Below, piece after piece: positions 1-64,000 of a stretch of 64,000 nucleotides of DNA (the first letter of the stretch is position 1; every line of letters starts with the position of its first letter). The stretch comes from an uncultured Marinicella sp. GTDB lineage: Bacteria > Pseudomonadota > Gammaproteobacteria > Xanthomonadales > Marinicellaceae. Made by a program: the position numbers and the translations under genes. The stretch covers positions 62,001 to 126,000 of the forward strand of contig CANNAM010000001.1 in the NCBI GenBank assembly GCA_947502595.1, in the 5' to 3' direction. The notes under the pieces were generated by a model, which saw nothing but the letters and a program-made list of their open reading frames with translations, was not told the DNA's origin and did no database searches.

Positions 1-1
1 A

Positions 2-859
2 GCGACTCAAGGCACCTATGAAAGTGCCTTGGCTTATGCCAAGGAACGCTTACAAATGCGTGCAGCCACTGGTCCAGAATACCCCAACAAGCCTGCTGAT
101 CCAATCATTGTTCACCCAGATGTAAGGCGCATGTTGTTGACCCAAAAGGCTTTCGCTGAAGGCAACCGAGCTATGGCTTATTTTGTTGGACAGCAAATTG
201 AAATCATCAAACACAGCAAAGAGCAAGCTGAAGTGGTTCGGGCTGACCGCTTGGTGGCATTTTTAACCCCAATCATTAAAGCGTTCTTAACCGAAGTAGC
301 TATGGAGGCCACCAATTACGGCATTCAGGTTTTGGGTGGCCATGGTTACATCCGTGAACACGGCCAGGAACAGTGGCACCGTGATGCCAAGATTTTTACT
401 TTGTATGAAGGCACCACCGGCATTCAGGCGTTGGATTTAACTGGTCGTAAAATGTTGATGATGCAAAAAGGCCAAATTGGCGAAATGGCTGACATCATTC
501 AGCATTTCATTGATACTGCTGATTCACCTTTTAAACAAGAGTTACAAACTTATTTAGACATGTGGCACGAAATGACACAGTTCATTACCGCTCAGGCGCA
601 AAAAAATGCCAATGAAGTGGGTGCAGCATCGGTAGACTATTTGATGATGTCTGGTTATGTTATCCTTGCATATTTCTGGGCTCAACTGCATAATTCAGCA
701 GTCAACAACAAAGGTCAGTTAGGTACCGATTTTTATAATGGTAAGCAGAAAACGGCTCAGTTTTACTTTGCAAAAATCTTACCACGTTGTCATGCATTGA
801 AAGCCACAATCATGACTGGTGCTGATCCTTTGATGAATATTAAAGAATCAGAGTTTTAA
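2..859 (+). CDS. acyl-CoA dehydrogenase, C-terminal part (gene starts upstream of the window)
   Basis: Frame is open to the window edge (ATQGTYESALAYAKERLQ...); acyl-CoA dehydrogenase C-terminal signature GGHGYIREHGQEQWHRDAKIFTLYEGTTGIQALDL. Confidence 0.93.
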   Translation, partial: ATQGTYESALAYAKERLQMRAATGPEYPNKPADPIIVHPDVRRMLLTQKAFAEGNRAMAYFVGQQIEIIKHSKEQAEVVRADRLVAFLTPIIKAFLTEVAMEATNYGIQVLGGHGYIREHGQEQWHRDAKIFTLYEGTTGIQALDLTGRKMLMMQKGQIGEMADIIQHFIDTADSPFKQELQTYLDMWHEMTQFITAQAQKNANEVGAASVDYLMMSGYVILAYFWAQLHNSAVNNKGQLGTDFYNGKQKTAQFYFAKILPRCHALKATIMTGADPLMNIKESEF

Positions 860-867
860 AATCACTA

Positions 868-1746
868 TTGAGAAATTATAAAACACACATAAAATCAATT
901 GTTACATGGGTGCTGTTGGGGCTGACTCTGTGGTTGTGGGTTCAATTTATATTGTTCCCCAAGCACAAGACATCTGCACTGGATGCAGTCACAACACCAC
1001 CCACACAATTGGCTGACTCCGTACAGCGTCCTAAGTTGTCAACTTACCATTTGTTTGGTTCATCATCCGTTAGTGAGGTGCCGCTTGATCTATTACAAGC
1101 TGAAACTTCTTTGGATTTAATCATCACCGGAATTATTGCCAGCACTGACCCAGAACAGGGTTTGGCTTACATTCGCAACCGTCAGGGTGATGAAAAAAAA
1201 TTCAAAGTGGGTGATGATGTATTTGGTTTGGCCAAGGTGGCTGAAATTCATGCAGGGTATTTGTTGTTAAGCCGCGGTGGAGGCAAGCAAGAAAAATTGT
1301 CTTTGAGCAAAGGCTATGCGTTGAACACCACAACTGCACAACCACGCCGTGGCGATGGTGCCACAACAGCCAGTGAAAAGGCGGCCGCTAAACAGCGCAT
1401 CACCAACCACATCAACAAATCTGCTGCATGGCAAGATGCCGTGAACCAACAGAAGTTTGATCCCAATAAAATTGCTAAAATTGTGAACAACATCAGTGTT
1501 GTTAAAGATGGACAAGGCAAGGTGGCTGGCCTGAGGGTTTCTCAATTGTCCAGTGGCAGTGAGTTGGTTAAACAGGGTTTGCGGGCCAATGATCAAATTG
1601 TATCGGTCAATGGTGTGGACATTTCCTATCAGAATATTTTGACTTTACAAAGTCAATTACAAAACAGTTCAAGTGTCAACGTGACAGTGATGCGCAATGG
1701 ACGTAAAATGAATTTAAATCTCAATCTATCCGAGCTGCAACAATGA
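868..1746 (+). CDS. gspC: type II secretion system protein GspC (inner-membrane clamp, PDZ domain)
   Basis: N-terminal TM segment, HR-like region (LLQAETSLDLIITGIIASTDPEQGLAYIRN), C-terminal PDZ (GLRANDQIVSVNGVDI); immediately upstream of gspD. TTG start. Confidence 0.88.
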   Translation: MRNYKTHIKSIVTWVLLGLTLWLWVQFILFPKHKTSALDAVTTPPTQLADSVQRPKLSTYHLFGSSSVSEVPLDLLQAETSLDLIITGIIASTDPEQGLAYIRNRQGDEKKFKVGDDVFGLAKVAEIHAGYLLLSRGGGKQEKLSLSKGYALNTTTAQPRRGDGATTASEKAAAKQRITNHINKSAAWQDAVNQQKFDPNKIAKIVNNISVVKDGQGKVAGLRVSQLSSGSELVKQGLRANDQIVSVNGVDISYQNILTLQSQLQNSSSVNVTVMRNGRKMNLNLNLSELQQ

Positions 1747-3620
1747 AGAAAAACCCATGGTCAATGATTTTGCTACTCAGTTTGTTGGTGGTTGTGCCGG
1801 CGTGGTCAGAAGACCAGATGCACACCTTGAACTTGCAAGACACTGAAATTCGATTATTGGTTGAAACCATCAGCGACATCACTGGTAAAAACTTTGTGAT
1901 TGACCCTGAAGTCAGTGGCAAAATCACAGTGATTTCGGGCCAGCCTGTGCCTGAAGATAAAATATACGATTTATTTTTATCGATACTGAGTGTCAATGGT
2001 TTCACCACCGAGACCTTGGGTGATACCATAAAAATTATACCAATTGATAAAAGCAATCCGTTGTCAGGCTTGACCAGTGACCACCCCGATCAATTGATGA
2101 CCAAAATCTTCCGCATCAAACACATCCCAGTTGAAGAGATGATGCAGATGCTGAAGTCCATGAACAGCAAAGCCAAATTGATCAGCAACAAAGAATCTAA
2201 TCTATTGATAGTTTCTGACAAAGCCAGCAATGTAGAAAAAATGGAACTGTTGATTGCCAACATTGATCGTCAATCTGACTCTTCAATTGAACTGATTCCT
2301 TTACAGTATGCCAATGCCCAAGATGTAGCAGATACCTTGTCGCTGCTGCTAGAGTCGTCCAATGCATTGGGGCCTCAATCTAAAATTGTGCCTGATACCC
2401 GCACCAACGCGGTGATTGTTAATGCCAATCCATCCTTAAAAGCCAAGATCATGGGTATCGTTGCTCGGTTGGACGTGCCTTTGGACACCAACACCCAAGC
2501 GCAGGTGGTTTATTTGAAGTATGCAGCGGCTGATAAACTGGTGCCAATTTTGGAAAATTTAGCCAAACGTGGAGACGGTGAAAGTAACAGCAACAATGTC
2601 AGCATACAAGCGCATTTAGAAACCAATAGTTTGGTCATCAATGCGCCGCCAGCGATCTATCGCAATGTGCAACAAGCCATAGATATGTTGGATATCAGGC
2701 GTCAGCAAGTATTGATAGAAGCGATCATTGCAGAGGTATCGGTGGACAATTCCAGAGAGTTGGGAGTCGACTGGTTTGCGCCTATTGCTGGTGACAATGA
2801 TGATGGCCTTGTCGGAGGTTCATTCACAGGCAGTACTTTGCCTAATTTAAATGCAGATGAACCCTTGGATGTTTTTGGTAGTTTGCTTTCTGGTGGCCTT
2901 AATTTAGGTTACTTGAATTTTGGTACGGGCAATAATGGCGAACAAATATTTAAGTTTGGTGGTTTGCTTAAAGCCATCGGAGTCAACGGCAATAACAACA
3001 TTTTATCAACCCCATCTGTGGTAACTTTGAATCACCAGGAAGCTTCATTGTCAGTGGGTCAAGAAGTGCCGTTTGTCACCGGCCAATTCTCAGCAACGGG
3101 TAATTCAAACTCTGAAGGCTCACCGAATCCATTCACCACCATCCAACGTGAAGACGTGGGTTTGTCATTAACTGTGACACCACACATCAACGAAGGCGGT
3201 CAAATTGTGGTAGATATTGCCCAAGAAATTTCCAGCATCGATGCCACAGCCGTCAGTGCAGTGGACTTGGTCACCAAAAAACGCACTTTGTCTACATCAG
3301 TGATGATACCTGATGATTCAATCTTGGTGCTGGGTGGTTTGATTGATGATTCAGTTCAGGAAACCATCAGGAAAGTACCAGTACTGGGTGACATCCCCTT
3401 GATTAAAAACCTATTCAGAACCAAAAAGAGAACCCGAGTTAAACGCAACTTGATGATTTTTATTCACCCAAAAATACTGCGTGATGACCTACACCAAGAG
3501 GCCATCAGTAAAGAGCGATATAATGATATCAGGCAGCAACAACTGGATGAACAAACGCCAGATAAGTTCCGCCGAGGCGAACCATTATTGCCTGCTATAG
3601 AACCTTTAGATGATCAGTAA
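1743..3620 (+). CDS. gspD: type II secretion system secretin GspD
   Basis: Signal peptide, N0/N1 domains, secretin core (VPFVTGQF..., LVLGGLIDDSVQETIRKVPVLGDIPLIKNLFR). Confidence 0.96.
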   Translation: MKKNPWSMILLLSLLVVVPAWSEDQMHTLNLQDTEIRLLVETISDITGKNFVIDPEVSGKITVISGQPVPEDKIYDLFLSILSVNGFTTETLGDTIKIIPIDKSNPLSGLTSDHPDQLMTKIFRIKHIPVEEMMQMLKSMNSKAKLISNKESNLLIVSDKASNVEKMELLIANIDRQSDSSIELIPLQYANAQDVADTLSLLLESSNALGPQSKIVPDTRTNAVIVNANPSLKAKIMGIVARLDVPLDTNTQAQVVYLKYAAADKLVPILENLAKRGDGESNSNNVSIQAHLETNSLVINAPPAIYRNVQQAIDMLDIRRQQVLIEAIIAEVSVDNSRELGVDWFAPIAGDNDDGLVGGSFTGSTLPNLNADEPLDVFGSLLSGGLNLGYLNFGTGNNGEQIFKFGGLLKAIGVNGNNNILSTPSVVTLNHQEASLSVGQEVPFVTGQFSATGNSNSEGSPNPFTTIQREDVGLSLTVTPHINEGGQIVVDIAQEISSIDATAVSAVDLVTKKRTLSTSVMIPDDSILVLGGLIDDSVQETIRKVPVLGDIPLIKNLFRTKKRTRVKRNLMIFIHPKILRDDLHQEAISKERYNDIRQQQLDEQTPDKFRRGEPLLPAIEPLDDQ

Positions 3621-3625
3621 ATAGC

Positions 3626-5110
3626 ATGTCTGAGCCATTGCAAGTTAAGTTGCCCTCTTATAGTTTTGCCAAACACCGTGGCGCCACAATTTTACAGCAA
3701 CAGGCTGATGGCAGCATCACCTTGGCCGTGTCAAAAGACGCCTCTCCATCAGCAATTGCTGAGTTACAGCGTTTGAGTTCTCAGCCTGTTGAGTTGAGTT
3801 TTTTTGCAGCCGCCGAATACCAGCAGGTGATTCAGAAGATCTACCACCACCAACAGTCAATGACTGATGATGTGGTGGCAGATTTAGATAACAGTGAAGC
3901 TGAGTTGTCGAAGATTGCTGAAGTTTTATCAGAGCCAGAGGATTTACTTGAGAGCAATGACGATGCGCCCATCATTCGCTTAATCAATGCCTTGTTGGCC
4001 GATGCGGTTAAAGTCAATGCTTCGGATATACATGTAGAGCCTGGCGAGTACAACTTGTCAATCAGGTACCGTGTAGATGGTGAGTTACAGGAAGTGCTTA
4101 CCCCGGATCGCAGTTTGGCTCAATTGATTGCCTCAAGGATTAAGATCATGTCCAAGTTGGACATCGCAGAAAAAAGATTACCGCAAGACGGTCGTATTTC
4201 TTTGAAAATTGCAGCCCACCCAATCGATGTCAGGGTTTCAACCATACCCGGTGCATTTGGCGAGCGCATTGTGATGCGCTTATTGGATAAAAAAGCAGGA
4301 CAATTGAATCTGAAACAACTGGGGATGAATCAACGACATTTGTCGATGATGCAAGATTTGGTGAAATTACCGCATGGTATTATTTTAGTCACTGGGCCAA
4401 CTGGCTCAGGTAAAACCACCAGTTTGTATGCCGCCATTGAGGCCATCAATGAACGGTCAAGAAACATCATGACCATCGAAGACCCTATCGAATACCATTT
4501 GCAGGGTATCAGCCAAACCCAAGTAAACAGCAAAGTGGACATGACTTTTGCACGGGGATTGCGTGCCATATTAAGGCAAGATCCTGATGTGATTATGATT
4601 GGTGAGATACGTGATTTAGAAACCGCTGAAATTGCCATACAAGCCAGTTTAACCGGCCATTTGGTGTTTTCCACACTGCACACCAACACCGCCATCGGTG
4701 CCATTACCCGGCTGATAGATATGGGTGTACCGCAGTTTTTATTGGCTTCATCTGTTAAGGCTGTGATAGCCCAAAGGTTGGTTAAGCGTTTAGACCAAAA
4801 CACCAAAGTACCGCATGTGCTGGATGCCGCAAGCAAACGAGCGCTGAGTTTGCCTGACGAGGTCAGTACAGTCTACCAAGCTGATGACAGCTTGCCGGTG
4901 AATCAGGCCTATGCCGGCCGTTTGGGGGTGTTTGAAATCATCACCATGGATCAGCAATTGAAAAGCATGATTCATCAAAACAAAGCTGAAAGCGAGATGG
5001 CAGAATATGCCCACCAAACGCATCCAAGTATACAAGCTGATGCGCGCGAAAAGCTGTTGGCTGGAGAAACCACTGTGGATGAAATTCTGCGCGTTATTCA
5101 CAGCGGATAA
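3626..5110 (+). CDS. gspE: type II secretion ATPase GspE
   Basis: Walker A GPTGSGKTTSLYAAI, DPIEYHLQGISQTQVN, Asp/His boxes; in operon between gspD and gspF. Confidence 0.95.
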   Translation: MSEPLQVKLPSYSFAKHRGATILQQQADGSITLAVSKDASPSAIAELQRLSSQPVELSFFAAAEYQQVIQKIYHHQQSMTDDVVADLDNSEAELSKIAEVLSEPEDLLESNDDAPIIRLINALLADAVKVNASDIHVEPGEYNLSIRYRVDGELQEVLTPDRSLAQLIASRIKIMSKLDIAEKRLPQDGRISLKIAAHPIDVRVSTIPGAFGERIVMRLLDKKAGQLNLKQLGMNQRHLSMMQDLVKLPHGIILVTGPTGSGKTTSLYAAIEAINERSRNIMTIEDPIEYHLQGISQTQVNSKVDMTFARGLRAILRQDPDVIMIGEIRDLETAEIAIQASLTGHLVFSTLHTNTAIGAITRLIDMGVPQFLLASSVKAVIAQRLVKRLDQNTKVPHVLDAASKRALSLPDEVSTVYQADDSLPVNQAYAGRLGVFEIITMDQQLKSMIHQNKAESEMAEYAHQTHPSIQADAREKLLAGETTVDEILRVIHSG

Positions 5111-5115
5111 TACCG

Positions 5116-6342
5116 ATGGAAGCTTATGAATACACTGCTATAGATGCTGTTGGTAAACAACACAAGGGCATCATCCAAGCTGAAAATGAAAAGCAAGCCA
5201 GACAATCCCTGCGTGGACGTGCCCTGACGCCAGTGCAAGTGGCTCAAGTGATTGAGCGGCAGCAAACAAGCAGTGATAAAAGCCACAATCTACGCACCCA
5301 AAGTGTGTCATTAAAGAAAAACGAATTGCCGTTATTAATCAGACAATTGGCGACCTTGGTGCAAGCCGGCTTACCGATAGACGATGCATTGGGTACTTTG
5401 ATTGAGCAAAGTGAAAGTAAAAACAGTGAGCGCATTTTGTCCACCATCCATGCAAAAGTCATGGAAGGGCAGTCACTGGCAACCGCAATGCGAATATTCC
5501 CCAAAGCTTTCGATGAGTTGGTGGCGACCAGTATCGAAGCGGGCGAGCAGTCTGGCCAATTAGAAGCGGTGTTGTTGCAACTGGCAGATTACCTGGAGTC
5601 ACGAGATGAAATGGGTAAACAATCCACCACTGCTTTGATTTACCCCATTGTGCTCATGTTTACTGCCATATTGGTGGTAGTGGGTTTAATGGTCTACATT
5701 GTTCCAAAAGTAATTCAGGTGTTTGAAAGCAGTCAAGTACAGTTGCCAATGATGACCCGTGTGTTGATTTCAGTCAGTGGGTTTTTGGCTGATTACGGGG
5801 TGTATTTATTGGTGGTATTGCTGTTACTCGTGTTTGGTTTTATGGTGCTCAAAAATTACCCGCCATTCAAGTTTGGTTGGCATCAGTTTATCCTTAAAGT
5901 ACCCGGCTTGGGTAAGTTGGTGCGGGTGTCTCAAGCTGCCAGATTCACCAGAACACTGGGCATATTAACCCAAAGTGCGGTGCCGATAGTATCGGCTTTG
6001 TCATTGGCCAAGCAGGTGGTGAAAAATTTGGTAATCAGCCAAGCCTGTGATCAAGTGGCAACTGCTGTGCGTGAAGGCAGTTCATTGGCACAAGCCATGC
6101 AACAAACGGGTCAATTCCCCCCTTTAAGCGTTAAACTGGTACACTCAGGTGAACAAAGTGGCCAACTCAGTCAAATGCTCGTCAGGGCCGCAGTGGTTCA
6201 AGAAAAAGACGTGGAAAATAAAATCAAAACTTTGATTGGTGCGATTCAACCACTGGCTATATTATTTGTTGGATTGATGGTATTATTTATTGTTTTAGCC
6301 ATGCTGTTGCCGATATTCCAAATCAACACCATAATTCAATAA
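5116..6342 (+). CDS. gspF: type II secretion inner-membrane protein GspF
   Basis: Two T2SSF domains (ELPLLIRQLATLVQAGLPIDDAL; FTRTLGILTQSAVPIVSAL) and TM segments. Confidence 0.95.
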   Translation: MEAYEYTAIDAVGKQHKGIIQAENEKQARQSLRGRALTPVQVAQVIERQQTSSDKSHNLRTQSVSLKKNELPLLIRQLATLVQAGLPIDDALGTLIEQSESKNSERILSTIHAKVMEGQSLATAMRIFPKAFDELVATSIEAGEQSGQLEAVLLQLADYLESRDEMGKQSTTALIYPIVLMFTAILVVVGLMVYIVPKVIQVFESSQVQLPMMTRVLISVSGFLADYGVYLLVVLLLLVFGFMVLKNYPPFKFGWHQFILKVPGLGKLVRVSQAARFTRTLGILTQSAVPIVSALSLAKQVVKNLVISQACDQVATAVREGSSLAQAMQQTGQFPPLSVKLVHSGEQSGQLSQMLVRAAVVQEKDVENKIKTLIGAIQPLAILFVGLMVLFIVLAMLLPIFQINTIIQ

Positions 6343-6362
6343 CCGCCTAACTAAGTATTTCT

Positions 6363-7043
6363 ATGCCAAACGCCATCATAGACTTCAACCGCGTCAGTAA
6401 ATCATACGGCAAGCACAACAAAGCTTTGGCCGATGTCAGCTTCAAGGTTGATGCCGGTGAAATGTTGTTTTTGACTGGACATTCAGGGGCTGGTAAAACC
6501 TCAATTCTTAAACTAATCATGAAGATTGAGGAGATGACATATGGTCAAGCAGAGGTCAATGGTTTTCAATTGCGGCAATTAAAAAATTATCAGCTACCCA
6601 AATACCGACAAGGTTTGGGAATGATATTTCAGGACCATCGCTTGTTAGAAAATCGCACCATTTTGGACAATGTGGCCATGTCATTGTGGATTCGTGGTTA
6701 CGGTCAAGCTGAAAGTTTAAAGCAAGCTCGAGTCATACTGCAGCAAGTGGGTCTGGCAGATAAATTACCTTATTACCCCAGCCAATTATCCAGTGGTCAA
6801 CAACAAAGGGTGGGCATTGCCAGGGCCATAGTCAGCAAGCCTGATATTATCTTGGCAGATGAGCCGACCGGAAACTTAGATCCAGATATGTCCTTGGAAC
6901 TGATGGAATTGTTCATGAAAATCAACGCAGCTGGAACCACTGTAGTGATTGCTTCGCATGATCTGATTTTAATTAAGCGCTTGCGTAAACGCGTACTGAT
7001 CTTGGACTCAGGTCAGTTGATAGATGATTACAGGCCCAAATGA
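6363..7043 (+). CDS. ftsE: cell division ATP-binding protein FtsE
   Basis: ABC ATPase: GHSGAGKTSILKL, SSGQQQRVGIARAIV, LADEPTGNLD; overlaps ftsX. Confidence 0.95.
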   Translation: MPNAIIDFNRVSKSYGKHNKALADVSFKVDAGEMLFLTGHSGAGKTSILKLIMKIEEMTYGQAEVNGFQLRQLKNYQLPKYRQGLGMIFQDHRLLENRTILDNVAMSLWIRGYGQAESLKQARVILQQVGLADKLPYYPSQLSSGQQQRVGIARAIVSKPDIILADEPTGNLDPDMSLELMELFMKINAAGTTVVIASHDLILIKRLRKRVLILDSGQLIDDYRPK

Positions 7044-7975
7044 ACCAACCTAAACGACATGTGCCCAATACATTAGCCCGATGGTTCAGGGGGCATATCA
7101 GGGCCTTGATTGAAGGTCTGCAAATGCCTTTGAAGTCGCCTTTGTCGAGCATTTTTACTGTGATTACACTGGGTATTTGTTTTTACTTACCTTTGGTGAT
7201 GTGGACTTTGTGGCAAAATTTCGCTGAGCTAGAAACACAGTGGCAAGGCCAGGGCAGCGTCGCCATATTTTTGAAAAAAGGTCTGGATGCCAATCAAGTG
7301 TCGGCGTTGCAGCATGACTTGAGTGACCGCACTTTAATTGCGTCGGTTACTGTGGTTGATAACAGCACCATCAAAGCCAGCTTGAATGAAGACCCACAAC
7401 TGAAACAGATCATTGAAGTAATCAAAACCCATGAATTGCCTGATCAGATACTGTTGAAGCCGCACCCCAATGCAACCACCGAGCAGATTCAAGGATTGGC
7501 GCAAAAATTACAATTGAATGCCGACATAGATTATGTCAGTTTTGATGCCGATTGGTTCAACCAGCTGAAATCCCTAACCCGTGCTTTGTATTACATCATG
7601 CAGGCCAGTGTGGTGGTATTCTTGATTATAGTGTTTGTGTTTTTAAGTCATTCTATCGGTACAGAAGTGGCGGCCCACAAAGGCGAAATTGGTTTGAAGA
7701 AGTTGTTAGGTGCCACTGACGGACAAATCAGAAGAAGGTTTTTGTACGGTGGTGTGTACTATGGACTGGCAGCCGCTTTGGTGGCCATGGTGCTATTGAA
7801 TATCACGCTTTGGTGGTTAAAAGCACCTGTACAAGAATTGTCTCAATCCTTTGGTCATGGTATTGTAATCACTACACCTGAAGGTTCCCAGTTGTTTGGT
7901 TTTGTGTTGATTGTGGTGCTGATTTCTTGGGCTGGTGCCCGAATCAGTGCTTCCAATCACATCAGGAATTTTTAA
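7040..7975 (+). CDS. ftsX: cell division protein FtsX (permease-like)
   Basis: Four TM segments, FtsX extracellular domain, EIGLKKLLGATDGQIRRRF; follows ftsE with 4-nt overlap. Confidence 0.93.
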   Translation: MNQPKRHVPNTLARWFRGHIRALIEGLQMPLKSPLSSIFTVITLGICFYLPLVMWTLWQNFAELETQWQGQGSVAIFLKKGLDANQVSALQHDLSDRTLIASVTVVDNSTIKASLNEDPQLKQIIEVIKTHELPDQILLKPHPNATTEQIQGLAQKLQLNADIDYVSFDADWFNQLKSLTRALYYIMQASVVVFLIIVFVFLSHSIGTEVAAHKGEIGLKKLLGATDGQIRRRFLYGGVYYGLAAALVAMVLLNITLWWLKAPVQELSQSFGHGIVITTPEGSQLFGFVLIVVLISWAGARISASNHIRNF

Positions 7976-8046
7976 GCCGCATAACGTTGCAGTCAAGAGG
8001 GACCGTGATTTACCCCTCTGATATTGGATTGCGCTGAAGCTGTAAA

Positions 8047-9468
8047 TCAGTTGCTTGAAGCCTCTGATTCAATTTTAACTTCACTGTGATTCAATTGAGC
8101 ATTGGCGTATTTAGCCAGCAAACCTGGCGCTGCATTGCCGTTGGTGTACTGGTAGTATGAGAATGCCACAAAGGGTAAACCATGGTAATACTGTTGTTGT
8201 AATGTGGTGCTGTTTACCCCGCGGTCATTGACTGTATAGATCATTCGTTCTACGATTTTTCCAGAAACCACATCCTCTAGGCCAGGTGAGCCAGCAAGGT
8301 AACTTAATACTGTCGTTTTGACATTGTCCCTGGCCTCGCCGGAAATGGTGGAAGTTGTACTGATTTGACCACCCTCTACAACAGGGTTTTGGGTTATGAC
8401 TTGGGTGTTCACTGCGCTGTTAAAGGTGGTTGCAAGAAGCGGGGGAACTGGGTCTCCTGCATAGTATGTGTAGTAATTATTCCCTTCGCGATCAAACATC
8501 AGATTAAGAAAGTTATTGCGGTCCGAAAACACAAATATGTTGTCAGAATCTGTTGAGTTAACGCGTGTAAATGGTTTGCTTGTTTGGCTGTTTGCCAAGT
8601 GGTAGTTCAATGTCGGGAAGCTGATGATCCATTCACTTTTGCCATTCACAGTAGGTGCTATATTGAATTCATTTTCAGTTTGGGTTTTCATCAGCAGTGC
8701 GCTGACAGCTTCGTAACCAGTAGGCCATTGGGTGGTTATCGCGGCACCTTTATGAATCACCAGGCTATTTTTCGTCCCACTGTTCAGGTCTGGGAGCGCT
8801 GAGGTAGGAGGGAAGTGCTTGATACTGCCAGCTGGAAAGAAGTCTTTAATAATGGTAGGTGGCACCTGAAAAGTGAAACCATTGGCCACATCGATAACAG
8901 AAACTTGCCCAGTTAATCCACCAGAGACAGCAGATAAATCGGTGTTAGTATTGGTTTCCCATACACCGCCTGACTCCCATGCGCTTGCAATTTGTGGACA
9001 GCTGTCTGCATTGGCTTCACCATTGGCAGAGAAGAATGTGTTGTCAGTATCAGTGAAGTTGCCCATCTCAATCACTTCAATCAAACCAGTCTGCCATTCC
9101 CAGCTGTTGGCAGCTGAAGGGTCGGGGTTGTTGTAGTTCAAAACACAGGATTGATCAAAAGTGAGTGAGGTGATGAATCCATTTTCCGTACCTAATGCCA
9201 AAGTCCAAATGTCATGCGCGCTCAAGTATAAGTTGAATGAATACATGGGGGAGCCTTTGGCTTCTCTGATGTTAACCTTTATGGCTTTGGCAGCTCCCGT
9301 ATGGTTGTTGATAGAAAAATATGTATGCAAACCATTGGCTACACTGAAGTAAGGAAAGATGATGGCTTGGCCTTGATTGGTATGGCTCAGGTGCATGGCT
9401 GCATTCAGTTGGCATGTAGAGATGAAAAATAAACACAGGCCGGCAATTTGTTTAAGTGGCGTTTTCAT
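8047..9468 (-). CDS. secreted hypothetical protein, paralogue of 34513..35889
   Basis: Signal peptide MKTPLKQIAGLCLFFISTCQLNAA if started at the internal Met at 9468 (ORF track begins at 9549); shared pattern GQAIIFPYFSV...NNHTGAAKAIKV...NLYLSAHDIWTLAL. Confidence 0.75.
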   Translation of the reverse strand: MKTPLKQIAGLCLFFISTCQLNAAMHLSHTNQGQAIIFPYFSVANGLHTYFSINNHTGAAKAIKVNIREAKGSPMYSFNLYLSAHDIWTLALGTENGFITSLTFDQSCVLNYNNPDPSAANSWEWQTGLIEVIEMGNFTDTDNTFFSANGEANADSCPQIASAWESGGVWETNTNTDLSAVSGGLTGQVSVIDVANGFTFQVPPTIIKDFFPAGSIKHFPPTSALPDLNSGTKNSLVIHKGAAITTQWPTGYEAVSALLMKTQTENEFNIAPTVNGKSEWIISFPTLNYHLANSQTSKPFTRVNSTDSDNIFVFSDRNNFLNLMFDREGNNYYTYYAGDPVPPLLATTFNSAVNTQVITQNPVVEGGQISTTSTISGEARDNVKTTVLSYLAGSPGLEDVVSGKIVERMIYTVNDRGVNSTTLQQQYYHGLPFVAFSYYQYTNGNAAPGLLAKYANAQLNHSEVKIESEASSN

Positions 9469-9941
9469 GAGTGGTTCCTGGACGTATAAAGTTGTGGTTT
9501 TGTTACACGATAATTTATAAATGACAAATAAAAGATAAAATACAACCAATTAATTTGACACAATCATATTAGTAAATTGTACATTAGCAGTGAAATATAT
9601 GACTTGTACAGTTATTTTTGCAATTTAAGTGAATTGTGCCGGGGTTTAATGTGACAGCTTAAGTTAAATTATGTGCCATTGTTTCATGGTTTTATAGGCT
9701 GTTACCAGGTTGTTGGTCAAGCCATAAATAATGGGCTTGTAGCGGCAAAAATTATACGCTAATATCTTAGGAGCGCACTGTGCTCTAATTGGTTCAGTTG
9801 CAATGGGTGTGCTTTCAATGAGCCAGGTTGTATTCGATGTTCAATTGGGCAAGAAAGTTGAACTCAATAGTAAAGGTGACGGGCTGCACAATTATACAGA
9901 TTGGCGGTCAAGTATATGTTTGGTTGGTGTACAATAAAGAA

Positions 9942-10742
9942 ATGAGTGAATCGCAAAAAGTTTTGATAGCTGACTCTTCAAAGTTAGCCAGGACATTAAC
10001 TGAAAAATTGGTTAAAAAAATCACCCCTTATACGGATGTATTCAGTGTTGAAACGGTGGAACAAGCCTTGAACACATTGAAAAATAATCGTGTGGATTTG
10101 ATTATCTCAGCTTTGCGTTTGCCTGATGATGATGGCACTGTAATATGTCAATATGTACGCGAAAACCACCATTATTTACCGGTAATTATAGTTTCAGGTG
10201 ATGTTGACTCCAGGCTCAAAGACCGGGTGTTGAGCAGTGATGTCACTGACTACATTGATAAAGCCGCGGGTCAAAAAGGTTTGGAAATTTTTCTGCGTGG
10301 CTTGTTGCGGCCTGATGATGAAATTAACGGTAAAATTTTATACATTGAAGATTCGGCTGTGGTCGCCCATGCGACCAAAAAATTGTTGCAGAATCATAAC
10401 TTAGACATCACCCATACCATCAGTGTGACTGATGCCAAAAAAATCATTCCCGACGTTAAGTCTGCTTATGAGGGATTTGAACTGGTGCTGACTGATTACT
10501 ACTTAAAGAACAACGAAACTGCGCTTGAGATATTAGACTATGTCCGCAACGATTTGGGCTTAGATAAAATTGAGATGCCTTTTGTGATCATGACTGGTGA
10601 TGAAAACACTGAAAATCAAAAGCAAATTTTGCATTTGGGCGCCAATGATTTGATTGGTAAGCCTGTTAATCAAGAAGCTTTGGTGAAAAAAATAAAATTC
10701 CAGATAAGGTTCACTCAATTTCATCGAGAAAAAACCAAGTAG
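9942..10742 (+). CDS. response regulator with two tandem receiver domains and no output domain; first domain lacks the phospho-acceptor Asp
   Basis: REC1: VLIADSSKL...VDLIISALRLPDDDG (Ala at the usual Asp site); REC2: KILYIEDSAVVAHATKKLL...FELVLTDYYLKNNE. Likely start MSESQK at 9942 (ORF track begins 9828). Confidence 0.8.
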   Translation: MSESQKVLIADSSKLARTLTEKLVKKITPYTDVFSVETVEQALNTLKNNRVDLIISALRLPDDDGTVICQYVRENHHYLPVIIVSGDVDSRLKDRVLSSDVTDYIDKAAGQKGLEIFLRGLLRPDDEINGKILYIEDSAVVAHATKKLLQNHNLDITHTISVTDAKKIIPDVKSAYEGFELVLTDYYLKNNETALEILDYVRNDLGLDKIEMPFVIMTGDENTENQKQILHLGANDLIGKPVNQEALVKKIKFQIRFTQFHREKTK

Positions 10743-10745
10743 CAG

Positions 10746-11420
10746 ATGAATTGGTTCCTTGATGACAGCTGGTTGAGCAGTTTGCGCAATGAGTTTAAAA
10801 AGCCATATATCCATGCATTGAAAAAGTTTTTACAGGCTGAGAAAGATGCGAACAAAATTATATACCCACCCAGTAAATACATCTTTAATGCATTAAATGC
10901 CACGCCACTTAATCAAGTTAAGGTGGTGATTATTGGACAGGATCCTTACCATGGAACAGGGCAGGCACATGGCTTGTCTTTTTCAGTGCCAAATGGTATC
11001 AAGCCTCCACCCTCATTGCTCAATATTTTCAAAGAAATTTACAGTGATTTAAACATCAAAAACAACCAGGGCAACTTGTTACCTTGGGCCGCACAAGGGG
11101 TGCTGTTACTGAACAGCGTTTTAACCGTTGAACAGGCTCAAGCTGGTAGTCATCAAAACCAAGGTTGGGAAACCTTCACAGACCAAATAATCGCAACAAT
11201 AAATCAGCACTGCCAGCATGTGGTGTTTATGTTGTGGGGGGCATATGCGCAGCAAAAAGGCAGACACATTAATTCCACTAAACACTTGATTCTCAAAGCG
11301 CCTCACCCATCACCGTTGTCAGCATACCGCGGATTTTTTGGTTGTCAGCACTTTTCAAAGTGCAACGCCAGTCTGGAGAAGCATGGATCACAAGCGATAA
11401 ATTGGTTTTTACCTGAATGA
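10746..11420 (+). CDS. ung: uracil-DNA glycosylase
   Basis: [46 protein letters not shown]. Confidence 0.97.
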
Positions 11421-11465
11421 AATAAGCAGTTGTGATAAACTCAATACACTGCAGTTGAACAGAGT

Positions 11466-13253
11466 TTGGGCATGAGAATATTGATATTTATCGGTTGTGT
11501 GATGTTGACGCAATTCAGTTGGGGCAATCAACAAGACCCTACCAGTGTGTTGAGTTCAGATGGTGGCCATTTAGAAATACAGACTTTTTATCCCTTGTTG
11601 GGTCAGTTCGGTATACGTGTCGAGGATGGTTTAACACACCGAGCAACAGATTGGTCGAAAAACAGCCTCCGTATGCCAGTGAAATCAACAGCAGGCTTGC
11701 AGCTCTACGCCCCCTATGGTGGTCTGAAAGCAGTCATTGGTGGACAGCTTAACCTGGCCGGTGAATTCACCTGGCATTTACCTAATGATGCAATCTTTAC
11801 TTTTAAAAACCTCGCCATAAGACCGGTTGCTCAAGCCTTGAAAGGTGATGATTTAACCGTTTTAGAACTGCTTAACCAAGATGGCCAGGTGGTGTTTTTT
11901 CTGAACAATGTGCATGCAGGGCTGAATCAAAATCAAGTGTTCTTTGAGAATATGGACCTGCGAATCAGTCCTTGGCTGGCAGCTGAGATGAAATTGCCTG
12001 ACTTAGCAAACCACATTGCGGGACAAGCACAGTTGTATTCAAACTTGGTCATCCCAGCTGATTATAAAGCCCAACAATTCCCACAAGGCAGTTGTGTTGC
12101 AGGTGATAATTGGCCGCCGTCTAACCCTGATTTAGATGTGGCACTGACTGAAATGCAGGAAGTTGAGTATTTGGGTGACTTTGATGCAAATCATGTGATT
12201 ATTACCCCTTCGGCCACTTTGCAAAATATTGGTACAGCCGATGTGGCTTGGTGGGAAAAATTCACTGGTACTTACGATCCTTATGCCAATGACCAACACC
12301 CTTATTTGATCTGGAACATGTACCGTGAAATAGATGGCAGGTTTGAGCAAATAGGTGTGTCTGGTGTGAAACATGCTTTTTTCACAGTCAATACTTCTTG
12401 CAGCTGTAATGGTGGTCACATCCTGTTCCCAAGTTGTAAAGATAAATACAGCGTTGGTAATAATAACCTATCAAATCACTTGGGGCCCAGAGAAAACATT
12501 GAGGTGTACCAAGGCTTATGGAGCAGTACGGGGTCATTTTTCGACCAAAATGGTGACGGTGTATTGGATAACACGTCATCGGCATTGGGTGAAAACAGAA
12601 TGGTGGTGGCAGAAGCTGATTTTGTAGACAGCTCGTTGCCCTATTACATTTCATCTTGGTACATCATTCGTGATGACATCAATATATTTAACAGCATGGG
12701 CTATAAGCAGTATGCAATCACCCCATACAACAGTGGCTGGACATTAAATAACACAACTGCTTTTGCCAATGGTCCTGCCAGTGACCAATATGTTGCGCCT
12801 GACAGTTTTGATTTATCAGCAGGCATGGCCTCGCAGCGTATATTGCGAGCCGGAGAAGGTCACCTGACTGTGGCGGTTAAAGTGCTTGATTTGGGTGGTG
12901 GGCTGTACCGGTATAATTACATGGTAGAAAACCATGATTATGACCCACAAGTACAAAGCATAACAGTGCCACTGGTCGACCTGGCAAGCATGACTGATTG
13001 GGTGTTTGTAGATGTTGATAAAGAGACCAGCAATGATTGGGTCGTTTCCCGCAGCAATGACAAACTAAAGTTACATGCGCCAGTGGGTAACGCCATAGAC
13101 TGGGGGCTTTTATACAGTTTTTCATTCACTAGCAACTCACCACCACAAGCCGGCGTGGTTAATCTAACCGGTTTGGAAAATGGTGGTAATTTATTCAATG
13201 CTTCGGTCATTACGCCGTTCTACAGTGATTTGATTTTTGCCAACGGCTTCTAA
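11466..13253 (+). CDS. large secreted protein of unknown function, C-terminus DLIFANGF
   Basis: Signal peptide MRILIFIGCVMLTQFSWGN; Cys-containing segment CSCNGGHILFPSC; ends YSDLIFANGF-stop (13227..13253). Confidence 0.75.
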   Translation: MGMRILIFIGCVMLTQFSWGNQQDPTSVLSSDGGHLEIQTFYPLLGQFGIRVEDGLTHRATDWSKNSLRMPVKSTAGLQLYAPYGGLKAVIGGQLNLAGEFTWHLPNDAIFTFKNLAIRPVAQALKGDDLTVLELLNQDGQVVFFLNNVHAGLNQNQVFFENMDLRISPWLAAEMKLPDLANHIAGQAQLYSNLVIPADYKAQQFPQGSCVAGDNWPPSNPDLDVALTEMQEVEYLGDFDANHVIITPSATLQNIGTADVAWWEKFTGTYDPYANDQHPYLIWNMYREIDGRFEQIGVSGVKHAFFTVNTSCSCNGGHILFPSCKDKYSVGNNNLSNHLGPRENIEVYQGLWSSTGSFFDQNGDGVLDNTSSALGENRMVVAEADFVDSSLPYYISSWYIIRDDINIFNSMGYKQYAITPYNSGWTLNNTTAFANGPASDQYVAPDSFDLSAGMASQRILRAGEGHLTVAVKVLDLGGGLYRYNYMVENHDYDPQVQSITVPLVDLASMTDWVFVDVDKETSNDWVVSRSNDKLKLHAPVGNAIDWGLLYSFSFTSNSPPQAGVVNLTGLENGGNLFNASVITPFYSDLIFANGF

Positions 13254-13359
13254 ATTCTGAACTAAGTCTGAATGTAGGGTTAATTAGTTTTAGGCATGAA
13301 ACGCATATATCTGGTAGAATACGCGTTTTTTAAGACTTAGGAATTTATTTAGGAAATTT

Positions 13360-13578
13360 ATGGCGAAAGAAGACGTAATTGAATTGGAAGGTAAAGTAAT
13401 CGATACCTTGCCCAATACCATGTTCAGAGTTGAGTTAGAGAACGGTCACATCGTAACCGCTCATATCTCAGGTCGCATGCGCAAACACTACATCAGAATT
13501 TTGACTGGTGACACTGTCACAGTTGAACTCACTCCTTACGATTTAAGTAAAGGCCGAATCACATTCCGCAGTAAATAA
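13360..13578 (+). CDS. infA: translation initiation factor IF-1
   Basis: [72 protein letters not shown]. Confidence 0.99.
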
Positions 13579-13610
13579 ATCTCTGAAACAGCTGAGTTCT
13601 CAGCATTAAA

Positions 13611-15896
13611 TCAATGAGCGGTTGGACTTTCTTCAGCCGCAGACAACAGCAAAGTGCTTGGAATGATTTCAAAGTTCAAGGCATCGTTGATGGCATTGAT
13701 TTTAACCAGACCACCGTTCTTTAACTTGCCAAACAAGATTTCATCAACCAATGGTTTTTTGATGTATTGGTCGATGGCTCTTTGCATCGGTCGGGCACCC
13801 ATTTCTGGGTTGTAGCCTTTTTCAACCAGCCACAGGCGAGCACTTTGGGTGACGCTGAAGGTGATGCCTGGTTCAGTCAATTGTTGTTCCAGCTCAATGA
13901 TGATCTTATCAACAATCTTTTCGATGTGACCTTTGTCTAAGGCTTTGAATGGTACGATGGCATCTAAACGGTTGCGGAATTCTGGGGTGAAATGACGGTT
14001 AAGTTCGATCATTGCGTCAGAACTGCGGTCTTGTTCAGTGAAGCCGAAACTGTTTTGTCCAAAAGTGCTGGCACCGGCATTGGTGGTCATTACCACCAGT
14101 ACATTTCTGAAGTCAGTTTCCCGACCATTGGAGTCGGTTAATTTACCGTTGTCCATAACTTGCAAGAGGATGTTCAGCACATCTGGATGGGCTTTTTCAA
14201 TTTCATCTAGCAACACAATACAATGTGGTGTTTGGTGCACCTTATCGGTTAATAAGCCACCTTGGTCATGGCCTACATAGCCTGGCGGTGCGCCAATCAT
14301 TTTGGCTACTGTATGGGGTTCCATGTATTCAGACATATCGAATCGAATCAGCTTCAAACCCAAGTGATGTGACAGTTGTTTGACCACTTCTGTCTTACCT
14401 ACACCCGTGGGCCCAGCAAAAATCAAGTTGGCCACCGTGCGGTTGTCACGATTCAAGCCAGCTCGGGCCATTTTTATGGCCGTTGCCAGAATTTCAATCG
14501 CTTCATCTTGGCCAAAAATAACATGTTGTAAGTTGCGCTCAATGGACTGTAGTTTTTGTCCATCTTCTTGATTTAAATCATCAACAGGTATTTTTGCAAT
14601 CGATGCAACCACCCGCTTGATGTCACTGGCTGTAATGGTTTGTTCTTCTAAACCCTTAATTTTTTGCCATGCGCCAGCCTCATCAACTGCATCGATGGCT
14701 TTATCAGGTAAGAATTTATCACTGATGTGCTTGGCCGATAGCTTAACCGCAGCTTGGATGGCAGATGCCTCATATTCAACGCCATGGAACGATTCAAAAT
14801 AAGGCTGCAAGCCCAGGATGATTTCGATCGCTTCATCTTGTGTGGGTTCGGTGACAGTCACTTTTTGGAAGCGACGAGATAAGGCGCGATCTCGATCAAA
14901 TACCGTACGCACTTCATCTTGGGTGGTTGCGCCAATACAACGCAAGGTACCCTTGCTCAGTGCTGGTTTCAGTAGATTGGATGCGTCCAGTGAGCCGCCT
15001 GAAACGGCACCGGCACCAATAATGGTATGAATTTCATCAATAAATAAAATCGCATGGTCAATCTCTTGAATGTATTTAATCACCGCCTTTAAGCGTTTTT
15101 CAAAATCACCACGGTATTTGGTGCCAGCCAATAAACCACCCAGGTCCAATGCAAATACCTGTGCATCTTGCATCACTTCAGGGACTTGTTTATTGACGAT
15201 GTGTAAGGCCAAGCCTTCAGCAATTGCCGTTTTACCGACCCCAGGCTCGCCCACCAATAATGGATTATTTTTCGAACGACGCATTAAAATCTGTATCATG
15301 CGTTCCAGTTCTGCTGACCTGCCGATTAAGGGGTCAATGTCGCCGGCAGCGGCCTTGCTGTTTAAATCCACCAAAAATTCTTTTCCAGCATCTTGCTGTG
15401 TGGCTTCCTCTGCGCCCACTTCGCTTTGGTCTATGAGGTCACCTGGTTTCAGCGGTTCTTCACTGCTGCCAGGGTCGCCGTGGGCAATGCTGCGCACCAC
15501 ATCGAAACGGGTGATGCCTTGTTTGTTCAGCAAGTACACCACATGAGAGTCCATTTCATCGAACATGGCAACCAATACACGGTCACCTGTGACATTTTTT
15601 AATTCAGCTGACTGAGCAGAGTAAATGGCACGTTGAATGACTCGACGAAAAGCCAATGTGGGTTGGGTTTCAAGCTCAGAATCAGCAGGCAAAATATTCA
15701 CATGCTGACCGATCAATACTTCCAGCTCTTGTTGTAACAGCTGTTTGTCAGCGCCAACACTACTGAGTATTTGACTGGCGTGTTTATTGTTGATTAAAGC
15801 CAGCATCAGGTGTTCCATGGTCAACAATTCATGCCGACGTTGGCGAGCCAGTTTGTAAATTTTGTTGATGCTTTGGTCTAAATGAATGTCTAACAT
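13611..15896 (-). CDS. clpA: ATP-dependent Clp protease ATP-binding subunit ClpA
   Basis: Clp N domain, two AAA+ modules (GEPGVGKTAIAEGLA; GPTGVGKTEVVKQL). Probable start MLDIHLDQS at 15896 (ORF track begins 15917). Confidence 0.97.
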   Translation of the reverse strand: MLDIHLDQSINKIYKLARQRRHELLTMEHLMLALINNKHASQILSSVGADKQLLQQELEVLIGQHVNILPADSELETQPTLAFRRVIQRAIYSAQSAELKNVTGDRVLVAMFDEMDSHVVYLLNKQGITRFDVVRSIAHGDPGSSEEPLKPGDLIDQSEVGAEEATQQDAGKEFLVDLNSKAAAGDIDPLIGRSAELERMIQILMRRSKNNPLLVGEPGVGKTAIAEGLALHIVNKQVPEVMQDAQVFALDLGGLLAGTKYRGDFEKRLKAVIKYIQEIDHAILFIDEIHTIIGAGAVSGGSLDASNLLKPALSKGTLRCIGATTQDEVRTVFDRDRALSRRFQKVTVTEPTQDEAIEIILGLQPYFESFHGVEYEASAIQAAVKLSAKHISDKFLPDKAIDAVDEAGAWQKIKGLEEQTITASDIKRVVASIAKIPVDDLNQEDGQKLQSIERNLQHVIFGQDEAIEILATAIKMARAGLNRDNRTVANLIFAGPTGVGKTEVVKQLSHHLGLKLIRFDMSEYMEPHTVAKMIGAPPGYVGHDQGGLLTDKVHQTPHCIVLLDEIEKAHPDVLNILLQVMDNGKLTDSNGRETDFRNVLVVMTTNAGASTFGQNSFGFTEQDRSSDAMIELNRHFTPEFRNRLDAIVPFKALDKGHIEKIVDKIIIELEQQLTEPGITFSVTQSARLWLVEKGYNPEMGARPMQRAIDQYIKKPLVDEILFGKLKNGGLVKINAINDALNFEIIPSTLLLSAAEESPTAH

Positions 15897-16216
15897 CACA
15901 CCACCTCCGCTACGCACAACAATGGATGCTCATGCTCTCGGGCATATTCATTGACCAGTGCAGTTTTCGTTTCAGCCACCTCATGGGTATAAATACCGCA
16001 TAAACCCTGTCCGCGGGTATGGACATGCAACATAATTTGCGTGGCTTTTTGTTCGTCCATGGCAAAGAATTTTTGCAACACTTCGATCACAAAATCCATG
16101 GGCGTGTAGTCATCGTTCAAAAGCATGACTTTATACATTTTGGGTTCTTTGAATTCAGTTTCGGTTTGCTCTAACAGCTCCGCGCCTAATTCATGTTTGT
16201 TTTGTTTTTCTGACAT
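15896..16216 (-). CDS. clpS: ATP-dependent Clp protease adaptor ClpS
   Basis: [58 protein letters not shown]; directly upstream of clpA. Confidence 0.97.
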
Positions 16217-16787
16217 TGTTTTTTTTGTGTTTATCTCATCAAGCTATATTTGAGTTAAATTTGATAATTCAAGTCATATGCAGCTGTGGTTATTATCTTA
16301 GCGCATAAGTTATCAACATAACCAGTGTTGCGTTGAGTCTGTAAGAGTTATTTAAGTGGATATTATCGGTTAAAATCTACAAATTTCCATGCAATTTATC
16401 GATCTATTTTTATTTTCAAAGCTGTCGATGTTGTGCCAATGCAAGATAAAACCACTGACTCGAGAAGGCTGCAAGCACCCAATGTGTGGTGCTGGTTTAA
16501 AAGTTGGACCAATATTTTTTATCAGGTTTGGTTGCCAAGCCATGATTTAAACGCCTACAAGTCACTGTTTGCATGTTTTGCAGGGTATTAAGGCCGTTTT
16601 GTGTCTGACATGAGTCAATCACCTAAAAGCCGTTTGAACTGGTATGTTGCTTAAGTATATATTTAACCTAACTGGCCTGATGTATTTTTGCTAAGAGTCA
16701 ATAATAACGCAGCTTTGCGGTGCTATTTAAGGTGGTTTGCTTTATAATCCCCACACTTTTTTTTAATGCACTCCATTCAGTCAATTT

Positions 16788-18632
16788 ATGTCCCAATCTA
16801 ATATGTCACAATCTAACACCCCTCAAAGTTTTGATGATCTTGGTTTATCATCAGATGTTCTTCAGTCAGTTAAAGAGAACGGGTACGAACAACCATCGCC
16901 AATTCAGGCTGCCAGTATCCCACCCATACTGGCTGGTAAAGATGTATTGGGTCAAGCGCAAACAGGTACCGGTAAGACGGCGGCATTTGCTTTACCAATT
17001 TTGTCTAACTTAGACATGTCAGTTAATCATGTACAGGTTTTGGTGTTGACACCAACCCGTGAATTGGCCATACAAGTGGCTGAAGCCTTTCAATCATATG
17101 CCAAACACATCAAGGGATTCCATGTGTTGCCAATTTATGGTGGCCAAAGTTATGACATCCAGTTAAAACAACTTAAAAGAGGCGTACAAGTGGTTGTGGG
17201 TACGCCGGGCAGGGTGATGGATCACATGCGTCGCAAAACACTGAAGCTGGATCAGTTGAGTACTTTGGTATTAGATGAAGCCGATGAAATGTTGCGCATG
17301 GGTTTTATTGATGATGTGGACTGGATACTAAGCCACACCCCTAAACAACGGCAAATTGCCTTGTTTTCGGCCACCATGCCCAAAGAAGTCAAAAAAGTAG
17401 CGGTCAATCATTTGCACAAACCAGTGGACATTAAAATTGAAACCAAAACCACCACTGCGATTAACATCAACCAGCGTTATTGGATGGTCAGCGGCTTGAA
17501 AAAGTTAGAAGCATTGACTCGGGTTCTGGAAGTTGAAGATTTTGATGGGGTGTTGATTTTTGTCAGAACCAAAATGGCCACTGAAGAGTTGGCAGAAAAA
17601 CTTCAAGCCCGTGGCTTCTCAGCCGAAGCTTTGAATGGTGACATGGTGCAAAAACAGCGTGAACGTTTGGTGGCTAAATTAAAAAATGGTTCGATAGATG
17701 TGTTGATTGGCACCGATGTTGTGGCCCGTGGTTTGGATGTGGAAAGAATCAGCCATGTGATTAACTATGACATTCCTTATGACACAGAGTCGTATGTACA
17801 TAGAATTGGTAGAACCGGTCGAGCAGGCCGCTCAGGTGAAGCCATTTTATTTATTTCAAGACGTGAACAACGCATGCTGCGAATGATTGAAAAAGCCACC
17901 AATCAGCCGATCCAGCCGATGAATATACCCACAGTTGCTGACATCAATGACAATCGCATGCAACGCTTTAAAAATCAAATCAATGAAACCTTGGCAGGTA
18001 AAGACTTATCTATTTACCAACAGTTGGTGGATGAATTTGAAGCAGAAACAGATTTTGATCCTAAACTCATTGCAGCGGCATTGGCTTACATGATTCATGG
18101 TGATAAAGGCATGTTGTTGACTGAAAGCAAAGGAGAGGTGCATGAGCGCAACAAAGGCGTTAAAACCAGTGGTTTTGACGATGACTCAGGCAAGCCCTCC
18201 AATCGTCAAAGAAGCCAAGCCAGTAATGAGTTCATTGATCCTACGCCGGTGCCCTTGCTAGAACACCCTGAAATAGAAATGGAGCGATTTCAATTGTCTG
18301 TGGGTCGTGAACAGGGAGTTAAGCCTAGCAATATAGTTGGAATGATTTGTAATGAAGCTGAATTGAACCGTGAATACATCGGACAAATTGATATTTATGA
18401 CCAAGTATCAACTGTTGATTTGCCGGCTGATATGCCAAAAGAAATCATGGATATATTGTGGAATGGTCGTTTGTGTGGTCGAAAAAGTGAAATCAAAAAA
18501 GTCACTGCAACATCCGCCAAGCCCAAATCTGCTGACCGAGATGGCGAGCAAAGAAAACCAGTTAAACGCAAACCACGCACCAATGGTAAACCCAAAGCCC
18601 GTAAGAAACCAGCAAGAAAACCACGAAAATAA
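16788..18632 (+). CDS. deaD: DEAD-box ATP-dependent RNA helicase, DeaD/CsdA type
   Basis: AQTGTGKTAAFALPIL, VLDEADEMLRMGF, HRIGRTGRAGRSGEAI; C-terminal RNA-binding domain and basic tail. Confidence 0.94.
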   Translation: MSQSNMSQSNTPQSFDDLGLSSDVLQSVKENGYEQPSPIQAASIPPILAGKDVLGQAQTGTGKTAAFALPILSNLDMSVNHVQVLVLTPTRELAIQVAEAFQSYAKHIKGFHVLPIYGGQSYDIQLKQLKRGVQVVVGTPGRVMDHMRRKTLKLDQLSTLVLDEADEMLRMGFIDDVDWILSHTPKQRQIALFSATMPKEVKKVAVNHLHKPVDIKIETKTTTAININQRYWMVSGLKKLEALTRVLEVEDFDGVLIFVRTKMATEELAEKLQARGFSAEALNGDMVQKQRERLVAKLKNGSIDVLIGTDVVARGLDVERISHVINYDIPYDTESYVHRIGRTGRAGRSGEAILFISRREQRMLRMIEKATNQPIQPMNIPTVADINDNRMQRFKNQINETLAGKDLSIYQQLVDEFEAETDFDPKLIAAALAYMIHGDKGMLLTESKGEVHERNKGVKTSGFDDDSGKPSNRQRSQASNEFIDPTPVPLLEHPEIEMERFQLSVGREQGVKPSNIVGMICNEAELNREYIGQIDIYDQVSTVDLPADMPKEIMDILWNGRLCGRKSEIKKVTATSAKPKSADRDGEQRKPVKRKPRTNGKPKARKKPARKPRK

Positions 18633-18710
18633 AGCTTAACTCTGGTAGTGCTGCGACATGGCCTTCACATCGGTTAAAATAATATTTCAACTTTTGTAGT
18701 CAGGTGGGTA

Positions 18711-19658
18711 GTGAATAAAATCAAAGTGGGTATCAGTGCTTGTTTGTTGGGGCAGCCAGTGCGTTACAATGGCTCGCATAAAAACGCGCCATTCTGTAGT
18801 GAAGTACTGACAGAGTGGTTTGAGTTTGTGCCCATTTGTCCTGAAGTGGAAATTGGTATGGGTGTGCCCAGAGAACCCATACGTTTGGTCAGGGAAAACC
18901 AACAAATCCGGGTCAAAAATGTCACGGACCAATCACGCGACTATACCGATCAGTTGCATGCCTTTGCCAATCAAAAAGCACCAGAGCTCAATGATTTGTG
19001 CGGTTATATTTTTATGCAAAAATCGCCAAGTTGTGGGGTTTTTCGAGTCAAAGTTTACAGTCCCGATGGGATGCCAGAATACCACCCAGCAATGGGTGCC
19101 TATGCATACCAATTGCAGCAACATTATCCTTTGTTGCCAATGGAAGAGGCAGGGCGTCTTAATGACATTCATTTACGCGAGAACTTCATCATAAGGGTGT
19201 TTGCCAACCAGGATTGGCGTGAACGGGTGATGGCAGACCCTGTGGCTAAAAACCTGGTGGCTTTTCATACCAGTTATAAATTCTTGTTGCAGGCACACTC
19301 TGAGGTGATGTACCGGCAACTGGGGCAAATTGTCGCCGATGCTGGCGTTCTGCCCATCAATGAAGTATTGGCCAACTATTTCAACTTATTCACACAGTGC
19401 CTCAGTCAAATTGCCAGCATCAACAACCACGTCAATGTGATGCTGCATCTCTTGGGATTTCTTAAAACTCACCTGCCTACAGAGGCTAAGCAATCTATTT
19501 TGCAGCTGATTGATCGTTATAAGGATAAAAAAGTTAACCTGATTGTGCCAATCACCCTATTGAAACACTATGCAGAAATCTACCATGTTGACTACTTACT
19601 GGGGCAAAAGTATTTATCACCTTATCCTTACGAACTGGGTTTGCGCAATGACCTTTGA
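18711..19658 (+). CDS. DUF523 + DUF1722 fusion protein (YbgA-like)
   Basis: KVGISACLLGQPVRYNGSHK...VPICPEVEIGMGVPREPIRLV followed by a YbgA/DUF1722-like domain. Confidence 0.88.
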   Translation: MNKIKVGISACLLGQPVRYNGSHKNAPFCSEVLTEWFEFVPICPEVEIGMGVPREPIRLVRENQQIRVKNVTDQSRDYTDQLHAFANQKAPELNDLCGYIFMQKSPSCGVFRVKVYSPDGMPEYHPAMGAYAYQLQQHYPLLPMEEAGRLNDIHLRENFIIRVFANQDWRERVMADPVAKNLVAFHTSYKFLLQAHSEVMYRQLGQIVADAGVLPINEVLANYFNLFTQCLSQIASINNHVNVMLHLLGFLKTHLPTEAKQSILQLIDRYKDKKVNLIVPITLLKHYAEIYHVDYLLGQKYLSPYPYELGLRNDL

Positions 19659-19764
19659 GGTTGTTTAAATGCACATTGGTTGACGGTATTGTGTGATTTT
19701 AGTCTATTTGAGTGGTTAAATTGGTATAAGATATAAGGGTGTGTAATCAAGGACTTCTTGATAA

Positions 19765-20820
19765 GTGTTGTTAAATGAACTAGACAAAAATAAGAAGCGG
19801 GTCTTTTATGTGCTGTTATTAATTACAGCGACAGCCGGCATGGTTTTTGCTTGGCTGAATTTTTACCGAAATCAAATAGGCTTGGCTGCCGTTGAATTGC
19901 TTGCGGTGGCAATATCATTGTGTTTGTTGAAATATTTAAGCAAAACCAACAGCATTGTAACTTTCAAACGTTCGGCATTGATTTATGTGTCGATGTTTTT
20001 CAGCATCATGATGTATGCCATTTCTTTGCAAGGCGTTTCAATTACTGTGTTTGTTTGGGTGCTGGTAATACCCTTGATTTCTTATTTGTTGCTGGGAGTT
20101 AAGCTCGGCTTTCTCATGACATCTGTTTTTTACAGCATCAGTGCCATTTTATTCTTTTGGGGTTACACAGACTACCCTGTAATGGTGGACAAGGTTGCTT
20201 ATGCCAATATCTTTGTCAGTGCTTTATTGTTTTGGGGTATATCTCACAGTTATGAACATGCCAGTGAAACGGCCAGGCACCAGCTAAGACAGATGGCGGT
20301 GTCAGATCATTTAACTGGTTTATTTAATCGCACAGCTATGAATAGCCTGTTTGAAAAAACTGTCAAGCAAGCCAAGAGGCAACAGGAAGTTGTCAGCTTG
20401 ATGCTGTTTGATTTAGACCGTTTTAAAAGCATCAATGATCAGTATGGGCATGACACGGGTGACCAAGTGTTGACTCAATTTGCGCAGATTCTACAATCTG
20501 CGGTTCAAGATAAAGGGGTGTCCTTCAGAATAGGTGGCGAAGAGTTTGCTGTTATTTATTCTGCCACTGAAGAATCGCTTGTCCTTGCTCTGGCTGAATC
20601 TATCAGACATGCCACAGAACAAATTCACATCAACTCAGCACCAGCTCCTCTGAGCGTTTCAGTCAGTGCAGGGGTGGTGACTGCAGCTGCCAATGAAGCG
20701 GTATTGACTGACATGTTTGATACTGCAGACAAGCGAATGTATCAAGGTAAGCGCCAAGGTCGAAATGTAGTCGTGCATGATGGACTACACGGGACACTGG
20801 TGGCCAATTTACCGGTTTAA
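19765..20820 (+). CDS. membrane-anchored diguanylate cyclase
   Basis: N-terminal TM helices; DHLTGLFNRTAM, LFDLDRFKSINDQYGHDTGD, FRIGGEEFAVIY (GGEEF active site). GTG start. Confidence 0.92.
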   Translation: MLLNELDKNKKRVFYVLLLITATAGMVFAWLNFYRNQIGLAAVELLAVAISLCLLKYLSKTNSIVTFKRSALIYVSMFFSIMMYAISLQGVSITVFVWVLVIPLISYLLLGVKLGFLMTSVFYSISAILFFWGYTDYPVMVDKVAYANIFVSALLFWGISHSYEHASETARHQLRQMAVSDHLTGLFNRTAMNSLFEKTVKQAKRQQEVVSLMLFDLDRFKSINDQYGHDTGDQVLTQFAQILQSAVQDKGVSFRIGGEEFAVIYSATEESLVLALAESIRHATEQIHINSAPAPLSVSVSAGVVTAAANEAVLTDMFDTADKRMYQGKRQGRNVVVHDGLHGTLVANLPV

Positions 20821-21040
20821 TTTCTCACCATCGCAGCATGCTAATTTAAGCCATGTGGGTGTATTTTGAAGTTGTATTATTCCGAAAGTTAAAATGGCTT
20901 GAGTTTAGACATAAAAATCACGCCGGGTATGGAAAATACAAACTTTAAACTTATTGAATAATGGTTTTGTTGCGATTCAATTGCCCACAGTCGTTGGCAA
21001 AAATTAACATTGGATATAAAGACTTGGCTGAAGTGCGTCT

Positions 21041-22375
21041 ATGAAAAAAATTAAAAAAAAGAAAATTGCTAAAGGCAGCATGATCAGCCGCTTGAATAAA
21101 GTGTTCATCATTCAGTTGATTTTAATCAGTATTGCTACAGTTGCTGGTGTAGTTGGTGCAGCCAAGGTGGTTGAAGACGTCTTGATTAAAGAGGCTTTGA
21201 TTGGTGAAGCCGAGTATTATTGGGAACACCGAGAAAAATATGTTGAATTTCCACTGCCTAAAACCATGAATTTGACTGGTTATTTGGTTTACGATGGTGA
21301 TTACTCCATGGTGCCACAGGCATTGAAAGAGATCACTGAAAATTACCAAAGAACCACCCTCAATGGCAAACACCCTATTGCCTATGTCACTGAAAAAGGC
21401 AATGAAAAACTGTATTTGATTTTCGAAGAAGCGCAAGTTTCTAAGTTGGCGCTTTACTTTGGTATCACCCCATTGATTATTGTGTTGCTGATAGTTTATT
21501 TACCAGCTTTTGTATCTTATGTATTTTCAAAGCGGGCTTATTCTCCGGTTTTACAGTTGGTTGAGCGTTTAGAATCAGCAAAAATCTCTAAATCCGGAAT
21601 AGAAAATTTAAAGTTTGATGACCTCAAAAAAATTGGTCATGTAGATGTAAATACCCTGATTGATTCATTTGAGGATTTTTCCCATAGAATATCTCAATTA
21701 ATCACTCGAGAACGTAATTTTTCACGTTATGCATCGCATGAACTCAGAACCCCATTGACGGTTCTGCGCGGCTCCATGTCTTTGTTGAAGCGTCAGGAGT
21801 TGACACCTAAAAGTGAACGTTTAGTGAATCGCATGCAACCCATGATTGAGGAGATGCAGGCGTTGATAGAAGCCCTTTTAATGCTTTCTCGTGATGATGT
21901 GATAGAAATATCTGACGATCCAGTGTTGATAAACGATGCATTGAGAACTATGGTTGAGGACACCATACGGTTGTTTGATCCGCGTGATATTAAGTTGGAT
22001 TGGCAGCCAAAAAACTTAGTTCAGGCTTATGTTCCTGAGCAGTTATTGTCTATCGTGGTGAGTAACTTAATCAGAAATGCCTGTGTCTATTCACAGGATC
22101 CTGTCAGCATTGAAGTTATAATTGATGGCGCTGATATCACCATTAAAGACCATGGTAAAGGCATGAACCAAGAACAGTTGAACCGAATTATGGAGCCCTT
22201 TTACAGGGCCAATGAACATGGTACTGAAAAAGGTTTTGGACTGGGCTTGTCAATTGTTGATATGATATGTAAACAATGTGGCTGGAATATACAATTCAGC
22301 AGTGAAATTGGTATCGGTACTGAAGTAACATTGACCCTAGACAATGCTGAAATTTTAGCCACCCAAAGAACCTGA
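21041..22375 (+). CDS. sensor histidine kinase
   Basis: Two TM segments; HisKA ASHELRTPLTVLRGS; HATPase (NLIRNACVYS, GKGMNQEQLNRIMEPF, GFGLGLSIV). Confidence 0.93.
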   Translation: MKKIKKKKIAKGSMISRLNKVFIIQLILISIATVAGVVGAAKVVEDVLIKEALIGEAEYYWEHREKYVEFPLPKTMNLTGYLVYDGDYSMVPQALKEITENYQRTTLNGKHPIAYVTEKGNEKLYLIFEEAQVSKLALYFGITPLIIVLLIVYLPAFVSYVFSKRAYSPVLQLVERLESAKISKSGIENLKFDDLKKIGHVDVNTLIDSFEDFSHRISQLITRERNFSRYASHELRTPLTVLRGSMSLLKRQELTPKSERLVNRMQPMIEEMQALIEALLMLSRDDVIEISDDPVLINDALRTMVEDTIRLFDPRDIKLDWQPKNLVQAYVPEQLLSIVVSNLIRNACVYSQDPVSIEVIIDGADITIKDHGKGMNQEQLNRIMEPFYRANEHGTEKGFGLGLSIVDMICKQCGWNIQFSSEIGIGTEVTLTLDNAEILATQRT

Positions 22376-22385
22376 ATATAAAATT

Positions 22386-23069
22386 ATGACGACATCAAAT
22401 GTATTAATCGTAGAAGACCACGCGGCTTTGGCCGAGACCATCGCCGATCATTTAGAAATGGCTGACTTCACAGTGGATTTTGCTGCTGATGGTATCACTG
22501 GGCTGCATTTAGCGGTTACCAATCCTTATGACGCTGTTATTTTGGATGTGATGTTGCCTGGTATGGATGGCTTTGCCATTTGTGAAAAAATCCGCAAAGA
22601 AGCCAAGTCAGATGTGCCTATTATCATGCTGACTGCCAGAGACCAAATAGGTGACAAAATCAAAGGATTTGACAACGGTGCTGATGACTACTTGGCCAAA
22701 CCATTCAATCCAGATGAGTTGGTGGCACGCTTAAAGTCCATGATCAGACGCCACCGTGGTGAGTTTGACAGTAAAGCCATGAAAGTGGGTGATTTGGTTT
22801 TTGATCTAGGTACCATGGAAGTCACCAGAGAAAAACAAAGCCTCAAGGTATCTCCAACTGGCTTACAAATTTTAAAGATTTTGATGCAAAAATCTCCAGA
22901 TGTTGTGACCAAGGACCAATTGGCTCAACAGCTGTGGGGTGATTTAATTCCAGATTCTGATGTGTTACGCAGTCATCTATATATTTTACGTAAGACCATA
23001 GACAAGCCATTTAAAAAACAATTGCTGCACACCATCCCAGGCGTGGGTTTAAAAATTGCCGACTCTTAA
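22386..23069 (+). CDS. OmpR-family DNA-binding response regulator
   Basis: VLIVEDHAALAETI, DAVILDVMLPGMDGF, winged-helix C-terminus; downstream of the histidine kinase. Confidence 0.95.
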   Translation: MTTSNVLIVEDHAALAETIADHLEMADFTVDFAADGITGLHLAVTNPYDAVILDVMLPGMDGFAICEKIRKEAKSDVPIIMLTARDQIGDKIKGFDNGADDYLAKPFNPDELVARLKSMIRRHRGEFDSKAMKVGDLVFDLGTMEVTREKQSLKVSPTGLQILKILMQKSPDVVTKDQLAQQLWGDLIPDSDVLRSHLYILRKTIDKPFKKQLLHTIPGVGLKIADS

Positions 23070-23097
23070 ACCCAAAGCCCATAGGGTTTGTAGCCAT

Positions 23098-25782
23098 TTA
23101 CCGTAACTTGCCCGAATGTGCTGCACTTCTGAATAGACTATTGGACAGCATCACATGCAAACCATCAAGGAAAGCCCGTAATGTGGGTTCTTGGGTGTAA
23201 GCAATGACCATGCCACGGCCTTTGTTTTGGTGGATTAAAAAAGGTTTGTAGGCCAATTGTTGCCGGCTTTCTTGCCACAGGTAACCACTGGCAAGAATTT
23301 CCTCAGGGCCTTTGAACCATGCCACATTTTTACCCTTGTCTAATTTAATTGGGGTGTATATTTGCTTGCCAGACACCATCGCTATCACTACGGGTTTCAC
23401 CCCTGCTGTCAGCCAGTGGTCTTGGTCTGTTGCAACTTTTACCAATACCCCAGTGACTTGATCTGGCTGTCCATGTTGTTGCTGGATGGTTTGATTATGT
23501 TCCTCAACTGTTCTAATTAATTGACCAATGGCTTGGTCATCAGTTTCGCTTTTGTTTTTTGCTGCAACAGGAGTAGGATCAGGCTGGTCAGTGAATGCCA
23601 ATTCAGTTTTAACCGATAGCCAGCCTACCTGTTCAGTGCTGGCATAAGCGGTGGCAGAACCAAATGTGAGCAAAACACCACCTTGGGATATCCAGTCACT
23701 GATGTTTTTTAAGCCCGCTGCATTGAATGCAGTCGAATAATTTCCCGCTGGCAGTATCAATACATCATAGTGGTCTAACTTGGCAGAATTGAGCTGCTGG
23801 CTTCTGATGGCAGTCACTGGATAGCCCAACTGCCTTTCAATCACAAAACGACTGTTACCGGCACTCAAGCTGCTGGTGGGTTGGTCCCAAGCCATGGCGA
23901 TTTTAGGGGCGTTCATTTGCACCACATGAACACTGCCAAAATTAGGCCCTGCAGTGACCCAGCTGCTGTCGACACCATTAACAATTGCCCCAGTTGATTC
24001 GGCCAAATGTTGAATTTGACTGCTGATGTTGGCATTATTTTGTTTGACTTCAATGATTAAAGTGCCAGCTGGGTAGTTGGTGTTGTTAATTGTAAAGGGC
24101 AAGTCAGCAGATTTAATATTGAGACCTTGACGCAGTCCCTGGGTTAGCAAACGGCCAGCGGCCATGTCTCCCCAAGGCACTAAATAAGCGACTTTGGCAT
24201 TGGGGTTGGTGATTTGAGCGGGTAATAATTGGTTGGCATCAAATGGCTGTAAGGCGGATGATTTAATCGAACCACAACGCACCACATCTAAATTAAACAT
24301 CAAGGGTAAAGACCAGGCGGTTAGGTCATATATTTGATCATTCAAGTTACGGCTGCGACGGTGTTCCTGGGTTTTAATGAATGCATCATCCATATCAATT
24401 TGCTGACGCATCATGGCTTCAACCATGCGACCTTTGGGTTGTGCAGGGTCAATCACAAAAGCCCCTGACTTGAATGAACGCCCACAACTTTTCAAATCTT
24501 GCTGAAGTTGTTGAACCTCTATACCATGGTTGCTCAATAGTTGAGCCAATTTATGTGTGCCAGCACGGTCTGCTTGTTGAGGAATCACAAATGCCGAGTG
24601 ATTTTCACCCTCAGCAATGGCGCTGACTTGGTACTGGTGAAAGTCAGTCAACAGCTTGGTTCTGTGTTTGGCTGTGGCTTCAATTGTAGAGACTGAAGCA
24701 ACGAAGTGTTTTTGTACTGATTCAGCATAGCTGTAAACTTCACCATTGCGTTTGGTGAATACTTCGCCACGGGCAGACCCCACTTCATAAGTGGAGGCTG
24801 AAGCACCGTAAAAGGTTGGCCAGCTGTCACCATAACCAGGGTAGAAAGCATCAAAAATTTCTCGGGTAAAATAATCATAGCCCATGGCATCGAAGTGCTT
24901 GGCATTGTTTTGGCCAATCAATGTCATGTTGGCAATTTGGTCTTTGGTCATCAAAGGGTTCACTGGATCAGCTGCTGGAGCAAAATAATATGACATGTCA
25001 CCACCCATTTCGTGCAAATCAATTACTACCAACGGTAAAAAACGATTCATGACGCCAATGCGCCCTTGGGTTTCAGGTTGAGTCATGGCCAGCCAATCAC
25101 GGTTCATATCAAATAAATAATGGTTGCTGCGGCCATTGGGCCAAGGTTCATTTTGCTCAGCACTGTATCGATCACCACTGGGCTCCATTCCAGCTGTGGC
25201 GTAGTAGCGGCTGGTGAAGCGGTTTCTGCCATCAGGGTTTTGCAAAGGATCGATAAACACCAAAGTGTTATCCAATATTGCTTGTGTCATTAGGTGGTTT
25301 TGTGATGCCAATAAGTGGTATGCGGTCATCATTGCCGCATCGGTGCTGCTGATTTCATTGCCATGCACACCATAACCGAGCCATACAGAAGCAGGCATGG
25401 TTTCAATTAAATGTTTTGCAGTGTTTTGGTCCGTGATTCTTGGGTCTGCCAGTTTTTGAATGTTGGTTTCAAAGTCATTCAGTTGGGCAATATTTTCAGC
25501 AGAACCTATGACCAAATAAATCAAATCTCGGCCCTCCCAAGTTTTTCCATAACTGAATTGCTGGATGTTATGCGGTGCTGCTTTGCTTAATGCTTCGAAA
25601 TATTTCAACATGTCACTGTAGTTGGTGATTTTTTCTCCAACGGCGTAACCCAATACATCAGCATGTTGTGGGATTTTGCTGTCATAGGTAAAACCAGGCC
25701 AATACATACCGGTAGTACTGGCAGGTGATGTTATTGAGTAGGCTAAACAAATTAAGCACAGCAAAGTTTTTAAAACAGGCAT
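23098..25782 (-). CDS. secreted M14-family zinc carboxypeptidase-like protein
   Basis: Signal peptide; YGKTWEGRDLIYLVIGSAEN, GVHGNEISS (HxxE), VVIDLHEMGGDMSYYF; long C-terminal region. Confidence 0.87.
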   Translation of the reverse strand: MPVLKTLLCLICLAYSITSPASTTGMYWPGFTYDSKIPQHADVLGYAVGEKITNYSDMLKYFEALSKAAPHNIQQFSYGKTWEGRDLIYLVIGSAENIAQLNDFETNIQKLADPRITDQNTAKHLIETMPASVWLGYGVHGNEISSTDAAMMTAYHLLASQNHLMTQAILDNTLVFIDPLQNPDGRNRFTSRYYATAGMEPSGDRYSAEQNEPWPNGRSNHYLFDMNRDWLAMTQPETQGRIGVMNRFLPLVVIDLHEMGGDMSYYFAPAADPVNPLMTKDQIANMTLIGQNNAKHFDAMGYDYFTREIFDAFYPGYGDSWPTFYGASASTYEVGSARGEVFTKRNGEVYSYAESVQKHFVASVSTIEATAKHRTKLLTDFHQYQVSAIAEGENHSAFVIPQQADRAGTHKLAQLLSNHGIEVQQLQQDLKSCGRSFKSGAFVIDPAQPKGRMVEAMMRQQIDMDDAFIKTQEHRRSRNLNDQIYDLTAWSLPLMFNLDVVRCGSIKSSALQPFDANQLLPAQITNPNAKVAYLVPWGDMAAGRLLTQGLRQGLNIKSADLPFTINNTNYPAGTLIIEVKQNNANISSQIQHLAESTGAIVNGVDSSWVTAGPNFGSVHVVQMNAPKIAMAWDQPTSSLSAGNSRFVIERQLGYPVTAIRSQQLNSAKLDHYDVLILPAGNYSTAFNAAGLKNISDWISQGGVLLTFGSATAYASTEQVGWLSVKTELAFTDQPDPTPVAAKNKSETDDQAIGQLIRTVEEHNQTIQQQHGQPDQVTGVLVKVATDQDHWLTAGVKPVVIAMVSGKQIYTPIKLDKGKNVAWFKGPEEILASGYLWQESRQQLAYKPFLIHQNKGRGMVIAYTQEPTLRAFLDGLHVMLSNSLFRSAAHSGKLR

Positions 25783-25881
25783 GGTGGTATCTATGTATTT
25801 AATGACAGTCAGTATAACTGAATAATTAAAACTGACATGTGCCTTTAGCTTGGTTTTGGCTGGGCCAAGGTGTTTGATAGA

Positions 25882-26436
25882 GTCATTGCGGTTTTTTGCG
25901 GAGCAAAAAGAAGCGATTACGAAATACCTAAAATGTTTATCGTTGGTGAGCCCGGTTTAAACAAAGTAATTGTTTGGGTCAGTCAGTGGTAGGTAGTTTG
26001 TTCAATCTTATGCCAACAGCGAACCAGCAATAAGCTCATTCATCCATGGCGTCATTGCGGTTTTTTGCGGAGCAAAAAGAAGTGATTACGAAATACCTAA
26101 AATGTTTATCGTTGGTGAGCCCGGTTTAAACAAAGTAATTGTTTGGGTTAGTCAGTGGTAGGTAGTTTGTTCAATCTTATGCCAACAGCGAACCAGCAAT
26201 AAACTCATTCATCCATGGCGTCATTGCGGTTTTTTGCGGAGCAAAAAGAAGTGATTACGAAATACCTAAAATGTTTATCGTTGGTGAGCCCGGTTTAAAC
26301 AAAGTAATTGTTTGGGTTAGTCAGTGGTAGGTAGTTTGTTCAATCTTATGCCAACAGCGAACCAGCAATAAACTCATTCATCCATGGCGTCATTGCGGTT
26401 TTTTGCGGAGCAAAAAGAAGCGATTACGAAATACCT
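25882..26436. repeat. tandem repeat array: three 169-bp units plus a partial fourth (48 bp)
   Basis: gtcattgcggttttttgcggagcaaaaagaag(c/t)gattacgaaatacct begins at 25882, 26051, 26220 and 26389, spacing exactly 169 bp. Units 2 and 3 look identical; unit 1 differs at about three positions; unit 4 stops after 48 bp. Confidence 0.97.
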
Positions 26437-26437
26437 T

Positions 26438-26638
26438 TTAATAATGTGGAGGCACTTCATCTTGTGGTTTAAACTCTTCGATATCACTCTGCACTTGTTT
26501 CATGTGTTGCGTCATGCTTTTGAGGGCTTCTTGGTATTGCGCGATGTCTTTGGTTTGCTGGTAAACCAATTGATTCAATGAATCAACGGTGTCCTCAAGA
26601 AAGGCTATTCTGGTTTCTAGATCAACGATTTTGGTCAT
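26438..26638 (-). CDS. slyX: SlyX family protein
   Basis: MTKIVDLETRIAFLEDTVDSLNQLVYQQTKDIAQYQEALKSMTQHMKQVQ...PPHY; small coiled-coil with the typical PPHY end. Probable start 26638 (ORF track begins 26683). Confidence 0.88.
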   Translation of the reverse strand: MTKIVDLETRIAFLEDTVDSLNQLVYQQTKDIAQYQEALKSMTQHMKQVQSDIEEFKPQDEVPPHY

Positions 26639-26722
26639 CAGATTATTATCAGTCACTTTGAGTTTAGCATTGGTTAGGAGCACATAGTATAATCCATTCT
26701 TAAGTTTTATAAATAGAAACCC

Positions 26723-29086
26723 ATGACAGAAAAAAACAGCTTATTTGCTGAACTGATTGCAAGAAGGATTCCACAAATACTGGGCGTGTATGTGGCGTCA
26801 GTTTGGTTGGCTGTTGAAGTTTCTGAGTGGATGAGCGAACGGTTTGAAGTGCCTGAACAAACTTCATCTTATGTGTTCGTCATCATGATTGCATTTTTGC
26901 CTTTGGTGGCAATGCTGGCCTGGGGTCACGGTCGCCCAGGCAAAGACAATTGGACGCAGAAACAAATCATCTTTATCCCATTTAATATTGCCATTGCTTG
27001 GTTGGCTGTAAACGCTTTCATTAAACCAGAAGTTCAGGCCACAGAAATCATGAGTTTAACCGATGTTCAAACCGGCCAGTTAGTTGATTATGAAGTGGCT
27101 AAAAGTGGCTTGAGCCAAAAAGTCTCAGGTTTTTTTTGGGAGAATGCCACTGGTGATGAATCGCTGGATTGGTTGAGCTATGGCGCTATGTGGATGGTTT
27201 CTAAGGATTTGATGCGCAACCCAATCATATCTATTCGAACACCTTATGAATCTACATCCATGTTGAGTGCTATTACCAGCAAGGGATATGAACGCGCCAT
27301 CGGTGAGCCTTTATCATTGAATTTAAACATTGCCGATGACCGTGACTCGCAATGGATGATTAAGGGCAAAATTCTCAAAGAAGGCGAAAAAATAGCTTTT
27401 GAAGCATCATTGTATGAAGTGGTTTCTGGTAACTTGGTGACCACCATTTCATCGGCTTATGATGACTGGTTGTTTGCTTTGGATGATGTGGCAGAACAGC
27501 TTGGAGTGGAGATTCTGCAACAAGCTGCTATCAATCTCAAGGACAATGTCATTCCTGACATTGCCATCTCGCAATACATTTCTTCCGACTTAGTGGCTAT
27601 TGAAATGGTTGTTAATTCATTGAATGCAGTGGTTTTAGATAATGATTTTGAACAAGGACTGGCCTACTTAAAAGACGCTTTATCAATGGATGATAAGTTG
27701 GCTGAAGCCTATGTTTTAATGATTGGCTATTATCGCGGTTTGGGTGATTTTGAATCAGCAAAAGCCGCTGCTGAATCTGCTTTGAAACTCGAATACAATT
27801 TATCACAGGAATCGGCGCTGAAAGTTAAGGCCAGTTATTACGGGGTCAGTGGTGAGACTGATAAAGCCATAAAAGTGCTAGAAAATTGGGTCAAACTGTA
27901 CCCGGAAAGTGCCGATGCATTACAGACATTGGGTACCAATTATATGGTCGCGGGTCACCGCCTAGATGATGCCTTGTTGGCTTATCAAAAGCTCAGCGAA
28001 TTACAGGAAATCAGTTCAACTGCTTTGGTAAACCAAGCCAGAATTTATCGATTGAAAGACGATCAAGTCAATGCCCTTAAGGCTTTGGATGTATACCTTT
28101 CACGGAACCCCGACAAGGCAGAACCACACCTGGAAATTGCCAACACCTATTTACAATTTGGTGACATAAAAGCCGCTAAAAGTCATTTTGAGGAAGCCAG
28201 TCTTATCAGCATCAATGGCATTGATGCTGACTTAGGTTTGGCTAAGATTATGTCTCTGGAAGGCAATATGGATGGTGGTATTTTGGCTTTGGAACAGCTT
28301 TTGAACAAAGCGGAAACACCTGCAGACCAAGTTAAAATAATGTCTGAAAAAGAAACTAATTTGTATCTAAGTGGACGTTTGCATGAGGCCATGTTGTTAC
28401 TGGCTGACATGCGTCAAATCAGTGAATCATTCATGCCGCCAATGATGCAAAACCTGATGTTTGAAAGTAAACGAATGTCTTATTTAGCAAATCTACAGCG
28501 GTTTGATGAAGCATGGGCTGCGTTTGATCAAATGCAGGCTGAAACCAAGCCACCCTTTGATCAGATCCTTGAGTTGATTGCCAGAAACGTACATGTGCTG
28601 GCGGGTGATCATGACCAGGCAGCAAAGTCTTTAAAATTATTTGAAAATTTTAAACAGCAATTTCAATTGAATGTTTATGACCAATATATATTTGCTGCCA
28701 AGGCGGAAGAAGCCAGATATGCAGGAGATTTCGATGCGGCCATTGCTTTACATGATCAAGCCATCAACGAATCAAAACAATCAATTCTGACTTTAAATAC
28801 ACTTTATGTGGTTGACGAGTTTAAGTATCAAAAAGCCAAGACCTTATATGCAGCCGAACGATTTCAAGCCTGTATGGGGGTTATTGATGAGGTATTGAAA
28901 CGCAACCCTGTTTTGGGTCAAGTCCTGTTGTTGAAAGCCAAAGTGCAGTATAAATTAGGCCAATACGAAGCCGCTCAATCAACAGTAATGCGAGTCAAAG
29001 CATTGTGGCAAAAAGCCGATGATAACTTTAAGGACATGTTGGATTTGCAACAATTTGAACAATTACTTTTCAGTGTCGCAAGTTAA
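26723..29086 (+). CDS. membrane-anchored TPR-repeat protein
   Basis: N-terminal TM segments followed by multiple TPR-like helical repeats. Confidence 0.8.
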   Translation: MTEKNSLFAELIARRIPQILGVYVASVWLAVEVSEWMSERFEVPEQTSSYVFVIMIAFLPLVAMLAWGHGRPGKDNWTQKQIIFIPFNIAIAWLAVNAFIKPEVQATEIMSLTDVQTGQLVDYEVAKSGLSQKVSGFFWENATGDESLDWLSYGAMWMVSKDLMRNPIISIRTPYESTSMLSAITSKGYERAIGEPLSLNLNIADDRDSQWMIKGKILKEGEKIAFEASLYEVVSGNLVTTISSAYDDWLFALDDVAEQLGVEILQQAAINLKDNVIPDIAISQYISSDLVAIEMVVNSLNAVVLDNDFEQGLAYLKDALSMDDKLAEAYVLMIGYYRGLGDFESAKAAAESALKLEYNLSQESALKVKASYYGVSGETDKAIKVLENWVKLYPESADALQTLGTNYMVAGHRLDDALLAYQKLSELQEISSTALVNQARIYRLKDDQVNALKALDVYLSRNPDKAEPHLEIANTYLQFGDIKAAKSHFEEASLISINGIDADLGLAKIMSLEGNMDGGILALEQLLNKAETPADQVKIMSEKETNLYLSGRLHEAMLLLADMRQISESFMPPMMQNLMFESKRMSYLANLQRFDEAWAAFDQMQAETKPPFDQILELIARNVHVLAGDHDQAAKSLKLFENFKQQFQLNVYDQYIFAAKAEEARYAGDFDAAIALHDQAINESKQSILTLNTLYVVDEFKYQKAKTLYAAERFQACMGVIDEVLKRNPVLGQVLLLKAKVQYKLGQYEAAQSTVMRVKALWQKADDNFKDMLDLQQFEQLLFSVAS

Positions 29087-29128
29087 TTCAGTTGGAGCTT
29101 GCATTGAAGCACAATTTAATTTGAGCCA

Positions 29129-30367
29129 ATGAATAATCAAAACCCACGTTTGGTGCTGTACACAGTGATGCTGGTGGGCCTATTGGGTACCATGGGTATT
29201 GCCTTGCCTTATCCAGTGTTGGCGCCTTATTTTATCGATTATCCAGCCAATGAGCTAACCCATTTTATGGGTGTTCATCCAAAAATTCTGCTGGGTGTTT
29301 GTTTGGCAATTTATCCATTGGGTTTACTGTTTGGAAGCATTTATATCGGTGCCTTGTCAGATGGTTTTGGTCGGAAGAAGGTGCTGCTCATTACCTTAAT
29401 AGGTTCGGTGATTGGTTATGCCTTGACCGCCTGGGCCATCTATCAAGAATCATTTGTGTTTTTCATCGTCTCCAGGTTCCTCACTGGCCTGTGTGAGGGC
29501 AATATCTCAATTGCCAGAGCCATTGCTGCTGAGTTGCACCCCGCGATTGATCGCACCAAAGCGCTGTCCATGGTTTATGCGGCCACCTATACCGGATGGC
29601 TGCTGGGTCCTGTTTTTGGTGGTTTTTTAATGGTTTATGGGGTGGCTGAAGTTTTCTTGTTGGCCGGGTTGGGTATGCTGCTGTCAACCTTGTTGGTGGC
29701 GATTCTGATCAGTAAGGATCGACCAGAAGACAAAGATGGCACGCCATTTTGGCTTGCAATCAAACGGAATAATTCGCTGACACTGCTTAAGAATGCTGAA
29801 ATAAAACCAATATTTTGGTTTTATTTTTTATATTCAATGGGACTTAATGCATTCTATGATTTTTACCCGGTGTGGTTTGTAGATTATTACCAAGCGGATG
29901 GCAAAATCATCTCATTGGCAACTGTTTGCCTGACCATGGTGATGGTCATTGTCAGTATTTCTTTGGTGGCCAGAATTCAATCACGTTATGGTGAAATCAG
30001 GGCCATGTTGGTTGGCGGCACAGTGTTGTCTGCGTTGTTGTTTATCCAACCGTTTGCCAGCTACCACCAATCTTTTGTTATTTTCGCTATTATAGGTGGC
30101 ACCATTGCCTTGACCAATGGCATGGTGCCCAGTTTTTTATCGCATTACTTTGGTCATTTAGGCCAAGGTAAAGTGATGGGTTTACAGACCACCACTTTTT
30201 GTATCACCAATGTCATCATTGCAACTGTCGGTGGTCCTTTGTCTATCCTTGACTCAAAGTGGGTGCTGTTGTTGGGTGCTGCATTGGTGTTGTTGGCGGT
30301 GTATTCACTGTGGAACAACCGCCAGTCACAGTATGTACTGATGCAGCAGGAACAAGCCAACAAGTAG
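29129..30367 (+). CDS. MFS transporter
   Basis: About 12 hydrophobic segments; GALSDGFGRKKVLL motif A; RFLTGLCEGN. Confidence 0.9.
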   Translation: MNNQNPRLVLYTVMLVGLLGTMGIALPYPVLAPYFIDYPANELTHFMGVHPKILLGVCLAIYPLGLLFGSIYIGALSDGFGRKKVLLITLIGSVIGYALTAWAIYQESFVFFIVSRFLTGLCEGNISIARAIAAELHPAIDRTKALSMVYAATYTGWLLGPVFGGFLMVYGVAEVFLLAGLGMLLSTLLVAILISKDRPEDKDGTPFWLAIKRNNSLTLLKNAEIKPIFWFYFLYSMGLNAFYDFYPVWFVDYYQADGKIISLATVCLTMVMVIVSISLVARIQSRYGEIRAMLVGGTVLSALLFIQPFASYHQSFVIFAIIGGTIALTNGMVPSFLSHYFGHLGQGKVMGLQTTTFCITNVIIATVGGPLSILDSKWVLLLGAALVLLAVYSLWNNRQSQYVLMQQEQANK

Positions 30368-30371
30368 TGCT

Positions 30372-31721
30372 TTATCGGTCCTGTGCTTTTGGTAAATAGG
30401 TGTACCAAGTAACTATTGCCCGGTCATTTTCTAATAAATCAATGGTAAAACCTTCGCCACTGCGGCTGCTGCCACCATAAAAGGAACCTGCCATCCAGTG
30501 GTTATTGGTGACATGTTCAATACCTTGGTCATCACATGCCCTGGCAGGTGGGTTCATGGCTAGACGCCTTACTGGGTATTCGCTGCTGCCAAATGGCTTG
30601 CCATCTAAGTCGATGTTGGATGTATATGACATATTGGCTGCATGGCAGTTAGTGAATTCGATGAGTAGGTCGCCCCAATCGTAAACCTGAATGTCTGTTG
30701 GATTAAAGTCTGCACCAAATGCACCTCCTGTGGTGGCAGTGAAATCTTCAACAAGAATGCTCTTACCACTCACAGATCCGACACCAGTGATCCACGCTTG
30801 CTGCATATCAGTTACAGTTTCAGTTTCGTTGGTGGGGGTGACTTTCATAAGTCGATATACAAATGTTGCACCTTTCAGGTCACCGCTGTTACTAGGTATG
30901 ATGGTTTCAAAGCTGAAATCTGCGAGATTATAACGCCTGACAGTATTGAGTGTGTCACTGGTCACTAATATATGTCCTGGACCATCTGCAGTTATTCCAG
31001 CAGCTCCATGTAAGTTGTTAACCTTGGTGTCTTGATATACGCCATTCAAATTGTAGTTGTAAATGGCCCGTTTCCCCCAAGCGGTAATTAACATCTGGTT
31101 GCCATTGAAAAATATTGATCTTGGCCGGTCCAAGAAATTAGATCCAGTGTTAATAAAATTGGATGTATTGCCATTGGTTGGGTTAACACGAAGCACACTG
31201 TTTGAGTCATAACCAGGAACATATAAATGTCCATCAGGCCCTAACGCCATACCTATATCTATGCCTTTTATTCGATTGTTGTTGGCTGGTAATACCGTTC
31301 TAACTGATTGCCATGTGGTGGTATTTAGTTCGATGATTTCATTGCTTGAATAACTGCCTAGATAAATATTGCCATTATCCTTTTTTACCAATGTAATGGG
31401 ATTTCGCATTAATCCAGGTGCCACTACGGTGCTGGCAGTCGATAAAGTTGTTTGGTCAAATTTAATCAGTTTATGATTGGACTCACTGACCACTATCAAG
31501 TCACCATGACTGTCTTGAAATATAGACTGTGGTCCTTTGAGGACACCATCATCTGCTAAGTTTCTGATGAATGCCCCGTTACAACCATCGTAAATTTTGA
31601 CATTGTTATTGAACCAGCTGCTCACCAACAATAAAGATTCGCAGTTCGGGTCGCCTAAATCTTGTGCATCTACGAATGTACTGGTTATAATGAGTGCCCA
31701 TATTTTGAAAGTATTTTTCAT
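30372..31721 (-). CDS. secreted NHL/SMP-30-like beta-propeller protein with C-terminal GEGF-type domain
   Basis: Signal peptide MKNTFKIWALIITSTFVDA; repeated propeller blades; C-terminal WMAGSFYGGSSRSGEGFTIDLLENDRAIVTWYTYLP. Confidence 0.75.
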   Translation of the reverse strand: MKNTFKIWALIITSTFVDAQDLGDPNCESLLLVSSWFNNNVKIYDGCNGAFIRNLADDGVLKGPQSIFQDSHGDLIVVSESNHKLIKFDQTTLSTASTVVAPGLMRNPITLVKKDNGNIYLGSYSSNEIIELNTTTWQSVRTVLPANNNRIKGIDIGMALGPDGHLYVPGYDSNSVLRVNPTNGNTSNFINTGSNFLDRPRSIFFNGNQMLITAWGKRAIYNYNLNGVYQDTKVNNLHGAAGITADGPGHILVTSDTLNTVRRYNLADFSFETIIPSNSGDLKGATFVYRLMKVTPTNETETVTDMQQAWITGVGSVSGKSILVEDFTATTGGAFGADFNPTDIQVYDWGDLLIEFTNCHAANMSYTSNIDLDGKPFGSSEYPVRRLAMNPPARACDDQGIEHVTNNHWMAGSFYGGSSRSGEGFTIDLLENDRAIVTWYTYLPKAQDR

Positions 31722-31817
31722 GAGTTTTTCCTCGGTAAATAAAAGGCTTTAGGTTAATGATTTAACCATGAAAAAACTTTCGGGAAACTTCCTTTTTCAT
31801 CTTTTTAATGAATTTTA

Positions 31818-33845
31818 ATGCAGAAAACTAAAGCTTTAAGTGGTTGGCGCATTGGACCATGGTGTTATTTACCAGAAACAGGTGGCTTGAAAAGTGGCCG
31901 TGAAGAAGTCAGGCTGTCCACCCAATTAAACCAGGTGCTTTTATTGCTGATTCAAAACGCGCCTGAGGTGATTACTCGACAACAATTTATGGATTCAGTG
32001 TGGGCCGATAAATTTGTTAATGAAGGGGCTTTGTCAAGAACCATCGCAGAGCTCAGAAAACTGCTGGGTGATTCAGCAAGTCAAGCAAAGTACATCAAGA
32101 CCATTCCTAAAAAAGGTTATCAGTGGGTGCATGTCGTTGAACCAATTAAGGCCAGAAGTTATCGCCGCTTAAAGTTTATGTTGTTGGCTATGATGGTATC
32201 TGTGTTGGTTGTTATTCCAGTTTGGATCAGCCGTCAAAACAGCACGCTGGATACATTAAAAACTGCAGTGGCCAAAGCCAGTAGAGTGACAGCACAACCG
32301 GGGATGGAAAAACAAAGTCTGCTGAGCGCTGACGGTCATTGGCTGACTTATGTAAAGGACACCATTAACAGCAGTCAAATATTCGTTGAGTCATTGGCAG
32401 ATGCCAACTTACATGCTGTCATTGACCTACCTGGATATCGATTGTCATCGCCGGTGTTTATAGCAGCACAAAATTTGTTGTTGTTCACTGCGCAAGATAA
32501 AACCGATTGTTATTTAAAAAGCCATGTTTTGAACAGCCAAGTGTTCAAAGATTTAAGTCCTTGTTATTTCAACCATGAGTCGCGGACATTAAGTTTTGAT
32601 TCAAAATCAAACAGCGTATTTTTTGCCGCCCAAAATAATCAACAGCAGGTGGTTATTCAGCAATTGAGTTTGACCAATGGCAAGGTAACTGCATTAACCA
32701 ACCCTGGATCGGTAAATCATTTGGATTGGTCGCCGCAAATCAGTCCTGATCACCAATGGCTGAGTTATTCGCGGGGCAATAATTCAGTCAGAAATATATG
32801 GTTGAAAAATTTACAAACAGGTATTGAGCAGCCCATAACTGATGGTGAGCATTATTCGGTCAGCCATGCCTGGTACGACCATGAACACATAGTTTTTGAT
32901 TCTGACTTAAGTGGCAGTCGACAGTTGTGGTTATTGAATATCCATGCAACTGAACCACAGCTACTCGGTGCATATGGTGCCCAACATCCTTCATTTGATC
33001 ATGACAAACGCATCATGGCTTTTCAGGAAGTCAGCTATGAGGCCAATATATGGCTGTTTGATGTTGTCAGTAACGAGTACAAGCGAGTTGTGCATTCAAC
33101 TAAATATGATAACTACCCTGCATTTGCAGCCGATGGCCAGCGGTTTTTGTTTTCCAGTAATCGCCAAGATTTAAGTTCAATTTGGTTGTACGACATGGCT
33201 ATTGCAAAGGAGCAATTGTTGATTTCAATACCTGGGGTCAAGTTGACCAGACCCACTTGGCATCGTGATGGTCGCCATGTGTTAATTACCAGTAATGATG
33301 ACCAAGGTTACAGCACCTTGCTGTTAGATTTAAATACCATGCAAACTGAAGAACTGTTGTTTGGGTATGGCCATTTAGGCACTGTTGAACATGCTGGAAG
33401 TTATTTTGCCTTGGCCAAATCCGACCAGCTGCAACATAAAGTATTACACATGAAGCAGCAGCAGGTTGATATACTTCCGATTGATGCTGTAAGTAGGTTC
33501 ATGCTGCTTGATGACGGTCGATTGGTGTTCACAAAAACACATAAAGATGGGTTGTTTTTGTATGATTTAAACACCCAGCAAGAGCAGTTGTTAACCCCCG
33601 AATTGAAGCAAGCAGCCTTGAATCGCTGGACCGCAGTGAACCAGTCGGTGTATTTTGATCGTGGTGGCAAAGATGCAGGTGTTTGGCGTTTAGCTGTGGG
33701 TACTGGGCAGCTGAGTTTTGTCAGCAGTCATCGGCCGCTGTCAGTTGGCACTTCATTGAGTGTCAATGCCAGTGAAACACAGCTGTTGATAACCCAAACC
33801 GATCGAGCCGAATCGGACATCTTAAAAACACAGATAGGTGAATGA
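31818..33845 (+). CDS. CadC-like winged-helix regulator with TM segment and C-terminal TolB/WD40-like beta-propeller
   Basis: N-terminal wHTH (LNQVLLLLIQNAPEVITRQQFMDSVW...LSRTIAELRKLLGD...YIKTIPKKGYQW), TM (FMLLAMMVSVLVVIPVWI), then propeller repeats. Confidence 0.87.
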   Translation: MQKTKALSGWRIGPWCYLPETGGLKSGREEVRLSTQLNQVLLLLIQNAPEVITRQQFMDSVWADKFVNEGALSRTIAELRKLLGDSASQAKYIKTIPKKGYQWVHVVEPIKARSYRRLKFMLLAMMVSVLVVIPVWISRQNSTLDTLKTAVAKASRVTAQPGMEKQSLLSADGHWLTYVKDTINSSQIFVESLADANLHAVIDLPGYRLSSPVFIAAQNLLLFTAQDKTDCYLKSHVLNSQVFKDLSPCYFNHESRTLSFDSKSNSVFFAAQNNQQQVVIQQLSLTNGKVTALTNPGSVNHLDWSPQISPDHQWLSYSRGNNSVRNIWLKNLQTGIEQPITDGEHYSVSHAWYDHEHIVFDSDLSGSRQLWLLNIHATEPQLLGAYGAQHPSFDHDKRIMAFQEVSYEANIWLFDVVSNEYKRVVHSTKYDNYPAFAADGQRFLFSSNRQDLSSIWLYDMAIAKEQLLISIPGVKLTRPTWHRDGRHVLITSNDDQGYSTLLLDLNTMQTEELLFGYGHLGTVEHAGSYFALAKSDQLQHKVLHMKQQQVDILPIDAVSRFMLLDDGRLVFTKTHKDGLFLYDLNTQQEQLLTPELKQAALNRWTAVNQSVYFDRGGKDAGVWRLAVGTGQLSFVSSHRPLSVGTSLSVNASETQLLITQTDRAESDILKTQIGE

Positions 33846-34453
33846 TGAAGCCAGTTGAAAAACCATTTTCTCCCGCTTGTGAGCGCAACCAACAAGCCAT
33901 TTTGGCGGTGTTGCAGGAGGTGCTACAAGATGCTGAATTACAGCTGTTAGAGGTGGGCTCAGGAACCGGTCAACATGCTGTATTCTTTGGTCGGCACTTG
34001 CCCAACATCACTTGGCAAACTTCCGATGTTGCAGACAACCATGCGGGCATAAACAAGTGGTTGGATGAAGCGCAATTAAAGCATGTATTACCACCTCTTG
34101 AGTACCAAATTGGACAACAGCAATGGCCAACTGCTGATATTGATGTGGTTTTCAGTGCCAATACTTTACACATTATCAGTATCGAGTTGGTGCAACAACT
34201 GATTGACGACATGGGTAAAAATTTGCAAGCTGGGACCAGGGTGGTGTTTTATGGGCCGTTTAAATACCAAGGTGCCTTTACCTCAGAATCCAATGCTCAA
34301 TTTGATCTGTGGCTGAAAGACATAGATCCACAGCGTGGCATCCGAGACTTTGAAACCATCAAGCTGTGGATGGGAAAGCAGGGTTTTATATTGCAGCAAG
34401 ACATCAACATGCCAGCCAACAACCAAGTACTGCTATTCGAAAAACACAAATGA
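33842..34453 (+). CDS. DUF938 family SAM-dependent methyltransferase
   Basis: FSPACERNQQAILAVLQEVL...LLEVGSGTGQHAVFFGRHLP...VFSANTLHIIS...YGPFKYQGAFTSESNAQFD. Confidence 0.92.
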   Translation: MMKPVEKPFSPACERNQQAILAVLQEVLQDAELQLLEVGSGTGQHAVFFGRHLPNITWQTSDVADNHAGINKWLDEAQLKHVLPPLEYQIGQQQWPTADIDVVFSANTLHIISIELVQQLIDDMGKNLQAGTRVVFYGPFKYQGAFTSESNAQFDLWLKDIDPQRGIRDFETIKLWMGKQGFILQQDINMPANNQVLLFEKHK

Positions 34454-34512
34454 ACCTTTAAATTGTCCTTAAACTAGCGGACAATGGTGTTTTATATATT
34501 TGAGTATTAACG

Positions 34513-35889
34513 ATGCGGACTGTCATTTTAATTTACGGTTTGTTATTCAGTTTGATGGCTAACGCCGTACAACTCAGTGATGACGGTGTCGGCGACGCCA
34601 TTGTTTTTCCATTTTATACGGTAGAAAATAACCACCGCAGCGAGTTGAGCTTTACCAATAACACAGCAACGGTCAAAGCAGTAAAAGTTATGTTTTACGA
34701 CCGCTTTGCCAATATTGTTTTGCTTAGTTTTCATGTTTACTTAGCACCCATGGACTCGTGGTCAGCCGAGCTTGATTCTATCGTTTCCAATAGTGTGCCA
34801 GGTGAACCAACAACTTTTTTAACGCCAACAGACAACAGTTGTGCCCCCTTTGTAAATCCGGGACAAGAGATGCGCCCTTTTGCAATTGATGATGACAGTC
34901 GATTTGATGCGATTTTAGACAGGGCACAAACTGGCACCATCGTGCTGATAGATCTGGGTGAAGTGTTGGACCCTGAAGCGCAAAATATTGTGTTCACCAA
35001 TAACGAGCCCAATGATTGCCAACAAATTGAAGACAACTGGAGATCTCAAGGAGTGTGGGGTCAGGACCCTGGACATTCTATGGGGCCTGTTGTTGGCGGG
35101 TTGTCTGCCAATTTGGTGGTAAGGGCGCTGGATAATGGCAGTACATTTGAGGTTGATCCTACAGTTTTAAAAAACACACTTAATACTGGTTCAGCACATG
35201 TCAGTCCTGGCAGTACCGGGCCAAATTTGAATCATGACACCAGCCACCCTGAACTGCTTGGTTTACTTGGTACACCGAGCTATGGTTTTGAATTTAATTC
35301 GCAACACATCATTGCCTTGTTACAGAAAACTGCTGTTTCAACTGAGTTTGATTTTACTCAAAGCACAGATGTCAGGATTAACTGGGTAGTTACTTTAATG
35401 AATAAAATGTCATACTATTTTTCTGGAATAACTCAACTCAGGCCACCTTTCACCAGCACTCTCAATGCAGCAGATAACGGGGCATGTGATGTATTGACAG
35501 TAGAGGTCAGGGATGAATTAGGCGTGCTTTTGAACCCTGCGCTGAATGCTGGATTCAGTTTATGCGAAAGCACCAATGTCATTCCCATAAAACCGTTTGG
35601 CGAGCAGCCAATGCCAATATTAGATGACTCATACCGCAGTTTCATCAATGTTGGAGACTTACAAAAAGGCAGTATCACCTTAAAAACCAAAGCAGATCAC
35701 TTCATGTTAGGTCAAAATATCAACAGTCCTAATGAGGATGACTATTTTTATGGTTTGCCAATAACAGGCTTTCAGCTGACCCAATTGGATGACGGGTTCA
35801 ATCCCGTTCAGTACCAAGCACAAGCTTTTAGTTCGGAGGGTGAAATTGTGATTGATTTGATATGGGCCAATGATTTTGAAGCGCCATAA
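34513..35889 (+). CDS. secreted hypothetical protein, paralogue of 8047..9468, C-terminus DLIWANDFEAP
   Basis: Signal peptide MRTVILIYGLLFSLMANA; GDAIVFPFYTVENN...NNTATVKAVKV...FHVYLAPMDSWSAEL; C-terminal tag at 35854..35889. Confidence 0.78.
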   Translation: MRTVILIYGLLFSLMANAVQLSDDGVGDAIVFPFYTVENNHRSELSFTNNTATVKAVKVMFYDRFANIVLLSFHVYLAPMDSWSAELDSIVSNSVPGEPTTFLTPTDNSCAPFVNPGQEMRPFAIDDDSRFDAILDRAQTGTIVLIDLGEVLDPEAQNIVFTNNEPNDCQQIEDNWRSQGVWGQDPGHSMGPVVGGLSANLVVRALDNGSTFEVDPTVLKNTLNTGSAHVSPGSTGPNLNHDTSHPELLGLLGTPSYGFEFNSQHIIALLQKTAVSTEFDFTQSTDVRINWVVTLMNKMSYYFSGITQLRPPFTSTLNAADNGACDVLTVEVRDELGVLLNPALNAGFSLCESTNVIPIKPFGEQPMPILDDSYRSFINVGDLQKGSITLKTKADHFMLGQNINSPNEDDYFYGLPITGFQLTQLDDGFNPVQYQAQAFSSEGEIVIDLIWANDFEAP

Positions 35890-35904
35890 TTAGTTGCTAT
35901 TTAA

Positions 35905-36897
35905 ATGATAGATATTAATGATATTGTAAAGGCCCAACAACGCATTGAGCCTTATATCAATACCACACCAGTGCTGTCTTCAAGTCGCTTGAACCAATGG
36001 CTAGGCCATGAAATTTATTTCAAAGCCGAGTGTTTGCAGAAAATAGGCGCTTTTAAAGCCCGCGGTGGTTGTAATGCTGTTCAAGTTTTACGTGATATGC
36101 AGCCCAACATCAAACGCGTGGTGGCCAACTCATCGGGCAACCACGCCCAAGCTGTGGCCTGGGCAGCGCAACAATTCAATCTTCCCGCCACCATTTACAT
36201 GCCGTCTTTCGCCTCCAAAGTCAAAGCCCAAGCAACACGGTCTTATGGTGCACAAGTGGTGTTGTTGGAACAACGTCAAGCCGTTGATGCAGCGGTTGAA
36301 GCAGCCGCTCAAGAAGCAGGGGTTTACTGGATTCCACCTTTCAATGATGATGCGGTTATTGCGGGGCAGGGCACAGCAGCTTACGAAGCTTTACAGCAAT
36401 GCAAAATGCCTATGGATGCTGTTTTTGCCCCTTGTGGCGGTGGTGGCTTAATCTCAGGTACACTGGTGGCTGCACGTCATTTACAGCCTGATTGTAAAGT
36501 GATTGCAGCGGAACCATTGGCGGCTGATGATGCGTTTCGTTCTTTTCATGCGGGTAAAATTCAATATTTGGATGCGGCACCTGATACCTTGGCTGACGGT
36601 GCCATGACTTTATCGGTAGGCGAAAAGACTTTTGCACACATCAAACATTTAGATGATTTTTATGTGGTTGATGAAGTGCTCATTGCTTATTGGGCACAAT
36701 GGTTACAGCATTTGTTGAAGTTGCATGTGGAGCCTACCTCGGCAATGACCATGGGTGCCGTGTGCCAGTGGTTACGTAAGCAACATCAGCCACAACGCGT
36801 GATGGTGATCTTATCGGGTGGAAACATAGATGCTGCGATGCAAAGAAAAATTTGGCAGCAAGATTATTTAACGCAACAACCAAGTTTGCAGGTGTAA
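35905..36897 (+). CDS. PLP-dependent threonine/serine dehydratase-type enzyme
   Basis: FKAECLQKIGAFKARGGCNAV (PLP Lys), NSSGNHAQAVAWAA, PCGGGGLISG. Confidence 0.92.
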   Translation: MIDINDIVKAQQRIEPYINTTPVLSSSRLNQWLGHEIYFKAECLQKIGAFKARGGCNAVQVLRDMQPNIKRVVANSSGNHAQAVAWAAQQFNLPATIYMPSFASKVKAQATRSYGAQVVLLEQRQAVDAAVEAAAQEAGVYWIPPFNDDAVIAGQGTAAYEALQQCKMPMDAVFAPCGGGGLISGTLVAARHLQPDCKVIAAEPLAADDAFRSFHAGKIQYLDAAPDTLADGAMTLSVGEKTFAHIKHLDDFYVVDEVLIAYWAQWLQHLLKLHVEPTSAMTMGAVCQWLRKQHQPQRVMVILSGGNIDAAMQRKIWQQDYLTQQPSLQV

Positions 36898-36952
36898 TTA
36901 CCAGCGTCGATCTGCTGGTATTTTAATTAACAACATGAAAAGAGGCGTGTTT

Positions 36953-37771
36953 ATGAATTTTAGGTCATTGTTATTGGTTTTGTTGACTGTGTTGTTGGCA
37001 GCCTGTGCACCGAAATACCATTACCAGAATCTGGCCACTGCTGAGCCTGAGTTTGAGCATATTTTGGTGGTTTTTGATTACCTTCACTTTGTTGATGATG
37101 TGGGTAAATTAATGGACTACCATGAGGATAAAAATCAGTTACAAATTGAAGCGCTGAAAAGTGTCATTACCAACACCTTGAGCGCCAATGGCTTTCAAGG
37201 CACTGTAGATTTTGCTTTGATCAGCAGTGGCTTGGGTTTGAACCCTGAAAATGGCTTTGAACACTATATCGATGGTGATTTATCCGAAACATTGATTTAC
37301 CCACCTTTTTACTTGGAGTCAAATCACCATGAATCATTTCAACATCAGCTGATGGCTTCTTTTGCCGATGCACAAAGTGTCGCTTTTGTGCCTGTTTCGA
37401 AAAAGACCCAAGGTTTTTACGCCGATTTACGCATGAATACACTGAGTTTTGCAGGTACAGATGAGTACCCTGATCGCAAGCTAAATTCCCAGTCTAGGGT
37501 GGGTGTTTTGCACATCAGAGCGGTGTTGCCAAAGATTTCTTTCATGAAAGCCATGGGTGTGAGTTTATTGACAGTTGGCTTAACAGCTGGTGCAACAGGT
37601 GGCGCTTATATTGGCATTGCCACCCCTGTTGGTGTACCACACTCCACTGGGCTGTTATTTGACAACCAGACTGGTGAAGTGTTGTGGAAAAACCAAACTG
37701 CAGGTGATTTAAGCCGATTTGGAGATCAAGCAAGCGCACGCTTTTTTAAACAATTTCCTGCCTTGGATTAA
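36953..37771 (+). CDS. putative lipoprotein
   Basis: MNFRSLLLVLLTVLLAACAPKY with lipobox LAAC; start likely at 36953 (ORF track begins 36935). Confidence 0.75.
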   Translation: MNFRSLLLVLLTVLLAACAPKYHYQNLATAEPEFEHILVVFDYLHFVDDVGKLMDYHEDKNQLQIEALKSVITNTLSANGFQGTVDFALISSGLGLNPENGFEHYIDGDLSETLIYPPFYLESNHHESFQHQLMASFADAQSVAFVPVSKKTQGFYADLRMNTLSFAGTDEYPDRKLNSQSRVGVLHIRAVLPKISFMKAMGVSLLTVGLTAGATGGAYIGIATPVGVPHSTGLLFDNQTGEVLWKNQTAGDLSRFGDQASARFFKQFPALD

Positions 37772-37817
37772 GCGCTGATTGAAACCCAGGTGTCTTACCA
37801 GTGCCCACTTTGTGTGC

Positions 37818-40076
37818 TTAAAGTGTACGCACCAAACGAAAGCCGATGTGTGAGTGGGTTTCACTGGGGTCGGTGGCCAACGGTGTGTTGTTGCGCGCAT
37901 CACTGCCTGAACGCCATGAAGTGCCAATAGCGCAGGTGGCTTGGTTGCCACAATCGGTAACCCATTCACTGACGTTGCCCATAAGGTTGTAAACATTTTG
38001 TTGGGCAGGGTAAGTTTTGATTGGCGCAGTAAATATTTGGCCGTCATCACAGCTGTACTTCTGCGCTGTGGCTTTTTTCTCACCGGCTATTTCCGAGCCA
38101 GCTAAATTGGCATTTTGACAACTGACCTCAGAGGGCAGTTGCTGTTGAATGAATTGGTATTCTGCGGCTGTCGGTAGACGGTAGTTATGACCTGTTTGCT
38201 GACTCAGCCAACTGGCATATTGTTGGGCCATGTTGGCATTGATACAAACCACTGGGTGTTGGCTGTTTTGGTCAAAAGGTGGTTTCAACCAGGTTTTTTT
38301 GAAAAACACCTTTTTGTCAAAATGGTGACATTTCTCATCGGTGAATTGTTCGCCGGCAAACCGGGCAAATTGCTCAACAGTTACTTCATTGGTGCCAAAC
38401 ATAAAGTCCTGCAGTCCGGTTTTATTTCCCGCTGCAAAGAAAGTGAATTGGTGCTGTAATTTGTCATTAACTAAGTCACCAGTCTGTGGAATATTGTTAT
38501 AAGCTTTATGTAAGTCAGTCAGCAAAGCATATTTAGGTTTCAATAATTCAGCCATTTGTAAATAACTTTGGGCAGCAGCGTTTTTGCGCCTTGAGTTTAC
38601 GGCTGTGGTGACCAAATCCTGGGTGGTGCTAATCAAGTTGCTGATTGGGGAGTCAAACAAGCTGCGGTCAATGTTGTATTCATCCATGTATTCTGTCACT
38701 GACTTCACATGCGTCAATGCATCATCAAGTTCTTGATCGGTAAGTTTACGTTCGATCAAGTTGAAATAATATTGGCCCACTTGATTCAAACCTTGTTGGG
38801 CTGCTTGGTTTTCAGGTTGTTCTAACAGTATCGCTTGGAATTTGTCCGCCGCATTATCACCTTTGGGTTTGGTGAGGCGGAATTGTTTCAGTAATTGCTG
38901 AGCTTCTTCGAGTTTTACTTCAACTGACATATGGTTGATGGTTTCATTGCCTAAATTACCACTCAAGTCGATCATTTCTGCTTCGGTGGCATCAGTTTGT
39001 TCTGCTGCCGTAGCAATCAATGCCAGTGCTGCAGCTGCAGCCTCTTGGTCTTGCTTGATTTGTAATGCCGTGGCCTGTTGGTCGGCCAACAACTGTTCAG
39101 TCAAGACCTTTTGTGCCTCAGCCGCCGCTTTTTCACTGGACATTTTAGTGATGAAAATAGTTGCCAACACCATCAGTACCAAAGCTGCTAATCCTGAGGC
39201 TACATAGGCCATTTTGTATTTGCTGGTTGCTTTTGGCTCTTCAACAGGCACCACACTGACCGGTTGTTTACTGTACTTAATTGCCAGCAACGCATCTTTT
39301 AAGGCCTCAGCATTATCAAAACGGCCAGCTGGGTCTTTGGCTAAACATTGGTTGATGATAGGTTGCCACTCTTGTAACACTTCGGGCAATTCTGGAATGG
39401 GTTTATTGATGTGTGACATCAGGATTGAAAAGTCATTGCCTGCTTGAAACACATGATCTCCAGTGAGCTTTTCATAAATGATGCAACCGAGACTGTATAT
39501 GTCACTGTGGCGTCCAATCCCTCTGGACTGAATCTGTTCTGGACTCATATAGTGGGCACTGCCCAGTAACTGAGATTCTTTGGTTTTGCGTTCTGAGTTG
39601 ACAGAGATGGCAATCCCAAAATCAGCTATTTTTATGCGCCCAAATTGATCAAATAAAATGTTTTCTGGTTTTAAATCACGGTGAATGATGCCATGTTTAT
39701 GGGCATGGGCTAAACCATCACAGATTTGGCACAGCAGCTCAATCAAATGATCTGAATTGGTACAAATGATTTCGCCAAAGTCGCCATGGGTCAAGTATGG
39801 CATGGTGAAATACGCCAAGCCTGAAGGCAGTTTTTTGGCCTCGTAGATACTGATGATGTGTGGGTGGTCTAATGATGCAACTGTTTGCGCTTCGTCAACG
39901 AAGCGTTCGGCCAATGACTTGTCTTCCATCACCAGTTTTTTCAATACTTTGATGGCGACTTTTCGCTGCAAAGAAATCTGGCGACCTAAATACACAGCTG
40001 ACATACCACCTTCGCCAATTTTGTCCAGTATGGTGTGGTCGGGTATGTTCAAATTTAATTTAGGTACGGTTTTCAA
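37818..40076 (-). CDS. Ser/Thr protein kinase fused via a TM and coiled region to a formylglycine-generating-enzyme (FGE/SUMF1)-like domain
   Basis: GEGGMSAVYLG, VAIKVL, HRDLKPENILFD, ADFG; TM MAYVASGLAALVLMVLATIF; C-terminal YRLPTAAEYQF, NLMGNVSEWVTDCG, GFRLVRTL. Confidence 0.92.
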   Translation of the reverse strand: MKTVPKLNLNIPDHTILDKIGEGGMSAVYLGRQISLQRKVAIKVLKKLVMEDKSLAERFVDEAQTVASLDHPHIISIYEAKKLPSGLAYFTMPYLTHGDFGEIICTNSDHLIELLCQICDGLAHAHKHGIIHRDLKPENILFDQFGRIKIADFGIAISVNSERKTKESQLLGSAHYMSPEQIQSRGIGRHSDIYSLGCIIYEKLTGDHVFQAGNDFSILMSHINKPIPELPEVLQEWQPIINQCLAKDPAGRFDNAEALKDALLAIKYSKQPVSVVPVEEPKATSKYKMAYVASGLAALVLMVLATIFITKMSSEKAAAEAQKVLTEQLLADQQATALQIKQDQEAAAAALALIATAAEQTDATEAEMIDLSGNLGNETINHMSVEVKLEEAQQLLKQFRLTKPKGDNAADKFQAILLEQPENQAAQQGLNQVGQYYFNLIERKLTDQELDDALTHVKSVTEYMDEYNIDRSLFDSPISNLISTTQDLVTTAVNSRRKNAAAQSYLQMAELLKPKYALLTDLHKAYNNIPQTGDLVNDKLQHQFTFFAAGNKTGLQDFMFGTNEVTVEQFARFAGEQFTDEKCHHFDKKVFFKKTWLKPPFDQNSQHPVVCINANMAQQYASWLSQQTGHNYRLPTAAEYQFIQQQLPSEVSCQNANLAGSEIAGEKKATAQKYSCDDGQIFTAPIKTYPAQQNVYNLMGNVSEWVTDCGNQATCAIGTSWRSGSDARNNTPLATDPSETHSHIGFRLVRTL

Positions 40077-40331
40077 AATTAACGTTGTGTTGAGAATGGT
40101 CTACATTGTAGTTCTTAAGTACAACAATTTTGTTCTCTTGCGAGGTGGGTATAAGCAAAAATGTGATGGCCATCACTTAAGTTATGTATATATTTTATTC
40201 TTTCTGCTGCTTTTCGTCAATGTGTCAATTTTGGGCAGTGGTTTGAATATAAATCATGAATAATATGTTTCCGGCTTGTGGTTACTTATAAACTGAATAC
40301 AATGACAGCCAATTTTCACAATTATGTAACC

Positions 40332-42221
40332 ATGTCATTACTCAGTTTTGATCAAGTCAGCATCGATTTTGGTGCGCACCCTATATTAGATGCCGTTAAC
40401 CTCACCATCAACAAAGGCCAAAAACTGGCGTTGATTGGACGCAATGGTGAAGGCAAGTCAACTTTGCTTAAAATCATGGCTGGAGAAATACCGATTGATG
40501 ATGGCCAAGTGGTGCGGCAAGATGGCATGCGGGTGGCCATGATGAAACAATCTGCTGTCAATGAATCAGAATCCACAGTCAGAGAATTTTTGTTGCATGC
40601 TTTGGGTGAAGTGGGTATTGCACTAGAGAAATACGAAACAGCCACCGATCCTGATTTAATGGCTGACTACCAGCATGTGATTGATGAAAACAATGGTTGG
40701 GAGTTGCTGCAACAAATTGACATCGTCACCACCAAACTAAAACTCAATCCTGATGATGTGATTAAGTCATTATCAGGTGGGGTGCGACGACGGATTAATT
40801 TAGCCGCTGCCTTGGTTCAAATGCCTGATGTGTTGTTATTGGATGAACCGACCAACCACTTAGACATTGAAAGTATATTGTGGTTACAAGACATGGTCAA
40901 TAAACTGCATTGTGCGGTGGTGTTTGTAACGCATGACAGGACGTTCCTGAAAAGCATCGCCAATGGCATCATTGAGCTAGACCGTGGCAAAATTTACCAA
41001 TACGATTGTGATTACAACACCTACCTGGTGCGGCGTGAAGACCGTTTGGACTCAGAAATCAAAGAGTGGGAACGGCAAGATAAGAAACTCAGTCAAGAAG
41101 AGGTGTGGGTCAGGCAAGGGATTAAGGCCAGAAGAACCCGCAGTGAAAGTCGGGTTAAAGACTTACTGGCCTTGCGTGAGGAACGTAAGAACAGGCGCAC
41201 CCAATCCGGTTCCACCAAAGCCGCCATCAATGTTGCTGATGCCAGTGGTAAGAAGGTTATTGTGGCACACAATGTTGGCTTCAAATACGCGGATAAAACC
41301 CTATTGGATGGCTTTTCTACCAAAATCATGCGTGGTGATAAAGTCGGTATCATTGGCCCCAATGGTGTTGGTAAAACCACCATGGTACAGCTGTTGTTGG
41401 GTGAGATCGAACCGCAACAAGGTTCGGTGAAATTAGGTACTGGCATTGAAGTGGCCTACTTCGATCAGCTCAAGCAAAGCATTGACGACAATGACACCGT
41501 AGAAAATAACCTGCAATTGGGTACCGATTTTGTTGAAATCAATGGCAAGCCCAGGCATGTGATTTCTTACCTGCAGGACTTTTTGTTCAGTGCAGAAAAA
41601 ATCCGTGGGCCTGCCAGCGTATTATCTGGTGGTGAGCGCTCTAGGTTGTTATTGGCGCGTTTGTTTGCGCGACCCGCAAATGTCATCGTAATGGATGAGC
41701 CAACCAATGATTTGGATATGGAAACCTTAGACTTGATTCAGGACTTGCTGTTTGACTTCAAAGGCACCTTAATTCTGATCAGTCATGACCGGGATTTTAT
41801 TGACAACGTTTGTACCCAAACCATTGTGTTTGAAAACCCAGTAGACGGTGTTTACGACGTCAATGAATATGTCGGTGGTTATGAGGATTACTTGCGCCAA
41901 CGCCGCCAGCCTGAAGTCAAAAAGCCAGCGGTCAAAAAAGACCAAGGCTCAAATTCAGCAGCAGTCAAAAACAGCCAAGCCAAACCAAGCGCTGCCAACA
42001 AACTGAGCTTCAAAGAAAAACATGAACTGGAAAAATTACCTGCTCAAATAGATAAGCTGGAAAGCCAAGTGGCCGCGATAACCGAACAAATGTGTGCCCC
42101 TGATTTTTACAGCCAAGATGAAGCCAAAGTGAAAAAAGTCAGCACCGAATTGGCCGCAGTAGAAAAACAATTACAACAACACTATGCCAGATGGGATGAG
42201 TTAGAAGCCAAAGAAGGATGA
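40332..42221 (+). CDS. uup: ABC-F family ATPase Uup
   Basis: Two ABC domains (GRNGEGKSTLL; GPNGVGKTTMVQ; LSGGERSRLLLARL) and C-terminal coiled coil. Probable start MSLLSFDQ at 40332 (ORF track begins 40278). Confidence 0.93.
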   Translation: MSLLSFDQVSIDFGAHPILDAVNLTINKGQKLALIGRNGEGKSTLLKIMAGEIPIDDGQVVRQDGMRVAMMKQSAVNESESTVREFLLHALGEVGIALEKYETATDPDLMADYQHVIDENNGWELLQQIDIVTTKLKLNPDDVIKSLSGGVRRRINLAAALVQMPDVLLLDEPTNHLDIESILWLQDMVNKLHCAVVFVTHDRTFLKSIANGIIELDRGKIYQYDCDYNTYLVRREDRLDSEIKEWERQDKKLSQEEVWVRQGIKARRTRSESRVKDLLALREERKNRRTQSGSTKAAINVADASGKKVIVAHNVGFKYADKTLLDGFSTKIMRGDKVGIIGPNGVGKTTMVQLLLGEIEPQQGSVKLGTGIEVAYFDQLKQSIDDNDTVENNLQLGTDFVEINGKPRHVISYLQDFLFSAEKIRGPASVLSGGERSRLLLARLFARPANVIVMDEPTNDLDMETLDLIQDLLFDFKGTLILISHDRDFIDNVCTQTIVFENPVDGVYDVNEYVGGYEDYLRQRRQPEVKKPAVKKDQGSNSAAVKNSQAKPSAANKLSFKEKHELEKLPAQIDKLESQVAAITEQMCAPDFYSQDEAKVKKVSTELAAVEKQLQQHYARWDELEAKEG

Positions 42222-42231
42222 CAAGAATTCG

Positions 42232-42272
42232 TCATTCCAGCTCAGCCTTGGCGAGCGCAGGAATCCATGCAT
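42232..42272. repeat. candidate dispersed palindromic element (gtcattccagctcag...gagcgcaggaatcca)
   Basis: Imperfect inverted repeat TTCC..GCTC...GAGC..GGAA; resembles the widespread GTCATTCC...GGAATCCA intergenic repeats. Confidence 0.5.
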
Positions 42273-42332
42273 GTGATCTTAGAACGCTCAGGGTGATAAG
42301 GCTTGGGGTGAACTTTATACCAATGTATTGGC

Positions 42333-42364
42333 GTAGGTTAGTCTGAGCTTAGCGAAGCCCAACA
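42333..42364. repeat. candidate dispersed palindromic element (gtaggttagtctgagcttagcgaagcccaaca)
   Basis: Degenerate inverted repeat; resembles the common GTAGGTTGGGCTGAGC..AGCGAAGCCCAACA intergenic repeat. Confidence 0.5.
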
Positions 42365-42470
42365 TTGGCACAAACTTGTTCTGTAAATTGAGTTTTGCTG
42401 CTAGGCTACTCGGCGCTCAGACCAGTCTTCAACAGCGTAATTTTGCCAATTCTTAAGGTGACAAATGCCA

Positions 42471-42899
42471 CTACCCTAAAATCTGCTTAAATTTACCTAT
42501 CAGATGATGTAGTTGTTGGCGTTCTTCTTCGTCCAACTGATTCAGGAGTGCTTGCTCATAATGCAGGGCATCTGGAATCACTGCACGCATCAATTGTTTG
42601 CCACGTTGGTTTAATTCATAATTCTTGGCACGGGCATCCAGTGGGTGCTGGGCTTGTTGCAGGTATTCTTTTTCAACCAATGATTTGAGGGTGCGACTGA
42701 TGCGGACTTTGTCCATTTGTGACAGCTGGGCGATTTTCTTGGCGGTGATGTCTGGATTTTTATACAGGATAACCAGTACCCGCCATTCTGAAATATTGAT
42801 GCCAAATTGGTCTTGATAGTGTGCAGCGATGCCTTTTGAGATCTTGAGACTCAAAACCGACAGTTGATAAGGGATGAATTGATCCAGTTCCATGGGCAC
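42471..42899 (-). CDS. MarR-family transcriptional regulator
   Basis: ISEWRVLVILYKNPDITAKKIAQLSQMDKVRISRTLKSLVEKEYLQQAQHPLDARAKNYELNQRGKQL; divergent from hpd. Confidence 0.92.
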   Translation of the reverse strand: MPMELDQFIPYQLSVLSLKISKGIAAHYQDQFGINISEWRVLVILYKNPDITAKKIAQLSQMDKVRISRTLKSLVEKEYLQQAQHPLDARAKNYELNQRGKQLMRAVIPDALHYEQALLNQLDEEERQQLHHLIGKFKQILG

Positions 42900-42913
42900 A
42901 GTTTAAGCAATTT

Positions 42914-42953
42914 TAGTTTCAAATGAAACAAAAAGTAGTTTCAAATGTAACTA
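42914..42953. promoter_or_regulatory. candidate MarR operator: two direct copies of TAGTTTCAAATG, each within an imperfect palindrome, 22 bp apart
   Basis: tagtttcaaatgaaac at 42914 and tagtttcaaatgtaacta at 42936, in the intergenic region between the MarR gene and hpd. Confidence 0.65.
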
Positions 42954-42997
42954 AATAAGGCTAAAATAATCTTTTTGATTAAATTAAGGATCACAAC

Positions 42998-44026
42998 ATG
43001 TCAGCTACCATTAACGGCTTTGGTTTCATTGAGTATTCGGCCAATGATTCCGCCCCATTGCATAAATTGTTTCGCCAAATGGGCTTCACTGCGATCAAGA
43101 CCCATAAACGCTTACCCATAACTTTGTACCGACAAGGCCAAACTGACTTTTACATCAATGAATGTGAAACCGGTTTTGCTGCCGATTTCAGAACCGCACA
43201 TGGGCCATGTGCCAGTGGTTTTTCTATTGTTTTTGATAACAAGGAAGACGCCTTGGCACACAGTTTAAAGGGTGGTTCAGAACAAGTTGAAGTCCCCAAT
43301 GGATTGAATTTTCCAGCCATCAAAGGCATCGGTGATGCGGCCTTGTATATTTTGGACAAAGCCAGTTACGCTCAAATGTTAAAAGATGATTTTGATGACA
43401 TCAAGGGCATGAACCAAACCCCCACTGGTTTTGGTCTGACTTTCATAGATCACCTGACGCATAATTTGTATTTCGGCAACATGGAAAAATGGAGCAACTA
43501 CTACGAAAACTTATTTGATTTCAGAGAGATCCGATATTTTGACATCAAAGGTCAGAAAACTGGCTTGGTATCTAAAGCCATGACCAGTCCCAATGGTTCG
43601 GTAAAAATCCCCTTGAATGAATCTGAAGATCCCAAGTCTCAAATCAATGAATACTTAGATGAATACAAAGGAGAAGGCATTCAACACATCGCTTTATTCA
43701 CCGACAATATTTACGAGTCGGTTGAATCAATGCGCGCCGCTGGTGTTGAGTTCATGCAGACCCCCGAGACTTATTTCAGCATCATAGACCGTCGCGTGCC
43801 TGAACACCAAGAAGATGTGGCGCGCATGCAACGCAACCATATTTTGATAGATGCCGATGAAGCAACCAAGAAGCAAATTCTGCTGCAAATTTTCACCAAC
43901 ACCGCCATTGGTCCTATTTTCTTTGAAATCATTCAGCGCAAAGGCAATGAAGGTTTTGGAGAAGGTAACTTTCAGGCCTTGTTTGATTCAATTGAATTGG
44001 AACAACAGCGTCGTGGCTACCTCTGA
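42998..44026 (+). CDS. hpd: 4-hydroxyphenylpyruvate dioxygenase
   Basis: GFGFIEYSANDS...; IDHLTHNLYFGNMEKWSNYYENLFDFREIRYFDIKG; GIQHIALFT; QIFTNTAIGPIFFEIIQRKGNEGFGEGNFQALF. Confidence 0.96.
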   Translation: MSATINGFGFIEYSANDSAPLHKLFRQMGFTAIKTHKRLPITLYRQGQTDFYINECETGFAADFRTAHGPCASGFSIVFDNKEDALAHSLKGGSEQVEVPNGLNFPAIKGIGDAALYILDKASYAQMLKDDFDDIKGMNQTPTGFGLTFIDHLTHNLYFGNMEKWSNYYENLFDFREIRYFDIKGQKTGLVSKAMTSPNGSVKIPLNESEDPKSQINEYLDEYKGEGIQHIALFTDNIYESVESMRAAGVEFMQTPETYFSIIDRRVPEHQEDVARMQRNHILIDADEATKKQILLQIFTNTAIGPIFFEIIQRKGNEGFGEGNFQALFDSIELEQQRRGYL

Positions 44027-44037
44027 GGAGATATGGC

Positions 44038-45168
44038 ATGAATGGTAAATGGTTCAATTTTTATAAAAAACAAGGCACGGTAGCTAAACAGGCACACAAT
44101 GGTTTGCCGAAAGACAGCTATGAGCGCGAAATGGGTAAGGAAGGTTTTTTTGGGCCGGTGACGCATTTTTATCATCAGCATAAACACACTGGCTGGACTG
44201 ATTTTCAAGGTGACAACCGACCAAGAGCCTTTGATACCAATTTATTTGGCAGTTATCAAGGCACGCCTTGGGATGCCCATGTGTTACTGAAGAATAACAG
44301 TGTTAAAGTGCGGATGCTGAAGCTGGAAAGCAGCATGCAGCACTTGGTACGCAACGCCGATGGTGATGATTTGTTGTTTTTTCACCAGGGTACGGCTGAT
44401 TTGTATTGTGATTTTGGTCATTTGGTTGTTAAAGAAGGTGATTACTTGATGCTGCCCAAAGGCACGATGTGGCGTTTAGAGCTCAATAACCCTTGTGAAA
44501 TTTTAATGATTGAATCAAGCAATGGTCATTATCAACTACCCGATAAAGGTTTGTTGGGTCCTAATGCGATTGTTGATGCAGCGGTATACCGAACCCCAGA
44601 AATCAACGCTTTATTCAAGCAGCAATACAGCAGCGATGATTGGACGGTGCAGGTTAAGCGCTTACAAAAAATATCCACCATCAATTACCCGTTCAACCCG
44701 CTGGATGCCATCGGTTGGCAAGGTGATTTGATGCCAGTGGCTTTGAATTGGCGTGACATTTCACCGGTGATGAGTCACCGTTTTCATGTGCCACCCTCAG
44801 TGCACACCACTTTTTTAGGTAACCGCTTTGTGGTCTGTACTTTTGTGCCCCGCTTGTTTGAAACTGAACCAGCTGCGTTGAAAGTACCTTTTTATCACAA
44901 CAACGATGATTATGATGAGGTGTTGTTTTACCATTCGGGCAATTTCTTTTCTAGGGACAATATACACCCTGGAATGATAACTTTACACCCGACTGGGTTT
45001 ACCCACGGGCCACACCCCAAAGCGATGAACAATGCATTCACGCAAAAAAACAGCATGACTGAAGAAGTGGCGGTGATGATAGATACCCGTGATCCACTTG
45101 AGGTGTGTGATGCTGCCGAACAAGTAGAATGGCCGGAGTATGTGAACTCCTGGCAAGAACATCAATAA
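44038..45168 (+). CDS. hmgA: homogentisate 1,2-dioxygenase
   Basis: HKHTGWTDFQGDNRPRAFD; LFFHQGTADL; PKGTMWRLE; NDDYDEVLFYHSGNFFSRDNIHPGMITLHPTGFTHGPHPKA. Confidence 0.92.
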   Translation: MNGKWFNFYKKQGTVAKQAHNGLPKDSYEREMGKEGFFGPVTHFYHQHKHTGWTDFQGDNRPRAFDTNLFGSYQGTPWDAHVLLKNNSVKVRMLKLESSMQHLVRNADGDDLLFFHQGTADLYCDFGHLVVKEGDYLMLPKGTMWRLELNNPCEILMIESSNGHYQLPDKGLLGPNAIVDAAVYRTPEINALFKQQYSSDDWTVQVKRLQKISTINYPFNPLDAIGWQGDLMPVALNWRDISPVMSHRFHVPPSVHTTFLGNRFVVCTFVPRLFETEPAALKVPFYHNNDDYDEVLFYHSGNFFSRDNIHPGMITLHPTGFTHGPHPKAMNNAFTQKNSMTEEVAVMIDTRDPLEVCDAAEQVEWPEYVNSWQEHQ

Positions 45169-45237
45169 CTGGTTCAAACCGGTCAGAAAATGCTGGCCAA
45201 TACAATTGAACCTCCGTAGATACAGAGACCATAGATT

Positions 45238-46218
45238 ATGAAACTAACCAGTATAAACAACCAAACACGAGACGGCCAATTGGTCGTAGTTAACTATGAA
45301 GGCACCCGCGCAGTTGCGGTGCCGCACATTGCCACCACCATGCAACAAGCATTAGATAATTGGGACAATGTGGCACCGCAATTAAATACGGTGTACCAAC
45401 ATTTGAATGACGATGGTTTGAACGATGCATTTGATTTGAATTTGGATGATGTGTTGGCGCCATTGCCCAGGGCTTTGCAATTTTTAGACGGCAGTGCTTA
45501 TTTGGCCCATGTTGAACGTGTGCGCCGTGCTCGAGGTGCTGAAATGCCGCCCAGTTTTTTGGAAGATCCATTGATGTACCAAGCAGTCAGTGATGGTTTT
45601 TTGAGTCATAAGCAAGACATTGAAGTGGTCAGTGAAGAATATGGCATTGATTTTGAAGCCGAAGCAGCGGTGATCACTTCTGATGTGCCGATGCATGTAT
45701 CGGCAGAAGATGCAGGTCAGTACATTCAGTTGATCTGTATTTTAAATGACGTGTCTTTACGCAATTTGATTCCAGCTGAGCTGGCCAAAGGTTTTGGTTT
45801 TGTGCAGTCTAAACCACGCACTGCCTTGTCACCATTTTTCGTTACCCCTGATGAATTGGGAGATGCTTGGCAAAACAACAAAATCCATTTGCCGATGCGC
45901 ACCTGGCTGAACGGTGAATGGTTTGGTGAACCCAATTGTGGGGTGGACATGCAGTTTGACTTTGCCCAATTGATTGCCCATGCGGCGAAAACCCGACCGT
46001 TGTGTGCGGGTACCATCATTGGTTCTGGCACCATTGCCAACCAAGACATGGCCAAGGGTTCAACTTGTTTGGCTGAAAAGCGTGTGCTTGAGGTGATTGC
46101 CGATGGTAAACCAAGTACACCATTCATGAGTTTTGGTGATGACGTGAAGATTGAGGTCACCGATAAAAGTGGCCAGAATGTGTTTGGCACCATTCATCAG
46201 AAAGTGGTGAAGTACTGA
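45238..46218 (+). CDS. fumarylacetoacetate hydrolase family protein
   Basis: FEAEAAVITSDVPMHVSAEDA, RTALSPFFVTPDELGDAW, GTIIGSGTIANQD; third gene of the hpd-hmgA cluster. Confidence 0.92.
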   Translation: MKLTSINNQTRDGQLVVVNYEGTRAVAVPHIATTMQQALDNWDNVAPQLNTVYQHLNDDGLNDAFDLNLDDVLAPLPRALQFLDGSAYLAHVERVRRARGAEMPPSFLEDPLMYQAVSDGFLSHKQDIEVVSEEYGIDFEAEAAVITSDVPMHVSAEDAGQYIQLICILNDVSLRNLIPAELAKGFGFVQSKPRTALSPFFVTPDELGDAWQNNKIHLPMRTWLNGEWFGEPNCGVDMQFDFAQLIAHAAKTRPLCAGTIIGSGTIANQDMAKGSTCLAEKRVLEVIADGKPSTPFMSFGDDVKIEVTDKSGQNVFGTIHQKVVKY

Positions 46219-46236
46219 TTGCAGTCCTGTTGTTCC

Positions 46237-46266
46237 AAAAAGCCCGATGAGATCGGGCTTTTTTTT
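46237..46266 (+). terminator. Rho-independent terminator after the FAH gene
   Basis: aaaaAGCCCGATgagATCGGGCTtttttttt hairpin with T tract. Confidence 0.92.
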
Positions 46267-46326
46267 GCCCTTAACTAATTGCCATCAAGGTGGCATAATG
46301 AACCCATTTTTATCACTATATTGCCC

Positions 46327-48606
46327 ATGACTGAAACATTTTCCAGCAAATCCACTGACTCTTTTCGCGAACTGCTTACCTTGGGTAAGTGCAATGTATT
46401 GGTTACCACATACCAAGCTGGGCAGGTGGTGATGCTGCGACCTCAAGGTCAAGGCATCAATACCCACTTTATGGGCTTTGACCGACCAATGGGTATCGCC
46501 AAACGCAACAATGAAATCACCATTGGTGGTGCGCACTCAATCACCACCTTCAGAAATTTAGCTGCGGTAGGGCCTAAAGTGGGCCAGGGTGAACAGGTTG
46601 ATGCCTGTTATTTGCCAAGAAAAAATCACATCACTGGTGCAATTGATGTGCATGAAATGGGCTATGATAAATTTGATAAATTGTGGTTTATTAACACCAA
46701 AATGTCCTGTTTGTGTACTTTAGATGGTGACCACAGTTTTAAACCAGAATGGCGACCACCATTCATCACCGCCTATGACCTCACCGATCGCTGCCACCTC
46801 AATGGCTTGGGCTTTCGCGATGGTGTACCACGTTATGTGAGTATGTTGGGTGCTTATGATGAACCAGGTGGCTGGCGGAAAAACAAGATTTCCGGTGGTC
46901 AGATCATGGACATTACCACCAACGAAGTGATGGTTGATGGATTGTGTATGCCACATTCACCACGATGGTACCAAGACTCATTGTGGTTTTTGTCGTCTGG
47001 CTCAGGTCAATTGATGCGCATGAAACCGGGTGAAGCGCCTGAAGTGGTGGCCGAATTACCAGGCTTTGCGCGAGGCTTGGATTTCATTGATCGCTATGCC
47101 ATCATTGGTCTGTCACAGATCAGAGAAAGCTCTACATTTGCAGGTTTGCCTTTAACCAAGCGGGTGGAGGAACGGCAAAGTGGGGTGTGGGTGGTGGATA
47201 CCCAGAATGGACAAATTGTGGCTTTCTTGGTGTTCACTGGTAATGTGCAGGAAGTTTTTGAAATTAAAGTTTTACCACATCAATTTGCCGCCATTGTAGA
47301 TGCCCAAAGCCCCTTCTTAGCCACCTCATACGAATTGCCACAACAGGTGCTGAATAACCTGGCTCCGATGGATCCAATCCAAGCGCCGTTGGAGGCTGCC
47401 AGTAGGGCCCATGTTGATGGTGAGTTAGACACTGCGATTAAACTGTACCAAGAAATTTTACAACAAGTGCCTGAACACCCTGCTAGCAACCAACAGTATG
47501 GCTTGTGTTTGATAGATGCCAAACAGTGGGATGCTGCCATCAAACAGTTAAAACATGTGATGCAGCTCAACCCTGACAATGCCGAGGCAATGAATCTATT
47601 GGGCAATGCGTACCAAGAACAATTGAACATAGAACAGGCCATGCATTGGTTTGAGCAGGCCATAGCCACTGACCAACAGTTCGCGCCAGCACATTACAAC
47701 CGCGGCAAGTTACTGTTAAAGCAACGGCACTACCAAGAAGGTTGGGATGAATACGAATGGCGTTGGCAAACCCCTCAATTTGTACCGTTCAAATGTGACA
47801 AGCCTTTGTGGCAAGGTGAGGACATCAGCGATAAAACCATTTTAGTGCACTCGGAGCAAGGCAATGGAGATCACATCATGTTTTGGCGATTTTTACCCTT
47901 ATTGGCTGAGCGTTGTAAGGCAGTCATTTACTTTGGCCCTGAAAATTTAGCGCCCTTGGTGGCTGAAATTCCAGGGGTCAGTCAAAGCCGCATTCCAGGT
48001 GCTTTGAGTAAAGATTTATTCGATGTGTATTGTCCGTTGATGAGTTTGCCGAAATTCCTGGACATCACACTTGAAAATCTGCCAGCACCCAAACGCTATG
48101 TCAACATTCCAAAACAGGTGGTGGTCAGTGCGTTACAAGGTGATATTAAGGTGGGTCTTGCTTGGGCGGGATCACCCAGCCATGTGAATGATGTGAATCG
48201 ATCAATGGGCTTAAAAGACATGTTGGCAGTTACACAAGGTATCGATGCACAGTTTTATTCTTTGCAAATGCCTGTCAGTGCCGATGACCGGGCGTTGTTA
48301 GCGCAACACAATGTGATTGATCTCGAGCCAGAGTTGCCAGGTTATGCCAGAACCGCAGCCTTGATAGACCAAATGGATTTGGTGATTTCTGTGGATACCG
48401 CCATTGCTCATTTGGCGGCTGCTTTAGGCAAAGAAACTTGGGTCTTGTTGAGTCAAAATGCCGATTGGCGTTGGCACCTGGAAAGTGACCAAAGTGAATG
48501 GTATCCCACGGTTAAATTGATCAGACAGCAAGCGCCAGCTAAAGACTGGCAAAGTGTAATTCAAGTGGCCAATCAAGCATTAGAAGCTTGGAAAAAAAGC
48601 AATTAA
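46327..48606 (+). CDS. TIGR03032-like domain fused to TPR repeats and a glycosyltransferase-9-like C-terminal region
   Basis: N-term SFRELLTLGKCNVLVTTYQAGQVVMLRPQGQGINTHFMGFDRPMGIA; TPR block; C-term VGLAWAGSPSHVNDVNRSM...MDLVISVDTAIAHLAAALGKETWVLL. Start at 46327 (ORF track begins 46279). Confidence 0.85.
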   Translation: MTETFSSKSTDSFRELLTLGKCNVLVTTYQAGQVVMLRPQGQGINTHFMGFDRPMGIAKRNNEITIGGAHSITTFRNLAAVGPKVGQGEQVDACYLPRKNHITGAIDVHEMGYDKFDKLWFINTKMSCLCTLDGDHSFKPEWRPPFITAYDLTDRCHLNGLGFRDGVPRYVSMLGAYDEPGGWRKNKISGGQIMDITTNEVMVDGLCMPHSPRWYQDSLWFLSSGSGQLMRMKPGEAPEVVAELPGFARGLDFIDRYAIIGLSQIRESSTFAGLPLTKRVEERQSGVWVVDTQNGQIVAFLVFTGNVQEVFEIKVLPHQFAAIVDAQSPFLATSYELPQQVLNNLAPMDPIQAPLEAASRAHVDGELDTAIKLYQEILQQVPEHPASNQQYGLCLIDAKQWDAAIKQLKHVMQLNPDNAEAMNLLGNAYQEQLNIEQAMHWFEQAIATDQQFAPAHYNRGKLLLKQRHYQEGWDEYEWRWQTPQFVPFKCDKPLWQGEDISDKTILVHSEQGNGDHIMFWRFLPLLAERCKAVIYFGPENLAPLVAEIPGVSQSRIPGALSKDLFDVYCPLMSLPKFLDITLENLPAPKRYVNIPKQVVVSALQGDIKVGLAWAGSPSHVNDVNRSMGLKDMLAVTQGIDAQFYSLQMPVSADDRALLAQHNVIDLEPELPGYARTAALIDQMDLVISVDTAIAHLAAALGKETWVLLSQNADWRWHLESDQSEWYPTVKLIRQQAPAKDWQSVIQVANQALEAWKKSN

Positions 48607-48684
48607 TTGAGTTTGGCCTTTGACAGTTGAGATAAATATTTCAATGTGCTATCTTATTGTTTTTTCTACAAAAAGAGGTATTAA

Positions 48685-49962
48685 GTGATTTTAAAAAATT
48701 CAACCCTAAAGAAAACAGCTTTGGTCTCGGCTTTGATGCTGGCTACTGGTGGACATGCTGCCACAATCAATGTGGATGGTACAACTTGTAACATGGCAGA
48801 TGCCATTACATCAGCTAATACTGACACAGCAACTGGAGGGTGTTTGGCCGGTTCTGGCGCTGATGTTTTGGAATTAGATATAGCTGGCAGTCCATTCAGT
48901 TCAACAGTCCAATTACCAATTGTTGCTTCAGATATAGTTATTAATGGAAATGGCTCTACAGTCTCGAGAGATGTTGCTTCAGCAACGAAGTTCCGAGTTT
49001 TTGAAGTGAGTGCTGGAGGTGCTTTGACTTTAAATGATGTCACTGTGACTGGAGGTGATACTGACAATGCCGGAGCAGTAGCCAACTTTGGTGGCGGTGT
49101 CAGGGCTTATGGTGGCTCCTTAAATATTAATAACAGTACTTTCACTGGCAATAACGGCGGCGCAATCATGTTCAGCCCCGGCACTTCTGGTGGTATTGAA
49201 AGCTCAGTGATTGACAGCAACCAGGGCAACCCAGGGGCTGGATATTATGGCGGTGGTATATCTATAACAGGTGCCACAGTGACCATAAATAATTCCACTG
49301 TTTCAAATAACACCACTGATTCTACAATCGGTAGTGGCGCTGTATATATATCAAACTATGGTGGTAATGCTGATGTAGTTATAAGCAATTCGACCATTTC
49401 TGGCAATACTTCGACCTTACGCGGTGGTGGCATATCTCACCTGGCTTACGGTAACAATTCAACAATCTCACTAATAAATGTGACTTTAGTTGATAACACC
49501 AGCAGTGGCAATGGTGGCGGTATCTCAAATGATTCAGCGACCATACTTATTTCTCAATCGCTGATTTCAGGTAACACCGGAAGTGGCGGTGCCGAAATTG
49601 ATTCAGCCGGCGGTACAATAGTTGCAGATGATTACAATATATTCGGTTTAAACAGCACTGCAGGTGTGGTTGGTGTCACAGTGGGTACATCAGACATCGT
49701 ACCGGCTGAAGCCACTTTGGCAGATATCATAGATGTCATGCTGACCGACAACGGTGGACCCACACCAACCCATGCGTTGGCAGCTGGTAGCCCAGCAATT
49801 GATGCGGTGCCAGCAGCCAGTTGTGCTTCTGCCACGGATCAGACTGGATTGGCCAGACCACAAGACGGCGATGGCGACATGATGGCTGATTGTGACATTG
49901 GGGCTTATGAAGTTGAAGGTGTTGATTTAGACTTAATTTTTGAAGATGGATTTGAAGGATAA
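48685..49962 (+). CDS. secreted parallel beta-helix protein (choice-of-anchor-Q-like C-terminal region), C-terminus DLIFEDGFEG
   Basis: GTG start; signal peptide ...LKKTALVSALMLATGGHA; Asn/Gly-rich helix coils; DNGGPTPTHALAAGSPAIDA; tag at 49930..49962. Confidence 0.85.
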   Translation: MILKNSTLKKTALVSALMLATGGHAATINVDGTTCNMADAITSANTDTATGGCLAGSGADVLELDIAGSPFSSTVQLPIVASDIVINGNGSTVSRDVASATKFRVFEVSAGGALTLNDVTVTGGDTDNAGAVANFGGGVRAYGGSLNINNSTFTGNNGGAIMFSPGTSGGIESSVIDSNQGNPGAGYYGGGISITGATVTINNSTVSNNTTDSTIGSGAVYISNYGGNADVVISNSTISGNTSTLRGGGISHLAYGNNSTISLINVTLVDNTSSGNGGGISNDSATILISQSLISGNTGSGGAEIDSAGGTIVADDYNIFGLNSTAGVVGVTVGTSDIVPAEATLADIIDVMLTDNGGPTPTHALAAGSPAIDAVPAASCASATDQTGLARPQDGDGDMMADCDIGAYEVEGVDLDLIFEDGFEG

Positions 49963-49985
49963 CCGTCAATAAATAGTAAACAAAC

Positions 49986-50011
49986 AAAGCCCGATTTACT
50001 CGGGCTTTTTT
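49986..50011 (+). terminator. Rho-independent terminator
   Basis: aaAGCCCGAtttacTCGGGCTtttttt. Confidence 0.9.
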
Positions 50012-50404
50012 GATTCTTAACCAAACAGTGCCATAGCACTTATTGATTATTTTGCTGACTATTTTCCCAGGGAAAAATTCATGAGTTGGTGACTTTTTAA
50101 CAACCGATGCTGTTGTAATCATATGCCAAGGGCATTGACAATGTTTATATGGCTTGAAAATACAGCTCATGATTATTACTGAACGCGCCAATGCAGTGAC
50201 CATTGGTGGTGGTTCACCTGATTCTGTTTTCAAAATAATGACAACAGTGGGTGCTAAAGGTGGGAGAGAAAGGGTGGCATTGATGGCATCAGTGAAAGGC
50301 AAAATCAATCCATAGTATGTTTTTTTATTGTTAAGCACCAGCTGGGTCTTGCTGATAAATTTATTTCATGGTATTTTGAAGGTGTTAATTAAAAGGGGGA
50401 AAAT

Positions 50405-51718
50405 ATGACAAACAAAATTTTAAGTTTGAAGAAAACTGCGATGGTTTCAGCACTGTTATTGGAACTGACTGCAAGCGCACAAGCAGCGACTATTGTGGTT
50501 GATGAGGTTAATTGCACATTGGCTGATGCCATTGTTGCTGCCAGCAGTAATATGGTAACGGGTGGTTGTGTTGCAGGCAGTGATGTTGATGATGATGTGA
50601 TTGAATTACCTGCAGACACAGAAATCGTGTTAACCACTGCTTTACCACTGATTGAAAAAGACAGTACGTTGAATGTCAGTTCCATTACCATCAATGGAAA
50701 TGGCGCAACAATCAGCAGAGATGCAGGTGCAACTAACTTTACGGTGTTATCCGCCAATTTAAATAGATTCACCGCTTTAAATTTAAATGACCTGACTGTC
50801 ATGGGTGGTCATGTCAATGGTTCATCAAATATTGGTGGCGGTATCAATCATGTAGGTGGGATACTTAAACTGGACCGTTGTATCGTCTCAGATAATACGG
50901 GAGGAGCTGTCTATACATATGATGCCGATGTCACCATTGAACATTCGGTAATTGCAAATAACAAAGGGGTGGCAAATGCCAGCAGCAATGCAGCGGGGCT
51001 GACTTTCAAAGCTGGGTATGAAGGGTATTCATTGACTGTATCTGATTCTACCATTGCCAGTAATAATAATTATGGAACTGCCGAAGCTGGTGGCGTCAGT
51101 ATTACCAGTGAATATGCATACGCTTATTCTGATGCCTTAATTGAAAATTCAACCATCAGTAATAACAGCACTGAAAATGGCGGTGGTGGCATCAACGCCC
51201 ACGGAGAAGGTTATTTTGGCTCCAACGTAATGTTGAACTTAGTCGGTGTGACTTTGGTTAATAACAGCACTGCAATTGATGGTGGTGGCTTATTCAATGA
51301 TGCCGCTTTTGTGCGCATCAAACAATCTTTAGTTGCTGGTAATTCAGCCGGTAATTTAGTAGATGAAATTGCAAATTCAGGGGGTGGGGTAGTCTTAAAT
51401 GATTATAATTTATTCGGTTTAGATGGCAATGCAGGTATGTTCGGAGTGTCACCCGGCCCCACTGATATGATTATCAATGAATCGACATTGTCGGCAGTAT
51501 TGAATCCAATTCTCAGCGACAATGGAGGTTATACGCCAACGCATAGTTTGGTGTCAGGCAGCCCTGCCATTGATTTTATCCCAGCAGCATCTTGTTTGAT
51601 GGTCGCTGATCAAACGGGAAAAGGTCGGCCAATTGATGGCGATGGTGATGGCACAGCTGATTGTGACGTGGGCGCTTTTGAATTTTCCGATGTAATTTTC
51701 AGCAATGGTTTTGAATAG
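50405..51718 (+). CDS. secreted parallel beta-helix protein, tandem paralogue of 48685..49962, C-terminus DVIFSNGFE
   Basis: Signal peptide ...LKKTAMVSALLLELTASAQA; DNGGYTPTHSLVSGSPAIDF; VADQTGKGRPIDGDGDGTADCDVGAFEFSDVIFSNGFE. Confidence 0.85.
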   Translation: MTNKILSLKKTAMVSALLLELTASAQAATIVVDEVNCTLADAIVAASSNMVTGGCVAGSDVDDDVIELPADTEIVLTTALPLIEKDSTLNVSSITINGNGATISRDAGATNFTVLSANLNRFTALNLNDLTVMGGHVNGSSNIGGGINHVGGILKLDRCIVSDNTGGAVYTYDADVTIEHSVIANNKGVANASSNAAGLTFKAGYEGYSLTVSDSTIASNNNYGTAEAGGVSITSEYAYAYSDALIENSTISNNSTENGGGGINAHGEGYFGSNVMLNLVGVTLVNNSTAIDGGGLFNDAAFVRIKQSLVAGNSAGNLVDEIANSGGGVVLNDYNLFGLDGNAGMFGVSPGPTDMIINESTLSAVLNPILSDNGGYTPTHSLVSGSPAIDFIPAASCLMVADQTGKGRPIDGDGDGTADCDVGAFEFSDVIFSNGFE

Positions 51719-51734
51719 CATAAAATTATTAACT

Positions 51735-51758
51735 GAGCCCGATTGATTCGGGCTTTTA
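51735..51758 (+). terminator. Rho-independent terminator
   Basis: GAGCCCGAttgatTCGGGCTtttat. Confidence 0.85.
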
Positions 51759-51811
51759 TATCGCTGATATGCTATAAACATGCGCTTACTAATTGAAAAG
51801 GAAATAAGCTG

Positions 51812-52135
51812 ATGAGATTACTGATTGTGTTGGCCATTGCTTTTTTTATTTACCAAAAATGGGGCGTCACTGATGCAGCAGCTGAATTGAATCAGAAACA
51901 TGATTCCGAAGTCATCATGTATTCAACTGCTTGGTGTGGGTACTGTAAAAAAGCCCGGGTTCTACTGAATATGCAAGGCGTAAAATACAAGGATTTTGAC
52001 ATTGAAAAATCGTCATCCGCCAAAGCTGAAATGCGCAGCTTGGGTGGGCAAGGTGTGCCAGTATTTTTGATCCAAGGTGAAGTGGTTAAGGGTTTCAACC
52101 AAGCCCGGGTGCTTGAATTAATCGAAGGGCTTTAG
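51812..52135 (+). CDS. glutaredoxin-like protein with N-terminal membrane/signal segment
   Basis: MRLLIVLAIAFFIYQKW; EVIMYSTAWCGYCKKARVLLNMQGVKYKDFDIE, GVPVFLI. Confidence 0.88.
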   Translation: MRLLIVLAIAFFIYQKWGVTDAAAELNQKHDSEVIMYSTAWCGYCKKARVLLNMQGVKYKDFDIEKSSSAKAEMRSLGGQGVPVFLIQGEVVKGFNQARVLELIEGL

Positions 52136-52157
52136 CACCTACGGTTACCCTATGGCA

Positions 52158-52820
52158 TTAAATGCCCACTGTCTTGACTGAATAGGCCAGCAGCAATTGA
52201 GCCACATAATACAGTGGCAAGCCAACCAGGCGGTTAACAAAAGCGGGTTCAGTAAAGCGATTTCTGGCCACCCACACATCAGATAATGCAAACAAACTGG
52301 CCCCTGCAACAATCCAAAGTTGTTGTTGGCCAATTGATGTAGGTACCAGCCAGGCCATCACCAGCATGGTGCCGATGGCCAGCAGATAAGCTGGTACGGC
52401 GACTTTGAACACGCCGCTTAAATAGTTTCGCAGCCACAGACCAATGCCCAACACAAGCAACACAATCAACGGCAACACCAAAGGCAAGCGTGCCGTGACG
52501 GAACCCATTGTGCTGAATGCTATGGCATAAGCCATATGTGCCAATAAAAATGCAGCCATGCCACACACAAACCAGCGCTTATTGCCAGGCTTGGCAAGCA
52601 ACACATCACCAGCCAAAGACAGCACCAAGCCAGTCAGCAACAGTTGTCCGTACAGTGAGTCTCCCGCACCCAAATCCCAAGCAAACCCTACGAAGGCCAG
52701 GCTGGCCAATAATTTGGTTTTTAATTTAAGTTGTTGTTGGCTCTGGGTATCGAACCACAGTGTCAAACCGCAGGCCAGCAGGCAAATGACAGGTAACAGC
52801 CAAAGCAGTTGATCGGTCAT
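52158..52820 (-). CDS. lysoplasmalogenase (YhhN family) membrane protein
   Basis: Multi-[18 protein letters not shown]..., [31 protein letters not shown]. Confidence 0.88.
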
Positions 52821-53851
52821 TTTTGCGCTTGTTCACGCATGGCATTTTTAGCTGCTAATTTTTCTTGTTTGCGCTTCTCTATGGCCTCGGCCGCTGACAT
52901 ACCTATGTGTTCTTCACCACGCTGTTTGGCCAATTGCATTTGTTTTTCTCGTTCAGCAAATTGGGCCCGTTGTTCTGCAGTGGTGTGCTCATAACAATGG
53001 TGACAACTCACACCTTTTTCATAGTGTTCTGATAGTTTGTCCTGTTCAGTAATGGGGTAGCGACAGGCATAACATTGGTCGTATTGACCTTTTTCCAAGT
53101 CGTGATTAACTGCCACCCGGTTATCAAACACAAAACATTCACCTTGCCACAGGGTTTCATCCTTGGGCACCTGTTCCAAGTACTTCAAAATACCGCCTTG
53201 TAAATGGTAAACCTCAGAAAAGCCCTGTTCTTTCAAATACGCCGTAGATTTTTCACAACGGATACCACCGGTACAAAACATGGCGACTTTTTGGTGTTTT
53301 TCAGGGTTGAGGTGCTGTTTAACGTACTCAGGAAATTCTCTGAAAGTTTCGGTGCTGGGGTTGATGGCATTTTTAAAGCTACCAATCTTGTACTCATAGT
53401 CGTTGCGGGTGTCAACCAACAGCACATCTGGATCGCTGATTAATTCATTCCAATCTTCTGGTTTAACGTAAGTGCCAACCACTTCTTTGGGGTCAATGCC
53501 CTCAACACCCATGGTGACAATTTCTTTTTTCAACTTGACTTTGGAGCGATAAAACGGCATTTCATCGGCATAAGATTCTTTGCTGTCAACGCCAGTCAAG
53601 CGTTGGTCTTGCCTAATCCAATTCAATACTGCATCAACGCCTTCTCGACTACCGGCTATGGTGCCATTGATGCCTTCATTGGCGAGTAATAAGGTGCCTT
53701 TGACTTCGTGGGCCAGCATCTCATCGAGTAAAGGTTGGCGCAGTGCGGCAAAATTATCTAAGCGCACAAAATGATACAGTGCACTGACAACTACAGGTTT
53801 GGATTCAGGGTTTTTAGAGTCGTTGATGTTTGACTCATGGTGGTTTGACAT
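52817..53851 (-). CDS. trhO: tRNA uridine(34) hydroxylase / rhodanese-like TrhO (UPF0176, YceA)
   Basis: [22 protein letters not shown]; rhodanese [14 protein letters not shown]; Cys-rich [12 protein letters not shown]...CHHCYEHT. Confidence 0.93.
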
Positions 53852-53976
53852 AGCTAGCTCCTGCTGACCTGAACGTAAATCAGGCGCAAAATAGTTAAAG
53901 TTAAGCGGCTATTTTATGCATGACAGCTCATTTGCCAAGGGTATTGATGGTTTTATCTGGTCATTTTTGATATGCA

Positions 53977-54627
53977 TCAAGTTGTTTTTTGTTGACCGCT
54001 GGGGAAATGATGGCTGTAACCATCGTTGAACAGTTTGAATTTGGGCATCACTGTTTGGAATAAGGCAGCATCTAGCAGGCCATTGAGCCATTGTTGTAAC
54101 TCAGTAAAAGGCAATTCATCAAACCAAGGCTTGTCCACAAAAGCATATTGGCGGATGAATGGAAACAGTGCTGTATCGGCCAAGCGGATGGTATCACCCA
54201 ATAAAAATGCAGATTTATGTAGCCGTTGGTTGAGCATTTCAAGGTGTGGGAGGGTTAACTCACGGTGCTCAGCTGCACTCAATTCAGGGTATCTGTCGGC
54301 GTATTTATAGCGGTCTAACAAAGGTTTGAAGCTGTGGTCATTGTGTTTGATCAACTGCATGCTTGCTGCCTGGTTTTGTAACCAATCATCAGGGTCATGT
54401 TGTTCAAGCGCCCAGAGCATGATGGCTGAACTTTCATCTAAAACTTCACCGCTGGTGGTTATTAACACCGGTACCGTACCTTTGGGCGAATGTTTGAGCA
54501 TGTCAGCGGGTTTGTCTCTGAGTACCAATTCTCGCAACTCGCATTCAATGCCTGAATAAGCCAGTGCCATGCGCGCTCTGATCGCGTAAGGACAACGCCT
54601 GAAACTGTAAAGTATGGGTTCAGTCAT
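53977..54627 (-). CDS. glutathione S-transferase family protein
   Basis: ILYSFRRCPYAIRARMALAYSGIECELREL...GTVPVLITTSGEVLDESSAIMLWAL. Confidence 0.92.
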   Translation of the reverse strand: MTEPILYSFRRCPYAIRARMALAYSGIECELRELVLRDKPADMLKHSPKGTVPVLITTSGEVLDESSAIMLWALEQHDPDDWLQNQAASMQLIKHNDHSFKPLLDRYKYADRYPELSAAEHRELTLPHLEMLNQRLHKSAFLLGDTIRLADTALFPFIRQYAFVDKPWFDELPFTELQQWLNGLLDAALFQTVMPKFKLFNDGYSHHFPSGQQKTT

Positions 54628-54814
54628 GAATGATTTTAACTCGGCCCACTTCGCCGCTGTCTAGTTGAACTTTGATGCCGTGCGGGTGATTCGGTGAATT
54701 GGTCAAGATGCGCGCAATGCAACCACGTGTCAGTTCACCACTGCGTTGGTGGTTTTTCTGAACCACTGATACTTCTTTGCCAACAGATAAGTCACTGCGT
54801 TTATTTCCAGACAT
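54620..54814 (-). CDS. YwbE family protein
   Basis: VGKEVSVVQKNHQRSGELTRGCIARILTNSPNHPHGIKVQLDSGEVGRVKII. Confidence 0.88.
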   Translation of the reverse strand: MSGNKRSDLSVGKEVSVVQKNHQRSGELTRGCIARILTNSPNHPHGIKVQLDSGEVGRVKIIHD

Positions 54815-54876
54815 GATGATTTTGTTTCAGTTAAAAGGCCATTATAATCGACCCTTCTTTCTATGTTGAGTTAATC

Positions 54877-55176
54877 ATGTATTTTGCAATCATTTCAACC
54901 GATGTTCCAGATTCATTGGCACTGAGGTTAACCGTTCGTGATCAACACTTGGCTCGTTTACATGCGCTCAATGATGCAGGCAGGTTATTGGTTGCAGGAC
55001 CGCATCCTGCCACCGATGAGGTTAATCCAGCACAACCGGCATTCACTGGTTCATTGGTGATTGCCGAATTTGACTCTCTGCAGACTGCGCAAGCCTGGGC
55101 CAATGCCGACCCTTACATTGCGGCAGGTGTTTATGCCAATGTGGTGGTCAAGCCTTATCTGAAGGTCTTACCTTAA
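54877..55176 (+). CDS. YciI family protein
   Basis: [44 protein letters not shown]...[39 protein letters not shown]. Confidence 0.92.
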
Positions 55177-55200
55177 GTCTGTCCTAAATGCTCAGTCAGC

Positions 55201-55746
55201 TCAGTCTTGCAGTTGCCAGACCAAGGTGTCTCCCTCTAGGGTCAGTTGTAGTTTGAGGTTACGTCCGACTCGTTTCAGGTGTTGGGCAATTGTTAAAGTG
55301 TAGCGCTGTTCGGTGCCGTTTGTGTGCCAAACCAATTCAGGGTTTTCAGTAATGAAGCCTAAATCAACGCTGTCTGCTTGTTCGCGTTTTAGTTTCACCT
55401 GCATGCTGCGATCTGGTAATTGAATCTCAACTTTTACCGCCCTTTCTGGACCCTTATATAGGCATTCACACAACACTTTGGGTTGGCTGTATTGGTAAGC
55501 ATGTTTGCCCAGCCACAAAACCGTGCCGGCATGTGGTATGAAGTTGGTGGCAATCTCCACCCCTTTATAACGGATAGTCAACAGCAACAAGGCAAAACCA
55601 AAGGCCATGAATGAAAATAACAGCAAGAAACCGCGAAAAAAGTCACTGATGGTGAAATTATCAGGGGAGCTGTCTGGTATGTAGACCCACAGTAAAATCC
55701 ACAGCAGGGCAAGCAATATAAAAAATGAAACTGATTTTCTGAACAC
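55201..55746 (-). CDS. hypothetical membrane protein
   Basis: Open reading frame with two N-terminal TM segments; no family recognised. Confidence 0.6.
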   Translation of the reverse strand: MFRKSVSFFILLALLWILLWVYIPDSSPDNFTISDFFRGFLLLFSFMAFGFALLLLTIRYKGVEIATNFIPHAGTVLWLGKHAYQYSQPKVLCECLYKGPERAVKVEIQLPDRSMQVKLKREQADSVDLGFITENPELVWHTNGTEQRYTLTIAQHLKRVGRNLKLQLTLEGDTLVWQLQD

Positions 55747-55876
55747 GTTAAAGGCCCGAATAAATCAATAATTTTAACCGATTGGATATCAATATTGAGT
55801 CAAATAACCATCATTACATTGCCACCAATTGTTCATGATGCTGTTAAAATATCTTATTTGTTAAATCAGGACTGTT

Positions 55877-56374
55877 ATGAAAATTTCGATTGTTGGCCTG
55901 TCGGTGCTACTGCTGCTCAGTTCGGTGGCTTATGGCAACAGTATTTATTTGAGCCGCCATGCGGAAAAAGCAGCTGATGGCAGCAAAGATCCGGTGTTGA
56001 CTCAACAAGGTCAAGTGCGTGCACAGAATCTAGCCAGTATATTGGCCAGTGCGAAAATTGAACACATTTATGCCACTGATTACCAACGCACACAACTAAC
56101 CGCCAAGCCATTGGCAGATAAGCTAGGCCTGGAAGTCAAATCTTATGACCCCAACCAACTGACTGTTTTTGCCACACAATTACAACAACTCAAGGGCAAT
56201 ATTCTGGTGGTAGGGCACAGCAACACCACCCCTGAGTTGACCCATTTACTGTCAGGCCAGCCAGTGAACAGCATGGCTGAATCTGAATACAATTACCTGT
56301 ACCAAGTGGTGACAGTAGGGACTGGAAAAATGCTCAATACCCTAAACACCCTGACCAGTCCAAAAGCTGAATAA
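55877..56374 (+). CDS. periplasmic histidine phosphatase-superfamily protein
   Basis: Signal peptide MKISIVGLSVLLLLSSVAYG; IYLSRHAEKAADGSKDPVLTQQGQVRAQNLA; VVGHSNTTPEL. Confidence 0.88.
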   Translation: MKISIVGLSVLLLLSSVAYGNSIYLSRHAEKAADGSKDPVLTQQGQVRAQNLASILASAKIEHIYATDYQRTQLTAKPLADKLGLEVKSYDPNQLTVFATQLQQLKGNILVVGHSNTTPELTHLLSGQPVNSMAESEYNYLYQVVTVGTGKMLNTLNTLTSPKAE

Positions 56375-58225
56375 TTAACCTTCAAAACCATGCTTAAATA
56401 TGATGTCGTTGTCGTAGGTTTCATCGGCGCCGGCATCATAGATGGCTGCAGGATTGTTGTCTTGATTGATAACAGTTGGGTCGTCCCAACCACGAAACTC
56501 CATATCGATGTCTTTGCTTCCGGCAGTGTTAATGCACATATCAACGGCTGGTGACAGCGATGCGTTAAGGTGATAATCACCATTGGTCCTGTCTTTAAAT
56601 TCAGGATCTCCGACAAACAATGAAAAACCATCAATTGAATTAATGTCGTGGGCTAAAATACACTCGAATTCGGTGGTGCCGGTATTGGCATTTAAAACAG
56701 CGCCTGAACTGCTGTCGTGAACGATTGATCTTTTTACAGTTAAGTGACTGTTCAAAAGACTAGAAACACCAAACACCGATTCAGTGGCGTGGTTATCGGC
56801 AAAAGTACTGTGAAGAACCAGGAGCTCAGCGCCACCAGCAGCGCGAACCACATATTTATCTTGATAAGTTAGGCCATCATTGCCATTGTGGTTAAAGACA
56901 CTGCCATCAATGATTAAAGCAGCTGATTCGCCAACTGCAGAGACGGCTGTGCCAAAATCGGCGCGGTTATTTTCTAAATAGGACTTGTTAAGCACAACAA
57001 TACTGTTGTCATTATAAATTGCGCCACCTTGTCCATTCGAAGCACTTGCTGAGTTAGACTCAAATAAATTACATTTATCATCAATATGACTGTTCCAACA
57101 GTTTTTAGCAAACCTCTGTATGTATAATTGCGCACCCTCATGAACACTGATGGCTCCACCATGAAATGCCGAATTATTATCAATCCAAACCTGCGACATC
57201 TCTACCAATGTTGTCGCGCCCTTGATAAGTATGGCGCCGCCATTACCTTGGTCAGATAAATCAGAGTCACCTCGGTTACCATTGAATCTAACCGGGCGTA
57301 TGTTATCCCCCAAACAATTACTGCCTTCACAAACCTTTCGGCCAATTAAATTGATGCGTGCACCATTATTGGCGTAAAGCCCACCCCCGCCATCTTTAGC
57401 TAAGTTGCCTACCATGCCTGCTGAATACATTGAAAATGTACAACCACCACTGATAAATGCACCACCACCTTTACCATTACTGGCGGTGACCTGATTAAAT
57501 ATTAAGCCACTGTCAGAAGCCATTGTTATGGATGCATCACTGCCTGAACAATAAATACCACCGCCGACTAGACTGGCTGTATTGGATGAAATAGTGGTTT
57601 CAGTCATGATTATATCGGTGTTTGTTACACCGTTATTTAAACCCAAAATGGCCAGCCCAGATCCTGAATTATTACTGATTGTGACATTTTCTAAAGCCAC
57701 TTGGGCATCGGCATTAAATGCGGTTAAGCCGGCACCTAATTGTGTGCTGGTGGCTGTGCCATTTTTTAAAGCCATGTTTTTTAAACTGATGGTATTTCTT
57801 AATACCTCTCCAGCAATCCTTAAGGCAGGTAATGCAGCGTTGCTTCCATCAACTTGCACTTGAGTGGTGTCTGGCCCAAAAGGCAAACCAGCATCAAAAC
57901 AATCATCGTAACCACCGATTAAAGAGACATTGATTTCATCGATAATTAGATTTTCGTTGTAGGTTTTATTGGTGGCGATTCGAATCTCACCGCTACCAGC
58001 GAAAGGAATGCTGTTGATGGCGTCTTGAATGTTGCTGAAATGACAACCGATGGAATCGGCACCAACCGTTATAAAACTACCGGAGGCCTGTTTCGTGAAT
58101 TCTTTAAAAGACTTCAATAGCTCAATATCCTGCTGTACTTGTGTGGTGAAATTTTTATCCTGATTACCGGCAAACAGCCAAGACAGGTGTGTGATTAAAA
58201 AAACCAATGTAATTATTCTGAACAT
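56375..58225 (-). CDS. secreted parallel beta-helix protein, C-terminus DIIFKHGFEG
   Basis: Signal peptide MFRIITLVFLITHLSWLFAG; many N/G-rich coils (NNSGSGLAIL, SNTASLVGGGIYC); tag at 56375..56407. Confidence 0.85.
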   Translation of the reverse strand: MFRIITLVFLITHLSWLFAGNQDKNFTTQVQQDIELLKSFKEFTKQASGSFITVGADSIGCHFSNIQDAINSIPFAGSGEIRIATNKTYNENLIIDEINVSLIGGYDDCFDAGLPFGPDTTQVQVDGSNAALPALRIAGEVLRNTISLKNMALKNGTATSTQLGAGLTAFNADAQVALENVTISNNSGSGLAILGLNNGVTNTDIIMTETTISSNTASLVGGGIYCSGSDASITMASDSGLIFNQVTASNGKGGGAFISGGCTFSMYSAGMVGNLAKDGGGGLYANNGARINLIGRKVCEGSNCLGDNIRPVRFNGNRGDSDLSDQGNGGAILIKGATTLVEMSQVWIDNNSAFHGGAISVHEGAQLYIQRFAKNCWNSHIDDKCNLFESNSASASNGQGGAIYNDNSIVVLNKSYLENNRADFGTAVSAVGESAALIIDGSVFNHNGNDGLTYQDKYVVRAAGGAELLVLHSTFADNHATESVFGVSSLLNSHLTVKRSIVHDSSSGAVLNANTGTTEFECILAHDINSIDGFSLFVGDPEFKDRTNGDYHLNASLSPAVDMCINTAGSKDIDMEFRGWDDPTVINQDNNPAAIYDAGADETYDNDIIFKHGFEG

Positions 58226-58285
58226 ACTTTACTCCTTGAAACTCAATTTGATTGACTGTTATCGTAGGATTTAAAGGGGTTTAAA

Positions 58286-58324
58286 ACATGGGGATGAGAT
58301 AATGATTATGTATGGATTATGTGT
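58286..58324 (-). promoter_or_regulatory. candidate operator of 11-bp direct repeats (copy 1), upstream of 56375..58225
   Basis: Gene-sense ATAATCCATAC-ATAATCATTAT-CTCATCCCCAT; near-copy of 63349..63387; 61 bp from the start codon. Confidence 0.6.
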
Positions 58325-58552
58325 GTTAGAGTAATACAGCTGTATCTGCAGGACTGCCCTGAGAGACCCTGATATTGGTGCACCTGCCTTGCCCCGCATC
58401 AGAGTTCGACCCAAGCGGTTAACTCAGTGGCAAAATATGATTCGCTGTCACATCCCAACTTATTTGGCACCCGCAAGGGGTGAAGCTGCGGGCAAGCCTC
58501 GCAGCGACAGAAACAGTTCTTCGACTTTAAGGAGTTAAACTAATCCGAATAT

Positions 58553-60754
58553 TTACTCAAAATCATCAGTAAATATCAAATCAATATAGTTCGCTTGCCA
58601 ATGCTGTAATAAGGCTCTGAAGGCTGCGGCTTTAATCACCGATGGCAAGGCACCGGATTGGTCTAAATCATTGACTCCATGGCAGCCACCACAGGCCCTG
58701 ATTTCACCGGGTTGAAAGGTAATCCAATAACGCTCACGCACCACCGGTGTACCCGACGGATCTAAAGATTGCCAGGCCATGGCCCTTCGCGCTGGTACAA
58801 AAGCGGCTACAGAACCATCCGGATAGATTTCAGTGCTGCCAGCTGGTGCGCTGACTGAAGGTGGGTTGTTGGCAATGGCCTGCGTGTTATGCAAGTATTG
58901 GGCAATCACCCTTTGCCCGGCATCAGGTGAATTGATACCACCTGAACCGCGTACCTGATCACCTTGTAAGAATTGCATATGCGCAATGTCATATAACTTT
59001 CCGGCATTGCCAATGGTCTGATGAGACGAACTGGCCACTTTCAGATTATAGGGTTGTTGTAAGTCAGCAGCATCTCGGGTGGTCACGTCGCGCATCACCA
59101 CCACGGCTAAGTTTTGTGCCCTTAAGTAGGCTTTGAACACACTGGCATCGACATTCTCTTCTGCGAAAACCTGTGCCTCAGGTGATTGTATGACACTGCC
59201 GGTCATGGGTGGTGGTGTTCTGGCCACCACTTCAACAGGCTGAAGTTCCCACAAAGGGCCGTTGTAAGACACCAAAACATCCGGGTCATAATAGGAAACA
59301 GTGGCAGGGCTTAAATTGTTGATGGAAGCACTGGGAACATAGTCACCGGCACCATTTTCACTGTATGTTTTGATGGTATAAGCATACCTTGGCAGCGGGT
59401 TGGCTCGGGTGCCTTCATTTAAATTGCCTCGGGTTTCATAAGTATGAGATGCCAGCAGTGTGCCATTGGTTAACATCACTGGATCCCGCGAGAAGCCGAT
59501 GTGCTCGGCAGGTGGTGAGTCGCTGGTGTCGCGGGTGGATTCATGGGTGATGTTTTCTACCACAACCAAATCCGGTCGATCACCATCAGCCAAGTTAAAG
59601 GCAATGATTTGGCCACCATTATGGGTGGCAAACTCAGGCGCCTCGATGGCCACAAAACGACCGTCTTGATTCGGGTCCTCATGCAGCATAAAAGCATTTA
59701 GTATGGAATTGGTGTTGGGTCGATTGATACCAGGAATAAATTCATGCAAATCATTGTCATCATTGATGCTGCGATTGAAATAGCTGTGTAGTTCATGTCT
59801 GCCCACATGATTTAACGTCTCTTCTTCGGTGCCATCTTGGTTGATTTCCCAAGGAAAAAAATGGTTGATGGTGTGACCCTCTAAGTTGGTCCCGGCCAAT
59901 AATCCAGATTCTTCTGCTCGCGGTTCAGGAAACACCTCTAACACACTGTCCACCCTTGGGGCATTGGCATCAGTGGGTTCAACCAAATAATTAAAAGCTT
60001 CAATATTATTAACCGGTGAGGCTTGTTGGTCTCTTTGTAAATGGTCCCAGCGGGTAAAAACCAAGCGTCCGGCACTGTCAATCAAGGGCGAAAATGAACC
60101 CGATGGTGAGTGTTGTAATAAGGTCACTTGTCCTGTTGCTCGGTTTAATTTCCACAAGCCGGTATTGGTCGCTGTTGATTCATATTCATCTTTTTGTGGG
60201 TAGTTAAAACGGTTCTTGGTTCTGGGCATATCGGTGGTAAAAATGATGCTGTCATCTGAACCATAAATGGCTGATATATTGTTGTAGTTGGCTGGTTGAT
60301 TGGCCAGATGCGTAATCACCGCTGTTTGTCCCTGGCCTAGGCCACTGATTTCATAGATTTGCCAGAAATAATTCCGCTCACCAAACTGCTCTTCAGGTGC
60401 ACCAATGACCATACTGAACAGGGCTTTGCTGGCGCTCCAATGCACCGCAGGGTCGCGCACTGCAATGGCATCAGCGCCTTGAAAACCGGTGCTGCCAAAA
60501 CCAGCTTCTCGGGTTAAGTTCCTTAAAGTCCCATCAGGGTAACGAATGTACAAATCACCACCACGGCCGCTGACACTGATTTCACCGGAATGATTAGCAA
60601 AGGTCGAGCCAATGGTGGCAAAATCCGCCGCAATAGGGAACTGGGTGACAAATAGAATTGGGTTATTTAATGGGGTGCCTGCCAGAGTTAAACCGAACAC
60701 TGAAATGAGTAAGGAAACCACAATATACTTTTTGAACATATTCACTCTCTTCAT
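58553..60754 (-). CDS. secreted PD40/hydrazine-synthase-alpha-like protein with one CxxCH heme motif, C-terminus DLIFTDDFE
   Basis: Signal peptide MFKKYIVVSLLISVFGLTLAG; propeller-like N-terminal half; EIRACGGCHGVND near C-terminus; tag at 58553..58582. Confidence 0.78.
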   Translation of the reverse strand: MKRVNMFKKYIVVSLLISVFGLTLAGTPLNNPILFVTQFPIAADFATIGSTFANHSGEISVSGRGGDLYIRYPDGTLRNLTREAGFGSTGFQGADAIAVRDPAVHWSASKALFSMVIGAPEEQFGERNYFWQIYEISGLGQGQTAVITHLANQPANYNNISAIYGSDDSIIFTTDMPRTKNRFNYPQKDEYESTATNTGLWKLNRATGQVTLLQHSPSGSFSPLIDSAGRLVFTRWDHLQRDQQASPVNNIEAFNYLVEPTDANAPRVDSVLEVFPEPRAEESGLLAGTNLEGHTINHFFPWEINQDGTEEETLNHVGRHELHSYFNRSINDDNDLHEFIPGINRPNTNSILNAFMLHEDPNQDGRFVAIEAPEFATHNGGQIIAFNLADGDRPDLVVVENITHESTRDTSDSPPAEHIGFSRDPVMLTNGTLLASHTYETRGNLNEGTRANPLPRYAYTIKTYSENGAGDYVPSASINNLSPATVSYYDPDVLVSYNGPLWELQPVEVVARTPPPMTGSVIQSPEAQVFAEENVDASVFKAYLRAQNLAVVVMRDVTTRDAADLQQPYNLKVASSSHQTIGNAGKLYDIAHMQFLQGDQVRGSGGINSPDAGQRVIAQYLHNTQAIANNPPSVSAPAGSTEIYPDGSVAAFVPARRAMAWQSLDPSGTPVVRERYWITFQPGEIRACGGCHGVNDLDQSGALPSVIKAAAFRALLQHWQANYIDLIFTDDFE

Positions 60755-60835
60755 TAAATTAAAATAGACTAATAACCAACATACTTTTAATCGGCTTACA
60801 AAACATCAAAAGACATTTGTTGTTATAGCAATTGT

Positions 60836-62113
60836 TCACTCAAAACCGTGTTTAAAAATCACATCGATCGCTACTGAACTTTCATAAGCACCCATATCAA
60901 CCACTTCTTGATGTATTCTCATTTCACCATCTATATCAGTCACAATATAGTCAGGTACAGCTGAATTAAGTCCTGAATTGAGCGCCGGCGATAGAGACTG
61001 CAATCGTAGGTTTGTACCACTGACAAATAACGGGTCTTGTTCAATGTCATTGGTGCCGGCAGTATAATTATTGCTGGCATTGCCAAAAACTAAATTAAAA
61101 TCATTGTTAACTGTGGCGTCAAAATCATTGAGGTTTATCCCGGACTGGCTGTTAAAGGCGATAATGTTATTAAAAAATGTGGCATTACTGGTGGCGCCTA
61201 AATCATCTCTGCCACCGTATGAAATACCTATCTTATTAAAAGCCAAGGTATTGTTAATTACCTCAAAATTAGCATGCCCGAAACCACTCGAGTTGTTAGA
61301 TAAAGCAATGCCAGCTGGCCTACCGGCAATATTGGACTGGCCGGATATGACATTATTAATCGCTCTGGCTGTTAGAAAGCCACCGGTTCCATTTAAGCGA
61401 AGACTGATGCCGGAATTAAAATTTTGCCCTGAAATTTCATTATCGATAACATCAACAAAAAAACTGCTGTGAGAAGATCCATAAACACTTATCGCTGCTT
61501 CCTGACCTGTGTTTGAAGCGGTTATGCGATTGTTGGCGATGACAGCCAGGTTACCCGTTCCCAAAAAACTGCCTATAGATATTCCTGAAACAACTTCATC
61601 CTCGATATTAATGTTGTTTCCTTCAACTAATACTATTACCGGCCCATAAGGTGGCGATGCATTTCCTGATGAAACTTCTATGGCAGGCCTGAAAGATGAA
61701 TCTTCAACAACATTGTTGCGAAAAGTAACATCAAATGTTCCTTGTCCACCTTGAACAGCCCTGAAATTGCCAGTTTCTAAAGTCAACCCTTCAATAACCA
61801 CTGTTATGTCTTCATCCGATCCAGAAAAATTCAGCGAGGTAAAGCTGGGAAACACCGGATTAAATCCATCGGCAGCCCTTAAAGTAAAACTTTTTGCCGG
61901 ACTGACAGCAATGTTTGACTGACTCGGCAGAATATGGCCTCTCACTTCAATAGTTTCACCATCGGCTACACCATTGATACAGGACTCTAAATCATTGATA
62001 ATATTACAAGGTGCTGGGCCGCTAGGCCAGTTTACAAGTGCCATCGAAGGCAAATTAACCAGCATCAGTAAAGTAAACATCAAGCTAAAATATTTTAAGT
62101 TTAATTTTTTCAT
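60836..62113 (-). CDS. secreted parallel beta-helix protein, C-terminus DVIFKHGFE
   Basis: Signal peptide MKKLNLKYFSLMFTLLMLVNLPSMA; right-handed beta-helix repeats (NNRITASNTGQEAAI...); ends GAYESSVAIDVIFKHGFE; tag at 60836..60865. Confidence 0.85.
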   Translation of the reverse strand: MKKLNLKYFSLMFTLLMLVNLPSMALVNWPSGPAPCNIINDLESCINGVADGETIEVRGHILPSQSNIAVSPAKSFTLRAADGFNPVFPSFTSLNFSGSDEDITVVIEGLTLETGNFRAVQGGQGTFDVTFRNNVVEDSSFRPAIEVSSGNASPPYGPVIVLVEGNNINIEDEVVSGISIGSFLGTGNLAVIANNRITASNTGQEAAISVYGSSHSSFFVDVIDNEISGQNFNSGISLRLNGTGGFLTARAINNVISGQSNIAGRPAGIALSNNSSGFGHANFEVINNTLAFNKIGISYGGRDDLGATSNATFFNNIIAFNSQSGINLNDFDATVNNDFNLVFGNASNNYTAGTNDIEQDPLFVSGTNLRLQSLSPALNSGLNSAVPDYIVTDIDGEMRIHQEVVDMGAYESSVAIDVIFKHGFE

Positions 62114-62231
62114 AACAATTTATCCTTCATTTTTAAGTAACCATCGGTGCTTTAGTCATTCGAAGACAGCGCTAAACATGCCATCATTAATACAGGCATC
62201 AAATGACACAAAACACCGAGGCTAGTTATTA

Positions 62232-63287
62232 TTAAGCCTTCACTTCTAAAATTAAATTAAACGGTGTTTCAGCGGCTTTTTCACAGTAACTGAAGCCGCC
62301 GGCTTTGATGGTTTCTGTTAACCTCGATAAGCCTGCTTGTGCACCCAAAGCCAAACCCACTTCTTGGTTCATGGAACATGGGACACATAATTGGGTTGAG
62401 AACGCATAGAAGGCACGACCAACCGGGTTGAGGTTGTCTTTAATGGAATCTTTAGCAAACGGCTCAACAATCATGCATGAACCATCGGACTTCAAAGCTT
62501 GCTTGGCATGGGCGCATGCACCCACCGGATCACCCATGTCATGTAAACAATCGAAGTATGTAATGAGATCAAAATTTTTATCGGTATAGTTTTTTGCGGT
62601 GGCCACTTTAAATTCGATGTTGTCTAAACCTGCTTCTTCAGCGCGTGCCTGCGCATAATCAATGGACTCTTGGTGGTAGTCGATGCCAATAAAATGTGAG
62701 TTAGGAAAGGCTTTCGCCATGATGAGTGTTGAAGCCGCATGGCCACAACCAATGTCAGCGACTTTGGCGCCTTGGGTCAGTTTCTCACTGACACCATCCA
62801 AAGCCGGAATCCAATTGTTAATCAGATTACCTGAATACGATGGACTGAAAAATTTCTCTGTACCACAAAAAAGGCAGGTGTGGTGATCGCCCCATGAAAC
62901 ACCTTCGCCAGTTTTAAAAGCTTCCAGCATTTTGGGTTCATCATGATATAAAGAAGCAATGACATAAAAAGCACCGGTCATAAAAACCGGACTGTTTGAA
63001 TCCCCAAATACCGCCACCTGTTCCGGCGTCATAAAGAATTGGTGTTTGTCACTGTCATATTCGACATAGCCTGAGGCTGCTTGCGCTGCCAACCACTCTT
63101 GTACATAACGTAACGCCGTGCCGGTTTTATCCGCCAATTCACTGGCACTTAAATGCCCAGATTCTCCTAAGGCTTTATACAGACCTAATTTATCACCAAG
63201 GGTGATTAAAGGGCCATTAGCCGCGGCACCCATTTCGACCACCACTTGTCCTAACAGCTGCTGAAGTTTTTCGTCTTTGATCGTCAT
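62232..63287 (-). CDS. class I SAM-dependent methyltransferase with N-terminal winged-helix domain
   Basis: N-term LYKALGESGHLSASELADKTGTALRYVQEWLAAQAASGYVEYD; VADIGCGHAASTLIMAKAFPNSHFIGIDYH. Confidence 0.9.
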   Translation of the reverse strand: MTIKDEKLQQLLGQVVVEMGAAANGPLITLGDKLGLYKALGESGHLSASELADKTGTALRYVQEWLAAQAASGYVEYDSDKHQFFMTPEQVAVFGDSNSPVFMTGAFYVIASLYHDEPKMLEAFKTGEGVSWGDHHTCLFCGTEKFFSPSYSGNLINNWIPALDGVSEKLTQGAKVADIGCGHAASTLIMAKAFPNSHFIGIDYHQESIDYAQARAEEAGLDNIEFKVATAKNYTDKNFDLITYFDCLHDMGDPVGACAHAKQALKSDGSCMIVEPFAKDSIKDNLNPVGRAFYAFSTQLCVPCSMNQEVGLALGAQAGLSRLTETIKAGGFSYCEKAAETPFNLILEVKA

Positions 63288-63348
63288 TATTTTCTCCCGT
63301 CATATTTGATTAATGTGGGAGAAATAATAGCTTTGGATCAATACTCAG

Positions 63349-63387
63349 ACATGAAGATGGTGTAATGATTAGGTAGGGATTAGCTGT
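63349..63387 (-). promoter_or_regulatory. candidate operator of 11-bp direct repeats (copy 2), upstream of the methyltransferase gene
   Basis: Gene-sense CTAATCCCTAC-CTAATCATTAC-ACCATCTTCAT; 62 bp from the start codon; similar to 58286..58324. Confidence 0.6.
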
Positions 63388-63512
63388 ATGACTTGTAATA
63401 GAGCTTAGCCATCCTGTAGCCCGAATGGTGCTTTCTTAAGTGCTAAAGTGATACAGTAAATGGTGGTTTTCACTATTGCCAAACTGAATATTTCAAACCA
63501 GAAGCAGCTAAC

Positions 63513-63584
63513 TAGGGTAGTGGGCTTCAGCCGACCGATCAAACCGCAGGGTTTATATTTGGTTGACTGAAGTCAACAACCCTA
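63513..63584. repeat. imperfect inverted repeat, 24-nt arms (19/24 matching), 24-nt spacer
   Basis: tagggtagtgggcttcagccgacc (63513..63536) vs reverse complement of ggttgactgaagtcaacaacccta (63561..63584); inner perfect GTTGACT-GA-AGTCAAC. Confidence 0.75.
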
Positions 63585-63657
63585 AAGGTGTAATGGTCAA
63601 GTTTTTCCGGACACATTTAATCCGTTTTTTTACTTGTATAACTTACTGAATTTTGAC

Positions 63658-64000
63658 CTAGAGAAACTTCTTTCTGAACGCATCATGCTTTTGTTTGGCT
63701 TGTTTCAGAGTTTTAATATAACGATCATCAGATTGAAGGAAGTTAAAGGCTGAATTGTGCGTGATGTGTGGGTAATTATAATACCCTGAAATAACCGCTT
63801 TTTCGAGCCACGCTAAACACTGATCCGGTTTTTTTAATAGACAATAAAAATGTGCATAGTAATACATATTCTCTGCATCAATGACATTGGAATCCACCAT
63901 TTTAGTAAGCGTCTCTAACCCCGTATCATAGTCTTCAGCCATAACCGCCAGGTAAATTTGGGCAATCAACCCCCAAATTCCATTTTGATCAATTTCAATG
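63658..64000 (-). CDS. C-terminal part of a TPR-type protein running off the window
   Basis: Frame stays open to the window edge (IEIDQNGIWGLIAQIYLAVMAEDYDTGLETL...YYYAHFYCLLKKPDQCLAWLEKAVISGYYNYPHI); resembles TPR C-termini of CadC-like regulators. Confidence 0.65.
   Translation of the reverse strand, partial: IEIDQNGIWGLIAQIYLAVMAEDYDTGLETLTKMVDSNVIDAENMYYYAHFYCLLKKPDQCLAWLEKAVISGYYNYPHITHNSAFNFLQSDDRYIKTLKQAKQKHDAFRKKFL

Follow-up and report, generated by a model that had tools for sequence, protein, structure and literature searches.

Two short elements lie upstream of two different genes in the window (the whole stretch of 64,000 nucleotides that was analysed), and they are very probably activator operators. 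Each would consist of three head-to-tail half-sites of 11 bp, read by the neighbouring regulators of the ToxR/CadC type called R1 and R2. The sequence itself shows the repeats, their spacing to the -10 box and their conservation, as well as a link to the regulator clade that is both physical and phylogenetic.

The original prediction placed a pair of 39-bp elements at 58286 and 63349, and both are found there, on the minus strand. The element is real, but its conserved core is shorter, at 34 bp; in the 39-bp pair 30 positions are identical between the copies, and the leading ACAnn of that version is not conserved. A near-equal distance from the two start codons was also claimed and holds, but with the figures listed below in place of 61 and 62 nt. 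The surroundings of the two copies are unrelated, as had been said, with the exception of the -10 box. The copies and their candidate -10 boxes are as follows.

58286..58319, minus strand: operator copy 1, reading TAATCCATACA, TAATCATTATC, TCATCCCCATGT, 60 nt before the beta-helix gene
58261..58266, minus strand: candidate -10 box TACGAT of copy 1, 19 bp after CATGT
63349..63382, minus strand: operator copy 2, reading TAATCCCTACC, TAATCATTACA, CCATCTTCATGT, 61 nt before the methyltransferase gene
63324..63329, minus strand: candidate -10 box TATTAT of copy 2, 19 bp after CATGT

The third repeat of copy 1 is degenerate, with CCCCATGT instead of CTTCATGT. Judged from the window alone, where two exact matches compare with 0.16 expected at up to three mismatches and two of 100 shuffles also gave two, the case for the element is modest. 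Its own genome (3.2 Mb) holds 17 matches at up to three mismatches, where the reversed control has 7; the exact ones are the two window copies only, and most of the others are inside ORFs. The short search pattern first proposed proved too unspecific for a genome-wide test. At three mismatches the short pattern TAATCnnTACnTAATCATTA gave mostly coding background in this genome, a looser 19-mer was dropped (37 matches against 30 in the control), and two extra candidates at three mismatches (C11:55425 and C20:22661) obtained no score with the full PWM. With a sequence model searched over the whole genome, copy 1 has E = 1.0e-8 and copy 2 E = 4.4e-10, and nothing else falls below E 0.01. A PWM built without the window copies scores them at 38.4 (copy 1) and 41, while no other place in the window goes above 11 and no score above 14.5 arose in 200 Markov copies. 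The regulon in this genome would comprise these two promoters only, and a search of this genome alone would not decide the matter. It is the comparative data that make the observation secure, and by that measure both elements are genuine. A weak partial copy of the 3' half of the operator (16 bp, 81%) was also seen at window positions 63587-63602, 228 bp upstream of copy 2 and near the end of the R1 gene.

When the short pattern was run at up to two mismatches on 60 relatives, it led to sites before genes with a longer common ending, AATCTTCATGT. In 33 family genomes the extended pattern TAATCnnTACnnAATCTTCATGT matched at many sites with 0-2 mismatches. Random occurrence inside coding regions, or a lack of promoter enrichment, had been named as grounds for giving up the element; with the full motif, none of the 23 distinct sites at up to two mismatches (one of them in Paraglaciecola) is inside an ORF, and most are 24-90 bp before one. 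At E < 2e-4 a model based on sequence alone detects 34 sites, spread over 11 of the 33 family genomes; a sharp gap follows, and noise begins at 0.0025. Among 369 genomes taken from the class as a control, it returned the own genome and a single marginal match (4.7e-4). A mobile or REP-like repeat was considered and rejected, as promoter-bound sites, constant spacing and unrelated flanks argue otherwise.

The architecture of the element was derived from a gap-free alignment of 28 sites; four 3-mismatch sites and the own copy 1 had been taken into it on account of their surroundings, with a slight bias of the matrix as a result. The consensus is nAATCnnTACA-TAATCAnTACA-TAATCTTCATGTTT, that is, three direct repeats of 11 bp. 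The predicted 11-bp step is borne out across the 28 aligned sites, where lag 11 dominates with 0.28 against at most 0.076 at other lags from 4 to 21. The direct repeats expected of a PhoB-type operator are likewise present, with a lag-11 identity of 0.56 against at most 0.38 at other lags from 4 to 15. A palindrome reading of TAATCATTA was abandoned since the AATC unit repeats in one orientation at 11-bp steps; no inverted repeat was found in the element. The repeat upstream of the search pattern is strongly conserved over the 28 sites (AA 93/100%, TA 79/100%), and so is a -10 box TAnnnT at 19 bp beyond CATGT (75% for the T, 89% for the A and 93% for the final T). Because both features are outside the search pattern, they are independent support. 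No sigma-70 -35/-10 pair was detected at either window site. With the -10 box at -12 to -7, the operator spans about -65 to -32, and across the 28 sites, taking the predicted start site, the PhoB-type layout of overlap with -35 and a constant distance to -10 is found. The operator would take the place of the -35 box.

The window holds the C-terminal part of R1; the remainder of R1, and R2, lie beyond it on the contig.

63658..64000, minus strand: C-terminal part of R1, which continues to contig position 127535 (65535 in window numbering) and is 625 aa long
contig 127667-129550: R2, tandem paralogue of R1, 627 aa, directly behind R1

It had been suggested that the partial TPR protein at 63658 could be the C-terminus of a CadC-like regulator. 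This is what the complete gene encodes: a winged helix in residues 1-97, a transmembrane helix at 117-140 and TPRs, together with a FlgO/TolB_N-like stretch. The N-terminal winged helix is of the OmpR/PhoB type (PF00486 at 62 bits against a cut-off of 26.2, residues 23-96) and matches CadC 5ju7 at E = 4e-13 and the PhoB-DNA structure 1gxp at E = 1e-10, with ToxR also among the closest solved structures. Hydropathy, the one measure used here, gives a single hydrophobic segment at 117-140 in R1 and likewise one in R2, in RB of the second module described below and in the Paraglaciecola orthologue. The C-terminal part of R1 would, given this topology, be periplasmic. It has FlgO/TolB_N-like and TPR matches, and there was no Response_reg match in Pfam. 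Scores of 68 and 87 bits with the CadC equivalog NF007540, far below its cut-off of 400, mark the regulators as CadC-like and not CadC. Another CadC-like protein of 675 aa, with a PF00486 N-terminus, is encoded in the window at 31818..33845 on the plus strand.

The original prediction also named an OmpR/PhoB-type winged-helix protein as the binder, and such a protein is a strong candidate, as 26 of the 34 strong sites are within 6 kb of a regulator from one PF00486 clade, that of R1 and R2. For 16 of the 34 the distance is within 1 kb, and chance would account for about 2-2.5% per site on a generous estimate. A first search with R1 found no relative, and the methyltransferase alignment was used instead. 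Of the 33 genomes, 11 have strong sites, 10 a full-length regulator match and 8 both (Fisher p = 4e-4; these tests ignore shared ancestry, and counts from related genomes are not independent events). Three genomes have strong sites but no full-length regulator match; in two of them, G019 and G025, a close winged helix is present all the same (59 and 68% identity). The third, G007, has the operator and no close regulator, its best winged-helix identity being below 40%, and G029 and G015 have the regulator and no strong site; these three assemblies are fragmented or incomplete. The first residues of the G025 regulator are probably an artefact, because the reading frame at the contig start (G025:C287; L237:2-46) gives SSAASDVYKRQ, which we take to be a mark of sequencing-adapter read-through. 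Motif-linked regulators have in common SDTSINNxIKSARKxLGDDG..VIKTIHSRGYQF or close variants in the recognition-helix region, whereas other paralogues deviate there. Independent evidence is offered by another order, in which Paraglaciecola sp. MB-3u-78 has R1 (67% identical), the operator and the methyltransferase (85%) together, while the methyltransferase orthologues of Flavobacteriia (69-73%) have neither regulator nor operator adjoining.

From these data we infer binding by R1 and R2, activation instead of repression, and sensing. In R1 and R2 the PhoB-type winged helix would lie in the cytoplasm and a large part with TPRs in the periplasm, joined by one transmembrane helix. A periplasmic signal would cause the membrane-anchored proteins to bind the repeats in tandem, the copy closest to -35 would contact RNA polymerase, and this contact would switch on the methyltransferase operon from copy 2 and the beta-helix gene from copy 1. 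That R1 and R2 bind the element but repress, or act both ways, is unlikely, even though in several relatives a divergently transcribed regulator gene starts 58-139 bp from the site, as in autoregulation; an operator in place of -35 at a constant distance from -10 is the layout of PhoB-type activation (PMC3348028) and resembles that of the SARPs (PMC10936776). It is more improbable still that another PhoB-family regulator, such as an orphan response regulator, binds the element and that R1 and R2 are near it incidentally. The genome does hold 20 PF00486 proteins, and 11-bp direct repeats would be compatible with any PhoB-type response regulator, but this reading must cope with the nearness of the R1/R2 clade to most strong sites, with the joint occurrence of operator and R1 in Paraglaciecola, and with a motif found almost nowhere else in the class although PF00486 proteins are widespread. 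A very small chance is left for AATCTTCATGT-N19-TAnnnT being the promoter of an alternative sigma factor and not a regulator site. The last repeat is indeed the most constant piece and stands at promoter spacing from the -10 box, but such a promoter gives no role to the two further upstream AATC units at 11-bp steps, the -10 box is an ordinary TAnnnT, and in a paralogous module the repeat unit changes along with the regulator. Binding and autoregulation by the methyltransferase, which has a winged-helix domain of its own (HTH_65) and whose gene often directly follows the operator, is hardly credible and was rejected, since the gene is lacking in G009, G019, G027 and G031, which do have operator and regulator, and the flavobacterial orthologues have no operator.

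Under activation by R1 and R2, the targets in the window would be the following.

56375..58225, minus strand: target 1, secreted beta-helix protein of 616 aa with a Chlam_PMP repeat and an N-terminal hydrophobic signal
62232..63287, minus strand: target 2, class I SAM-dependent methyltransferase with an Rv2258c-like winged-helix N-domain
60836..62113, minus strand: secreted choice-of-anchor Q protein, in a putative operon with the methyltransferase
58553..60754, minus strand: secreted protein with a hydrazine-synthase-alpha-type domain and one CxxCH, putative distal gene of the operon

Copy 2 probably drives an operon of the methyltransferase, choice-of-anchor Q and HZS-like genes, and copy 1 the beta-helix gene; the operon reading is based on strand and gaps and on the order of the genes in relatives. 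In G025 the choice-of-anchor Q orthologue comes directly after the methyltransferase with a gap of 27 bp, and a homologue of the HZS-like protein has an operator of its own. In G009, G030 and other genomes the operator is found with a homologue of the beta-helix protein. Across the family, the genes behind the sites encode methyltransferase, beta-helix, choice-of-anchor and HZS-alpha-domain proteins, fatty-acid hydroxylases, Kelch/FG-GAP proteins, a PQQ-type beta-propeller protein and a dirigent-like protein. They are mostly secreted, with exceptions that include a fatty-acid hydroxylase and the methyltransferase. Methyltransferase orthologues are 79-87% identical in five relatives; the gene occurs in 6 of the 11 operator genomes and, because it is missing from the other 5, it is not the defining partner of the operator. 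In G030 the gene (L130:5941-6990, G030:C258) has one in-frame TAA and the operator is intact. The identities in Flavobacteriia and Paraglaciecola suggest that the methyltransferase has been transferred horizontally between phyla.

A second module, B, is present in the same genome as the window's module A. Here (G000:C7:63689-67167) a paralogous regulator of some 640 aa comes first, then an operator in which AATCATCAT-like units make three steps of 11 bp, and lastly a secreted beta-helix/CSLREA-like protein. The same layout, with two tandem regulators, occurs in G010; the module B loci beside L245 (G000:C7) are L246, L239, L255, L256 and L257. The unit pattern of module B has 19 matches in 11 genomes, where the reversed control has none. 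Module A sites account for five of the 19, and nearly all the others precede genes for proteins with secretion signals. RB-type regulators adjoin module B sites in G000, G005, G010, G012 and G016. One more module-B-like site, with a degenerate third unit, lies 60 bp upstream of a gene of 480+ aa (G000:C6:51367-51397; L269:1501-1531, minus strand). Between modules A and B, repeat unit and recognition helix appear to change together. It is conceivable, and here our confidence falls a little short of even, that these are portable, diversifying cassettes in which a winged-helix TPR regulator anchored in the membrane, often as one of a tandem pair, is combined with an 11-bp operator of three repeats and with surface proteins such as secreted beta-helix proteins; helix and unit would change jointly (TAATCnnTACA/TTCATGT in A, AATCATCAT in B), and tandem regulators might share one operator.

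The closest known systems each match in part. The ToxR/CadC family of membrane-integrated one-component regulators has been defined (PMC5936718), and R1 and R2 resemble E. coli CadC and Vibrio cholerae ToxR in their N-terminal PhoB-type winged helix, single transmembrane helix, C-terminal periplasmic part and absence of a receiver domain. Unlike in these, the periplasmic part is FlgO/TolB_N-like with TPRs. The operators differ as well, since E. coli CadC has been described at two head-to-head AT-rich sites (PMC5430869) and ToxR at the site TNAAA-N5-TNAAA (PMC8517210), whereas three 11-bp tandem repeats overlap -35 here. As head-to-head sites are what is described for this best-studied relative (PMC5430869), the comparison with CadC counts against tandem binding. 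PhoB, on the other hand, activates through tandem head-to-tail winged helices on direct repeats over the -35 region (PMC3348028). R1 and R2 share with it a similar winged helix and a candidate direct-repeat operator over -35; they are unlike it as membrane-anchored one-component proteins without a receiver domain, and the operator has three repeats of an unrelated unit. SARPs such as AfsR, with an OmpR-type domain, act on 11-bp direct repeats (the afs box) that overlap -35 at a fixed distance from -10 (PMC10936776). The element shares these features, but its repeats end 19 bp and not 8 bp from the -10 box, the phylum is another one, and the bacterial transcriptional activation domain is absent from the Pfam matches of R1 and R2, which sets them apart from SARPs. 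In the open-access literature we found neither a described operator for this winged-helix/TPR type of regulator nor a description of CSLREA proteins under one. What emerges is a candidate regulator/operator pair that is new, belongs to the ToxR/CadC kind and has a PhoB-like operator architecture.

This bacterial family has an abundance of CadC-like membrane regulators of the winged-helix/TPR type. To our knowledge, few of them have had their operator or targets worked out, and in the present case operator, promoter layout and regulon are readable from sequence. The regulator-operator-methyltransferase unit of Paraglaciecola would make a small experimental system, and two paralogous regulator/operator pairs of differing specificity in one genome would allow a direct test of how DNA is read. 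As to what such regulators control in this family, it is apparently surface proteins.
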